Shown here in pieces: positions 1-64,000 of a stretch of 64,000 nucleotides of DNA. Position 1 is the first letter of the stretch. Each line of letters begins with the position of its first letter. This DNA is from Antedon mediterranea (taxonomy: Eukaryota > Echinodermata > Crinoidea > Comatulida > Antedonidae), in assembly GCF_964355755.1 (NCBI RefSeq), contig NC_092676.1, forward strand, positions 14,242,288-14,306,287. Direction: 5' to 3'. The translations under genes and the position numbers were made by a program. The notes under the pieces were generated by a model. It worked only from the letters and a program-made list of their open reading frames with translations, was not told the DNA's origin and made no database searches.

Positions 1-795
1 ACGGTCTCACGGGCTGACTTGAAAGCTGTATCATTGCCAGAGAGAGGATGGCTAAAAAATTCATCAAAATCTATTAGGCCGTGGGCTGAACACTGAAAAG
101 TGGCTTAGTTTTTTAGTTTCGTGGTGACCCTCTGGCAGCTACCTCATCTTTTGTAGAATTGTTCTACACATATATCATATCATAAAAACCAAACTCGTCA
201 GTGAAAAAAGTTGCACATTAATTAATTAGAACGATTTTAAGATTATTAATTAAAAACATGCGCCCTCTATTGCCAAAATGTAAAACTCCCTATTCTTTTG
301 CATTATACAATATCTATGTTTGCCAATAGAGGGCGCATTTTTATAAATTAAATAAGCTCACAATACTGTACCTGTCTGTATAGTATAAATACAGTAGTAA
401 GACATAGCAGTACCACAGATACTGTATTATATTACATTGGAAGTTGTTGATTTTGTATCAAAACGTTATAAATTATAAAATAGAGTGGAAACGTGATTGA
501 AAAGGATTATTTTATATCAATTTTAAAGAACAAACATAAAGATGATTTTTATGTCAATGTATTGTGTGTATAATAATTGTAAAATACTATAGACAACCTT
601 TATTTATATACTCATCACATTTATTAGAGACTTGGTAACATAAATACTATATACCAAGTTACAATTATCACAAAATTAATAAATTTTACTTGGATATTGC
701 ATATATTATTACAGGATATTCTATTTGGCAAATAATGAAATTAGGTTATCTTTAATGATTCTCTGCTCAATAACATTTTGACAGAAGATGTTATA
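1..795. other. Non-coding, repeat-type DNA at the window start
   Basis: No reading frame here resembles a protein I know. The stretch is AT-rich. It holds one short hairpin-type inverted repeat (258-338, listed separately). It may be intron or 3' flank of the minus-strand zinc-binding ORF that begins just to the right, because that ORF runs toward lower coordinates. Confidence 0.4.
258..338. repeat. Short hairpin MITE-like inverted repeat
   Basis: Positions 258-274 read ATGCGCCCTCTATTGCC and 322-338 carry the reverse complement with one internal difference. About 47 bp lie between the arms. Both arms are followed by AT-rich flanks. The structure fits a tiny non-autonomous TIR element or a foldback sequence; there is no coding content. 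Confidence 0.55.
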
Positions 796-852
796 CTATT
801 GACAGTACAGATCCACTTCTGGGTTTTCAGTTCGACTGTAGCATCTACATAC

Positions 853-1961
853 TCTTGTGTATTTTAAGTAGCACGATCGGTGATACTTAGCTTCAATAGC
901 TACCAAATCTTTATCGTGGATTTTTAGCAGCATTTCTTGATCTTTTTTTAGCGTTGCTGCTGTTTTTAAACATCCTCCATCAATGGTCTCACACTGCACC
1001 AACTTCTCCACTCTGCGCTTTCTTGAAATGTTGTTAGTTGCATATTGTATACGCTTACAAATAATACATATCGGTGGCAACACATGTGCACGATCAACAC
1101 GTGGACGGTCTTCAGGCATCATAGATCGCAAAAGAATCTTGGAAGCTTGTGCTGTGTTGTGTTCATCACCTGCAATTTCCTCAACATTTGGACTAGGTTC
1201 CAAAACTTCTTGTGCTTTGAAAGAATAGTGTTCAATAATTAATATTTATTGCTACAGTGTCTATGTGACCAGATACTAAATTACAATGACAGTTAAAGGA
1301 GTAGGAATGAAACTAAAGGATGAATTTAGGAATAATAAAGGCAAGTTGCCGATGAATGAACACATTTTACCAGTTGAGTACAGTTATACTTTTCACAGAT
1401 ATTTTCTTTTCCTTTCATTTTTATTCGCTTAGATGCCTTGGCAATAGGTGCTTGACATTATTATTATTATATATTCTGAAACTTACCTTTCCACTTTAAG
1501 TACCGTGCTTCAGCTCATTTAATCTTAGTAATATTGCAGAAGTTGAAATAACACTCAGTCAGTGTGGTATCCAGGAATCCCAAATCGATATAAAGCTATA
1601 AGCGAACAATCTAGCATAGTTTTAAAATACAGACAAAGAAAATGCTAACCTTTTTCTTGGCCTAGACGTCAAACTAGCAGTGCTAGTAGGCGGTCCTTCT
1701 TCGTCTTCGTCGGCGGTAGTACTAGGCTACTAGGAGTAGTGGCCTCATATATTCTTCGAACACGAAGGATGATGCAATTTTACTTTCAGGGCAATTCAGA
1801 ACCTTCCAACGTGAGCAGCATTCTTTGAATTTCGCATAACCTTTCCCAGTTAATTTTACTAGTTTTCCTTTGGAATTTGATACGTGCATACAGCAATAAT
1901 CTGGAGTATTTTCCTCATCTTCTTCCTCTAAAAACGTTTGTTTATCATCCGACGCAGCCAT
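853..1961 (-). pseudogene. Broken two-part cysteine/histidine zinc-binding ORF of a multicopy family
   Basis: Two minus-strand segments look like exons of one protein. The upstream part (start codon 1959-1961, readable to about 1740) begins MAASDDKQTFLEEEDEEN, then has a CC pair and the stretch KLVKLTGKGYAKFKECC. The downstream part (about 1228 to 853) has CIIC, VEKLVQCET, KDLVAIEAKYHRSCY, so a C-x2-C followed by H-x3-C pattern that probably binds zinc. A good donor (GTATGT) follows the codons for YTR at 853, and an acceptor-like CAAAG precedes the second part near 1229. An acidic stretch DEDEEGPPTS lies in another frame near 1690, which suggests a frameshift or a missed exon. From memory, similar domain pairs recur in large multicopy 'uncharacterized' proteins of marine invertebrates. 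The function is unknown to me. Later exons, if any, lie below 796. Confidence 0.4.
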
Positions 1962-2205
1962 GTTTCTGTATTGACGCGATGAACCGAGCCACACGGCTGT
2001 GTTAAAACGTTTCTCATTGGATGAGATTGTTTCTCACATATGAGAGGTTAATTGTGATTGGTCCAACCGTTGGTATTTAACTGTTGATTTTTCTTCGTAA
2101 TTTATCGTTTTTTATTAAAACTGTTTATTTACGACGATGGCGAGTTGGTGTTTTATGTTTTAAATTTTATTTTACAACTTTATATATAAAAACTGGGTAG
2201 CTGCC

Positions 2206-2223
2206 AGGGGTGGCACCACGACA
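2206..2223. repeat. hAT-type terminal inverted repeat (one end)
   Basis: CAGGGGTGGCACCACGAC fits the CAGGG-type termini of hAT transposons, and a similar end closes another element at 46503-46518. It sits 3' of the minus-strand transposase fragment at 2391-3197, as the end of such an element should. I did not find the partner end between 3200 and 4300. Confidence 0.45.
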
Positions 2224-2390
2224 AGTCAGGGGGTGTATAAAAATGAAATACAACCTATGCTGGGGGTCAGGGGGCCGGGGGAATTTTTGAGAAATTATAG
2301 GTTGTAAATTGTATAAATATGCCTAATGTAGATAACATTGAACTACGGAATTTTACCAGAGTTCTTGTTTTGTTTTATTTATGTCTGGAC

Positions 2391-3197
2391 CTACCTGTGT
2401 GCGAAGCAGTGAACCGCTACTGTAGATGGTTGATCTTGTTGTAATAAAGCTATAAGGCCATTGCGATGGCCTGTCATCACAGCAGCTCCATCTCCCAGTG
2501 CCACTAATTTCTGATTGTAAATTTCCCATGGCCGTTGAAGATTTTCATTAAAAGTGTGCTTTATTGCATCGTATATGGAAGGCGCGTCTGGTCTTTCCAC
2601 GTGTACACACGCCGCAAATTTTACATTAAGCACCCCTTGGTTCTTATAACGGACGTATATTAGTTCTTGTTCTTTAATTGATGAGTCGGTTGACCCATCA
2701 GACAAAATAGCCAGGTAGCTTGCGGTATCAAGATCATTTGACAATTTTTGTCTTTCAACCTGGGCTATTGCATCGGCGAATACTTTTGCCGTTGAATGGT
2801 TTGTGTATGTGTTGTCCAAACCTTTAGCCCTATCTAATTTGCATTGCCATTCATAGTCAGTAAACGGCCTGTTATGCATTGCCAGAGAATGGCAAGTACG
2901 AAACAAAATTGACAGCTTATGGACTACTTTTTTATTCAAATCTAAAATTATTTTGTGGCCTTGAGTATGATGTGGCTGTTCTTTAGCCTTCACGAGCGCT
3001 TTCGCTTTTGCGTGTGTTGCCGATGATTCGTGAAGTTTTATGGATTCAAGTTTTAAGGCACTGGAACCTTCATAAAAAGTGTTCCTTACTTTAACGCTTG
3101 GATCTATATCCGCTCCATCGAAGCATGTCCGACAAGACATGGTACCGGACAAATCGTTGTGAAAAAGCCATGGTCGGCCATGTTGCCATGCTGGCAA
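2391..3197 (-). pseudogene. hAT-superfamily transposase fragment (ZNF862/DUF4371-like)
   Basis: About 268 codons are open. The N-terminal part has a TTF/BED-type zinc finger: RPWLFHNDLSG, MSCRTC, and later KLHESSATHAKA, giving the expected C-x2-C then H-x4-H spacing. The middle has YLAILSDGSTDSS, which matches the first strands of the RNase H-like fold of hAT-derived proteins. The end is GDGAAVMTGHRNG followed by AVHCFAHR, a very typical block of the ZNF862/DUF4371 group. The frame then hits TAG inside a good donor (CACAG|GTAGGT at about 2392). Only about 185 bp separate this from the probable terminal repeat at 2206, so the C-terminal half of the transposase is missing. The upstream end is also closed by a TGA in frame. 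I read it as an internally deleted, non-functional copy. A domesticated host exon is possible but less likely. Confidence 0.6.
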
Positions 3198-3199
3198 AA

Positions 3200-5391
3200 A
3201 CTTTCTCTTTCATCCTTCTTTTTCGTACTTTCTTTGTGATTCCAACGTTTCTTCTTTAGTTTTGGTTTTTTTTTTCAGGCGGCGGAGAGCAATTTGCAAT
3301 AAACTTTCACATTATGACTCGCAATAAAAAAATGTAAAATATTTTGAAAGAGAGATTTTTTTAAACTTTTGACCAACGAAGATATCAAATGGCCAGAAAA
3401 GAAAGAAAACGTTTATTGCGTCATCCGGCCTATTATGACCATATATAAGGACGCTTTATATTATATTTATGATTAACGCATATGGAAACACGTTGTTTTG
3501 TCTATATGCGCAATAAAAAAAACGCGAGCTTCGAATTTGCAACGCAGAGAGCGAAATCGATACCAACTGCCGCACATACAACGACCGATGACCCGGCCGG
3601 AAGGAATCATTGTAATTCAATAGCGCCGCTCTCTACGCGCATGTGACGTGTAGAGCAGTGACGCTATTTTATATTATTTACTTTGATACCACCACCCCAT
3701 ACCGTCAACGTCCGACACGAAAAGCAACTTTTTTTGGCCGGGGACGTGAAAATTCCCAACCTATCAGAGCTCAAGATCAATTGACGTATGACGACGAACG
3801 TTACTGATTCGCCTAGATTTCATTTTTAGTGGAACTCTACTCACGTGGTGCGTACGTAACACACAGTGTACACACCACCCATCCTCACATGTCACGCACA
3901 CACAGTGTCTACAGCAGTTACAACAACTTAACCAAGCAATAATAATTTCGGATATGTTTTATTGTTAATGCTAGTGTGATCAATCAAGCATGCAAGCACC
4001 TGTCAGGCCGGCATAAATTATTTGTCCCCGACAAAACTTCATTGTGTCGGCGGTAAGCTAGGCTATTATGGTTTATTATAACTTTAGCCTAGCTAGGCCT
4101 AGGCCTGTTAATACTGTAATATTAATAAGGTAGGCCAGGGTCAGACGGCGGATTACGGAGGTCGCCAAACGGGTTGACCTATACTAAACTGATACTCGCC
4201 CTTAGTAAATAAAGGTCGCCACTGGCGACCGCTAATTTTCAGCCCTGTTTTACTAAAAAAAATATTTTGACTTTTGCCAAATGGCTAAACAAAATGAAAT
4301 GTTAGTGCTACCCCAGGTTAATGATAGCGCTTACAATGTTCAATTTATCATTCTGCTAGTGTTAAAAGATAGAAGGCCATTTCAAAAGCCGGTAATGATC
4401 TTGTACAATGGCTGTCAATGCTAAAAATACCCGCGCACAATAATACAAGGATACTTCGCATTTACCTACATGTATCTCCTTCTACAAAAATTGTTTTTAA
4501 TTTAAAAACCGGTTAAACATCATAATGTTGAAGAAAGACCAAATTTATTTAAAAAAATACTATTTTAATACTTTTAATACTTTTATACAAGCGTATTGAT
4601 TGGCAATGAATGGAACATTTTAATTTCTCTGTCAATTCCCTTAGGCGTAATAAATCAGTGCCCAACAAAAACCAGTCCCAGTTTTTTTTACGGATATTGA
4701 GCTAGCGTTTTTGGCCGCCGTCTATACAATCAACTTTATTAGTGCACTTCCTACACCACCATCATGCTCCCCGCAAATACTCGTATCGTTGTAAAGCCAG
4801 TACTTCTGTTATTTCAATATATAACACTGAAATTGCTTGGTGACAATTATATTAGCCTACAGAATTACACTGTGTTTGTATTCATTCGCTCAGCGTACAT
4901 TTTTACAATTTCCAGTTATTTTCCTGTATTAGTAGGTTTTATAGTAGGACGTAAAGTTGTATTCGTATTAAGAACAAATTGCATTAAATCTCAATTCTCA
5001 ATGGTTTAGAAAGTGTGTTCATACATTCCTGGGCACAATTAACAACTAAATAACATTCTATCATCTTTGTAATTGTGTGTGGAGTGCCTTGCATTCACTT
5101 TGACAATTTTTGTATCATCAAAGCTTTATATATTCGAGAACCATCCGTGGGCACGTACTAGAGGGTATGCGAGCGTACCATCTAGTCCAATGTATATTTC
5201 AATCTAGATTAGTTTGTAACCTTTTGAGTTTTATTTTTCTTTTATCTCATTTCTGTTAATTTCCTTTTTTCCCCACTTCACAATGCATGGCCTTAATGAA
5301 AAACACCCATACGAATGAAGTGTTTTGTGTGAGAAAATAAAGTATATTAATTATTATTAGGTATTTTTAACATAACCAATTTTTATTTTAG
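3200..5391. other. Gap before the first visible SUPT5H exon
   Basis: The start exon(s) of SUPT5H should lie here or further left, but I could not find a convincing acidic N-terminal exon with a donor in the right phase (phase 0 into 5392). The open frame at 4764-5009 has no features of SPT5 and no usable splice context. The rest is AT-rich with scattered AGGCCTAG palindromes. Confidence 0.4.
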
Positions 5392-8300
5392 GGAGATTTT
5401 GGAAGTGATGAGGATGAAGATGATTATGATTCAGATGATGATGATGAAGGAAAGCACAAACGACCAAAAACTGGAGCATCTAAATTCATTATAGAAGAAG
5501 CAGGTACAGAAAGAAAATACTCATTCTACAGTAGATAGGGCTTACACTGTAAAAATGTAATCCCACCTTGGGTTAGTGATACACCAACGTCTAGGCAACA
5601 CAAAATAAATGCAAACCCATTATACTCCATGTTAATGTCATAGGTATATTCAAGTATTACGACTAGACTAGAAGTATTGTTCATAGCCTACGATGTATTG
5701 TTATGATAATTTTCTACGCGTCGATCGTACAGTACAGAAAGAAAATACTGCAACTTTACCTACGAAGTAGCTTCGTAGATAGAATGTAAGCTACATTGTT
5801 GGCTTCATAGGTTCCATTGTTTGGCTTCGTAACCTCAATAAACAACTTTCCATGAGCTACATTCTGAACTTCGTAGTGAGTTTGTAACCTAAATAAACAA
5901 CCCTACGATGTTCTTAGTGAAGTAAGAAAAGAGTGAAATTAATGTGTTAAATTTAACTGGCGGAGGACTAAGTTGTAAATTACTAAAAAAGTATATAATA
6001 TTTGTAATCGTAATCGTTTGCTTCGTGCTTGTTTACCTACTTAATGGAAATTAAATGTGATACTCTCTGCTTTACCACAACCTCACATGTTTTTTCTCAC
6101 ATGTTCTCAGTACTGGAGGGTGGCTGACGACGAAAAACGGTAATTAAGATCGTGTACCTGGATTGAACTGCTCGCATGTTTGTTCCCCTCCAATTTCTGG
6201 TCCGGCCTTTTTCTTTACACATGTCGTAATCATTTTAAAAGGCCCATGTTAATGTGGAATATATATTTATTTTGCATTTTGTTGGTGTCCTAGCCTAGGT
6301 GTCGTTTTTATAATTCGCTAACCCAAGGTAGGATTAAATAATTTATAGTGCAGGCCGCCGAAACTAGGCTAGGCCTAGCCTCAACTCTCTCTGCGTGAGC
6401 TGAGATCCACGGGCCCTATGTCGTCTCGTCAGCGGATTTCTGTCCAAATTAACCGATGCGTACAGGGCGGCTACAAAAATTGATGTCTATCTTTAGATAG
6501 GAATTTAATTAGCAAACAATACGTTGTTTGTTTGCGTTGTCCATGCTTCTAAAGGCGATGACAATGGTGTTTACTAACCCTACGAACCACCCTACTACGA
6601 TCGACGCGTAGATAATTATAAATTTCCCACAATGTAAACGTACAGACACGATCCAACACAGGTGAACCTCAATGAACTAGGATAACTTATAAAAATAATC
6701 CAGAAACGATGCCAACAAAAAAGATCTTAAACAATTCATTCTAAACATGCACAAAGTAAACAATTATGATTAAAAAATAGTAATTTACAACTTAGTCCTC
6801 TGCCAGTCAAAATTTTCACACCTTGTTAATTCACTAAAAACACCGTAGGGTTGTTTGTTAAGGTTACGAATTCTGTATGAACTTCAGAACGTAGCTCATT
6901 GAAAGATTTTTATTGAGGTTACAAAGCCAAAACAATGTAACCTACATGATTTTTGCAACAAAAAAAAAGAAAAATTGAAATTGCGATATCTCGAAAATTG
7001 AAAGAGGTATGGTTTAACTGATTGGGTGATCTGAGATGGAATGACTTTATATTTGCCGTTGCATACATAAACATGTACGAAGAAACCGATTACTGAATTT
7101 AACCTAATTAAAATATTACATACTGTAATTCTGTTATTTGTTGAAAAAGTCATTTGCAACTTGGTCCTCTGCTAGTCAAAATTAATTTGTTAATTGTTAA
7201 CATGTTGTAGGGTTGTTTAAGGTTACTTTAAGTTATTTATTGAGGATACATAACGTAGTCAAGAACAAAGCCAGCTCGTGGGAAAAGTTTCACTATTTTA
7301 TTTCTGTATGTGTCCTGAATCTTTTTGCCTAGAAAAATGGTTTGATTTAAAACCATAACTGAGATTCACAGCCTTTGTCTCACCAAATTAAAAACAAGCA
7401 GTTGCTGCTTAATCCGTCCCATAAAACACATCCTGTGAAGTTTTATTTTCAGTAAAACAATTAGCTCTAACATTTTTAAATAAATTTGCAGTACTGTAGG
7501 TTCTAATACCTGTAATATTTATAAATAACCCCTGGGCAAAAAGGGAATACCTGAACATGAACTTCTTGTTTAAATGGAAATACAGAAAACATCTTCAACC
7601 GTGTTGCATCTAAATACTGTTTTCCTATAAATCAAAATCTGCAGTAAAAAACTATGTTATTTAGATTTGAGATCAATTATCAATTATGAAAATGTTCTTG
7701 ACATTGCTTGCAGACTCTGAATTTGATTCAGGTGATTCTAGCAATATTCATACTTTTTATTTCTGTGAAAGTGTAAGAATTTCCCTAATAATAACTAAGC
7801 ATTATAACAAAAAAGATAGGGATCTTAATGTACTGTACTATGTATTTATTATTGTTTTAAAGATGTTGACAAAGATGACAGAGGAGAAGAGGATGAACTG
7901 GAATGGGAAGCTGGAGCTGAAGACTATATTGATAAGAATTTCATTGAAAATGATTCAGAAAGACATGGTGCTCAAAGGCTACATCAATTGTTCAAGTACT
8001 AACAAAAAAACTGTCTTTAATATGGAAATGATATTAACTCCAACTAAATACAATGCCACCTCCCTTTCCCCCCCCCCCCCCCCTCATTGCATTGTATTTG
8101 GTTAAATTTATATCATTTCCATTACCAAATTTTGATTTAATACTAGTTTTTAGTGCTTTTAACATGAAAATAGCTTTCATTTGCATATTGCTGCTGATGT
8201 GCATATTTGTAAATCTGTGGTTGTTGTAAGTTATTTTCTATAGGCCTGTTGATCCATCACTGTTGCTTTTATTCCAATCTCAGCATTTCATAGTTTTTAT

Positions 8301-10801
8301 TTTCCGAATTTTGCTCCCTTTTAGTTACTGCTTCCACTGCATACTGTTTTTTAAACAAGCACAAATGTGCAATACTCGGGGTACAGCAAAAGAAGCTGTA
8401 TTGACGTCATAAGACAGGATTTAACGTCACGTACACATCAATAACCTCGCTACCAAATATAGTAATATTATATAATAATAAATATATTCCGAAAAGTTAC
8501 GTCACATAACCGGAAATGGCATAATTACGAAATTATGAAATCTCAAAGTGATTTTCTTTTCAAAGATACCAAACACGTCCATAATCCAAAGATTTTTGTA
8601 AACCGGAAGTGACGTCACATAACCGGAAATGACATTATTTTGGGGTGAAATTAATCAAGTCACATCTACATTTGTAATGCAATGATTTCTCATTTATATC
8701 GAAATTGATTATATGCAACGTATACAAATAATTCCTGAAATTATGTTGTTTTGGCAAATTGTTCTGAATTTTTTGCTATTTCCGGGAGCAGAAGTGATGT
8801 CACAATATCATAATTGGTTTACTGTATATATTATTCTCCAAGTCAAGACCTTTGAAATGACACCAAACACGGCTATATTATAAAGAAAATCGTTTGGCAC
8901 CAAGGTACCATCTTCGAGACGTCATATGGCTGCATCCAGTTTGAAATTAAAAAATCCGGCTCTATAGCTTTGAGGACATGTCCCTGTAGTATACCCATGC
9001 CAAATCCCAGCTCAATACTACAATAAATAAGGGAGGAGTAGTACTTTATAAACGCACTTTTTTCGATTGGTACCATGTTAATGGCGTCATAATTCTGAAT
9101 CCGGTTGAAGTACGAAAATTTTCTCTCTATAGCTTTGTTCACCTATACCCTAGTATATGCATGCCATGTTTCAGAGCCGTCAGAACTAGTAGGACTTGAA
9201 AGTTGGCTCAATAGTGTCCAGATGGAAGAAGAGGAGAAGATGAGAGAGTCCTAGACTCGGGTACCCCGAGTAAAAAAATGCTTTTGTATACCTGGTGTTG
9301 GAGGCCCAACAGAGTTGTCCAAAACTGTGTCTACAGTTTTTATTTCTTTTTTACAGATGAGAATAAGATTTAACCACTGTTTACTGTTGATATTAAGAGA
9401 AAATAGGGACTACGATTACGAATATCCTATGTTCGCTAGAGCGTAAAATCATATTAGTTACGCACACCCTTCGCGTAGATGACGACATGCTTACTACAGT
9501 GCTAGCTACTACTAGCAAATATTAGGGCTAGTCTAGGGGCCCACCTAGATATTAATACCAGTAGTAGGCTACTTACTAGCTATGGTTGTATTGTCTTGAG
9601 TGTATGGCCTAGCTAGAACAGCAGTATCTCTCTCTTCCTCCCTTGCGGGGCCCTTTTGAATCTTTTGGCTCTGGTGATAAAGCATTGGCCTTCCTAGCTG
9701 GGAGCCTCGCATTTAAACGCTGCGCAAAACGTGATTGCTTTTAACACAACCATTTTAACCCACAAATGTTATTTCGTTAAACAATTTAATTATAAGTTCA
9801 AATGTTATTTACCGTATATGTCTGTGTACAAGACGCACTTTTGACACGCAAATTAGCCTTTTAAAAATAGTGTACTACTCTGCAATGTTGGCCTAGCTAG
9901 TTACTCTAGCCTGTCTAATCATGGTTGATCACCACATTGTGGTAAAAAGCTTATGGAAATAGGAAAGATTTTTATATACCGTACATGATATTCCTGGTTC
10001 ATTATCAGCCCCCCAAGAAAATGAACATCATTTGGATTGATTTTATATAATGGTCATACACACAATAACAAGGTATATATTTAAATAATATGAAATTAAA
10101 CTCATTTAAATAGACGTAGGCTAGCTTTACCACACAGTGCATCGTAACTGGAAAAATGTTCCCTTTTCATGGAACGTTGACTTGAAGTAGAGACTCATTA
10201 CAATGTAATAAAGGCAATCAAACAACATTATATCATTTGATTCTAATAAATATGTCTGAAATATTATTGTTTTATTATTAAAATACCATTGTTTTGATTG
10301 TAAAATGGTTAAATTTCGGCCTAGAAATAAGTGTGTCTTATACATCGACTACATAAAAAATACTAATATTTTAGTCTCCGTTACGGGTGCGTCTTATACA
10401 CAGGTGCGACATGTACACTTAAATATACGGTAGAGTTTCGAAAATTCTACTATTAAGTTTAATTTGAACTGTATAATTTAAGGTTATATGTACCTTATTT
10501 CTAGTTGAACGGGAAAATGGCAATTGTATCGTCCTCAAAAAGTGAAGACGACATAATTTCACGCTAAGCTCTGCCAACTTGGTTAATGCTCATTCATAAA
10601 TTATTCATGAGCACCGTCCTGTGACTTTCTGTCCTGTTTCGTAAAGTCCCTATTGTTTTTAAATTATAGTCAAGAAGATGAGGAGAATCTTGAAGAATAC
10701 TATAGGAATCGGTATCAAACCTCATTTAGCAGCAGACAGTACGTTGATGAGGATGAGTTGCCAGATGAAATTACTCAACAGGGACTGCAACCAGGTGTCA
10801 A
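5392..10801 (+). CDS. SUPT5H: SUPT5H visible exons 1-3: acidic N-terminal region
   Basis: The first visible exon (5392-5503) starts in phase 0. It encodes a run of Asp and Glu, then a basic patch ([17 protein letters not shown]) that matches the known SPT5 transition from the acidic tail to the conserved 'FI..EA' motif. Exon 7863-7995 continues with [16 protein letters not shown] and [12 protein letters not shown]. Exon 10670-10801 gives [12 protein letters not shown] and ends [13 protein letters not shown]. In SPT5 this region is flexible and lies before the NGN domain. The 7863-7995 exon is hidden inside a longer open frame starting at 7686; the acceptor TTTTAAAG at 7861 and the phase match fix the true border. 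Confidence 0.92.
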
Positions 10802-13800
10802 GTAAGTTTAAGAAATACTTGTTCTCTATTTATTTCTTGTACTAGGTGACCTCTTCAGTAGTAGCCCAATGTACTGTACTATAAACAGCACACCCCTAAT
10901 CTTTTCGAATAATGTACCAAGTTATTATTGTGCACATGAGCAGTAATATATGGGGCTTTACATTCAGATACAAGTCTCTCTTTTGCTCTCCATCGTGTCC
11001 ATGTTACTTACGTTCTAATCTGAAAACATATCGGGGACAGATTGATATAAGCGGTCTATAGTATAAACAATCTTAGCGCTTAGCTATAATTGTGACGTAG
11101 CAAGTAGTCTTTATTATAGGCCATTGCTATACCGCAGTCTAACCTGTAAGCTTTTACATATTATTTATCTTGAAAGACAACCAATTGAGCGAGTTTTAAG
11201 TGTTAAATCAAATAATAACGATGACTTTATTCTTATATAGGCCTAGAATAGATTTTCTTGCGTAGAAATGTACGTACTGTTATGCGATTTGAACTTATTT
11301 GGTATTCTACATGTAAAGTATGCCCTCAATTTGTTACTTTATGCGGTCTTAGTTAAGACTGTTTTATAGCAATGGTCTAACAGGGGTGGCTTTAGTAAGA
11401 CCGTCTGATCTGATAAAGCCGGCTTTAATCGGGGAGTTAGGACCATCAGTTAAGACTGTTTTATAGCAGTTTGCCCCAGGATAGATATATTTGCAGGATT
11501 CTTACCAGCATGTCAAGGTGGTAGCATATTTGTATTTTGTTCACTATTATAGAGACCCAAATTTATGGATGGTGAAATGTCGTATTGGAGAGGAGAAAGC
11601 TACAGCCATTCAGATGATGAGAAAGTATATGGCTTTCCAGTATAAGGATGAGGTAAGTAAAATTTCCAGTATTACCCTTTGCAAAAAAACCGTATACGAA
11701 CGTATACGATTTACATACGTTTCGTATATGTTTCGTATAGGAAGTCCACTTCGTATACGAAACGTATACGTCAATTCGGAAGTTCCTGCCCGCATAATAA
11801 ACATATACGAACCGTATACGATCATTTATAAACAATTTCCTAATTATACGCTCCGTATACGATCCGTATACGACGACGCGTGTATACAAACTGCATCGTA
11901 TTACCAAGCGAAAAGGGACTCCCTCTTTTTACAAGACGACGATAGCATACGTTTACGATCGCAGGAGCATACGTTTACGATCGCAGGAGCATCTTGACTT
12001 CAATAATTAATGTACAATTTGGGGGTTTTCCAGTCGGTATATGTACATTAAATTCCCTATGATGATTTAGTTCATAGTTTTCGCGAATGAAAATTTGGTG
12101 CTGTATTTTACTAGACGTTGTTTTTCTAGCAAGCATAAAAACCCACCCAGGCTGTTCTGCCTTGCTTATCCCCTCTGCTATTTCTTTACCTTTTGTATGT
12201 TCCATTAATAAGTGAATCACACAAAATGTGCTGTTATTAATTTGAAAGTGCTTTAAATAATATTAATGTACTTGGAAATAAATAAGTAAATAGTAAATTG
12301 GGCCCGCAGTATATTAAATTTAAAACGAGTAAGTAAAATCCATAAATTACGATTTAATAAAAATGTAGAATACATGTGGCTCCCTATTATATATATGGAA
12401 TGATCCAAATAAATTCGCCCAAAACGTGCCTGTGTTATGTGCGCTGCATACATGCATCACATGGATGGATCAGATTTCATTCATTTTCAATCATCATTGT
12501 TGATTTTTTGGCTACGGGTTTTGACTCACCATTAAAAAAAAAAAAAAAATGGGATGTAGGCCTAGTTACAGTAGGCCCAGGTAGATAGTAAATTCGATGA
12601 CTTCTAGCTAGCTAGGCTATAGGCATATTGTAATTGTATATATCGAATATGCAGTATACTATATAGCTACTGCAGCAGCTCTAGTAAACTAAGAGTTAAC
12701 TAGGCCTGGGGAAAATACGCCAAGGAAAAGAGTCTGTGGTACACTCATTGTGAAAATAAGCTACCTAGCTTTCCCCCATATATTAGATTTGGTTATATTG
12801 TATTATTTTAATAACCTACTCTAGCTAGTAGTATATCAACAACGGTGAAATGGAAATACGATGCATTATGGATATCATCGTTGCAGATTTAGGGGGTGCG
12901 AACAAAACATTCAACAGCCAGAAATACAAAAAAGAAGCGCCGACGTTTTTATTTAGAGCATTTTACTATTTTAGGCATACAGAACTAATTGCTGTAAATT
13001 TCCTAGAGTTGTCACTGATAAATACAATTTAACATAACCTACATATAACTTAAAAAATCCAAATGATAAATTGTACGCGAACGCAGTAAAACCAACCAGT
13101 TAAATGTTTGTTAAATAATTATTTTACATCTCCCTGGTAAAATGGTACCCTACGCCCCCATTTTTATGCCTCCATCATTGATAATCCCCCTCTGTACACA
13201 CGCCTGCCGGCTATTTGTTTATCATTTTAATGAATGTAGTACGAGTCTAACTCCAAATAAAGATAGAACACATTTTAAGAATTCAAAGTGTTGATCTTTT
13301 TTAAGAATCTGATATATACCATGAATCATCTTTTTACATAATATACAGCATAAGCATGTACAATCTAATTTAATTGTCACACAATTGAATTAACAAAGGA
13401 CAAGAATTTCAAATAAACTGTTACAAATAAACAATTATTAATGAAATAGTTGGGGTATTGTTGGGTCCATGGGAAATCAACAATGTTTAGTAGACTTATT
13501 TAATTTGTTATTTAAAGTTGAGGGTAGTTATTTTTTAAACAAATATTGGAATACCATGAAAATCAGGCCCGTAGCCAGGGGGGGTTTTTATGGTTCGGGC
13601 GAACCCCTCCTTTACAGCGAACCCCCCTTAACCGACTGCGAACCCCCATCCCCGACATGCCCAATACCTCGCCCTCATCTCCGAAAACCAAATACGTGCC
13701 CCACAGTACAAAAAGTTGTTCGTAAATTAAAAAATTCGTAAACTCGTTCGGAATAACTCATACAGTACCTTCTTCCCTGTATGAGCATACTTCGAGTGAT

Positions 13801-16800
13801 ATAGTCTGTAAAGAGTTACAAATAAATTGCCGATTTTAACCTGAAAAACAAATGTTTGGTCCCTGCATGTAACATGATATTGACGCGTCTCACAGCGAGC
13901 TGGGGGACGAACGAACGATTCGTACAAAGGACACCGCCAGACAACTGCGTACCAATTGTTTAGATCACTGGCAGTCGGGCAGCATGCATAAAGTAATATA
14001 GCCTTCCGACATACATCAGTATTTATGTGTGGCTATGAAGTATAATGTATCATAGAGGATTATAGTGAATATTAATATTTTACACTATAATATCTATGGT
14101 ATCATGTACTGTAGTTCACATTATGACATCCGATTATTTTTTTCTAGACCACCAGCCGATACGTACTCAAATGTATCAATATCACCTATTTACATTGGCA
14201 TATTTAATTTCCTCAACAAATTGCTGTAAATAAATATTATAGATAGAGCTATAATAAGAATTGCATTTGCCTTCACCCAGTGTGCTTTTTTCGGGGCTTC
14301 TCCTAGACGTACGTTCGCATTGAACTTGAACGCAAAACAAAATATCGAGTAAATGATCAAACAATCGGCGGTTCCGCACAGAGCACGCGCATCTAACATA
14401 CGGCAACAAGCAACGAGTCCAAGTACGATCGTTTTGCTCATTGGTAGCATGCTGCATGAGAGTGTCTTTTCCGGCCATCTAGGGGTGTCATTTAACCAAA
14501 TTTGCTTCGCCTCAGGCCCCACCCCAGGGGGGGGGGTGACCCAAATACTTAGTGTGCGAACCCCCCCTTGACAGATCCTGGCTACGGCCCTGAAAATAAA
14601 GAAAGATATGTTTTATGATTTCTTAATCACCAAGCAGAAATAAGGAAAGCAATTCAATCTGTTCGCTATAAATTGAGATTCGATATAATTGTATTTACTA
14701 TCACCACTAATTGTGTTTTTTTTTTATTCATTCATAATTCATACAATTTATATATATTCAAAATCCGAATGTATTCATCGTTAAATAATAATTATTATAA
14801 TGACCTTTTTACTTCTGTTTTGTGTCATGGTTTTCCTCTTCGGCATTGCCGAATTATTGAATACTCCATTTCCATTGCTACAACACACGTCGCGGAATAA
14901 TATCGCTTAACATAACGATGTAATTTGACCACCCAAAGCTCGCACGTGGCGTGACGAATTGAGAACGACGAACCCGATGTTTTACCCGATGATATGCATG
15001 ATTGGCCACCAGGGAGCCGAGTCGACCACGAGTTGGAACTGTAGGCAACCGAGTGACGCTCGGTCGTCGTCGGCGGCTGCACTTACTGACCTCTGTCATA
15101 TTTTATAAAGGAAAACTGCAAACAACATCGTCGATTTGTGAAAATGGCCCCTTGTTTTTTCTAGGCCTACCTAGTAGTATACCTGTTTAGCGTACTTTAT
15201 TTACTTGCGAAAAACGTTGTTTGAATTTTATCGGTAGCCTAGGCTATCTAATAAATATAGAAATAAATATGATCTTATGTTCTAGCTCCTTCCTACTACT
15301 TATTAATAATTAATACTACTAGACTAGGCCTATCTAATGGCTGGTGCTAGCTAGAGGCCTAGCCCTAGGCCAGAGCCTACGTACGTATTTGTTGTAATGA
15401 CAATTTAAATGTTTTATTTAGCTCTATTCTACTCATTATTGCTATTATAATTTATAAAATGGCCTAGTTTGTTCGTATATGATTCGTATACGTCCCGTAT
15501 ACGATATTCTTATCATGAATAAACAACGTATACGTTACGTATGCTAAACGTATACGACGCCAACTCTTTGTGGAGCAACCGAGTGGAAATAATGTAAACA
15601 GTGAAATCGTATACGATCCGTATACGTCGTATACGTTTTCAGCGTATACGGATCGTATACGGCTTTTTTGCAAAGGGTAAACAAATAATGAAAGTTTATT
15701 AGTGTAATGGTACAATTAAGGTGAATGATGAAATATAACCTTTCATCATGCCATTATTTGTACCATTACACAAATGTAAAACATTCATTATTTATTTTAT
15801 ATAACATTGTAGTGAATTTATAGAGTTGGTTCCGAGCGTTCTCAGGCGTATATAAATCCACGCGACGTACACTGACACTGAATCATTTCTCATACAAAAA
15901 GTATACTGTATTCAAGTAAAACTTTTATTTCTTGTAACTCGATTAATACATCTTTGTACCAGTCTAGACCTTTCTTCTCTATAATCTATACGTCTATCTA
16001 CTTTGATCTTATTTTCTCTTCCCTCTTAATATCTATTACATTCTACTACTTATACTGGACATGCAAATTAGGATAACATTTTCCCTCCAAAGTTTCCCTC
16101 CAAAATTATACGATTTTGATAGGTTAATAATATTAAGCAGACCTAGTCTAAAGCATCCTTATCTAAACACAGGAAATCAGAACATAAATATTATGACAAA
16201 CATCTAAAATAAAAGGTAGGCCTATAGGCCTCCATTTGATTCACATTGATTGGAACAGTAACATTTGGTTTGCGAAGCCGAGTTGAAATATAACCTTTCA
16301 TCATGCCATTATTTGATTCACATCTGAGCTCGCACTGGTCAATCGCCAAGTCACCACAAGCCAAAATGTTTCCAGATTGGCGAAAAATAAAAACGGCTAC
16401 TTTAGCCATTTTGGCGATACATATGATAAAATAGATAATCAAATAATCATTTTGGCGGAAAGCATAAAATCCAACTAAAAGGTCCATTTTTCGATCTCCA
16501 AGCATTTATTTTGTTATATTGTTGTTTACTTCATGTTCAAGCTCCATTTTCCGTCAAATTGTTTCGTTGTACCAGGCGTCTCTTTGTTATTTCAATATGA
16601 TGGAGATAGCAGAGGTAGACTGCACAGAGAGACAGACGTTCCCTGACGCATGGAGGATGAAGTCTACACAAACTATCACATGTTGTGCGCTGCACAAATG
16701 GAACGACAGCCGACGGTCGACTATTTCCCGGGATTGTCTATTTTTCGATAGGAGTATACTATTCAGAATAAAAAGAAACATTATAGTATCTTCGATGAAT

Positions 16801-19800
16801 GACGTCTTCTTATTCAATCTTCTTTCTCTATCTTAATTCGTATCACAGTACAGTATTTTCGTGAGGATCGAAGAAGCGATAGAGAGCCAGAGGAGGAAAG
16901 CCATAAGCTGGTGCATGCACACAAATTGAATCCCGAGAGAGCAAAAATTACCCACTTGGCCCTAGCATTTACAATTTTAAAATGCACAAAATTTATTTCT
17001 AATGAACTTTCATCATGACATTTTGTGCATGCCAAAAATTCCCACGCGTTTTTAACCGTACGGTGTGCTTGGAGTATATAAAAACATGTTTTTTTCACTT
17101 GAATTATGTTTTTACAGCTTTTTCTAGTAACCGTGACCCCCAACTTTTTTTAACGTATAATGCAAGTAGATATGATTTCATGCAAAATTGTTATCTCTTA
17201 TTATCTTGTTATGACGTCATCGTATGGCCACCCAAATATAAAATATAGTATTTTTGTCTCTTTCATTTAAAGATGTATTGTCCCTTGAAACACAAAAAAA
17301 TGAAAGTAATATTAAAGTTACTCACTTTAGGTCGAAAATTCGAGGCAAAAACAACAAGTTTACGTAATTAACAGGTAAATTAATTTGATTACATTTCGTC
17401 TGGTAAATCGTCATGAGCGAAAATAAACAAAGATTCCAAACCATGAGTATGCATGATGCTAATTAGGATTGTTTACAACTCGTCGCGGTTGAGAAGGTGT
17501 TTTCACACAGATTGCAAGGAAGTTTTATGATTATGCATACAGAGTAGCGAAACAAGCGCGTTGCATTATGATATATGTTTTGATCGAAAACTTTGACTGG
17601 AAGTCAAAGTTATTTTTTGAACAAAAAAACTTAAATGTATTTTGGTTTAATTATTTTTATAAACTAATTTTTGGTGAAAGTTAATAACTATTATGATACG
17701 GTACTTCAAAATGACCCACATTTTTTTGAAATATTAAAAAAAAAAATTTTTTGAATTAGTCAAAGGGACAATACATCTTTAATAAAGCGCATCTCGCTAT
17801 CCGTACCTCAATTTTGCCCATATTTTAATATTGCTCAATCAATTTTGTAAGAGTTATCAACATTTTAATTTTGATTACGTCATCATGTTCAAAAGTCTTA
17901 ACAATGTGGGTCACTTATTTTCATTTTTCAGTAAATTTCAATACACAGCTTCTCAGAATGAAAAGTGATACTCATGATTAAAAAAATTTCTGGAAGCTGT
18001 TGTAGATATGAATTAATGTAAAAATTTTGCCTATCGAATGTTGTGACACCATCATATGATCCGTTTTTCATCTTTAGCGTCATTGTTCATCACATTTAGA
18101 GATGTAATGTCCCCCAAAAACATGAAAAATGAAGATTAATTAAATCTTGTAGTTTTAATAAAATTATTCACTTTCGTATAAAAAAAATGAAAAAATAATA
18201 ATTTTTTCACTTATAAAATGACAAAATAAATGTGACATTACAATGGCATTTAAAAAAAAAATTTGTTATTTTTTCAGGGGGACAATACGTCTTTAAAAGA
18301 GCTATCTATATTCTACGTAGCTAAATTTCTTTAACATGTTAATATGTTGTTGCTCAGATTATTTTCTTCCAAAATTGCTATCTTAGTGTTTCATTTTGAT
18401 GACGTCATCATGTTACAAATTGGAATAAAAGGCGTGTCTCTTAATTTCACCTATGTAGCATGTATACAGTATATACTGTGTATACTGTATATATACTAAT
18501 ACTGTATGCACTGTATATAATATACTATATGAAACACACTAGACAAAATTCAGCACTAACAACATATAATTTTCTTCATGTCATAATGGCATAATCGTCT
18601 TCTGTGCGCAATATTTCAACGTATGACGCGCATGTGGCGTTTGTCGTGCAGATAACTAACTCGTCAAAGTGACGAGTTCATATCTAGTTCTTCTTTCTTT
18701 CTGTCATTTTTTGTGGCTCTTGTATCTCAAAAACGTGTACGCATCACATTTCATAATTTTGTCAACATATGGACATTTACGTGAAGTTGTGCACCTCCTA
18801 TGTTGAATGACGTCAGAGTTGCGCAAAATTACACGATTTTATTTAATGTTTAAAATTAAATTTTATTTATTTATTTTATCATAGCCTCTGCAAATCAAGT
18901 CTGTCATCTGTGTAGAAGGAATTAAAGGTTATCTCTATGTTGAGGCCTTTAAGCAGACACATGTAAAGCATGCCATTAATGGTGTTAGCAATCTTCGTAT
19001 GGGTTACTATACTCAACAGATGGTCCCGGTGAAAGAGATGACTGACGTGCTGCGTGTTGTCAAAGAGAAGTCTGTTTTAAAAACACGAGCCTGGGTTCGC
19101 ATGAAGTATGTCTCATAATTTAAAATCATCCTATTTAAACACATTTTTATTTTGAAATACAAACATTTTGAGTCCGGAAACCCAATTGTAGAATGCGCCA
19201 CAGCTTAACTCTCACGGTCAAATCCACACACAATGTATTTTCATTTTTCAATGACAAATTAAAATGTTCTCTCCATTCAATTCATAAACATTAAATATTT
19301 GTACAACAATTTGCTTTAAAATTATTTAGACGTGGTGTATATAAGGATGATCTAGCACAGGTCGATTATGTGGACTTGGCACAGAATCAAGTAACTCTCA
19401 AACTGATGCCTAGAATTGACTACTCACGTCCTCGTGGAATATCACGAAGCTCGGGTGATGCAGGTGACAAAAGAAAGAAAAGGCGTCGACCGATTACAAA
19501 GCTGTTTGATCTTGAAGCAATTCGGTATTTAGAAAGTTTTTTATACATAAAGATCATTGTATCAAAACTAAATAGACTACAAATTATGAGTTTTTAAAAT
19601 TAATGAACACTACATTCTCATTCCCATAGCTGATGCCGTAGATTAGTTTACTTGGACTGGTCCCTAACCCTTCAAATGTTTAGTGATAATATTGACCTTT
19701 GACTTCTCAGTAGGCTCAATCAAATACGTTACCAAGTTGCAAAGTAAAAATCATTTTTAACATATTTTTTATTAATTTCTTATTAGTGGCATTGGAGGTG

Positions 19801-22800
19801 AAGTCAGCACTGATGGTGACTATTATATGTTTGAAGGAAATCGCTACAGTAGGAAGGGATTTTTATTCAAAACTTTTGTAATGAGTGCCATTGTAAGTGT
19901 TGATTGTATATTAAGCTTATTGCACAAGAAAAAGTTGTTTTATATCAATAGTCATCTTTCTGTATCATTACAACAAAGATGTGAAACATTAGAATGTTAA
20001 AAATTATGTAGCCGCCCCCAAGTACTTGCCTACTACACTGGGCCTAAACGGCTAGGCATGGGCCTACGGTATATTTTATTATTAGGCCTAAATCCTACCT
20101 TAATTCAATTTGAGGGCCTATGTAAAATAATGCAACATATATTCCATGTCCATAATGAATTAATTGCTTTCTATGATAAATGCTTGCAAGCAAACAGCAG
20201 CCTACTTTTTTGCGTAACGTGTATTGGATTGAAAAACAAGTGCGCAGAGGCTTGGCAGCGGCGGTGGTGTGGCGGGGAATTAACTCGCGGAGTATCATGT
20301 TTCATGCTATGTGACAAAAAAGGTACTGTGTGTAATACCCTCGGCAGCATTTTTGCGACTGAGTGAACGTTGCCCACTCGGTTACGTGCAAGGTCAGCTG
20401 ACATTTTTTTAACAATCTCTTGTCTGCATCACTTTATATATTGACTAAACGGTGATAGAACAAAGAGCTTCAATCGTCTGTGATCGACTGGACATCCACT
20501 AAAGTAATGTTGGTAAATTGTGCCTCTCTAATTAATTGTGGGAAATTTCTATTATTAGTATGTAATGCCCCAGTAATTACCATTGACACACCACGCAATG
20601 CAAACAAATATTAATGCATTGAACCTAAAAAATTGCAAAATTGAATTCCATACAGCCTCCAACAACACCCCCAGGGTAACATGATGTCCCCACAGAGTAA
20701 GTTTACTTAAGCCCCTTTCTCACAGATGTGCCACCAATATACCGGTATTATGATGGGGTCGTGCCGGTATCGTTACCGGCATATACCCATTCTCATCGGA
20801 CTATCGTGCCGGAAATATAACCGGTATATACCGGCTTTCTGTGAGAAAGGAGTCGGGCATATTCCGCCAATAAAAAGTCTTTGACAAAATAATTATTGAG
20901 GGCGTCCTTTATTGTTATTATTTTTGTCTAGCGATATATGGCGGCGAATTTTAAGTTACAGATTATTATCTTCCTTTATAGCATATTTATGCAATACATG
21001 CTATGTACAGTATATTGTGCATATACAGGTACAGCAATTAATTAGCCGTCATCGGCAATCTGTAAAACACCTTAGAAGGCTGTACAATTTACAAGGCGAC
21101 GAAGGGTCAGGCACCAACAAAGAGCTAAATGGCCTAGGCCTATAGATTATGCTACAAATTTCTTCTTGTCCCCTTATTTAAGCAGCTCTCTTATCTCATT
21201 ATCCCTCCAGTTCGACATTATTATTGTTAATTGATTTGAATCGGTGCCAAAGTGATAGACTTGACTGCCCAAGGTGTCAAAGCCTCGATGGAGAATTAAA
21301 TATAACCCCGGAATATAACGGCGTTACGTTCTCACAGAATGCCCGTCTGGCATTGCGGGGAATATCCCTAGAATATTACTAGGTCTGAAGCAGGTCATGT
21401 CGATGCCGGCATGATGCCAAGACGACCCGTTCTCACAAAAAACCATACCGGCATTGTAATGGTATATTCCCGCAATATTCCTGGCACACAGCTCTGTGAG
21501 AAAGGGGCTTTAGTGTAATATAGAAGGTGCTGTGCAAAATAAGGCTTTAAAATATGGTGAAATCAAAATGAGAACTTTAAAGCTGCTAGTTACCTACTTT
21601 TCATCAAAATATATTATGAATTGCTTGAATCATCCGTTGATGAATATGCAGCAGGTTGTCAGCTCAAAAGTAAAAAAAACATGATGTTATCATTGCTTCT
21701 GACTGGCACACCATTTATATTAACATCTACCATCCAAAATATTTATAGTCACATCTCAACAAATTGTATCTGATCATGTAATATGAGTTAAAATATAATT
21801 TACATAAATCACATTTTATTATTTATATAGATGACAGAAGGTGTGAAACCAACCCTCTCTGAGCTGGAGAAGTTTGAAGACAAACCAGAAAATATAGATG
21901 TTGAATGTATCCTTTTTTTTTTTTCAAATTAAATTTACCTGTTAATTACGTAAACTTGTTGTTTTTGGCTCGAATTTTCAACTTAAAGTGAATAACTTTA
22001 ATATTACTTTGATATGACCAATTTAAGTTTAGAATATTTAGACCTTCATTTTTTTGTGTTTCAAGGGAAAATACATCTTAAATATCATGAGCTTTGTGCC
22101 CTACTACACCATGAATGATAGAATAAATATCACATGTAGAAATACATCATCATAGTGCAAGGTCAAATGAGTTACATTCATTAATGACATGCACATTAGT
22201 CTAGGACCTGGGTCAGATTTGTATGCATTTAATTTAGGAGAGAATATCTCAACTGTTATAGGATAATTTAACCCCAACGAACAACATGGAATTCATTCAT
22301 GTACATTTACCTAGGATTTTTAGAAAAACTTTCAATAAAACTAAAATCTCAAAATATTTAGTATCTCTTCGTTATGCAGTACAGTACTGGCATTCAATCA
22401 GTTACTGTCCTTGACTAAATAAAAGTGGTAACCAGTAAAAGCAGTGGGGATGTGACACACACATTTGCTCCAGGAGACAATGTTGAAGTGATAGACGGTG
22501 AATTGATTCACCTTCAGGGTAAAATACAGTCTGTTGAAGGCAATACAGTATTTGTAATGCCCAAGCATGAAGATTTAAAGGTAATACATAGAAATATTAT
22601 TTACAAGTTAAATATAATATTCATGACGATGGAGATGCCAAAATATTTTGGCAAATTTAGCTAAATCCCTATGTAATGTTGTATTCTTACAATACTGCCC
22701 TCTATAGTGTTATTGAATAAGGCGTCATCTACAAATTATTTCAGACCACAAATCAGCGTCCAGACGCGTTTTCTATTGTTTACCCAAAAACGCGTCTCAA

Positions 22801-25800
22801 AACCCGTCTGATTTGGCTGCGTCTAGACGCCAATATGCATGTTCGACTATGGCCCCGCCCCTATATACGGCTGACTGCACATTGTTATACTGTGTACTGG
22901 TGTTAAACGCGCTACATACAAGTGAATTCATTGAGAGCGTGTGATATTAAATTATTATTTACAACCGGCAGTAAGACAAACAAATCAGTACAGGTATACC
23001 CTTTTACCGCCGACAGAGTATGTAAAGCGCAAATTTTCGTTTCTATTTATTCGCGACCTTTTATTTTTGCGATTTCATTTTTCTTGTGGTAAAGAGTGAA
23101 TTTACCACATGCAAAAACGTTAAAGTTAACTTTTGGAACATGGAATCACTCAAACTATTGACCTACAGACAGTACAGAAAGAAAATACTGCAACTTTACC
23201 TACGAAGTAGCTTGATCGTAGGCTACGTTGTTGGCTTCGTAGGTTCCATTGTTTGGCTTCGTAACCTCAATAAACAACTTTCAATGAACTACATTCTGAA
23301 TTTCGTAGGGAGTTCGTAACCTAAATAAACAACCCTACGATGTTCTTAGTGAAGTAAGGTGTGAAATTAATGTGTTAAATTTAACTAGCGGAGGACCAAG
23401 TTGTAAATATAATATAATATTTTTTAATCGTAATCGTTTCCTTCGTGCGTGTTTACCTACTCAACGGCGAATATAAATATAAATTTCCCACGATGTAAAC
23501 GTAGAGACACGCGATCCAACACAGGTGAACCTCAACGAACAGGCCAACTAATAAACATATTATAGCGAACGTCCAGTCCATCCAGAACGATGCCGAGAAA
23601 AAAAGATCGTAAACAATTCATTCTAAATATAGTATCAGAACGTTTTCAGTCGGTCGCTCAACATTTCGCTCAAAAAGACTGCCGACAGAAGACCGTAATA
23701 AATACAGACCTAGTTTTTTTGGGCACATGGCATGAAACGCGATACTCTGGTGGCTGCCGTCTGACGACGATAAAACAGTAATTAAGATAGTGTACCTGGA
23801 TTTTGTGTCACATGACATGAAACATAATACTCTCTCTCTAGCTCTAAACTGCTCACATGTTTTTTCCCCTCCAAATTCTGGTCGAGCCTTTTTCTTTACA
23901 CATGTCGTAATCATTTTAAACGGCCTAGGCCCTAGGCCTATGTTAAATCTTAATATGGAATATATATTTATTTTCATATCCTAGCCTAGGCGTCATTGTT
24001 TTTATAATTCGCTAAACCAAGGTAGGAGCGTTAAATAATTTATAGGCCTAGGCTAGGAGGCCTAGTGTAGGCCGCCGAAACTAGGCTAGCCTAGACTTTC
24101 TTTCTCTCTGCATGAGCTGAGGTCCACAGGCCCGATGTCGTCTCATCGGCGAATTTCCGTCCAAATTAGGATAACCTAGGCCTAGTCTCAGATTTGTTGG
24201 TTCTGTGAAATGATACCAATGTTGTTTCACCATACAAGCAATACAGACGGGTTTTAATCACTCAGACGCGTTTTCTATTGTTTTACCTACTAACAGCGAA
24301 GACGGGTTTTAATCACACAGACGCGTCTTCGCCGCGATTGGGTAGCTCATGAATATTCATAATAGATCGTTAATGAGGTTCAGCATTGGACAGACGCGTC
24401 TGATGGGTTGCAAGTTTTCAGACGCGTCTCTGTGGTCTGAAATAATTTGTAGATGACGCCTAAAGTACTCAGCAGATACACATGTTTATTGATTGTGTGT
24501 AGTATGTCCTATCATTAAACATCACATTGGGGACGAGGATGGCATCTTTAATACCACACTCGCACACTTTTGAGGTACATGGCAAAGGTAACACCCTAGT
24601 TGCACAGTATCAATCTAATCTTTAAAAAGTCTTTCAGAAGAAGAAATAATTTTAGGACATAACCACTGAAAAATAACTAATTATATTTCACTTTGAATGC
24701 AAGTGCTGTACATTTGATTTATTTGTATTTACAGCAGGATGGGAGACCGTTTGAGAATATCCGGTGGTAGACCAGAGAGTTACCCTGTATAGTGTTACAT
24801 TAAAGTCCATTCCCTATGTTTTTTAGATCTAATTTAAGGTCACAAACTACATTTAATGTAAAAATAAATACTAATGGTTCTATTGAGATAACTTGTTTCG
24901 TCTTTAAATTAATAAAAATGTGAAAAATAAGATGATTCTAATCATTTTAGTAGCCCGCTTTAAATCCCGAAAGGCATTGCGTGCGGATTGATATTTGGTT
25001 ATCCACATCAAAGTTGCAGGATAACTCTTGTGATTGTCAAAGTCAAATATAAAATAAAGGATTTTTGTCTCTTTCGTCATAGCTCATCGCATTTAATAGA
25101 GCGCATCTCAACTCATTCCATTTCCCCCCTAATTTTAATTGTCTAGGTCAATCAATTATCTTTAGCATGATTTACCATTTTTTAAATTTTGATGACATCA
25201 TCATGTTCAAATGCGTGAATTACTTGGGTCACTTATTTTCATCATTACAGTATATTTAAATATGTTATAGCTCCTCAGAATAAAAACTGATACTTTTCTG
25301 GAAGCTGTTTAACTATAGATTAGTCTGGGTTCCAGACGGAGTTTTGTCTTAATATTAGTTAAAAGATAAATATTTTGGCACATATGGCGTTTCATACGTA
25401 TACTACCTGATTTTGGATACTCCGTCTGGGGAAACACGCACAAGTCACGTGGTGCATACGATTATCCGGTTGACTAGTTTCAGCTGCATGCGATTGGCTA
25501 CTCACTCGTACACCGTTTAAATATTCATATTTCAGAATTTCAAAGACTCAACAACTAAGATGATGCGCATGGGCTATGTTACGTTTAGACAATGTGTACT
25601 TAGGGTACATTTATGAAAGTTCTGAAGGCTAGAAATTATTTTATATGCCTAGTAGTCTCTGGTAAACATTTGATGTGATTTTTCCCAAGAACATGAAAAC
25701 TCGTCTTGATATGATAGGCTAGCTTCTCCGCAAATTAAACATTGAATGGATCATTTATTACGCGGAGATAATTTTGATTTAATTCCCACCCAGACCCTGT

Positions 25801-28800
25801 CCTGTTCTGTGACAATGTGTGATGGTGTAGCCCTGTTGTGTGCCGGTGGTATGTAGGCCTACTTTATTGGCGTTTTATTTGGCAGGTCATACGTGCGAGT
25901 TGAGTAGGACCTACGAAAGAGGCCTAGGCCAAGGACTAAACAATTAATAAACAAAACAACTTGGCATTACGATTTTATATTTCAATAGTCTCGATCGTAC
26001 ATTAAGCACTGGTAGGCCTACGTACTCGATCTCTTTCATTTTGAAACAAAATGATCATTGGTTGATTCGAAATCCATATTTACATACCGCCCGCCCCATA
26101 TAGCCAAATACGGTATGATAACCTACGTCATTCTTATCGTATGTTTGCGGTCTGCAAATCGATTTCTATACGTGTTTCACAAGTCTGTATTTTGTAACAA
26201 AAATCGCGGTCGAAATAAAAACAAATAAAAAAAAAAAAAAAGATAATACAGACTTGGGGCAAGTCTAACTATAGATATGAATTCATGTACAAATTTTGTG
26301 CATCCGATGTTGTGACATCATCATAATAATGGCCAGTTGAACTATAAAAGTTGTATTTTCACATTTTGTGTCATAGTTCATGACATTTAAAAGAGCGCGC
26401 ATCTATATCCTACCTTCTATATCTTCTATTCTATCTAAATTTCTTCAACACGTTAATATAATTCCCTTCCAAAATTGCTATCTACATGTTTCATTTTGAT
26501 GACGTCATCATGTTAAAAATTGGAATATAAGATGGGTCCCGTTATTTTTACCTTTCTGCACTGTAAGTAGTATGTGTAGAACCTGTGTTTAACATACCCT
26601 GATTTTACGTTCCCTGGATTTTACGTACGCTTAAAATAACCGATGACGTCATCATTTTCTTACATTGAGGGCGCAATTTAACAACAACAAACAAAGCCAT
26701 TGCTGTGTGAGACAAGCTACACACATTCCCTCTACAGCAGCTACTGTTTTTATTGATAGAAAATACAAGAACATTGATATTTTATTTATAACACTTTATT
26801 TAAACGCACAAGCTGAATAATACTGTACTTTTTTAGGTAGGCCTCACATCTTGCTAGGCCTGCTAGCCTGGCCTGAATAGTCTAGGCATAGAGATATTAT
26901 AGTGAACTATAATATCTCTATGGTCTAGGCAAGGCCTAGCTAGTGGCCACCTGCATGCTGTACAGCAGAACACGGTAGCCTTTAAAGCTACGATCTCTAC
27001 GTATTTGGGGTCAATTTAAGGTCAACCTGGATTTTACGAATCCCTTGTTTTACGTACGCCTTTCGGTCCCATACCATACGTAAAATGAAGGTTCTACTGT
27101 AGTGTGTACTGTATTATACATAGACACAAGATAGAGGGTACACTAACAATTTATTTTCTTTAGGTTAAAATGTCATAATCATTTCTCTGTTCGCAATATT
27201 CTAACGTATGACGTGCACATCGCTTTTGCGCGGCGGATAACCTAACTCATCCATAGTGACAAGATCAAATCTAGTTTTTTTTTCTTCTGTAATTCACACA
27301 CTTTTTGATCGATCGTAAAGCCAAACAATTGGAAAACTCCTAACTTTTTAGCGAAAATACATGGTTTCCCTTAATTTGTATCAACGGAGTCTGGCAAAAA
27401 ACAGAAAGACAATAAATGCAGCAACTATACAACGTCAGGCTAGTACGATGTTTATACGTTACCAATGTTTACCAGCTAGGCCTACAAAACTAAAGACTGC
27501 CAACGAGCGGACATTCAATGCGAGCTACTTGGGTAGTGCATTGTTTCTCTCTTTTTATCATAATTGACCATAAAACGTACATTTAAGACAAGGAATGACC
27601 TGGTTTAATGTTTTGAAAGTAATATATATGCATTATTTTTACAAACATCACAAATTGTAGGGAATGGGTCTTTAAGGGAATTGGCCTGTCATGTATGGGT
27701 TCTACTCTGTCTGTGCCATACTGTATCCTTAGGCAAGATGCTTTACTCTTATTGCCTCGTTCTTCTAAAAAGAGCAGGGGATCATCTCCTGATGTGCTGA
27801 TCTGGTTGGCGCTGCATTGCTTGACATAATCCGAATTTCCTCAGTTTCCTGTTATTATTAAGGACGATAATAAATACCTTTACAATCTTAATACATACAT
27901 TACATCGATAAATGTGCAATTTAGGAAAACTTCTCTACAATTTTATTTGTTTTTTTCCCAGGACTTACTTGAGTTCCCAGCACATGAGTTAAGCAAACAT
28001 TTCAAGGTTGGGGACCATGTGAAAGTTGTGGCTGGACGCTATGAAGGTGATACAGGACTTATTGTGAGAGTGGAAGAAAATATGGCAATTTTATTCTCTG
28101 ACCTTACAATGCACGAGGTATTGTTACCTGTTTTGGCAATTTGAATTTTTCTAAATAGTTTTGATGGAAAAAGTTGAAACAGATTTATCAAAAATTTGGT
28201 TTAAAATGACCAAATAGTAAATCTGAATATTAGTTCAAATGACACTACAAGATATTAAAATTTAACAATAAAATATTACATAAAATTTTAAAATGACCCA
28301 TGGCAAGATTAAAATTTATCTTAAAGGACAAATTCACCATATTTTAACAATGTATTAGGAATGTACATATGATTTCTGAACCATTGCGAGATTAAGAATA
28401 TCGCTGTCGTAGTAAATTGCTTTGGACGTCACAGGTGCTTCTGGCAAACCGTGAACATTTCTAGTAAATGCACTAAATAAATTGTAAAAAATATGAAAGT
28501 TGATTTTTTTTCTTTTGCTTATCTGGACTCATTAGGTAGATTTTGCGATGCACCTGTGAAAATATGGTACTCGGTCAAGTTGTCCATTAATTACAACACA
28601 ATTATTGAACTGATTTTTTAATGTCAATATTTACTCAATACCATTCTATTTTAAAGTGTAAACAATGTTATTTTTGTTATTCAGCTTAAAGTGTTACCGC
28701 GTGATCTTCAATTGTGTAATGAGATGAGCTCAGGTGTTGATTCAATGGGACAGTTCCAACTTGGCGACCTTGTTCAATTGGAGTAAGTGTTGATATTTAA

Positions 28801-31800
28801 AACTTGCACTTGTACAGTCGACTCCGCCTTAGTAGAATTCGCGTAATTCGAAAAATCGCGAAAGTCAAATTTTTATGAAAGTCCCAATTCTTTCCTATAC
28901 ATTACTGTGTAATTTTTATTTGTAAGTCGAAATTCGTCTAATTCGACATCTTTTCGCGGTCCGAATACACACATTCTGTAGTGATTTATTTATATCATAT
29001 AAGTCACGTGGCAACAATGCGCTAAAAAAGCCGATGAAACGTACGTAATTTGATAAACAAACGACAGAGGAGATAATGTGGGACCATATCGGTTCTCTCA
29101 AGCAGGTTGTATAGTATAGGCGGCGTCCTACAACTCGTAGCCTGGGTGCAGTACAAATTTTGCGGGAAAAAAGTATAGGAAAATTTTTATTTTTTTTTCC
29201 TGATAGAGTATACCATATAGAATGTCAGGATGAATGATCCAATCACTTTTATGTTGGTTCGGTGGGGTTTGCTATGTTTTTTTGGAGGTTGGCGGGGTTT
29301 AGCAATACCCTGTTTTTCCCGCCAAATTGGACACCATATTGGATTCTGGCATGATGATGTCATCGTATCGACTTGATTCATCAACTACTATGAGAAGTAG
29401 TTATTAAAGTAAGCCTCTACTAATTTTAATCATTAAAACACAACTGCAAGTAACAAAAACCGTTTTCCCTATCCCCTATATATAGGTATTTGTGTGTGTT
29501 AATAGGAATTTGTGTGTGTTATATAGGCCAAAATTTTAAAGTGCCGTAAAAAAATTTCCCCTGGGATATGGATTTTTTTTTCTGACATTCCATTTTCCTA
29601 TGCTTTTTTCCCGCAAAATTTGTATATTAACTGTTCTGCACCCAGGCTATCGCTCTAGTGTATAGTGTATGAGTTGTTTCAGAGTTGAGAACTTGAGCGG
29701 CGTTTTGTGGGTACCCATTTTGTGCTGGACAGATGGCAATAAACAATGGATACCGATTTCGAATAAGAACCACAATATGTTTATTATACGTTTTCGTATT
29801 GTTTCGGGCTTAAACCATAAAAGAAAATAAAGTTTATCATTGCCGATAAAAGAGGCTTAGCATTTATTAGGCCTAGCTAGCTAGCAAACTCAATTCAAGA
29901 AGGCTCATCGCGACAGGGCAGGGTCTACTAGGCCTAGCCATAACACAGCTAGTGAGTGAACCTAGGCCTAGCATTTTTTTGGCAAATCTGTCGAAGTTTG
30001 CGTAACTCGAATTTTTATACCGGTCCCATTAGATTCCACTTAAGCGGAGTCGACTGTATATTGAAAAGTTTATGCTTTATAGAATGACACAACAAAATCT
30101 AGAATAGTTTAATAGGTTTGTATACAACACAAATAACAAAGAAGATTAATGTTGGGTCACCAAGATAAAAATATGTTATTAAATATATAAAGTTATTTAT
30201 TTAATGGAAATCGGACAAATTCATTGCTCTAAATTTGTGTAGTAACGATTAGTACAGAGAGACCATGTGACTTCACGGTACCCGTGGGAGAAAACATTCT
30301 GCTGTGAGTAATTCGCGTCCACCAATCAATAGCCAATCATTCAACTGTAAGCTGTCGATCACGGGGAAAGCTTAGCTTTGATTGGCTTACAATGACATCA
30401 TATCACAAAATCATAGTTTTGTATTGCGTAATATTCACAATTTTGTTTAAAAAATGAAATAAATGGACATTCTTATGGTATGTGTGCTTTTTCTCTAAAA
30501 GATTTGAATAATAAAGGCTTCATATCGTTTTTGTGGCACTTCTTTTAGAAAAAAGCAGATGGCATGTGGACCTACTGTATATTATCTTGGCGTAGAAAGA
30601 CAAACAAATCCAAGGTCATGAGAGGCTCAACTACAAAAACAAGGTTGAATAGGCTATGGTCACTGTACCTTTCAAATGTTTTTCAGTAAACAGTCTAGCG
30701 CGTATGGTCGAACGGGCTACATTATACGATATTTTAACTACATGTTTGGTTGGATGTAATAGAAATGACATAGCACGCTTGGCCTACCTACTCTCGCATA
30801 CACAAGGCAAAGAGCTCATTTGATACAGATTTTTTAAATTTTACATGGAGTGGATAGTATTTCTGCTGATTCTTTTTTTGAGCGTGATGAAGATGTTAGA
30901 ACACGTGGTCATTCTTTTAAATTAAAATTTAAGTTCTCACGCACAAATTGGATGAGGGACTCATTTGGTCGAAAAGCTATTATATTATGGAATTTGTTAT
31001 CGGAGGATGTAGTAGCTTCAAGATCAACCAATCAATTTAAGTCCGGTCTTGAACGGGCATGGTCCAACCACCCTCTTAAATTTGCGCCATATTCAAGAGT
31101 TGATGTAATTATCAAGAGGAGGGGCTTATAGGCATAGCCTAGCCTCGACTCCGGACCCAGCATTGCTGAGCTCCGGAAACAAGTAAACGTACGCGAAGTT
31201 AAATACGTGGCAATAACAATGGAGTCGACTCTCGGTAACCCTATTAATACAAAATAAACTAAAAAAGTTGATGCTGTATGCAGTAATTGCTTTTTATTTC
31301 AGAAAAACACATTTTTCATATTGAATATTTGCTACTCTATTTTTAATAAACAGTGCCCACACCGTGGCTGTCATTGTTCGACTTGAAAGAGAGGGCCTAC
31401 AGGTGTTGAGTATGCACAATAAGGTATGTGCACTTAAGTCATATTTAATGACAATCTATGTCACTCCATAATTGTCTTTATGTTGTCTGTAATGTCACTG
31501 CACTAACAGGTGACCGGCAAACGAGCTTCGCTTTTACGGTTATCCATCCATATAAGTTGTTTATCTTATGTTCAGAAATTGAAATGGAAAGTAAACTGAA
31601 TTGGTGGTTGGTATTACTTGGTGTCAATCTTTACAATTTTGTAATTGCTGTGGTATTTTATTTACTTTACAGGTCTCTCATGTAAAACCACAAGGAGTAA
31701 CCCGAAAGAAAGAATCCAGAAGTGCTATCGCATTGGATGCTGAACAAAACAACATACAAATCAAAGACATTGTCAAAGTTATTGATGGACCTCATTCTGT

Positions 31801-34800
31801 AAGAAAGAAAATTAAATTAAAAATTACTACATTACTATTGTTATCCGTTAATCATCCTAAATACCCCATATTTAGTGCTCATAAATTTCAATCAAACATA
31901 ATATTACAAACATTGAAATAAATGCTTAGCACATAAACCTGTCTGTTTGCAATTTTAACATAAACAAAAGTAATTTTTTTACTAATTAGACCACATTTAA
32001 ATAAAACCACTGTGCATGGTACGTCGCCTTAGAGTCAATATTTTTTACCGGATTCCAACCAAGATTCTGGATCCATTTGTACTTTTTAGCCTTGGCAGAG
32101 GTCGCAATTTTAAGATTGCCTTTGTCTTCTTTTTTTCATTTCTTTGTGCTAGTATGTACTAATAACTAAAAAAGCAATGAATATCAGTAACATTTCATTG
32201 TTCTGTTTTTAAGGGTCTTCAAGGTGAGATACGGCACATTTACAGAAGCTTTGCATTTCTTCATTCCCGATTGATGACAGAAAATGGTGGAATTTTTGTT
32301 TGTAGAAACCGGCATATTGTACTAGCTGGTGGTTCTCGGGTAAGAATAAAATAATTTGATTTAATATTTTCCTTTAATTTTAGTCATTTTAATGTTATGG
32401 GGTGGGGAATATTCTATGGAGAAACCAGCTTAGAACCTTTTTTCTGTAGGCAAGGAAAAAACATATTTATGAATAATTCTTGGCGATTTCTTTCTTGCCT
32501 ACGTACTGAAAATAAATTTGCGACAAGAGTCCCCTAGCTCATTTTATCTACCTATGATGGTACGCTACGCTTCTTTTTGACATTGGCTTTAAATTTTGAT
32601 AGCATGATTGAATTTAGTATATATATATAGTATTGATATAATACCTAAAGTTAATTACAAATTAAATGATAATTATATCAAACAGAAATCAATTGGATTG
32701 TCCCTTTGACTAATTCCAAAAAAACCAAAAAATTAAAGATTTCAAAAAAAAAAATCATTTAACTAAAATACAGACGTTTTTTCGATCAAAACATATCCCA
32801 TAATGAAACGTGCTTGTTTCGCTGCTCTGTATGCATATTTCATAAAACTTCTACACGATCTGTGTGAAAATACCTTCTCAACTGTGACGAGTTGTAAATA
32901 ATCCTAATTAGCATATGCATAATGCGTACTCGTGGTTTGAAATCTTTGTTTACTTTCGCTCGCGAAGATTTTCCAGACGAAATGTTATCAAACTAATTTA
33001 CCTGTTAATTACGTAAACTTGTTGTTTTTTACTCGAATTTTCGACTTAATGTGAATAACTTTGATATGGCCAATTTAAATTTAGAATATTTTGACCTTCA
33101 TTTTTTTGTGTTTCAAGGGACAATACATCTTTAAGTGATATTCAGGCCAAGTCTATTTACATCGTTGAGCAACAATATGTCTACCAAACAAATGACAGGT
33201 CCGAGGATTGATTGTTAATAAAGAGGGGGTTTAGTTTCCTAAACCTGGTCTTGATGTCTATTTATGCAATTTTCTGTGCATTCGTATTAATCAAGACAAT
33301 TCCCACGCAATTCCTACACAAATTTGTAAAAAAAAAAAACATTTTAACTAAAAATAGGCCTATATTCAATATAAAATAAACTGAATTATACAAAAATTAA
33401 ATGCAAAATTCAGGTTACAAATAATCGCCCACAATTGAACCAATTCAACCAACAACCATTCCCCATGAACACTTAATTAGCATATGAATTAGTGTGTAGA
33501 CAAGAAATTGATTTATATTATTAATAAACAATGTCTACCAGCAAAAAAAAAAAAAGAACAATTTGATAAAAAAATTGAAACATCCAATAAACAGGAAAAC
33601 ACATAAAAACTGTGCTGAATTGTTTTATATTTCATTAATTACAGTATATACAATAATTTGTCAAAATAATTTTATATTTATAACAATATTATTACTAAAC
33701 TAAACCTAATCAATAATGTTAGACTTGATACGTTGTCTAAAACTACAACGTATCAACGTAAAATGATGGACATTGTAGGGTATCTTACCAGTTTGCCGAC
33801 TCCCAGTTTTACGTATTTGACGTACACCGCACCACTAGTAAGAACATTCACAAAATAGAATTTCCAAAAATTGGGAATAATGTTTGGCAAATCGGATTAA
33901 TTAACATTTTTCATTATCAACAGTATAGTAGTAGCTAGCTCAGCTGCAATTTTGTTTAAAAAAATTAAACAACACTCGACTTACACCTGGCTATACCACA
34001 TGTGTTTCGCTCTCTAGTCGAATTCCATTGCCATATCAACAGTTTCACAATCCCTGTTGTGCTATTAATTTATTATGTAAACTATTTGGTACAGATTTGC
34101 ATGCAGGTACAATTTTGTGATTTTTTTTTACAAATTATAGTAAATTGAATATTATTATATAAAACAGTAAAATTCAAGTAACAAAGTTTAGCTACCAACG
34201 TAGCTCTCGTATATCACAATCTTTGGTATGATGATAATAATATGAATTTGTAATGCGCCAATTCCAGCAGTAAGTGATCAAAGTATAAAGAGAACTCAAT
34301 TTGAAAGAAAAAGATGAGTTTTCAAGGCAGATTTAAAGGCATTGATGATGCAGCAGTTCGGATCATATATGCGTCGTATACAGATCGTATATGCAGGAAC
34401 TTGTTTATAAATGATCAAATATGCCGTCGTATACAGTTCGTATATGCTGATTATGTGGACAGGAACTTCTGAATTAACGTATACGTTTCATATACGACAT
34501 CCCCTTCGCACGCATACACAAACATATGTAAATCGTATATGTTTGTATACAGCTTTACAAAGGGTGGATTACATTGTAACCATTAAAGTTAAAAAAAGTG
34601 TAATTTAAATGTTTTTCGCTTATACTATTTTGCTTAGCCTATGGATAGCAGTCTAATAACAAGTGGATATTCTCCAATGTCTCCAAGAATTTCAAGTCCT
34701 GCTCATCCAAGTGGAAATTGTAAGTAATTTTTATCTTATTTTTTCCTACTAATTAAAACCAAATTATTTATTCATTTATAGAGCAGTTATCACCATAAAA

Positions 34801-37800
34801 ATTTTGCATTTTATTACCAAAGCATGAAACTTTGCAGAAAGTTTCTTTGATGGTACCGATACAGCCCACGAAATTAAGAAAAAAGGTCGACCTTAAATTC
34901 GCCAAGGTCGGCAGTCTCGGCAGTTCTAAAAATAGAAATTTCACCAAGGCCTAACCTAGCCTCCCTAGCTATATGTTTTGCAAAAAGAACTACCAAAATT
35001 AACTAAAATATAAAAACCTAACACTAAAATTTACAAGATAAATTCTATTTGATAACTGCTGAACGATGTTCAGCCAGGGAGAAACACCGTGGTTATGGAG
35101 CTAGGCCTAGCCGTACACAGAGCATAGTTGTTTGCTTGACATAACAGGGTATTCCCCTACACAGGTCTCGCGCTGTGCCCAGCCAGCTCATAGAAAGCCT
35201 GCAGCTCACACAAATGCATGATGCAATGGGTGAGTGAATTCAGGAATCATCTTAATTCCATGGTTTGTTAACTAAACACCACATGGTGGTGAATATGCGT
35301 GTTAAAAGTCTCAATGATACGATCCCTTAATAGGGAGGTTTCGCAACCTTACGAATACGATAACGAAAACGGATACGTCATACAATTGTGAAACTTTTGA
35401 GCTGATCCCCATTTCATATTTGTAAAGCGTATTCGTGTTGACGAATATCACCAGTCATATTCGTAACTACAAAACGAGTATAGTTTTTGATCTATTTTGC
35501 ACATTTTGCATTTGAATCAGGAATGATTCATGATTATAATATAATTATAGATTTATTGAAAGTAATTTACTAAAGTAATTTACTAAAATGCCAAGTCAAT
35601 TTTGATAAATAGCAGTTTTTAAAGTCCTCACTCACTTTGATGTTACGCTAGGCCTAGGCAGCCAAGCACCAAGCAACACGTACCTGCGCTTCGCTCAAAT
35701 TTACCGCAGTCATATTTTGGACGCGCCTCAATATTTCGTTGCCATGCGAAACAGATTTTTTTATGGCTTACGAAAACGAATACGTGTGCGTGACGTATCC
35801 GTTATCGTATTCGTAAGATTGCGAAACCTCTCTATTGTACCATGTTGTTGCTGGAGGCTTGAAAGGAGTTTCTAGGTCGGCAAGAGAATGCTGTCCTCTG
35901 TCAATTTAAGGTCGGCAATTGCCGATTGCCGACGTGAAATTCGAATATAGAATATATTGAATATAGTGGGTTTTATAGACCATATTTAATATAGGTCTAC
36001 GGAACTGTTTTTTTTTTTTTTTTTTGCGTTAAATTTTTTAATTGAAAGTTGAAATTAAATAACGATAACGATGATCGAGCCAGACCGCAAATTTTTACAC
36101 ATTTTTTACTCGATCGTTAATGGTTTCTTGGTTCTTTCAAAGTATGGGGTACAAATCCTACACACTGAAGGTTATGACGTTCATAAATCGTCAATATCAA
36201 GAATTATAAAGCGATTTACTAAATTTAAACAAATTAGTGACCGTCTGCGATCCGGATGTCCTAACATCGTAACGAATGAACACCTTGACATCATTGACGA
36301 AGCTATGGCCGAGAACGATGAAATGACTGCCAGGCAGTTCCAAGCCGTTTTGATGAATATAACTAATGTCAGTTTATCCATAGCAACTATTAAAAAAACG
36401 CGACGCAAATTAGGTTGGAGATGCAAAGGTACAAGATATTGTCAGCTCATTAGGCAGCCAAATAAAGTGGATCGCTTTCACTATGCATTAACGTGTATTA
36501 AAAACAAGGAGAGCTTTCATATTGTTATATTCACCGATGAATGCACAATCGAATTGGATCATCATACAAGAAAATCATTCCGAAAACTAGATGAACAACC
36601 AAAGCTGAAGGCAAGACCCAAACATCCTGGGAAAGTTTATGCCGATTGTTATCTCCACGTTGAAGTGTTCTTAAAGTTACGTGCGCTGCAGATATGATTC
36701 ATCTGCGTATTGGACTTCTAACAAACTCGCTTGCTGTACCCATGATGAGTTACGGTATCCAGTCCACTGTATCAGTATTCGTCCTTCCGTCTATTTTTTA
36801 AATTTTTCCCATTAGCCAAATCCCGCATTCCTTATCGTAACCCTGGATGTTGCTTCCAATTTTAAACGTCGACATTTTGTAAGTGATAGTAAAGATTAAA
36901 TGATGACACACACCAGTTTTCAGCATGTTTTTATACTTGTTGAGCGGCAACATAAACAAAATCGAAGAACAATATAATACAATAACTGTAGAGCATTAAT
37001 TGTGCCTTTGTTTTTATGTAACCATAAAAAAGCGCTAAAACAAAGGGAGCTGTCGATAATAATAATTTACAATAATCGTAGAACTGAAATTCATGAATGT
37101 GTTGAAAAATGGTGTAATTTACCGGTTGAAACATGAGTGCAATTACAGCACAAACAAACAAACATTACGCAAACATTTTTGGTTATTTTACATGATTGTA
37201 GGATTGTTTAGTGGTTTTTTTTTAAATCTATAAACAAAATTTTGTAGGTGTATGCCTACGTGGTACTCATTCGATTGTTGTTTATCGAAGCTACGAAGCC
37301 TACAAGTGGCGAAGCGTGGTAATGCATGGTACTTCGTGAGAACTGTTTAAGAAACGTGGGTAACGTTGCAGTAGTTTTTAGCTGTTCTGTATACATCAAA
37401 TGAACTTTCAGTTTCATGCTTAGGTAATAAAATGCACACCTTGTGGTATTAACTGCTCTACTATTAGTTTTATATTTGGCCAGATAAGTTTTTATTAATT
37501 AGTATTTTGAAAGTTTATTTCATCTTTTCAAATTATGGACAAAGAAAGCCTTTGCTGTATCAATTAGGAAATGGTATGCCAAGAAAATTTTGTAGGTTTC
37601 TCAAATTCTTGATGTGAGAACCACAAAAGCTATAGGTGGCAAACCTAGCAGCATACAACACTCACTGAAGTAGGCCTGCAAAGTTTTCAATAATGTAACA
37701 AATACAAATATAAATACAATAATAATGGAAGTATTGAGTGAAATTTCTAAATATTTGACAGTAATTACATCAAAGAAACTCTATTTCATTCATGATTCAC

Positions 37801-38839
37801 CTGACATGAAACAGCGTTTGATTTAAAGGGCCAGAGAACAGGATCGATCAACTTGCCCCTAAACTTGTAATGTCATACACATATTGATATTGAAGTTTTT
37901 CTTGGCATACTTTTTCCCGATCGAGATAGCGAATGCTCTCATTCATGTATCAGTATGCTGTGACATTTTTTTTAGCTATTGATAACATACATTTTAAAAT
38001 TGTCATTATTTTGAATCTTACTATAATCTTAAAATGAAATAGATACAGTATTCAGTAATTGCTAAATTATTATTTTTAGCCACACAGCAGATGGGAGGAC
38101 GTGGGCGTGGACGTGTAGGCAGGGATCGTGATATGATCGGACAGACAGTTCGTATCTGTCAAGGACCATTTAAAGGTAAGAATTGCCATTTGAAATACTG
38201 AAAATCACAAAATTTGTGCACCTAGTACAGTAGTGGCCTAGTCTGGCCTACTGCTGTAGATTACTCTAGGCCTAGCTAGTGACCACCACTGCATGCTGTA
38301 ACTAAAGTATGCAAACACGGCAGCCTATTTAGCTACGATCTACGTATTTGGGGTCAATTTAAGGTCAACTTGGAATTTACGAATCCTGTGTTTTACGTAC
38401 GTCTTTCGGGCCCGTGCCATATGTAAAATGAAGGTTCTGCTGTGTAGTCTCCATGTTTATTTAGTTACATCCCTAAATTTACATTAGCATATTCTGTTCA
38501 GGTTATGACATCCAGAGCTGAAGCGTCAATTTGACGAAGAGGACAACAATTTTGTAAAATCATGAACATTTGTTTATAATTCAAATCGAAAACAGAATTG
38601 TTTTTCTCCACCTAAACTTTCCAAAACAGTTAAAACCTTGGTGTAATAGTAGCCCAGTAAAAGTATGGTTGAACCTAGAATAAATTGCAACAGAATTCTG
38701 TTTTGGTTGATATGGTCCAAATGACATCACATCTAAAGTTTACGGGAAGTGGATTAATTAGCATAAATTCAAAATGGCCACCATTTACGATTTTTTAATC
38801 CCTGTTTATCCTTTGGTTGGTTTTAGACCACCTAAGTGC

Positions 38840-38873
<34 letters not shown>

Positions 38874-39095
38874 TGTCCACCCAGACAGCACTTGCCAGCT
38901 TTATACTATGACGTTATCCAAATTCCTTCACTTGCACTGATGAAGGGCTAGTGTTGCCCGAAAGCTCTGCTAACTTTTCTGGCTGTTTACTTTATCGTTT
39001 TGATTTAGCTTTTCGCTTTTTATTTTTGTATCTCCATTGAGATCCAGCCACTGATACCCACAGCATTGTCATTTTTTTCAGTAATTTTCCTTTGG

Positions 39096-39132
<37 letters not shown>

Positions 39133-42100
39133 GGTTGAAATTTTCAGACCGTTTGGATAGTGTGCTCAATACCAAGGTAGAGCATAAATAAATAAAATAA
39201 CAGCAGAAAACTTGGTTACTTCATTGTTTTAATCACTACAAATTTGTTTCGTACGACCAGCATGTAGCTGGCCGCACTCTTCAGGTGAAATATAAAACAT
39301 AAGTGACACAGTTGTCTCATAGTGCTTAATAAAAGTGAGTCATCAGGAAGTCGTATACAATAGCCTATTGTTTTAGATAAACTGTTTGGATCTGCAATTT
39401 AGTAAGAATTTTTTCCTATGTCTACAAGTAGAGACTAACTCGTTCTTACGGTTCAGTGAGCATAGCTCTGGTTGACATATAATAACATACTTTTCATATA
39501 TACATAAATTACATCTTTTGTTAATATTTGAGTAAGGTTTGCATTTCTTTATAATTTTCCATTTAATTGAGTAATTTGTTTTAGAGTCTTTAAGTGTCCA
39601 TATATATTTACTGAGTTCCGTTGCATTTCTTAGTTTTTCGTTCCGGAATGAAGACGTATGGTTTCTGTATCTGGTTTTAAACTGGTTTTCAGTTAGTCCG
39701 ACATATGTTTCTTCTTTTGATGAATCTTCTCTCTTTACTGTAGCTTGGTAAACTACACCTTTTGTTAGGCAGTTACCTGGGAGCGGGCATTCATTGGGAT
39801 TGCGGCAGTTACATCCGCTTGTTTTCGCGTTGGTTTCAGTAGACTTTTCTTTGGCTATCACATATTTGTTGTGTGCGTTAATTACTTTGTCTACGCTGGG
39901 CATGCAACTGTAGCTTAGTTTCAAGGTATTTTTGTTAAATATTTTTCTGAGCTTGTTGCCGGCAGGAAAACAATCTTCTACTATAGCTAAAAACTTGTGG
40001 CCGATGTTGGTTGCTACGTTTTTGCTGAATGGTGGGTTAAACCAAATTATGTTTCTGGTACGTGATTTTTTGGGCTTCTGCTGTTCAGCATTGAACTCAA
40101 GTTGATGATTGTATCCACTTTCTTTGAGGGCTTCCTGGTATAGGGGTGCAGATGCATGAAATGTATCTTTGTCTGATGAGATGTCAGAAAGGCGTCTATT
40201 TATAGCAAGTGGGATGTTTCGGATAATAGATGGAGGATGGTTGCTGTCATGGTGCACGTAGGTTGGTTTGTTATTAGACTTAGTGAAAGGTCGGAAGATC
40301 CCTGTCCTTAGGTCGAACATTACATCCAAATAATTGACTATTTTCTTGTTAGCATCAATTGTTAGCTTGAGGTTGTTCTCCTGGAAAACCTTACAAATAT
40401 CTTTCTTGATTAGCTCAATCGTTTTGGCTGATTCGCGAAACGCGGCTAGGCCATCGTCGCGGTATAGACCAATTTGGTTGCCATATTTGTTAGACAGTTG
40501 CGACAAAAGATATTAACCTACGATTTCACAGGTTTCAGCACCATCAAAGCTTCCCATTGTGACGTCAAACACAGGTTGGTTTTCAGTTCCTTTTTTGCAC
40601 CATGTAGCGTTATCATGGAAAAGGAGTGACTTTTTCGCTTGGATAATAATATTTGTTTCTTCATCGGAGGTTGCTTCAAACTCGGAGGCGAATTCAAGGG
40701 CTTTTTTAAGTAGGTCACTGGTTATTGACGGGTAGAAATCAACTATGTCGAAGCAAATAAACGAGTGCTTCTCCTTGTTTTGAATGTTCTTATACCATTC
40801 GATAACAGAATTAGTGTTCTTCCATTGATTTAATCCTGTAGACGCTATTATTTTCTTATTTATTCTTTCAAGGATTTGTTTACTTACGATGCCAATTTCT
40901 GATTTCGATGGGTTGATCAATCTACATGTCGGGTTGTTCTCGAAGTTGGGTTTGTGGTCTTTTAGTGTTATAAAAGCTTGCTTCTCGGCTAAACGCTCGA
41001 TTCTGCTTTCCAATTTTAGTTTTGCGGCGGTTTCATATTCATCTCTGGCTAATTTAGAAGTTGTGCTTTTGTTCGTCTTCTTATAAGATTTTGTAACACG
41101 CCGAGAATGTTAAAGAGTCGCTCTCCAATTGAGTTTGAACAATACCATGAAAGCCCCAGTGGTCTAATGGTTAGGACATCTGCATATCAAGCAGGCGGTC
41201 CGAGTTTGATTCTCGGTTGGGGCGACTTTTTCTCATTCTCACAGATTTCCTCATCTTTATCGTTTCAAATTAATTAATTAAAATTTCAGTATATCACCGG
41301 GCGGTTTAGAATTAATGTTCTATGCCTGATATGTTTATATATATATAAGTATCTCTTCGGAGATCCCGCCTCGTGAATAAAAATACTGAAAGATGAGGGC
41401 GTATCAATTTGATCTCTGTTGCGCGTGCGAACAACTGAGGACTAATGCTGTTCCGCCGTACCACGGCGAGAATGTTAAAGAGTTGCTCTCCAATTGAGTT
41501 TGAACAATACCATGAAAGCCCCAGTGGTCTAATGGTTAGGACATCTGCATATCAAGCAGGCGGTCCGAGTTCGAGTCTCGGTTGGCGCGACTTTTTCTCA
41601 TTCTCACAGATTTCCTCATCTTTATCGTTTCAAATTAATTAATTAAAATTTCAGTATATCACCGGGCGGTTTAGAATTAATGTTCTATGCCTGATATGTT
41701 TATATATATATATATAGCTATCCAATCGAGTTTGAACAATACCATGGTCTAATGGTTAGGGCAACTGCATATTAAACAGACGGTCCGAGTTCGAGTCTTG
41801 GTTGGGGCGACTTTTTCTCATTCTCACAGATTTCCTCATCTTTATCGTTTCAAATTAATTAATTAAATTTCAGTATATCACCGGGCAGTTTAGAATTAAT
41901 GTTCTTTGCCTACTGTGTTTCTATATATCAGTATATCACCGGGCGGTTTAGAATTAATGTTCTTTGCCTGATTTGTTTATATATAAAAGTATCTCTTCGG
42001 AGATCCCGCCTCGTGAATAAAAATACTGTAAGATGAGGGCATATCAATTTGATCTCTGGTGCGCGTGCGTACAACTGAGGACTAGTGCTGCTCCGCCATA

Positions 42101-45100
42101 CCACGCCGAGAATGTTAAAGAGTCGCTATCCAATCGAGTTCGAACAATACCATGAAAGCCCCAGTGGTCTAATGGTTAGGACATCTGCATATCAAGCAAG
42201 TCCGAGTTCGAGTCTCGGTTGGGGCGATTTTTTCTCATTCTCACAGATTTCCTCATCTTTATCGTTTCAAATTAATTAATTAAATTTCAGTATATCACCG
42301 GGCGGTTTAGAATTAATGTTCTTTGCCTGATTTGTTTATATATATATATATATATATATACAAATTTTGCACAAAATTAGTATAGTATTAGTACATCCAA
42401 AAAATTACAGACAAAAAAAATTATTTAATACTCTATCTACAAAAAAAAAAATCTTTTCAATACGAACACCTAAGTACACTGGTTACCATTTCAAATATTG
42501 CAAAAACCCCTATTATGGAGACACTATTGGGACTCTACAAAGTGTCCCCTTAATAAAGGTTTTCTTTGAGTAGGGTTGACTGTAGTGTAAACATTTACCC
42601 TCATTCGTTTCACAAAAACATGTCCCCTATTATAGTATAGAAGCGGTCGTGTCAAGTGGTCGAGCGGTTAAGGCAGGTGCACCGCAAACCAAAGCCATAT
42701 CGACACAGGTTCAAAGCTCTCCTCGATACCATTGTTCTTGCGGTGGGACAAGCACACATCTGGCTTGTGTGTAAAGAAGTGCATATTTGGGAAAGGTACT
42801 GGTAGAAAATACCAATTATCCAACTGTAACAGGTACTTGTGTTTAAACTGTATTGTTATTTTCTAGGTTATATTGGTATAGTGAAAGATGCTACTGAAAC
42901 TACAGCACGTGTAGAATTACATTCCATGTTCAAGACAATTACTGTTGACCGAAATCGCTTGAACCCAGTAGGGTAAATACAAGAATCATTAAACTATTGA
43001 TAATCTCTATTTCCAACATTCAAATGTTATTCTTGGTTTACAGTTGAAAATTGCTTGTACACATTTTAATTAGGCCTAAAACCTTAATAATAGACACAAA
43101 ATAACATGAGTAAGTTCACTTTTTAAATTTTCAGAATTTGGTGGAAATAATATAAAGACACATTTTCGTTTGCTGTCCCAACTCAACCAACTGCTTACTT
43201 GAGTGTAAAGTCCTGCTAATCTTTAAACTTGGAACATTAATAATCTAAAATTTTATGTAACAAATTGTACAATTATAGCCCACTTTATACTTTTATGATA
43301 ATGGCTCTTTCATATGTTTTTATGATAAATTCATAATACTATTTTTAGGGGCCAGAAAAGAAGCGGTGGAGCAAGTACATTTTATGCAAGAACACCTATG
43401 TACGGATCACAAACACCAATGTATGGGTCTGGTTCAAGAACTCCTATGTATGGCTCACAAACACCAGTACATGAAGGTTTGTGTAAAGTTTTATATGAAA
43501 GAATATTTAATGTTACCATTGTTTACTAAAATCTAAGTCTAAAATACTAGACTTTTATTTTTTCTACACCTGTCAACTCAAAAACAAATTTGAAAAATTT
43601 TCTTTTTTTTTGTATGTGGAAAAAGAACCATCATCATATCCTAATATTTGTATAAAATAATGTTTAAACAATAGTAAATGGCTGAAGACTACAAAATGTT
43701 ACTCTTGCACTATAGTTAATTGTGTGTAAAATGCACAATGTGTAACTAGGCTCTGTCTATATCTAAAATACAGGCACATTATAACATTTGTTGCTTTCTT
43801 TTCTTTACAGGAAGTAGAACGCCTCATTATGATTCATCTCAAACCCCATTGCATGATGGTAGTCAAACTCCGGGTAGATCTGGAGCTTGGGATCCAAACA
43901 ATCCAAATACCCCATCAAGGTGAGATTGATACAGATAATTACACTTTTGTGAATGATCCAGGAAATGACCTTATTATAGTACCAACCCTTCCAAGTAGCT
44001 ATAGCCTTACTTTTTCTCAGTAGGTAAATTATACTTATACAGTCCTTGTTGTGTATATTGAATAATCATGCAGTCCCAATTCTTCCTTATGCATTAGTGT
44101 GTATTATTTGCATGTGAATCTTTTTTAAGTTTAAATACACATTTGTTAATTTATATTGTATGATGTCAAATTTCCATTAATTTAATGTATAATTACATTT
44201 AATTTTTGTAATGTATTTTTTTACCTTTTTTATAAAGTCTTCAAATTGCAGTTTGCAAGTATAGTTTACCATTGAAATATGCATTTAAGGCAAAAAAAAA
44301 AAAAAATTGTGTTGGCCACGTTTTTGGTAAATCCTAAAAATGGGTAGGTCGGTAGGAAAAGTTTTTTTTTTTTTTTTTTTTTTTTTTTCCCAGACCAAAA
44401 ATGTGGTGCCGGTAAAATAATAAACAATTTACACAAATGATACAAAAATACTTTTTAAACACTTTTCATAGCACCATAGGCTCACGCTAGCTATAATTGT
44501 TTCAACAAAAGTTTAAAAAAGGTTTATTAAATATACCTAGACCTAGCTTTTTTAGGCAAAAAGGCCTAGGCTCTAGCTACCATTTCCAACAAAAACAATC
44601 AAGGTCGAAATAAACTATTGCCGTGTTAATGCTGCAAGCGGCAAGTTAACATAGCCTATTATATTATTTTAGATAAAAAATATTGAGTTTTATATTGTTT
44701 TATCCATACGTAATTACACTGGCATTAAAGATATAACATTAAAATGTAGGCCGTTATGAGCCATATATTTCGGCGATTTCTTATCGCGGGGAAATTCCCC
44801 AACCAGAGACATCGATCGATCGAGGAGTAGGCATCATAGGCTTAGATGTCCGCCGGCTAGAGGCCTAGGCTACGTACATGCCGGAACAGATGGATTATCG
44901 CTATATAAATAACAAGCTTGAACAAAAGAGCTTACTACAATCTTTGGTAATTTTTTATTAAACGTATATAGGCCTAGGCCCTAGGCCTACTTGCTTGGCG
45001 AATCCATGACTTTTACATCATTTAACAAGTTCGTAATCGGATCGTAGTACTGTACAGTAAAACCAAAAATCACCGCATCAACAACCTCGTGCGCGATGTC

Positions 45101-48100
45101 GATCTGTTGTTCTTTTGCATGCTGCAGATCAACATTGGTAGAATCCATTAATTTTTTTGGCCTAACTATCATCAGAGTTCAATAAAGGTCAATATATAAA
45201 TACAGTGCTTTATACTTTCATCAGTCCAATATGGGTTGGTCGCTAGTCACAGAGCTGCAGCTTTCAACCCTCGTCGGGGAGCCTAGCCCCCCCGTCGGGG
45301 AACCTAGCCCCCCCGTCGGGGAACACGGGTACTTTTTGTCGGGGAATATAATATACAGTAAAAAACGTTCGCGTTCACTTCATATAGCTTCAGCGCCTAG
45401 AAAACCACGACGTTCCATTGACCGTGAGAGTACGTCAGAGGGCTAATATGCACGTTTATGCATTCATTATTGCCAGCGATCTAACTTACTACTAAACATT
45501 AGCTGGTATCCCTTTGTACGAATCGTTCAACGTTGGGTCGAGACGCGTGATATCATGTTCCATCCAGGGACCAAAATGTGTACTGTAGTTATTTTCCAGG
45601 CGAAGTTTGCCGACGGTTACGTCGTGTACTGCGTCGACGTACGCTACACTACAGCAAAAACGAATTATGTTAATTGTTCGTATGTTCACCAATTTTTTAA
45701 TTTACAAGTAACCTTCTGTACCGTGGGGCACCTAAAATAAATTTTTCATCCATTACTAAACAAAAAACATGCCATTTTCGCTTAGCCAACATCTTATTAT
45801 AGCTATAGTTATTACATTTTCAATATCCTGTATGTCATGAATTTCTCACCACTCGGAAATCCAGATGGTACGCATGCATACACCTGGGAGGAATAAACTT
45901 ATTTCCCCGACTGAAAAAGGTCTACGCTTGCGTTTTTTAAGCCTCTAGGCCTGATGTTTCCAAAGTATAAAATGCAATTTTTTGAAGACCTGCAGCTCTA
46001 GTTTTAAACATTTTCTTAGCTCAGCCCCAACAATAAAGCTGGTCATATTTCGAAGAACAAGAAGTACATTTTCTGGGACCTAACATCTCTATTTTTCAAA
46101 CATTTCTTAGCTCAGTCACAACCATGATAGGGATTTATATATTTTTTTTTAATTTTTTGAAGTATAATAAGTCCAATTTCCGGGAACTCCAACTCTATTT
46201 TTCTAAATTTTCTTTGAACTTTTGTTTTTTAAATTGAAAAATATTGATTGAAACAGTCATCGCGCATCTTTTTTTGCACGCAGTATTTTATTTATGCATT
46301 ATAAAAAATGGAAAAAATGGCTACCCTAAATCTGATTAAAAAGACCTCAAATGACGCTAGAACGCGTTGCTTCCGGGGGCTTCGCCCCCTGGACCCCCAC
46401 CGGGGGCCCTTGGCGGCTCCCTGGGCCCCCCAGCCTAGTGATGCTCGCTTCGCTCGCATATAGCCCCCTCGTCGGGGAATGTAGCCCCCGGGTCGGGAAG
46501 ATCCTGGCGCCACCCCTGCTTTCAACTCTCAAATTACTAAACCTTCTCCATAATAACTTCTTACTTACTATGTGTATAAGTGTCCACCATAATGTATATC
46601 AAGCATAGTTGTCTTTTCCACCATAATGAATTCCTTGCCTTTATCTCCTGGAATTTGTATACTGATAAACCTACAATGTCTTCTCGAACCGACTGATCAA
46701 GTCTTTTCAATCCGTTCTCTCTTTCCTTCTGCCTCTCATCACCCTCTTCCTACAACCACTTGACCATTTGCATTATAATACCGCTCAACAATTTGCATTA
46801 CAAAACAGCTCGAAACTTGTGCTTGAGCAGTGGTATGACTTAAAATACACTAGTTCTAACGCAGAAAAATATCTAAAATGTTATATCCATTGACATATTT
46901 AGGAGCCAACTTTAGTTTCCTATGCCATATGGATGTGACAAGTGATATGTTTAAATAAAATGATTACATTTTAATATTTGTTTTAAAGACAAAGTGACTA
47001 TGACTATACATTTGATGAAAACTCACCATCGCCTCAAGCTTACAGTTCAAACCCAGCTACACCAGGATATGCTTCTGAATCGCCTACCAACACTGGACCC
47101 TACACTCCAGCCACACCAGGTAGTGCTTCAGGTATCTATGGCAGTGAGTCTACATACTCTCCATACCAACCTACTCCATCACCAGGTAGTTACCAACGTA
47201 AGTGCACAATTAATTTTATTCTAAACCTATATCTACTTTCTGGTTTTAATCCATTTTCCTCTTAGAAACAAATTTAAGATACATTAATTTTTTTACATTT
47301 CATTGAGAGGCTTCACCAACTTATAAGAATAACCTTTAAGATTGTCATTGTTTAAAAATTATAGCTAGCCCATCAGGAAGTTTCAACCAAGCCCCAAGTC
47401 CTGGCACATATCAAGGAACCCCATCACCACAGAGTTATCACCTTACATCACCAGGCAGCTACCAAGCTACACCTAGTCCGGTTGGTTTTCCAATGACCCC
47501 TGGAGCACCATCACCCATGGGGTACAACCCGCACACTCCAGGAGGTACCATTGATCCATCTCAAGCTGAGTGGCAGACAACAGATATTGAAGTTAAGATA
47601 CGTGATACACACGATGATCAGGAATTGGTATTTAAGACTGGTGTCATACGGAGTGTTTCGGTGAGCAACACATTCTTGTGTTTATTGTAATCACATTCCA
47701 AAACCATGGTTATTTTATTTTTGCAATATACAAATGCCTCAATTCTCGGCCATCATCATGTCATACAGTTAAGTTAAATACTTCAAATACACTTGTTATT
47801 GTAGTACTCACTGGCTACAAATATAATGTTTTGATCTATTATTGTAGGGTGCTATGTGTTCCGTGTTTCTACCAGAGGATGATAAAGTTGTCAACATTCA
47901 CGCCCATCACCTGGAACCAGTTGTCCCAACAAAGACTGATAGGGTAACATTATTTAATCAATTTAATCATGATTTTTATACATAAAATTGGTTCTCAAAA
48001 ACAATGGAACATGTATGCTTTAGTACAGTACATGGTTTTGAGACCAGAATTCGAATGAAATCCTAAAAAAAGTTAGCAAAACCTCGTATTTATGTTTAAA

Positions 48101-48354
48101 ATTGTGAAATAATTCAAAATACTTACTTAAAGCCTGAAGCATGGCATCCATTCTTAATACATTTATGTACAGAAAACCTTTATGCACATTTAAATTTTAT
48201 TGTTTATTATTAGGTAAAAGTTATTCTTGGCGATGATCGTGAAAGCACTGGAACACTTATTAACATTGATGGAGAAGATGGTATAGTAAAGATGGACCAA
48301 GCTGATCTCAAGATTTTACAATTGAGGTTCCTTGGAAAACTACATGAGAAATAA
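5392..48354 (+). CDS. SUPT5H: Transcription elongation factor SPT5 (DSIF large subunit), 23 exons, N-terminus missing
   Basis: SPT5 pairs with SPT4 to form DSIF, which binds RNA polymerase II in the nucleus and controls promoter-proximal pausing and elongation. Exons, all with GT/AG borders and matching phases: 5392-5503, 7863-7995, 10670-10801, 11553-11652, 18885-19105, 19330-19524, 19787-19892, 21831-21906, 22426-22580, 27962-28117, 28685-28782, 31354-31423, 31673-31798, 32214-32339, 34638-34719, 38080-38175, 42867-42972, 43349-43476, 43811-43919, 46989-47197, 47365-47660, 47848-47943, 48214-48354. They total 3,069 nt, so 1,022 residues plus stop (TAA at 48352). The vertebrate protein is about 1,090 aa, so roughly 50-70 N-terminal residues are missing, probably in one or two exons left of 5392. 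Domain order is canonical: acidic region, NGN, KOW repeats, CTR1, CTR2, C-terminal KOWs. No stop or frameshift was seen. Introns are packed with transposons. Confidence 0.95.
5706..6619. mobile_element. TIR element with TCTACGCG termini (MITE), first copy
   Basis: Positions 5713-5729 read TCTACGCGTCGATCGTA and 6596-6612 are its exact reverse complement. The match extends outward with one mismatch to 5706 and 6619. The 0.9-kb interior has no transposase. Much of it recurs at 23168-24180 (same orientation) and, inverted and shorter, at about 6780-7250. It lies in the first visible SUPT5H intron. Confidence 0.65.
6780..7250 (-). repeat. Inverted partial copies of the TCTACGCG-type element
   Basis: Blocks such as 'acaacttagtcctctgcc', 'gggttgtttgttaaggttac' and 'tattgaggttacaaagcc' are reverse complements of blocks in 5731-5995 and 23168-23400. 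The first run (6785-6945) and a second, more divergent run (7150-7250) suggest two fragments. No coding potential; the open frame 6896-7159 (-) is only a by-product of the repeat. Confidence 0.5.
8371..9271. mobile_element. Non-autonomous TIR element with ACTCGGGGTAC termini
   Basis: ACTCGGGGTAC near 8372 is matched by GTACCCCGAGT near 9260. The interior contains CGGAAGTGACGTCACATAACCGGAAATG-type repeats twice (about 8500 and 8605; quoted here only as an approximate family pattern) and no recognisable transposase. The short open frame on the minus strand (8873-9142) resembles no protein I know. It lies in the intron between 7995 and 10670. Confidence 0.45.
9810..10432. mobile_element. Non-autonomous TIR element with TACCGTATAT termini
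   Basis: TACCGTATAT starts at 9810 and its reverse complement ATATACGGTA ends at 10432. Next to the ends both sides carry related GACGCAC / GTGCGTC and GTGTAC-type words, as in many hAT-like MITEs. There is no coding content. It is intronic in SUPT5H. Confidence 0.5.
11553..19524 (+). CDS. SUPT5H: SUPT5H visible exons 4-6: NGN domain and first KOW
   Basis: Exon 11553-11652 starts [18 protein letters not shown], the first strand of the NGN fold, which binds SPT4 and the polymerase clamp. Exon 18885-19105 continues through [39 protein letters not shown] and ends WVRMK. Exon 19330-19524 holds [20 protein letters not shown] (KOW1), then LMPRIDYSR and a lysine/arginine-rich loop (DKRKKRRRP). The intron between 11652 and 18885 is the longest here (7.2 kb) and contains several TIR elements. 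The donor after 19524 (GTATTT) is weak, but the phase joins correctly to 19787. Confidence 0.94.
11673..15679. mobile_element. 4-kb TIR element with subterminal CGTATACG palindrome arrays
   Basis: The ends match over 26 bp with one mismatch: TACCCTTTGC... at 11673-11698 and its reverse complement at 15654-15679. TA on each side may be the target duplication. Inside each end is a 200-300 bp zone made of the palindromes CGTATACG and CGTATACGA/ATCGTATACG (11689-11980 and 15472-15662). The middle shows no transposase. A hAT-type element (13564-14592) is inserted inside it. The left end starts only 20 bp after the donor of the SUPT5H exon 11553-11652. A third, inverted copy of one end lies at 34340-34565. 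Confidence 0.65.
13564..14592. mobile_element. hAT-type non-autonomous element (CAGGSCCGTAGCCAGG termini)
   Basis: CAGGCCCGTAGCCAGG at 13564-13579 and the reverse complement of CAGGGCCGTAGCCAGG at 14577-14592 differ at one base. The classical hAT termini CAGGG...CCCTG are clear, followed by C-rich subterminal stretches (GAACCCCCC) on both sides. The flanks share only AAAAT, so the 8-bp duplication is not intact. No transposase is seen. The element is nested inside the CGTATACG element. Confidence 0.65.
17271..17778. mobile_element. TTAA MITE, 508 bp, AGATGTATTGTCCC termini
   Basis: TTAA at 17267-17270 and 17779-17782 flanks an element starting AGATGTATTGTCCCTT and ending in its reverse complement (15 bp perfect). 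TTAA duplication is typical of piggyBac and Kolobok elements. Related copies: 32697-33130 (inverted orientation, left end eroded), 21910-22080 (fragment), and a shorter relative at 18100-18292. In copy 2 of the host repeat the site near 25105 is empty, with a single TTAA. Confidence 0.75.
18100..18292. mobile_element. TTAA MITE, 193 bp, AGAYGTAWTGTCCCCC termini
   Basis: The left end AGATGTAATGTCCCCC (18100) and the right end, reverse complement of AGACGTATTGTCCCCC (ending 18292), are flanked by TTAG and TTAA. The termini are close to those of the 508-bp MITE, so both were probably moved by one transposase. The matching site in the second copy of the surrounding repeat, near 26388, has one TTAA and no insert. 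Confidence 0.7.
19787..32339 (+). CDS. SUPT5H: SUPT5H visible exons 7-14: linker and KOW2-KOW4
   Basis: Exon 19787-19892 encodes [20 protein letters not shown]. Exon 21831-21906 gives [15 protein letters not shown]. Exon 22426-22580 carries a KOW motif ([19 protein letters not shown]). Exon 27962-28117 carries the next KOW ([20 protein letters not shown]) and FSDLTMHE. Exons 28685-28782 and 31354-31423 join as [18 protein letters not shown]. Exons 31673-31798 and 32214-32339 form [18 protein letters not shown] and HLVLAGG-like [12 protein letters not shown] domains line the RNA exit and upstream DNA on elongating polymerase II. All borders keep phase. Confidence 0.94.
20709..21510. mobile_element. 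TIR element with AAGCCCCTTTCTCACAGA termini
   Basis: AAGCCCCTTTCTCACAGA at 20709-20726 faces its reverse complement at 21493-21510 (18 bp). Subterminal zones on both sides repeat words such as CCGGTAT, GCCGGTAT and TTCTCA. No transposase is present. It lies in the SUPT5H intron between 19892 and 21831. Confidence 0.65.
21910..22080 (-). repeat. Fragment of the AGATGTATTGTCCC MITE
   Basis: The stretch 'aaatttacctgttaattacg' to 'gtgtttcaagggaaaataca' matches the corresponding half of 32990-33130. It is truncated and begins just after the donor of the SUPT5H exon 21831-21906. Confidence 0.6.
22720..24461. mobile_element. TIR element with perfect 31-bp termini, containing a nested repeat copy
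   Basis: The 31 bases 22720-22750 (beginning AGGCGTCATCTACAAATT) are exactly complementary to 24431-24461. Internal to both ends are CAGACGCGT / ACGCGTCTG repeats. The interior holds a second copy of the TCTACGCG-type repeat (23168-24180). There is no transposase. It begins 139 bp after the SUPT5H exon 22426-22580. Confidence 0.75.
23168..24180 (+). repeat. Second copy of the 5731-6500 repeat, nested
   Basis: Long stretches match 5731-6500, for example 'acagtacagaaagaaaatac', 'caaccctacgatgttcttag' and 'gaggtccacaggcccgatgt' (against 'gagatccacgggccctatgt'). The TCTACGCG termini of the first copy are missing here. It sits inside the 31-bp TIR element. Confidence 0.65.
25310..26276. mobile_element. 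945-bp insertion flanked by an 11-bp direct repeat
   Basis: TAACTATAGAT occurs at 25310-25320 and again at 26266-26276. The homologous copy at 17992-18005 reads straight through this point, which shows that the 945 bp are an insertion. The ends (TAGTCTGGG... and ...GGGGCAAGTC) show no strong inverted repeat. The interior has no recognised ORF. The element class is unknown. Confidence 0.55.
26580..27110. mobile_element. Repeat with 'TTTTACGTAC' motifs; related fragment at 38240-38450
   Basis: The right part (about 26930-27105) contains 'tacgtatttggggtcaattt' and 'gtaaaatgaaggttctactg'. Near copies of both occur at 38345-38450. The left end has 'accctgattttacgt', roughly complementary to the right end, so this may be a Tc1/pogo-like TIR element. 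No coding content. Confidence 0.4.
27690..27860 (+). repeat. SINE-like repeat
   Basis: Contains 'ggcaagatgctttactctta', 'ttgcctcgttcttct' and 'ttggcgctgcattgcttgac', words typical of tRNA-derived SINE bodies. The SINE at 49005 has the related 'caagacactttactta'. The tRNA-like head is not clear. It lies just upstream of the SUPT5H exon 27962-28117. Confidence 0.45.
28815..30056. mobile_element. pogo/Tigger-type non-autonomous TIR element with TA duplication
   Basis: CAGTCGACTCCGCCTTAGT starts at 28815 after TA, and ACTTAAGCGGAGTCGACTG ends at 30056 before TA. CAGT...ACTG termini with a TA duplication are typical of pogo/Tigger elements. Inside both ends are matching GCGTAATTCGA / TGCGTAACTCGAA words. 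A second element (29139-29648) is nested inside. No transposase. Confidence 0.7.
29139..29648. mobile_element. Nested 510-bp TIR element (AGCCTGGGTGCAG termini)
   Basis: AGCCTGGGTGCAG at 29139-29151 is complementary to 29636-29648. A few bases further in, CAAATTTTGCGGGAAAAAAG on the left is matched by its reverse complement on the right, so the inverted repeats are about 45 bp with a small gap. No coding content. The element is inserted into the pogo-type element. Confidence 0.7.
30850..31131 (+). pseudogene. Non-LTR retrotransposon (LINE) ORF2 C-terminal fragment
   Basis: About 94 codons end in TAG at 31129. The stretch [16 protein letters not shown], then [17 protein letters not shown] and [12 protein letters not shown] matches the usual C-terminal tail of jockey/CR1-type reverse transcriptases (…F..R....WN.LP..VV...S...FK..L...W). 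Nothing of the polymerase domain remains upstream, as expected of a 5'-truncated insertion. It lies in a SUPT5H intron. A related tail is at 51960-52190. Confidence 0.6.
32697..33130. mobile_element. TTAA MITE, inverted copy with eroded left end
   Basis: The right end ATACATCT (ending 33130) is followed by TTAA (33131-33134). The left end keeps ATTGTCCCTTTGACTAATTC but has lost AGATGT. The interior is the reverse complement of 17271-17778, for example 'acctgttaattacgtaaact' and 'ctgtgtgaaaataccttctc'. Confidence 0.65.
34340..34565. repeat. Subterminal CGTATACG-type fragment (inverted copy)
   Basis: This stretch is an inverted relative of 11680-11850: 'aggaacttgtttataaatga' and 'aggaacttctgaattaacgt' are recognisable, as are many CGTATATG/CGTATACG words. 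It ends GCTTTACAAAGGGT, the terminal word of the 11673-15679 element. Only this end is present. Confidence 0.6.
34638..43919 (+). CDS. SUPT5H: SUPT5H visible exons 15-19: KOW5 and CTR1 repeats
   Basis: Exon 34638-34719 has [13 protein letters not shown]. Exon 38080-38175 has the RGRGRVGRD patch followed by [14 protein letters not shown], and 42867-42972 completes KOW5 with [18 protein letters not shown]. Exons 43349-43476 and 43811-43919 encode the CTR1 region: repeats of the form [16 protein letters not shown], then [20 protein letters not shown] and [13 protein letters not shown]. In SPT5 the threonine of these G-S-(Q/R)-T-P units is phosphorylated by P-TEFb (CDK9), which converts DSIF to a positive elongation factor. 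At least six units are readable. The intron 38176-42866 holds the Penelope-like element and the tRNA-like array. Confidence 0.94.
35335..35830. mobile_element. 496-bp MITE with GAGGTTTCGCAA termini
   Basis: The left end GAGGTTTCGCAACCTTACGA and the right end, reverse complement of GAGGTTTCGCAATCTTACGA, match with one difference; the match continues through GAATACGATAACG and GGATACGTCA with a small indel. No coding region. It may sit within a larger element (about 34860-35945) whose ends share GGTCGGCA words. Confidence 0.65.
36071..36697 (+). pseudogene. Tc1/mariner-like (IS630 family) transposase fragment
   Basis: The 208-codon frame starts at an ATG and has an N-terminal helix-turn-helix region ([18 protein letters not shown], then [14 protein letters not shown]), a second HTH-type stretch ([25 protein letters not shown]) and the start of the catalytic fold ([14 protein letters not shown]), where the D of TDEC is the first catalytic aspartate. 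It then reads [13 protein letters not shown], the usual lead-in to the second strand, but sequence identity breaks off there and the frame ends. The second and third catalytic acids are missing, so it cannot be active. No inverted repeats were identified around it. Confidence 0.65.
38837..38872. repeat. (TA)n microsatellite
   Basis: Alternating TA tract. A second tract is at 39099-39130; they frame a segment with a hammerhead-like core and may mark a Penelope-like element insertion. Confidence 0.8.
38937..38967 (+). ncRNA. Hammerhead-like core, weak candidate
   Basis: CTGATGA at 38937-38943 is followed by AGGGC, a loop, GCCC and GAAA (38960-38963). Stem II could be GGGC/GCCC. A short stem III (AGC/GCT around TCT) is followed by A. 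An extra A beside stem II is non-canonical, and I cannot draw a good stem I. It may be a decayed or unrelated copy of a Penelope-associated ribozyme. Confidence 0.3.
39099..39130. repeat. (TA)n microsatellite
   Basis: Second alternating TA tract, next to the 3' side of the minus-strand Penelope-like element. Confidence 0.8.
39233..39288 (-). ncRNA. Type I hammerhead ribozyme in the 3' region of the Penelope-like element
   Basis: Read on the minus strand from 39288 to 39233, every part of a minimal hammerhead is present in 56 nt: stem I 5' arm UCAC, core CUGAAGA (fits CUGANGA), an 11-bp stem II with two G-U pairs (GUGCGGCCAGC with GCUGGUCGUAC, loop UACAU), GAA, a palindromic stem III (ACAAA/UUUGU, no loop), the cleavage nucleotide A, and the stem I 3' arm GUGA. 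Hammerheads with a very short stem III that act as dimers are known from Penelope-like retroelements. It lies 85 bp 3' of the element's ORF on the same strand. Confidence 0.75.
39373..41094 (-). pseudogene. Penelope-like retroelement ORF (reverse transcriptase + GIY-YIG endonuclease), 5'-truncated, one nonsense codon
   Basis: The minus-strand frame is continuous from about 41094 to the stop at 39373 except for one TAA at 40513-40515. Upstream of that stop are [38 protein letters not shown] (motif A with the first catalytic Asp) and [16 protein letters not shown]. Downstream are [21 protein letters not shown] (motif C, catalytic DD), a Cys-rich finger ([15 protein letters not shown]) and the GIY-YIG nuclease (VVYQATV..., [17 protein letters not shown]). 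RT plus GIY-YIG marks Penelope-like elements, which prime reverse transcription from a nick made by this nuclease. The N-terminal part of the RT region is cut at about 41095, where the tRNA-like array starts. The stop replaces one codon between G and YLL. The element lies antisense in a SUPT5H intron. Confidence 0.85.
41153..41224 (+). tRNA. tRNA-like sequence, unit 1 (probable pseudo-tRNA)
   Basis: 72 nt fold as a cloverleaf: acceptor GCCCCAG/TTGGGGC, D-arm GTC...GAC, anticodon arm CTGC-ATATCAA-GCAG, T-arm CCGAG-TTTGATT-CTCGG, discriminator G. By position the anticodon would be ATC (Asp). It most resembles Asp/Glu tRNAs. Because it is part of a repeated unit and the anticodon is unusual, I take it as a SINE-type pseudo-tRNA. 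Confidence 0.5.
41518..41589 (+). tRNA. tRNA-like sequence, unit 2 (probable pseudo-tRNA)
   Basis: Same cloverleaf as unit 1 with T-loop TTCGAGT, closer to a normal B box. One mismatch in the acceptor stem (TTGGCGC). The anticodon loop ATATCAA is unchanged. Confidence 0.45.
41740..41811 (+). repeat. tRNA-like sequence, unit 3 (5'-truncated)
   Basis: The acceptor 5' strand is lost (CCATGGTCTAATGG). The D-arm, anticodon arm (ACTGC-ATATTAA-ACAGA) and T-arm remain readable. Not a functional tRNA. Confidence 0.5.
42158..42226 (+). repeat. tRNA-like sequence, unit 4 (internal deletion)
   Basis: Matches units 1 and 2 but lacks bases between the anticodon arm and the T-arm (AAGCAAGTCCGAGTTCG), so the cloverleaf is broken. 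Confidence 0.5.
42645..42840 (+). repeat. tRNA-derived SINE just upstream of a SUPT5H exon
   Basis: GTGTCAAGTGGTCGAGCGGT then TAAGGC is an A-box-like head of Leu/Ser-type tRNA, and GACACAGGTTCAAAGCTC is a B-box-like element. The body continues 'cttgcggtgggacaagcaca'. It ends about 25 bp before the exon at 42867. Confidence 0.6.
44310..44400. repeat. A-rich and T-rich homopolymer tracts
   Basis: A tract of A near 44291-44307 and about 30 T near 44361-44390 flank 'cctaaaaatgggtaggtcgg'. Probably tails of unclassified repeat insertions inside the SUPT5H intron 43920-46988. Confidence 0.5.
45261..46526. mobile_element. hAT-type element with an 8-bp duplication and one preserved end
   Basis: CTTTCAAC occurs at 45261-45268 and 46519-46526, an 8-bp duplication as expected for hAT. 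The right end CCTGGCGCCACCCCTG (46503-46518) is a classical hAT terminus. The left side begins directly with CCTCGTCGGGGAGCC and has no CAGGGGTGG end. Both sides carry repeats of 'CCCCGTCGGGGAA'. The right part is unusually GC-rich (46365-46510). No transposase ORF was recognised. Confidence 0.6.
46989..48354 (+). CDS. SUPT5H: SUPT5H visible exons 20-23: CTR2 and C-terminal KOW domains
   Basis: Exon 46989-47197 and the first half of 47365-47660 encode the proline/serine/tyrosine-rich CTR2, with repeats such as [24 protein letters not shown] and [15 protein letters not shown]. The second half of 47365-47660 is [16 protein letters not shown] and TGVIRSVS, the penultimate KOW. Exon 47848-47943 adds [15 protein letters not shown] and LEPVVPTK. 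The last exon 48214-48354 gives [25 protein letters not shown], and ends RFLGKLHEK, close to the vertebrate C-terminus. An AATAAA overlaps the stop (48350-48355) but is too close to act as the only poly(A) signal. Confidence 0.94.
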
Positions 48355-49004
48355 ACATTTACACTGCAATGTTACATTTTTTTTAAAGATGTTAAAGGAC
48401 ACTGTTCCATAATGTGAATTGCGATGCTTCTTACTGGTCTCAATACATTTATTTGAGAATGTGTTTTATAAATCATATTATTAACATTCCTATGTCACAT
48501 TTATGAATGCTGTTAGACATTTTGCCTGTAACTGAAGTTACAATTGGTATGCATGTAATTTAGGAATAGAATTCCTTATTAAACAAATCGATTTCATTTT
48601 ACTGAAATTTTAGAAGTTGCACATTGCTTGTCAGCTTCCGTTCAAAATGATGTTCTGTGATGTTTAATCTGTATCAGTTAAACTTCAGGTTAAATAATTA
48701 ATGAACATTTAAATGTCTCTGAACATTTTCTAATTTGGTATAAGATTGTATGAGAACATATTGGCTTTTATTGGTTCTGAACATTTAATCTAGAAAAAAA
48801 TAATTGTTTTTATTATGTAACATGAGATAAAACACACATTTTGTAATCATTATTTTCTAAATTGAATTCTGAAGACATATTCACTAAAGCTTTTGAGAAT
48901 GAACCATTATTTGGTTTGTTGTTTTATTTCATGATGATGAAGTAAAACCTACAAATTGGAAATGTTCTATCATACTAATAGGTTTTCATGTTTTATTGTT
49001 GTTT

Positions 49005-49270
49005 TGTATGTGAGTGAGGGTGTGTGGATTACTGATCGTGAGATCGTGGTTCGAATCCAACTCTCACCGCATTGCTTGTATTCTTATTCAAGACACTTTA
49101 CTTATTTGCCTATCTCAACCCAGGTGTATAAAATGGGTACCACTTAGATCAGGACACAACTTTGCGCTGATTACTAGCTGCATTTTTATGAGAGTATGTT
49201 TCCATATGTGTTTGATCCAAAAAATGAACGGAGTAATAATGTTCAGCACATTGAGAGCTTGCTTATATGC
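49005..49270 (+). repeat. tRNA-derived SINE
   Basis: CGTGAGATCGTGGTTCGAATCC holds a good B box (GGTTCGAATCC). The body has 'caagacactttacttatttg', 'ccaggtgtataaaatgggta' and 'tttgcgctgattactagctg', a common SINE layout, and ends near a TTATTATTA tail (about 49285). Confidence 0.65.
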
Positions 49271-50275
49271 ACTATAAGAATGAATTATTATTATTATGTG
49301 GGGTAAAGAATTCGGATACAGGCAGCCATTTAAAATAAAGAATGAACCGTGTGATAAGATTAGCGTACTAAACAGTTAAAATCATGTGTCATATTACAAG
49401 ATGCGCTGTAGATGTACCAAAGTGCGACTTGGTAATTTACATCATTATTAGTTGATACACAATCTGCGTGTATTGCTAAACCTAACCTCCGACTCCACCC
49501 TCTAGCAAACTATATTCACAATGTTTTTTTGCTTCCTTATAGCAATACAAAGACATTGTGTAACTTGGTAACTACATATATTGGAATAATATTTGTGACA
49601 AAATATCCAGACTACCCATATTGGCGAATTGGCCATATGAATAAAGTGATAATTTGGTCTCAAATTAATCGCAAGGTATATGTTTATACTGTATTTCCAA
49701 TAATACAAATCTTTTAAATGTCAATTAGCCCCTTATTGTGGGTCTATACCATTGACATATAGCCAGCACAATTGTCGCATTTTACATTTCTCAGAAATTG
49801 TTGGGCGAATGTTGGTGTCAAAATACTCAAAAGATGCATAATTCTATTCACTCTAATGGACAACTTTTTGTGACTGAAACTATATTTTTGACCAATAGTC
49901 AAGAAAATGGCCATATCAATGTATCGGCAACCACTGATTAGTAAGTTTTAGTCTCAAATTACTTGCAAAGTATATATTTATATAAATTATGCTCTAATAC
50001 AATAAAAATACACACAATTTTCAAAAAAGCACCTTACTGTTCAATAATAATATTTTTTTTATATCTGTTTTATATAATATACCTATGGTGTAACAGAAAT
50101 TTATTTTTTATTTATTTATTTATTCTGTATATAAAAATATATTACAAAACAACAGTCAAGGACTGAAATGAATTGTATTACAAATAAATAAAAATTAGTT
50201 AAAATTGCTACAAAAATAGAAACATCTTAAAATTATAAAACATACATGAATAAAAAACCTTAATACATTCACTTA

Positions 50276-50479
50276 TTACATATCTAAAAAAGAGCTAGTG
50301 GTGCCTATTAATTTTATCCACCATGGTGGGAACTGGAGACGACCTAGTCTGCTGGTTTTACAATGAGGTACTTCTAGAAAGCGGTTGAATCTGAGAGACC
50401 GAGCTGGCTGATGAAGAGGGGGAAGTATTTCTCTAAACATCTCGGATTTGAATAAGCCTTCCCCGAAAGACAAATTCAA
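50276..50479 (-). pseudogene. LINE ORF2 C-terminal fragment
   Basis: The minus-strand frame contains LPPLHQPARSLRFNRFLEVP, a near match to the conserved (L)LPLHQPARSLRS...LLEVP block in the C-terminal tail of many non-LTR retrotransposon proteins. The normal continuation (...FSVAAPRLWNxLP) is lost to a frameshift. Non-functional. Confidence 0.5.
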
Positions 50480-50659
50480 TAGGTTCTATAGTGTAATAGT
50501 TCGCACTCTGAATCTAGTGATCCAAGTTCAGGTCTTGGTAGAACGTTTAATTTTGTATTTTTTTTATAATTCCCTTTTAGTTAATTTGTCGTCGGTTCTA
50601 TGGTATAAAGGTTAATACTCTAGACTATACTCCGCTATTTCATCGGGTACATGGAATAA

Positions 50660-51585
50660 TAGGCTAGTCAATGTATCATTTTGAGTGAAACAAATTGCAA
50701 ACAGATTTTTTAAATGATTACATATGATGAAGAGATCAAAATTTGAGCATCACACCTCTGTCACTCATCCTCATGATATGCAAATTAGCTTAAATATGCA
50801 AATTAGGGTGAAATTACAGGATTACCATATCTCAAAAACTACTAGTCCGAGAGAGTTGATTTTAATTCATTTTGAGACTAATCAGTCGTATGTTGGCTCT
50901 TAGAAATCTCTATCCGAGTCATTTGAGGGCAAAACAAAGTCTCTACAGACATTTTAGTTTCATATATATATGCAATATTGAGAAATGGGGTCGAGGGTCA
51001 AATGTCATACTTCCGGTCAATTTTTGGTAAAATGTTTCATTGAAGCAAATAGAAATATGTACATTCTGAATACGGCTGTGAAAAAATTAACTCTCTAGCA
51101 TTAGTGGTTTTCGAGATATAGAACAACTCTAATTTCACCCACTTATTTGCATATTTTATTCAAATTATACTACTAATTTGCATACTTTAGAGGTGTGTGA
51201 TTTTGGGAATTACAAAGTGGTCCTATGCTGGCTATTAGGAACCTATTCCTGGGTCATTTGAGGGCGAAATAAAGTCTCTACATACATTTTAGTCACATTG
51301 TGTATGCAAACATTGAGAAATGGGGTCGAAGGTCAAATTCTGTACTTCCAGTCATTTTTTCGTAAAATGTTTTATTAGAGTAAATATAAATATATACATT
51401 TTGAATAAATCAGTGACAAAATCAACTCTCTCGAACTAGTAGTTTTTGAGATATGGTAACCTTGTAATGTCACCCTTATTTGCATATTTAAGCTAATATA
51501 TATGACCATTTAAAAAAGAAAAATCTCTGTTTGCAATTTGTTTCACTTTGGGCTGTTTTTTTTTTTTGCTAGATTGACTAGCCTA
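50660..51585. mobile_element. Foldback element with long inverted repeats and an internal tandem duplication
   Basis: TAGGCTAGTCAAT (50660) is complementary to ATTGACTAGCCTA (ending 51585). Further in, 'gtgaaacaaattgcaaacag' (left) and its complement (right) continue the pairing, and the stretch around 50770-50860 pairs with 51410-51500, so the arms reach roughly 200 bp. The centre repeats with a period near 335 bp: 'gtcatttgagggc' at 50918 and 51253, each followed by 'gagaaatggggtcgaggg' or 'gagaaatggggtcgaagg'. No coding content. Confidence 0.55.
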
Positions 51586-51959
51586 CCGTATAACGTTTGT
51601 CCAAATTATTCAATAATTTAGTGTAGTTAATTAGAGTATACGGTTTAATGGTTAGTAGTTCAATGAGTTATTCAATAGTTTACACGGAGGTGTTTGTTTT
51701 TTTTTTTGCTTTACGCGCCGCGGCTTTAGCCAGCTATATCCCCAGAGGACTACTAATTCATAAGCTATATCAAGCAGAAAGCTTATTATCTACGGCTGAC
51801 ATTTTTGATATCTTGTAAACTCGACTAATTGATCGGTCCAAGCTGCTGGACCCAAAAAACGTCTTGGAAAAGAGAATCTATGAGGGCTCACGGTTGAACG
51901 ATTTTGGATTCTCGCCCTTTGATAGGTTGACTTGCCGCGAATAGATTATTTAAGAGATT

Positions 51960-52190
51960 TTATATATTCTAAGACTAGAGGTCATCATTGATTGTAAGGA
52001 AGAAGTCTTTTGCTTCTCGCGTCGTGAATGATTGAAACTCCATTCCAAGTGAAGTTGTTTGTCGGGGTTCTGTCAATAAGTTTAAAGCTGGTATTGAGAA
52101 GTTCTGGTCTGGCCACCATTTAAAGTTCTGCCCGTATAAAGTCGGAAGAGGATGCAGTAATGTTTGAGGGAGATTCAAGGTAAATTCAAG
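51960..52190 (+). pseudogene. LINE ORF2 C-terminal fragment with an in-frame stop
   Basis: The plus strand reads RKKSFASRVVND-stop-NSIPSEVVCRG then SVNKFKAGIEKFWSGHHLKF, the same tail type as at 30850-31131 (there [18 protein letters not shown]). The stop TGA replaces the conserved Trp of the WN motif. Non-functional relic. Confidence 0.55.
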
Positions 52191-52689
52191 GAATCAACAT
52201 AAAGTCACAATGTAATGAGGACTGCATGTCCAACACACGGGAAAATAATGTATTGACATTTTTTTAATATTAGGTTAAATAAACACTCTTTTTTATTTTA
52301 TAAATCCAGAGGCAAATTACTGAAAAAATGACAATGCTGTGGATCTACAAAATTATGGAACTTTCTACCTAACAAAATAAAAAATGATCTTTATGATATG
52401 ACAGTAATTATCAACTTTCAAATCACAAATTTCAAAACTTTAATTTTAATTCAAAACTAAATCTAATTAATGCTCAATGATTAAAACTTCTTTTATCTTG
52501 TTTCAAAATCTCAATTATTTATGTTTTAGCCTTTAAATGTGCTTACTTTAATTGTGTTAATTTGATTTTGATAATTTTAGGTTTAATTTTATATTTTCTT
52601 TTGTCCATTTATATACTGTATTTTGTTTACATTTATGTAGTGCAGTACATTGTATTGAAAGTGTATTTCAGAATAAAGAAAGATTAAAT

Positions 52690-53190
52690 AAATAAATAAA
52701 TCAGTGGCTGATATGTGGTACGGCGGAACAACACTAGTCGTCAGTTGTACGCACGCGCAACAGAGATCAAATTGATACGCCCTCATCTTTCAGTATTTTT
52801 ATTCACGAGGCGGGGATCTCCGAAGAGATACTTTTATATATATAAACACAACAGGCAAAGAACATTAATTCTAAACCGCCCGGTGATATACTGAAATTTA
52901 ATTAATTAATTTGAAACGATAAAGATGAGGAAATCTGTGAGAATGAGAAAAAGTCGCCCCAACCGAGACTCGAACTCGGACAGCCTGCTTGATATGCAGA
53001 TGTCTTAACCATTAGACCACTGGGGCTTTCATGGTATTGTTCGAACTCGATTGGATAGCGACTCTTTAACATTCAAATTGATACGCCCTCATCTTTCAGT
53101 ATTTTTATTCACGAGGCGGGATCTCCGAAGAGATACTTTTATATATATAAACACAACAGGCAAAGAACATTAATTCTAAACCGCCCATTC
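52690..53190 (-). repeat. Inverted copy of the tRNA-containing repeat unit
   Basis: Reverse complement of the 41395-42340 modules: 'gtggtacggcggaacaacac', 'cgcacgcgcaacagagatca', 'gggatctccgaagagatact', 'ctaaaccgcccggtgatata'. The tRNA-like part is at 52955-53026 (minus strand) with the same AUAUCAA anticodon loop. A second, shorter repeat of the second module follows at 53075-53190. Confidence 0.7.
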
Positions 53191-54719
53191 ATTCCTCTGA
53201 TTCAACTGGCTATATGATGACATCACAGCATCCTGTATCTACAATTTTACAGCTTCCATAATAAGTTTTAATCATGACCACCAGAATTCATAATAATCAT
53301 GACTGTCACTTTAAATCAAAAGTAGTTATAAAGAAATAAAATAAATTGAAAAGATGAAATCTTGTTAGCCACATTATTTACATTTCCAACATTATGACAT
53401 CATCAAAATTAATACTGGGTTTCCCCAAAAACAGAAAGATAATTAAATGCAGCAACTATACAATGTCAGGCTAGACCTAAAGCTAGCGTACAATGTTATT
53501 ATAGGATCACAAGTATGCACGTGTCACTTGCATGTGATGGAGAACATGCCTTTTCTAAATATTGTTTTTAATTTTGATAATACAAGAGAATATATTCTGT
53601 GTCTTTGATAATTTTAATAATGTGTACATTAAAATGAAAGTGGGATGAGCCCATAAAAGACACAAAAAAAAAAGAAATGTTGGAAACTTGAGACAAAATG
53701 TTATTTTATTTTATGAAATAAAATGTAAAATTCAATTGCAATGAAGTTTGATAATGAAAAATCACATTCGTCATATTTATTTTCTATTTTATTCACTGCA
53801 ATGCTTGAGTAGCCAGATGTCAACACATTTAATAAATAATCATCGTACACAAATAATCTAGAGCATGGCCTTCATGTTTATAGTAATACTAATAACCCAA
53901 TACAGCATGCAAAATTCATTTATTTCACACACCACATACTGTAATATGGATTGATTAAATAAAAATACTATTGTTGATATTAATCATATATCAAATCAAA
54001 TGTCTCTCAGGATAAGGACACTACACGCATGTTCCACTTTTGGAAAAAGTAACAATTGATTCATTTTCCATACCCTTTTGCCTAGACTAAACTTGAATAA
54101 ATCAAAATTTTAACTTTAAGATTACATTTTTACCAAAATTGACATATATACATTTGAAATTTTATATATGTATATCTAATGCTATGACAATTTGATTGGG
54201 TTCGGTTTGAATAGAGTATTATACAATATTTATTCATGTCAAAGCATTCACAGTAAAACGTTGAGACTCTTTCTCATCAACATTTTTTAAAACTAACCTC
54301 CCAAACTAACCCAGAGTCCTGAAATCAACTGCCAAGATCGAGTACTCTGATGTAATCTAGTTCTGTTCAAACTTCAAAATCTTCTAGTGTGAAGAATTTT
54401 ACTTTGTAAAAATAACAGTCTTGGCCAAGATTAAGAAAATCTTTTGCACCAGTTAAAAGCCAAATTAACTGGTGTCATTCCTGGTTTACCAAATCGGTAA
54501 AACGGAAATTCATCTGGACACAGATTTATAGCATAGCAGAGTAAGGTATATTTACTGCAAAAATTTTGGGTTCTTAAAAGCTTCAATCACATTTCTAAAA
54601 ACAATATTACAAAACCAAGCAAGCATAATGGGAGAACACAAATTGCACACCAACCACATGTTCTTTCTCCATAAGTTGTCTGGCTTATCTTAACATCTAC
54701 TGTTGTTATAAAGGTGGTA

Positions 54720-57700
54720 TCATTGTGTAATAACATTATCTGTTGTTTCATTGTTACTCTTATTTTCTTCATCATCCACATCTTCTTTCTCCATAAGTTG
54801 TTTGGCTTTCCGTATGTAATATGCTTCATCATAGTGCTGCTTGCGTTTCATTTTAAACTGACTTTTTTTTACTAAATCAATAAAAATAAAAAGCAGTTTA
54901 ACCATGACAACAAAAATCAAAGCATTAAAATCCAATAAAACAAACAAGTTGACAATAGTATTTAAACAACAGTGCAACATATGATAATAGTAGGCATTAC
55001 CAGCACTCAAAAACACAGCTCAACATAAATTGAATTAATTAAATTTATTATTTATCTAATGATAATTCTGTAGGAAAAGTGATTTGTCACAAAGGAAGGC
55101 AAAATGAATATGTCACAAACATTTTTACTACAGTTAGAATCTAGGACACCATATAAAGAGGACATGGCCTCCCCTATTCAAGAACATTTTGAGGGTCGCG
55201 ATGGTTTCTTCTTTATAGGGTTGTACTGTAGAACTACAGTATAACAAATTTTAATTACAAGTGACTTTCTAGGCCTATTGTGTAAAATGAGTATGAAAGA
55301 GTCAAATTCACTTCACTTTTACTTTGAATAATTATGTTCGAATCACATTGAAATCTAACCATACTGATTGAAACCAACAGTAGTTATAAATAGATCAAAA
55401 TCTACATTTTATTTGTTTGATATTATAATACTGCCGTTTGATCTTTGTGAAAATAAATACTGTACATATAAAACTAGGATCAGCTCAAAAGTATCAAAAC
55501 GATTATATTCATTTCTGGGCATAAACTGATTTATACCTTGTTCCTCTTCTGTTAAAGATTCCTCTTCTTCTTCACTTGAAGTTTCTTCTCCAGGTTCCTT
55601 CTCCCACCATCTTTTCTTCACTGAACTGTCATTAAACAATCTGTATAAAAATTTTAAAAAAATTTGTTTTAGATTTTGTCAATCGCTATAATTCTATTTT
55701 TAACAGGATGTTCCTGGACTCCTTAATTAGAACAAACACAGATTTTGGGATGAAAATTTGGATGAATCTGTAATCTAAAGTTGAGTTTCTGCAGCTGTAA
55801 ATTGTCCGATGAAATTACTGTTCATATTATTAATGTTATTACTTGGTTTAATCAATTAATCAAGACAAAATTGCCCTGTAATTATCAAATGTATTATAAA
55901 TTGGCCAAATCTGATAAAATATGAGCCTATAGAAAACTTCCTGTCAGCTCAACATACTGTACATCTAATATTGAATGAATGTACTAGATTTTGATTTTTA
56001 ATGCAAAAGACAGATTTAATTTATAAAATATCAAATCATATCAAAAACGTAACACTTTGACTGCCAAACACGAAGATCTTCGTTTTTGGAAACACAACGC
56101 TTGACTGCCAAACACGTTTTTCGCGTTTTTTTACGAAATCCGGTAGATAGGTTAATTATTGGTATATACTATAAATATGGACACTATATTCGGTCTGGAC
56201 CGTGAATATTTTACTTTTTGAAAGTAACTAATCTGGTTACGAACGATTGTCAAAATGGTACCTGTCGAAATAACATACACCGCGCATCACAGTAGCGCGT
56301 ACAGCGATGGTTTGGCGCATTGTGTATCGGTCGCGCGCTAGCTATGCCGCCGAAGCATTACAAAGGTTTATGTGGATTGGCATGTTTGTTTGTTATCTGA
56401 ATAAAAAATAATGGATGAATTTTCAATATGAAGTCTTTAATTTTATTATTGTATGTATACCCTAATTGTTTTGGTGTTTCACTGTAAGTGGCCGAGTTTC
56501 ACGCAACAAACTTGTTTAGAAATGGTATGAATATTATCATCAGTTTACTAGCTAGGCTAGTAGTACTAGGCTATAGCCTAGGCCTAGTCGTAAAATGGTT
56601 CCGGACCAACTTTAGGCCTAGTTAACAAGGACTGGTTTCTTTACTATGTGGATTTTGGCGAAACATTGATGTAAGATTTATGATTTATAAAATGTTATAC
56701 ATTTTTCGATAGTGATAACTTGTTTTTATAGGCCTACCGGTGCCGTGTAAGTAACCTTTTCGTTGTTTGTTGATCTCACCGGGCGATATTTTCATATTGT
56801 GATGTCTTGCACAAAATCGCGAATATCTCGACTTTCTTGCGCGAAACTACGAAAAACTAAAAAAGTGGGTTACTTTCATTTTACTATTACGATTTACATA
56901 TTGCGATTCGAAAATCGTTCTTGGTACCATTGTAAAGCTAAAATCTTTATGATTATTTTAGTCTAAATTACATGTAAATCAGATCACATACATAGTTTCA
57001 ATCAGCTTTAATAAAAACATCGAATTGGGCTATAAACGCTGGCGGTGGCAGTTTCTAACTGGAAAAACCTCTGGCAGTCAAAGTGTTAATTAGTAATGTT
57101 GGCATTTTAAAACAAAAATATTTCTCCGACTTACTTTTGACAAAGTAAATCTGATGATATACCACCCTGTTCATCTTCATTTTCACTCAAGGGTTCACCA
57201 TCATCATCAGCTGCATTATACTTATTGTAAGGTGTGTCTGGTTCATCTATCTTCATATGTCCATAGTCTTTATCAGCAGGATGGTTTGTTGCTAATATGT
57301 TCATCTCATCCCATTTAATTCCATCTCTGTAATTATTTTTAGGTGATAATTCAGAATATTGTTACTGTATACATCTTTCTTCTTAATTCTTTCTGTAGAG
57401 ATTTTGTGTACTGATTATCTGAAAAACTTAAATCTCAATGGCTTTTAAATTTTCACCATACTTTTATCATAATGAAACTTATCTTTAGCCACGGCGATTA
57501 AAATAATTATCATGAGGAGTTTTCTTAGTCTTAATTAATAAGAGATCGTACCGGGATAGAAAGATAGGATTTTCATCCGATGCGATGGCCTATTTGAAGA
57601 ACCCCACTAACAGACGTGTTTCGTAAAATCCCTATTAATAAGAGACAATCATGACTAATGTACAAAGAAATGGGCCCGATTGTCTCTATGATGGGCCCAA

Positions 57701-57926
57701 TCGTCCATGCCCATGTTTATACTCCCTCCAAACCGTCCCCACCCCCACCTCCACCTAGCTATAAAATCACGAATATAAATTTCTATCTAGTCTAGTAGGC
57801 CTAGCTAGGCCTATTCTAGGCTAGACTAAGCCTACGTACGTACTCAGCTTTATTGTCTGGATTTTCAAAATGACCAGGAGGTTTTAAAATACTTTTTTTA
57901 GGTTGCTGATTTAACTTTTCAGCCAT
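54720..57926 (-). CDS. PPP1R2: Protein phosphatase 1 regulatory inhibitor subunit 2 (inhibitor-2), four exons, complete
   Basis: Inhibitor-2 binds and inhibits the catalytic subunit of protein phosphatase 1 in cytosol and nucleus; phosphorylation of a TP site by GSK3 relieves the inhibition. Exons in coding order: 57926-57844, 57326-57135, 55640-55537, 54871-54720 (531 nt, 176 aa plus stop). All have GT/AG borders and phases agree. The N-terminus has KKSILKPPG (family KGILKN box, PP1 site SILK). Exon 2 has [18 protein letters not shown] and [10 protein letters not shown] (the DEPxTPY block with the GSK3 target Thr). Exon 3 has [11 protein letters not shown]. Exon 4 begins [15 protein letters not shown], the (K/R)xHYNE PP1-binding helix, and RKAKQLM. 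The protein is slightly shorter than vertebrate forms (about 205 aa). Its start codon lies 77 bp from a transposon insertion site. Confidence 0.93.
56053..57085. mobile_element. piggyBac-like TTAA MITE in a PPP1R2 intron
   Basis: CACTTTGACTGCCA (56053) faces TGGCAGTCAAAGTG (ending 57085). TTAA follows on the right (57086-57089) and GTAA stands on the left (56049-56052), a mutated TTAA. The left side repeats TTGACTGCCAAACACG about 50 bp further in. It lies 49 bp from PPP1R2 exon 2. No transposase. Confidence 0.65.
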
Positions 57927-58006
57927 TTTAGATTTCAAAGTTGTATTTTTCCAACAACATTATGGCTAGCTGTCTGCTGTGTGGGTGGCTGGCCGGCTGT
58001 GTTTAA

Positions 58007-58021
58007 AGTGCTAGTGCCACA
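58007..58021 (+). repeat. Left terminal inverted repeat of the Kolobok-like element
   Basis: AGTGCTAGTGCCACA directly after TTAA. Exactly complementary to 62728-62742. The match ends at the next base. Confidence 0.9.
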
Positions 58022-58182
58022 CTTTCGACAAATACGACATTTACTATTATCAGTATCAAGAATAATATATGTAGATACTGTGTTAAATTGAGTTTCAATA
58101 ATAAAGTGTTATATATATGAAAAAAAAAGCAATATGTGTGTCGTTATTTGGTCACGAAATGTTACCTTTCGACATTTGTATG

Positions 58183-58203
58183 TGACGTCACAGCCAGAAC
58201 ACC
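58183..58203 (+). promoter_or_regulatory. Left subterminal motif with a palindromic CRE (TGACGTCA)
   Basis: TGACGTCACAGCCAGAACACC lies about 100 bp upstream of the ballast gene's ATG; a TATAA (58242-58246) is nearer the start. The minus strand at the other end has TGACGTCACAGGCAGAAGACA, 18 of 21 identical. CRE sites bind CREB/ATF factors. The motif may drive transcription, bind the transposase, or both. Confidence 0.5.
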
Positions 58204-58288
58204 GACGATCGCGAGGAGGAACTAACCTGCATCTTGCGCCTTATAACACACCCCGCGGCGATCACAACAAGCTTACTGAATATTTGTT

Positions 58289-59345
58289 ATGGATTCCGAA
58301 AGCGATTTAGAAAGTGTTTCATCAGATAGACCAAGTAGTAGTAGTTCATCATCAAGTGATGAGGAAAATGGTACTGGCCTTATAATACCATATAATTTCG
58401 AACCACGTTTTGAGGAACATGAATTACAAGACATTGATGAAGAAGCCCAAGGTGAAGATGTTGACATGATGGCTGCACGCCTGGATAATTTAGAATGGTA
58501 GGTGTTCCCCCGTTGTGGTTGTTGTAGTGAAGCGTCTGCTTGATTGGGCTAGGCCTAATTAATCAATCGAAGCTAGAGCTACCTCAGTGTTTCTAAATTC
58601 TAAATATACAATCGGTTTTTTTTTCAAATTTTGTGAGATGCCATACGTTAATATAAAGTCCCCATCGTAATTTGTTTGATGATTATTATTAGATGGGTCG
58701 GATTTGGGACGGTGGTTTAATAATAATAGGCTACTCCTTGCTTGGCTTGGGTTTGGTTATAATAATAGATGGACTAGGCCTAAAGTATTAATATTAATAT
58801 TCTGGTCATAGTTCAAATGGGCATTTGAATTTCACTTGATTGAGTGACTGCTGATATGATCAACTAATTATAATCATAATAATTAATTTTATAATGACTA
58901 AATACATGTTTTCATCTTGTTCAGGTGTTCCTGTGAACATTGCCAAATCATGGGCTCAGGGGAAGAGTGCATCTGCTGCAAGGAGTGCGAAAACACAAGT
59001 GCTAAACTTGAAGACAATGTCAATCTGTTCAACAATGATGCTCCATTCTCCTGCATCACAAATCATCCAGGTTTCAAGTCTGTTGCTCTTGACCCTTGGG
59101 TGCTGGAAGTAGCATGGCTTTCGTATAAGCAACACTATGATAAGAAAGTTATCTATAACGGACCAAAAAACAAAAAGTACCGTCACATATCGTACAGACA
59201 GTATGCCCGATGGATACATGGATATGTCGGAAAAAATATCCGTATAGTGCTTCCGTCTTGTGTTGTCTCTTGCATAAGAGCACATTTCCCACCACCTGGA
59301 GATGACCCAGTGTTTACAGGATTTAAATTACCCGACCTAAATTAA
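58289..59345 (+). CDS. Stand-alone P2X7 ballast-type cysteine-rich protein encoded inside the transposon
   Basis: Two exons (58289-58497 and 58925-59345, phase 2 join inside the Trp codon) give 209 aa. The first 70 residues are serine- and acid-rich (DSESDLESVSSDRPSSSSSS), probably disordered. From residue 70 the protein follows the intracellular zinc-binding 'ballast' domain of vertebrate P2X7: WCSCEHC, ECICCKEC, ITNHPGFKSVALDPWVL, YRHISYRQYARWIHGYVGKN, VLPSCVVSCIRAHFPPPG and the end FTGFKLPDLN. The Cys pattern suits a two-zinc centre as in P2X7. There is no channel domain, membrane segment or signal peptide, so it cannot be a receptor. AATAAA lies at 59413-59418, after the stop. Position inside a transposon and opposite the transposase suggests an accessory protein. 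Its job is unknown; nucleic acid or transposase binding is a guess. Confidence 0.88.
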
Positions 59346-59412
59346 AACAGCCATAGCAGCATTTTAATTTTCTTATACTATTTAGTATTAGTTTAATAAT
59401 TTTTTGAAATTA

Positions 59413-59418
59413 AATAAA
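59413..59418 (+). terminator. Poly(A) signal of the ballast gene
   Basis: AATAAA 68 bp after the TAA stop codon of the ballast gene, in the 280-bp gap between the convergent genes. On the opposite strand an AATAAA (plus-strand TTTATT, 59557-59562) could serve the transposase. Confidence 0.5.
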
Positions 59419-59625
59419 GTACAGTAATAATTTATACAATTTGCAACTCATTTTGATTTTATTGCTTCTCTCACTCATATACATCTCCAATACATTGTTA
59501 TTGGGGAAAAAATGAAATAGTCTGAAAATACAGTACATTGTGGATATTTCAACAATTTTATTATGTCTACAATAATATGCTGTGTTCAATTCATTTATAT
59601 GATTAATAAACATGGTGTCAAGTTA

Positions 59626-62401
59626 TTACTGGTTTTTAAACCGGCTTGTATGTTGGGCAACTGCAGCACTTTTTTCAGGTCTTTCAAATGCTGCGCACAA
59701 TGATGGTGGTATGGTCTCTGTAAATGCATCTAGATTTGGTTCCATAACAACCTCAAGAAGACTCTTGAACAACTCATCAACATAATTATATGTACATTCT
59801 GTTAAAAGTTTTTTAACAATGTAACCCCCTTTCTTGTACTTGGGAAATGATATTACGTATTGCTTTTCTCCAGCCTTATTTACCATTTGTTCTCTGGTAC
59901 TGTTCTCATTATAGTGAAGAGCAGCTATGAAAAGTCGACTCTTCATTCCACTATATGAAAAGTGGAACATTTTAGGAGCGAAATGATTAATAAGGCTATG
60001 GTACCCTTCCACTGATGACGTTTGCCCATGAGGTGAAGAATTGCGAATGTCCTTCACCAACATTTTGGTTTCAACAAATTTTTGTAAGGCATCACAAGCT
60101 TCAGTATCAGCAGTCAACCACTTTGTTAACCGTTGGTCTGAAGGAGACATTACCGGATGGGCACATTCCGTATATGGTTCAGGATGTCCAGTATGAAGAT
60201 TTTGTACATGTCTTACCACAGACTTCCACTTTGCTTCAATGATATCTTTTTCATCAATGTTGGTGGACATTACACACCAGTAATAATGGTTAGAAATAGA
60301 TTTTTGCCAATTACCTAAAAGGTTACACGATTTTTTTGTTGATATGGCCTGGATCTTTTTCTTAATACTTTTTGCAATGTGCCAGCAGTCAAAATAATGC
60401 TTAATGTCTGGAAAATTATCCCTTAAATATTTTTGTAGTTGTCTATGTCTATCGGAAACAATTGTACTTATATTTACTTTGAAATCTTTAAAGACATCCA
60501 ATGTTTTTTGTAGACCCTTAAGTTCCATATGATAAGATGATTTAACATCACTACTCTGAACTAATTCAACATTCAAAATCTTATTTTCGGTCAAGTCAAC
60601 TGATGTGTATGAACCATATTTTGCACTGTGGCCCATACTGTCACAGCGTCCATCTACGCCAATAGAAATATCCTTGCCCTGTAATTCAGCAAAGTGCTTA
60701 TCCCTTTTAGAAAACCAATTATTCCTTACAACTCTGTGCAAGAAATTTTGTTGGTGACGGAAAAAAGTACGTTTACTAATGGCGCTCACATTTATACTTT
60801 TTAGCGCTCTTAAAAATTGTGTGGGTGTTGAGCCAGAAAAAAGAATAGCCCCACTTAGTAGAATGTTACCCATTGGGGTACCTCTAGCTTCTGGCTGACT
60901 TTTCCACTCGCGGTTAGTGTGGCAACATAAGCATCTTATGTTTGCAATAAGCATGCTTCCCTTGTTACGACAACATACTTGAACTTTACTGGAAAAACAG
61001 GAAAGGCATATAGAAAGTAGCATCAGTAGGTGATTGTGAAAAACAATGTATTTTGGCTGTCTATGTGCATCCCCATTAAATCCTTTCATCTCATCATCTT
61101 CCATCTCTGTATCCTCACCATCTGAAACCGATACATCCTCTTCCGGTCGATAATCTGAATCGCTATCATCTTCTGTCGACTCATCAAAATCTTCATCATC
61201 TTCATCAGACGATTGTTCTTTGTATGTTGGTTTGGCTTTTTTGGGTGCCACGACTTTAGCTTTGCTCATTTTTCGTCGCCGAACACGTTTTCTTTGCTTT
61301 CGTGTCTGTGTGCCTCTGGACACCATAAGAGGCTTATCGCATACACTTGCCAGCTCCTGTTCATCCTCTTCCTCATCCTCTGTTCCAGTAATAAGCTCCC
61401 TGATCACTCCCGCCTTTTCTCTTTTAACAAATGCTGACCTGTTGGAATGAATATTAATACTATTAATAAATAAATATCAGACAAACCTAAACATTTTTTC
61501 TTTTATTTATTGAATCTATTACACTAACCTCTGTGCTGTACACTCTTTGGCCACCTGACCACCATCGTCGGATGTCTCCCTCACAACATGTATTGTTGGT
61601 ACCGCTGTTTTGGCATTCAGTAAAAGCCTAAAAGTAGTGAGGAAACCGTTGTCTAGTTAATATTAAGGGCAAAATAACGTAAGCAATATAATTATAATAT
61701 AGTTGTTAGTTCCCACTTACACCGACAGGACATTCTCCTACTGAGCATAATAGTGTAGGCATTGACTAACCTCCATCATGTTTGTACAGCATTCAGTAGT
61801 ACTAATTAGGCCTGGCTAGGCTAGCCCTTATCCCATTATTATTAATGTAATAAGCCAAATACATAACAACTAGGTTAGGCCTAGTTGAGTTATCTGTGTG
61901 GTGTAGGCAAAACTGTTACTATTACTTATTAATTATGTTAAGTTTATTTAAAGATAAACCAACATAAAGTAAATACTATACATATATATCAGGCGGAGCA
62001 ACTGTACTCTGTATGTATGTACAGTAGTTTTAATGTTACTGCAAATTATGTGCCGGCGCGCCTAGAAGCTAGGCTTGGCCCAGCGGGCCCAGCAGGCCTA
62101 ACAATAGCGACGGCGAACGTATTTTATGCAGTTTTTGTTGAAGGTAAAATATTAAAAGTAAATTCATCTAATTAACAAATACTTACTTTGTAGCTAGACC
62201 AGCTTTGAATTGACCCATGTTTGTAAATGAATCGTCTGAAAAATGCTTAAAACAGAGCACTGATCGAGCTGTGGGTTTCCATTTATCGCGTTTTGTACGT
62301 ACAAATCGCGTCCATTGCCTGGCGATGGAACTGTCCTTTGGCCACCGAAACAATAAGTTATTTTCATGATCACAATTCGCAGCAACACAGCGAGAAGGCA
62401 T
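59626..62401 (-). CDS. THAP-domain DDE-type transposase (Kolobok-like), three exons, intact
   Basis: Exons in coding order: 62401-62187, 61627-61529, 61438-59626 (2,127 nt, 708 aa plus stop), all GT/AG and in phase. Residues 1-84 are a full THAP zinc finger: C5, C10, C50, H53, with W30 and P43 conserved; its AVPT box (AVPTI, about 80-84) is split off into exon 2. Residues about 155-220 are basic then strongly acidic. About 260-276 is CCRNKG...RCLCCH, a likely second zinc site. The rest looks like an RNase H-type DDE fold: GVDGRCDSMGHSAKYGSY (D near 367), STIVSDRHRQLQKYL (D near 434), HYFDCWHIAKSIKKK, and QTSSVEGYHSLINHFAP (E near 582). The catalytic assignment is inference. The frame has no stop or shift. 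It should excise and insert the element at TTAA. A domesticated gene is less likely because matching termini flank it. Confidence 0.88.
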
Positions 62402-62560
62402 ATTGATTTATTATAATAGATAAATAAAAAAGTAGCTGACAATAATAATAGTTGAAAATAACAATTAGTACCAGTAGAAAGCAGTATACAGTATATATTA
62501 TTAGTAGTAAACCAGCGTCTCATGCATGCACGTGTGTTGTTTTAAAAGGCGGAAGTAGAA

Positions 62561-62581
62561 TGTCTTCTGCCTGTGACGTCA
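62561..62581 (-). promoter_or_regulatory. Right subterminal motif with a palindromic CRE (TGACGTCA)
   Basis: Minus strand reads TGACGTCACAGGCAGAAGACA, about 160 bp upstream of the transposase ATG. A TTATAA (plus-strand 62585-62590) is next to it. It mirrors 58183-58203 at the other end of the element. Confidence 0.5.
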
Positions 62582-62727
62582 CGCTTATAAAGTACGAGGG
62601 CATATTAACGTTCCTAATTAAGAGGCGATTACGGCCATACCGTTAAAAGTAGGTCAATGCAAATTTCGGTCAAGATTTATAGACATTAAGTCTACCCAAA
62701 AAATCATTAATATCTTAATTTAAAGGC

Positions 62728-62742
62728 TGTGGCACTAGCACT
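62728..62742 (-). repeat. Right terminal inverted repeat of the Kolobok-like element
   Basis: TGTGGCACTAGCACT, followed by TTAA (62743-62746). Exact reverse complement of 58007-58021. Confidence 0.9.
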
Positions 62743-62746
62743 TTAA

Positions 62747-63030
62747 TAGAGCTCTAACCACCCTAGCAGCAATATGGTATAGCGCCACGTACGTCGTGGG
62801 AGTGTTGATGATATGATGAAGAAGTGCGAGGAGAGGCACGCCAAATTCTTGTGCGAGGCATCATTTTATCATTTCCAAAAGTGTGAGGCACGCGGGGCAA
62901 AAGTTTACAATTTTAAAAAAGTGCAAGGCATGTCTTAACGTGCTATTGTACGAAGCCCCATAACAAAATTTCCGCCACTATTGTAACAACAACCCTTTTT
63001 CACCATTTCTCCCTAAAAATGGTAAAATGA
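62747..63030. other. Right flank of the Kolobok-like element
   Basis: Before the insertion this DNA should have continued from 58002 and so lay upstream of PPP1R2. It contains 'gtgcgaggagaggcacgcc' and 'gtgtgaggcacgcggggc'-like repeats, but no ORF or clear promoter was recognised. Confidence 0.4.
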
Positions 63031-63410
63031 TTGAGTCTGGAACTGCCTTCCTTTACCGATGTGCACCTTGAACACCTCCAGAAAGATTTCGAACGCATTG
63101 AGTCGGATGCCTCTCATCCCCTCCACAAAGTGATCATAGACCAACTTAATCCAAGTGGTAGGTTGAGGCTCCTCAGTGTGAAAACAAATCGATATGCCAA
63201 ATCCTTTATTCCCTCCGGTATCATCCAGTAGGCCTACAACAGGAAGTCAAGAAGATAATTTTATCTTGTAATTTTTTTAGATGTTTTTATATGAATGGTT
63301 TTATGCTATATTTGTTTTTATTGTGTTTTCTTTGTTATTTTGACGAGCAATGAATTTCCTTTTTGAGGATCAATAAAAGTTATCTTATCTTATCTTACTC
63401 CATCTATTAA
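63031..63410 (+). pseudogene. LINE 3' end: ORF2 C-terminus, 3' UTR and ATCTT tail
   Basis: A 66-codon frame (63031-63231) ends ...GRLRLLSVKTNRYAKSFIPS, typical of the extreme C-terminus of a non-LTR retrotransposon ORF2 (…RTNRYxKSFIPxAI). About 130 bp later, 'gaggatcaataaaagttatc' leads into an ATCTT microsatellite (about 63377-63400), the usual tail of this LINE type. The rest of the element is missing at the 5' side. Confidence 0.6.
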
Positions 63411-64000
63411 CATTCCTAGTGGTTTCTTCCTATTCCTAGGTAGCCTACTCTTTGTTCACTCTCCTATAACGAACCCCCTATAACCCATATCCTTAATCAA
63501 TTACTCTTTCCTCATCATCATCGATCATCCATCCAACCACCGTGCTAAGAGGAAGTCTTAACTTGGGACGTAGGAATCTCAATGTTTATCATTCATTTAT
63601 GAATCTCACCACATGATGTCAATTCCCGAAAGATTTAAAACATTTAAAATTTACAGATAGGCATCAGTATATTAAGTGCAGGAAGATTTTATAGTTATAG
63701 TGAGAAATGAAAGCATATACATAAGATGGTTTTGATTTATATGTGTGAAAAAAGCATTTTGTATTCATTTTGAATCCATCAATGCTTTGAATTGATTAGT
63801 GGTTGAAATAAATGGGGGTAACATCACATGAAAGAGATCTTCTTGGGGCGTCCATTAGAATTTTCTTTTTCAATCTATAAATTATTTTATATCTAGGCTT
63901 ATCTATTATGTCTAATTTTTTTTGCATCTTTTGTATATATTATCTGATTAATGTTTACAAATCTAAATGTATATTTTAACGGAACAAGATTGGGTGATCA
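63411..64000. other. Non-coding DNA at the window end
   Basis: AT-rich sequence without a recognisable ORF, inverted repeat or RNA gene. Confidence 0.4.

Follow-up and report, generated by a model that had tools for sequence, protein, structure and literature searches.

A recently mobile Kol0-type transposon with a ballast-domain gene in the crinoid Antedon mediterranea

Does a gene for the ballast domain of the P2X7 receptor, found beside a transposase gene in a crinoid genome, belong to a transposon, and what could it do there? The locus lies in a 64,000-nt stretch of DNA from Antedon mediterranea (the window), to which all coordinates refer. The reading that we favour, with a probability of about 0.85, is that of a recently mobile, apparently autonomous transposon of the Kol0 type, in which the ballast gene, KolX, is a functional accessory gene.

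The element and its two genes

An earlier note on this DNA had placed a transposon at positions 58003-62746. These coordinates are exact and delimit one DNA transposon of 4.7 kb, and direct reading also confirmed the TTAA flanks and the perfect 15-bp terminal inverted repeats that had been claimed for it. The TTAA target-site duplications occupy 58003-58006 and 62743-62746, in agreement with other copies and with the single TTAA at the empty sites of two sister copies; the element proper, without the TTAA, spans 58007-62742. Its left terminal repeat, AGTGCTAGTGCCACA (58007-58021, plus strand), returns as the reverse complement at the right end (62728-62742, minus strand), and both repeats accord with the ends of other copies. 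Each terminal 15-mer occurs only once in the window. With 646 TTAA in the window, and hence about 65,000 TTAA pairs no more than 10 kb apart, the chance of such a pair with matching 15-bp ends is about 6e-5 by hand estimate (about 65,000 pairs x 4^-15). Further inside, the palindrome TGACGTCA stands in both subterminal regions, at 58183-58190 (from base 181 of the element, with the KolX start codon roughly 100 bp downstream) and at 62574-62581 (base 166 from the right end, with the start codon of the transposase roughly 170 bp downstream). The left palindrome falls within a 21-bp inverted repeat (90 %) common to the right end.

Between these ends lie two spliced, convergent genes with open frames, 280 bp apart, which encode a THAP/DDE transposase and a ballast protein of 209 aa, as had been proposed; their exon boundaries are predictions set by splice consensus. 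KolX is on the plus strand, with coding exon 1 at 58289-58497, a GT-AG intron, and coding exon 2 with the stop codon at 58925-59345, where the seven-cysteine P2X7 ballast domain is encoded. Its product matches the Pfam family P2RX7_C with an E-value of 3.7e-16, and a single-sequence structure model of it (pLDDT 37.4) was too poor to be used.

The transposase gene runs on the minus strand. Most of the THAP domain is encoded by coding exon 1 (62187-62401), the end of that domain and an AVPTI stretch by coding exon 2 (61529-61627), and the DDE core by coding exon 3, which includes the stop codon (59626-61438) and for which alternative acceptors at 61459 and 61420 keep the frame open too. The predicted protein has 708 aa and no internal stop. 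Its THAP domain passes the Pfam cut-off (E 5.4e-10), while MULE (2e-4), DUF7511 (0.005) and ISL3 DDE (0.009) stay under Pfam's cut-offs. By eye, the DDE motifs can be read as DGRCDS from residue 367, SDRH from 433, DCWH from 455 and VEGYH from 581, and in alignments these four, together with H-x4-H...CxH, have counterparts in other families. Among solved transposases, including that of the P element, there was no sequence match to this protein (best E 9.4, unrelated), and a scan of viral contigs with it yielded 16 stretches that fitted a pattern and no confirmed relative.

Copies, families and constraint on KolX

The family of the window element counts five full-length copies that are 98-100 % identical, and TTAA is present at both ends of all ten copies in which both ends were read, window copy included. 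Of 670 candidate places for the empty site of one sister copy, 40 were scored, and these match over the joint at 97-100 % with a single TTAA; for a second, seven places span the joint at 92-95 %, again with a single TTAA. The element is recently mobile, and its structure, the duplication of TTAA and the mobility itself are all directly observed. Whether other copies lack the ballast gene had been posed as a check, and its DNA is found in each of the five full-length copies. Exon 2 of KolX is matched in 11 copies of the family, and eight of them have it open. In the full-length copy C5:21.5 KolX is frame-broken and transposase exon 3 is open, which makes KolX dispensable in cis, or maybe altogether. 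About 250 bp of the left end and 190 bp of the right are roughly what remains in a short derivative at C5:884697-885123.

A genome search for KolX gave 112 matches, fragments included, entered as 85 places. A transposase match lies within 8 kb of 36 of these, in convergent orientation for 33 and otherwise for three, and 20 of the 49 places without such a match overlap matches of one derivative family, F3N. When 20 further KolX loci were fetched and searched with a wider panel of transposase queries, eight gained a transposase, convergent in every case, and 12 still had none. The convergent pair recurs in families with different ends. In this genome, two loci on contig C3 (about 4.20 and 6.68-6.72 Mb) match P2X receptors; no fusion of P2X and ballast domain was found and, among the matches listed, no KolX lies closer to them than some 1.5 Mb.

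Comparison between families gives pN/pS ratios of 0.39-0.49 for KolX and 0.28-0.66 for pieces of the transposase, values that are only a rough guide because synonymous sites are saturated at this distance. Between F3N and the family F3, pS is 0.85 and pN 0.135 over 93 codons of KolX. Within the limits of this rough guide, KolX is under constraint at the protein level, about as strong as that on the transposase pieces. Since the convergent pair recurs in several families and the constraint on KolX is close to that on the transposase, the ballast gene is part of the element. There is likewise support for the suggestion that the home of the ballast domain is an accessory protein of transposons, as several Kolobok-type families carry the domain in a gene convergent to the transposase.

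F3N itself (3.1 kb) was considered as a mobile family with KolX alone and was rejected. Fourteen of its copies reach from base 1 or 3 of the query to its end at 94-100 %; its 26-bp ends resemble those of F3, only the end of a transposase gene remains, and KolX is broken in all four copies inspected, which makes F3N a deletion derivative. That F3N spread in this state counts in favour of KolX acting in trans.

What KolX may do for the element

In the mechanism that we propose, the THAP-DDE transposase would recognise the element ends, cut the element out and insert it at TTAA, thereby duplicating the TTAA. KolX would act in trans as a helper of transposition. Its most likely part would be that of a zinc-folded cofactor to the complex of transposase and DNA, and it could use for this the surface, with two conserved arginines, that contacts GDP in P2X7. 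With a limit of E 1, a profile built from KolX alone retrieved four distinct sequences among PDB chains, each of them P2X7 (E 5e-16 to 1e-14), and the homology of KolX with the P2X7 ballast is confirmed. Seven cysteines are common to rat P2X7 (structures 6u9v and 6u9w) and all six aligned KolX families, and R546, Y550, R551, W556, P570, I577, R578 and the final GF of the rat protein are identical in all six. The KolX cysteines are expected to bind zinc. Among the five GDP-contact residues of P2X7 that Rump et al. 2020 (PMC7016195) list, R546 and R578 are kept in 6/6 KolX families and H547 in 3/6, and R574 and K583 in none; KolX has invariant residues of its own, E, R and V, at rat positions 501, 566 and 574. 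We lean towards KolX being a cofactor of transposition; the earlier note had suggested that it may bind DNA, RNA or a host factor. It is improbable that it is specifically a nucleotide-binding cofactor of the transposase, of which the guanine-nucleotide site of P2X7 would be a relic. The analogy is with the transposase of the P element, in which GTP serves to position the end of the transposon (PMC7776569); KolX might then play in trans the part of the GTP-binding domain that is built into that protein. Our literature search found no publication that joins KolX, GTP and transposase.

Other explanations differ in how much of this they would overturn. The most radical one, that the TTAA and inverted-repeat ends do not form one unit and stem from two separate elements or from chance, is refuted for practical purposes: near-identical whole units, each flanked by TTAA left and right, recur at different places, and empty sites have one TTAA, which also settles the earlier question whether both ends come from one element. 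Very unlikely, too, is a captured host gene that rides as a passenger without any role for the element. Rump et al. report ballast-domain genes across Metazoa with two conserved neighbours (PMC7016195). However, several families with different ends carry KolX convergent to the transposase, its protein is constrained, no host-type copy, meaning a ballast gene at a locus of the host and free of element ends, was recognised among the KolX matches of this genome, and Kol0 is reported from vertebrates, annelids, cnidarians and sponges (PMC9587614).

A third alternative leaves the element as it is and concerns only the mode of KolX, which would serve the relation of the element with its host (e.g., expression, silencing or nuclear import) instead of the transposition reaction. 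We hold this to be possible, if rather doubtful. KolX is encoded separately and has an upstream region to itself, derivatives that lack an intact KolX in cis have spread, one copy with a broken KolX retains an open transposase exon, and the presence of TGACGTCA near both gene starts hints at control of both genes by a host factor. Nevertheless, KolX stays convergent with the transposase across divergent families, and the constraint on it is about equal to that on the transposase pieces, while host-facing proteins often evolve faster.

Kol0 and other known systems

This two-gene type of element is already catalogued. Kojima and Bao (2022; PMC9587614) describe the Kol0 lineage of Kolobok, represented by Kolobok-1_XT, as encoding a transposase and KolX; they identified KolX with the ballast fold, stated the transposon home of the ballast for Kol0 and derived P2X7 from a fusion of a P2X4-like gene with KolX. 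With the link between KolX and P2X7 in print since 2022, the window element is not a new kind but a clear fresh example, and the origin of P2X7 from KolX is published. This analysis adds several Kol0-type families within one genome, the selection on KolX, derivatives that spread with KolX broken, the occurrence of TGACGTCA near each end, and an account of which nucleotide-contact residues are retained in KolX. Since the element looks intact, has moved recently and has an open KolX, the role of KolX in transposition becomes directly testable, and with it what the P2X7 ballast domain was first selected for.

Kolobok elements are defined by 5'-RR...YY-3' termini and a DDE transposase that has C/DxxH and, between the second D and E, a zinc finger (PMC9587614), and a THAP domain is usual in their transposases (PMC6004289). 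The window element duplicates TTAA, ends in AG...CT, thus RR...YY as distinct from piggyBac, has C/DxxH and the zinc finger by eye and the THAP domain by Pfam, and encodes as its second protein a KolX with the seven-cysteine ballast domain, a trait of Kol0. In KolobokP, E, D and 5 the first catalytic D is followed by a CCHC zinc finger, which is their distinguishing feature (PMC9587614); reading by eye after DGRCDS found no such finger, in agreement with Kol0. KolobokP, with its long terminal direct repeats (~450 or 660 bp), was rejected, since no direct repeat of at least 30 bp was found in the element, and piggyBac was rejected as none of the four families in the Pfam listing for the transposase (E up to 10) is a piggyBac-type domain.

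With Kolobok-1_XT the window element shares the TTAA duplication, the RR...YY ends, the DDE core with DxxH and the KolX gene with its ballast domain; it differs as a family with its own 15-bp ends, and it is assigned to the Kol0 type by these features. In comparison with P2X7, KolX comes without the P2X channel part. NANOR and the nanor-like or ZCD proteins (PMC7016195) resemble KolX in being mostly short, in having its cysteine domain and in lacking a membrane part, but one or few (<10) such genes are reported per species, as against 85 places here, many of which adjoin a Kolobok transposase; Nanor is a likely domesticated KolX according to Kojima and Bao (PMC9587614). The P element and THAP9 share the N-terminal THAP domain and the RNase H-type DDE core (PMC7776569), whereas the P element carries a GTP-binding domain inside its transposase, and no sequence match was found between the transposase of the window element and a solved P element transposase.

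A TTAA transposon with two convergent genes

The segment at 58003-62746 is one DNA transposon. Direct reading finds TTAA at both ends and, just inside each, a perfect 15-bp inverted repeat (AGTGCTAGTGCCACA); with 646 TTAA in the window, a hand estimate puts the chance expectation of such an end pair at about 6e-5 per window. Two convergent genes, both predicted from splice consensus and open frames, lie between the ends. The plus-strand gene (two exons, 58289-58497 and 58925-59345) encodes a 209-aa protein that matches Pfam P2RX7_C, the P2X7 ballast domain (E 3.7e-16), and whose PDB matches with E no higher than 0.001 comprise three distinct sequences, every one of them P2X7. We call it KolX after Kojima and Bao 2022. 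The minus-strand gene (three exons, 62401-62187, 61627-61529 and 61438-59626) encodes a 708-aa transposase with a THAP domain (E 5.4e-10); its MULE, DUF7511 and ISL3 matches are all under the Pfam cut-offs. The earlier note had described just this anatomy, a THAP transposase beside a P2X7-ballast gene within TTAA-flanked repeats; direct reading bears out the ends and gene order, and the two Pfam matches the THAP and ballast domains.

In the whole assembly (354 Mb, 18 contigs) there are five full-length copies of the element, 98-100 % identical. Further copies have been rearranged or interrupted by insertions, and pieces that are older or incomplete show 88-96 % identity, giving 23 matching pieces in total. 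All ten copies compared (the window element and nine further ones) have TTAA on both flanks, and the end repeats are perfect in nine, the remaining, older copy having one change per repeat. Two of the nine further copies, both on contig C4, have a flank in common with a third copy; they look like duplications and are thus not independent insertions.

Flanks were joined for seven copies, and two of the joined sequences were searched for empty sites. The copy at 21.5 Mb of contig C5 sits in a high-copy repeat, itself palindromic; of 670 candidates 40 places were scored, and all of them match across the joint at 97-100 %, with 40 additional rows coming from the opposite arm at these places. For the C4 copy at 17.4 Mb, among the 40 of 1182 candidates that were scored, seven places cover at least query bases 20-204 (92-95 %), two further places span the joint with a shorter match (94-95 %), and what remains is either a filled site or a weaker, partial match. 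Each empty site contains a single TTAA. Such sites, together with the repeated full-length copies, show that the ends delimit one element and not two. The element has moved recently. A derivative of about 430 bp (C5:884697-885123) has lost everything between the two end regions; TTAA flanks it on either side, and one of its end repeats is shortened.

Elsewhere in the window, two adjacent long frames (39373-41109, minus strand) resemble, by their motifs, a Penelope-type reverse transcriptase and a GIY-YIG end; 39376-40512 matches no Pfam family with an E of 0.01 or below. Likenesses under the Pfam cut-offs are seen at 36059-36697, plus strand (Tc1/mariner-like helix-turn-helix transposase; HTH_32, E 7e-4), and at 2391-3209, minus strand (C17orf113/DUF4371-type zinc-finger protein; E 8e-7 and 0.003).

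KolX in the element and in related families

The ballast gene is part of the element. Within the element's own family, KolX exon 2 is matched in 11 copies, and the exon is open in eight of them. In the C5 copy at 21.5 Mb transposase exon 3 is open and KolX frame-broken; in the C4 copies at 17.4, 19.09 and 19.35 Mb transposase exon 3 is broken and KolX exon 2 open. Genome-wide, the KolX query gave 112 matches (150 of 152 candidates scored) and transposase exon 3 at least 85 (73 of 371 candidates scored). When 85 KolX places and 50 transposase places were paired within 8 kb, 36 of the former had a transposase match, convergent in 33 cases and not in three. Twenty of the other 49 overlap matches to F3N, a short derivative family, and another 21 fall in 20 fetched loci. 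A wider query panel found a transposase in eight of these loci, each time convergent by its coordinates, and none in 12, one of which (L062) has a frame resembling the transposase C-terminus by eye; another six loci form the L049 repeat family described below. Among the remaining eight places, L031 and L041 contain transposase pieces. No host-type KolX gene was recognised among the KolX matches of the genome and the loci examined. Three tandem Kolobok-like transposase matches spaced about 7.0 kb apart (C5:15230984, 15237993 and 15244991, the first within locus L042) have no entered KolX place within 8 kb.

KolX and transposase matches are present in each of three other families: F2 (5.3 kb; two copies with a 5,308-bp block in common at 99.98 %; ends TTAA and a 26-bp repeat with one mismatch), F3 (6,193 bp; ends AGATCATGGAACATGG...) and F7 (about 5.0 kb; two copies, 98 %; ends AGTGGAGGTG...). 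At L023:1804-3943, an F3 locus, part of the transposase gene is repeated within the element as a large inverted duplication with arms 94-98 % alike. The 3.1-kb family F3N derives from an F3-like element. Its 14 copies (L021:3653-6770 and 13 others) start at query base 1 or 3 and all reach base 3118, at 94-100 %; the 26-bp ends match those of F3 except for a single base at one end. Just the end of the transposase gene is recognisable, and KolX is broken in all four copies inspected (L021, L022, L029 and L030). Since F3N multiplied in this state, neither protein is needed in cis; KolX and transposase, if needed, act in trans. On its right side F3N also bears a sequence that, judged by eye, resembles KolX exon 1 in inverted orientation (75 % inverted match).

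In the window element the motif TGACGTCA, the CREB/ATF site, is found at base 181 from one end and base 166 from the other (58183-58190 and 62574-62581). In F3 and F3N it lies 197 bp from both ends and in F2 190 bp from one; F7 lacks a full site. Besides the window it occurs in L021, L032 and L036, at like positions although the terminal sequences differ. The expectation is about 0.006 per 600 bp of end sequence; across the whole window there are 10 sites against 0.7 expected, which makes it a frequent motif in this stretch. Its function may be to drive both genes, or it may belong to the ends.

The KolX protein, its role and its relatives

Over 93 ballast-domain codons, F3 and F3N differ with a pN of 0.135 against a saturated pS of 0.85. 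Between families pN/pS is 0.39-0.49 for KolX (four comparisons) and 0.28-0.66 for transposase pieces (five comparisons), ratios that are rough owing to synonymous saturation, with one pS above 1 and the 0.66 piece spanning 18 codons only. Taken together, these values indicate that selection preserves the KolX protein, with a stringency similar to that on the transposase pieces. When six KolX families (three rows incomplete and joined by hand) are aligned with rat P2X7, the seven cysteines are common to all, and so are R546, Y550, R551, W556, P570, I577, R578 and the final GF (rat numbering); E, R and V at rat 501, 566 and 574 are KolX-specific invariants. A KolX-only profile run against the PDB at E up to 1 retrieves P2X7 alone (four distinct sequences, E 5e-16 to 1e-14). 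A single-sequence structure model reached a pLDDT of 37, too low for use.

From what is known of the family (PMC6004289, in the part available), the transposase would bind the element ends via its THAP domain and its DDE core would cut and join at TTAA, while KolX, made from its own gene, would act in trans. A role in the transposition complex is most likely for KolX, a host-directed role next most likely. That KolX would be a nucleotide-dependent cofactor, comparable in role to the GTP-binding domain placed inside P element transposase by the available text of PMC7776569, seems improbable: of the five GDP-contact residues of P2X7 named in the accessible part of Rump et al. (PMC7016195), three are not fixed in KolX (H547 in 3/6 families, R574 and K583 in 0/6; R546 and R578 in 6/6), and the transposase has no sequence match to a solved P element transposase.

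One repeat family with a KolX exon comprises L049 and, by sequence match to it, L046, L048, L051, L057 and L060; L047 has no match to L049 beyond 65 bp. L049 also has a THAP frame (Pfam E 3.5e-11) that converges on KolX, and no catalytic core was found with it. Truncated P element proteins serve as repressors, and by analogy this family might make a THAP-only protein.

As far as the available text of Kojima and Bao 2022 (PMC9587614) goes, Kolobok elements of the Kol0 group code for a transposase together with KolX, KolX resembles the P2X7 ballast region with its seven conserved cysteines, P2X7 originated when a P2X4-like gene fused with KolX, and Nanor is a likely domesticated KolX. What the earlier note had proposed, a ballast domain at home in a transposon accessory protein from which P2X7 derived it, is therefore a published conclusion, and our finding a rediscovery in a new element; in the literature searched, that paper alone joins the P2X7 ballast domain to a transposon, and one other mentions both P2X7 and Kolobok, each a single time. 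An earlier paper, Rump et al. 2020 (PMC7016195), had reported the domain from across Metazoa, and the word-stem 'transpos' is absent from their main text in the form available. The two conserved neighbours of ballast-domain genes reported there sit uneasily with a purely mobile origin. The contact-residue pattern of KolX resembles the account given there, in the part available, of the domain outside vertebrates.
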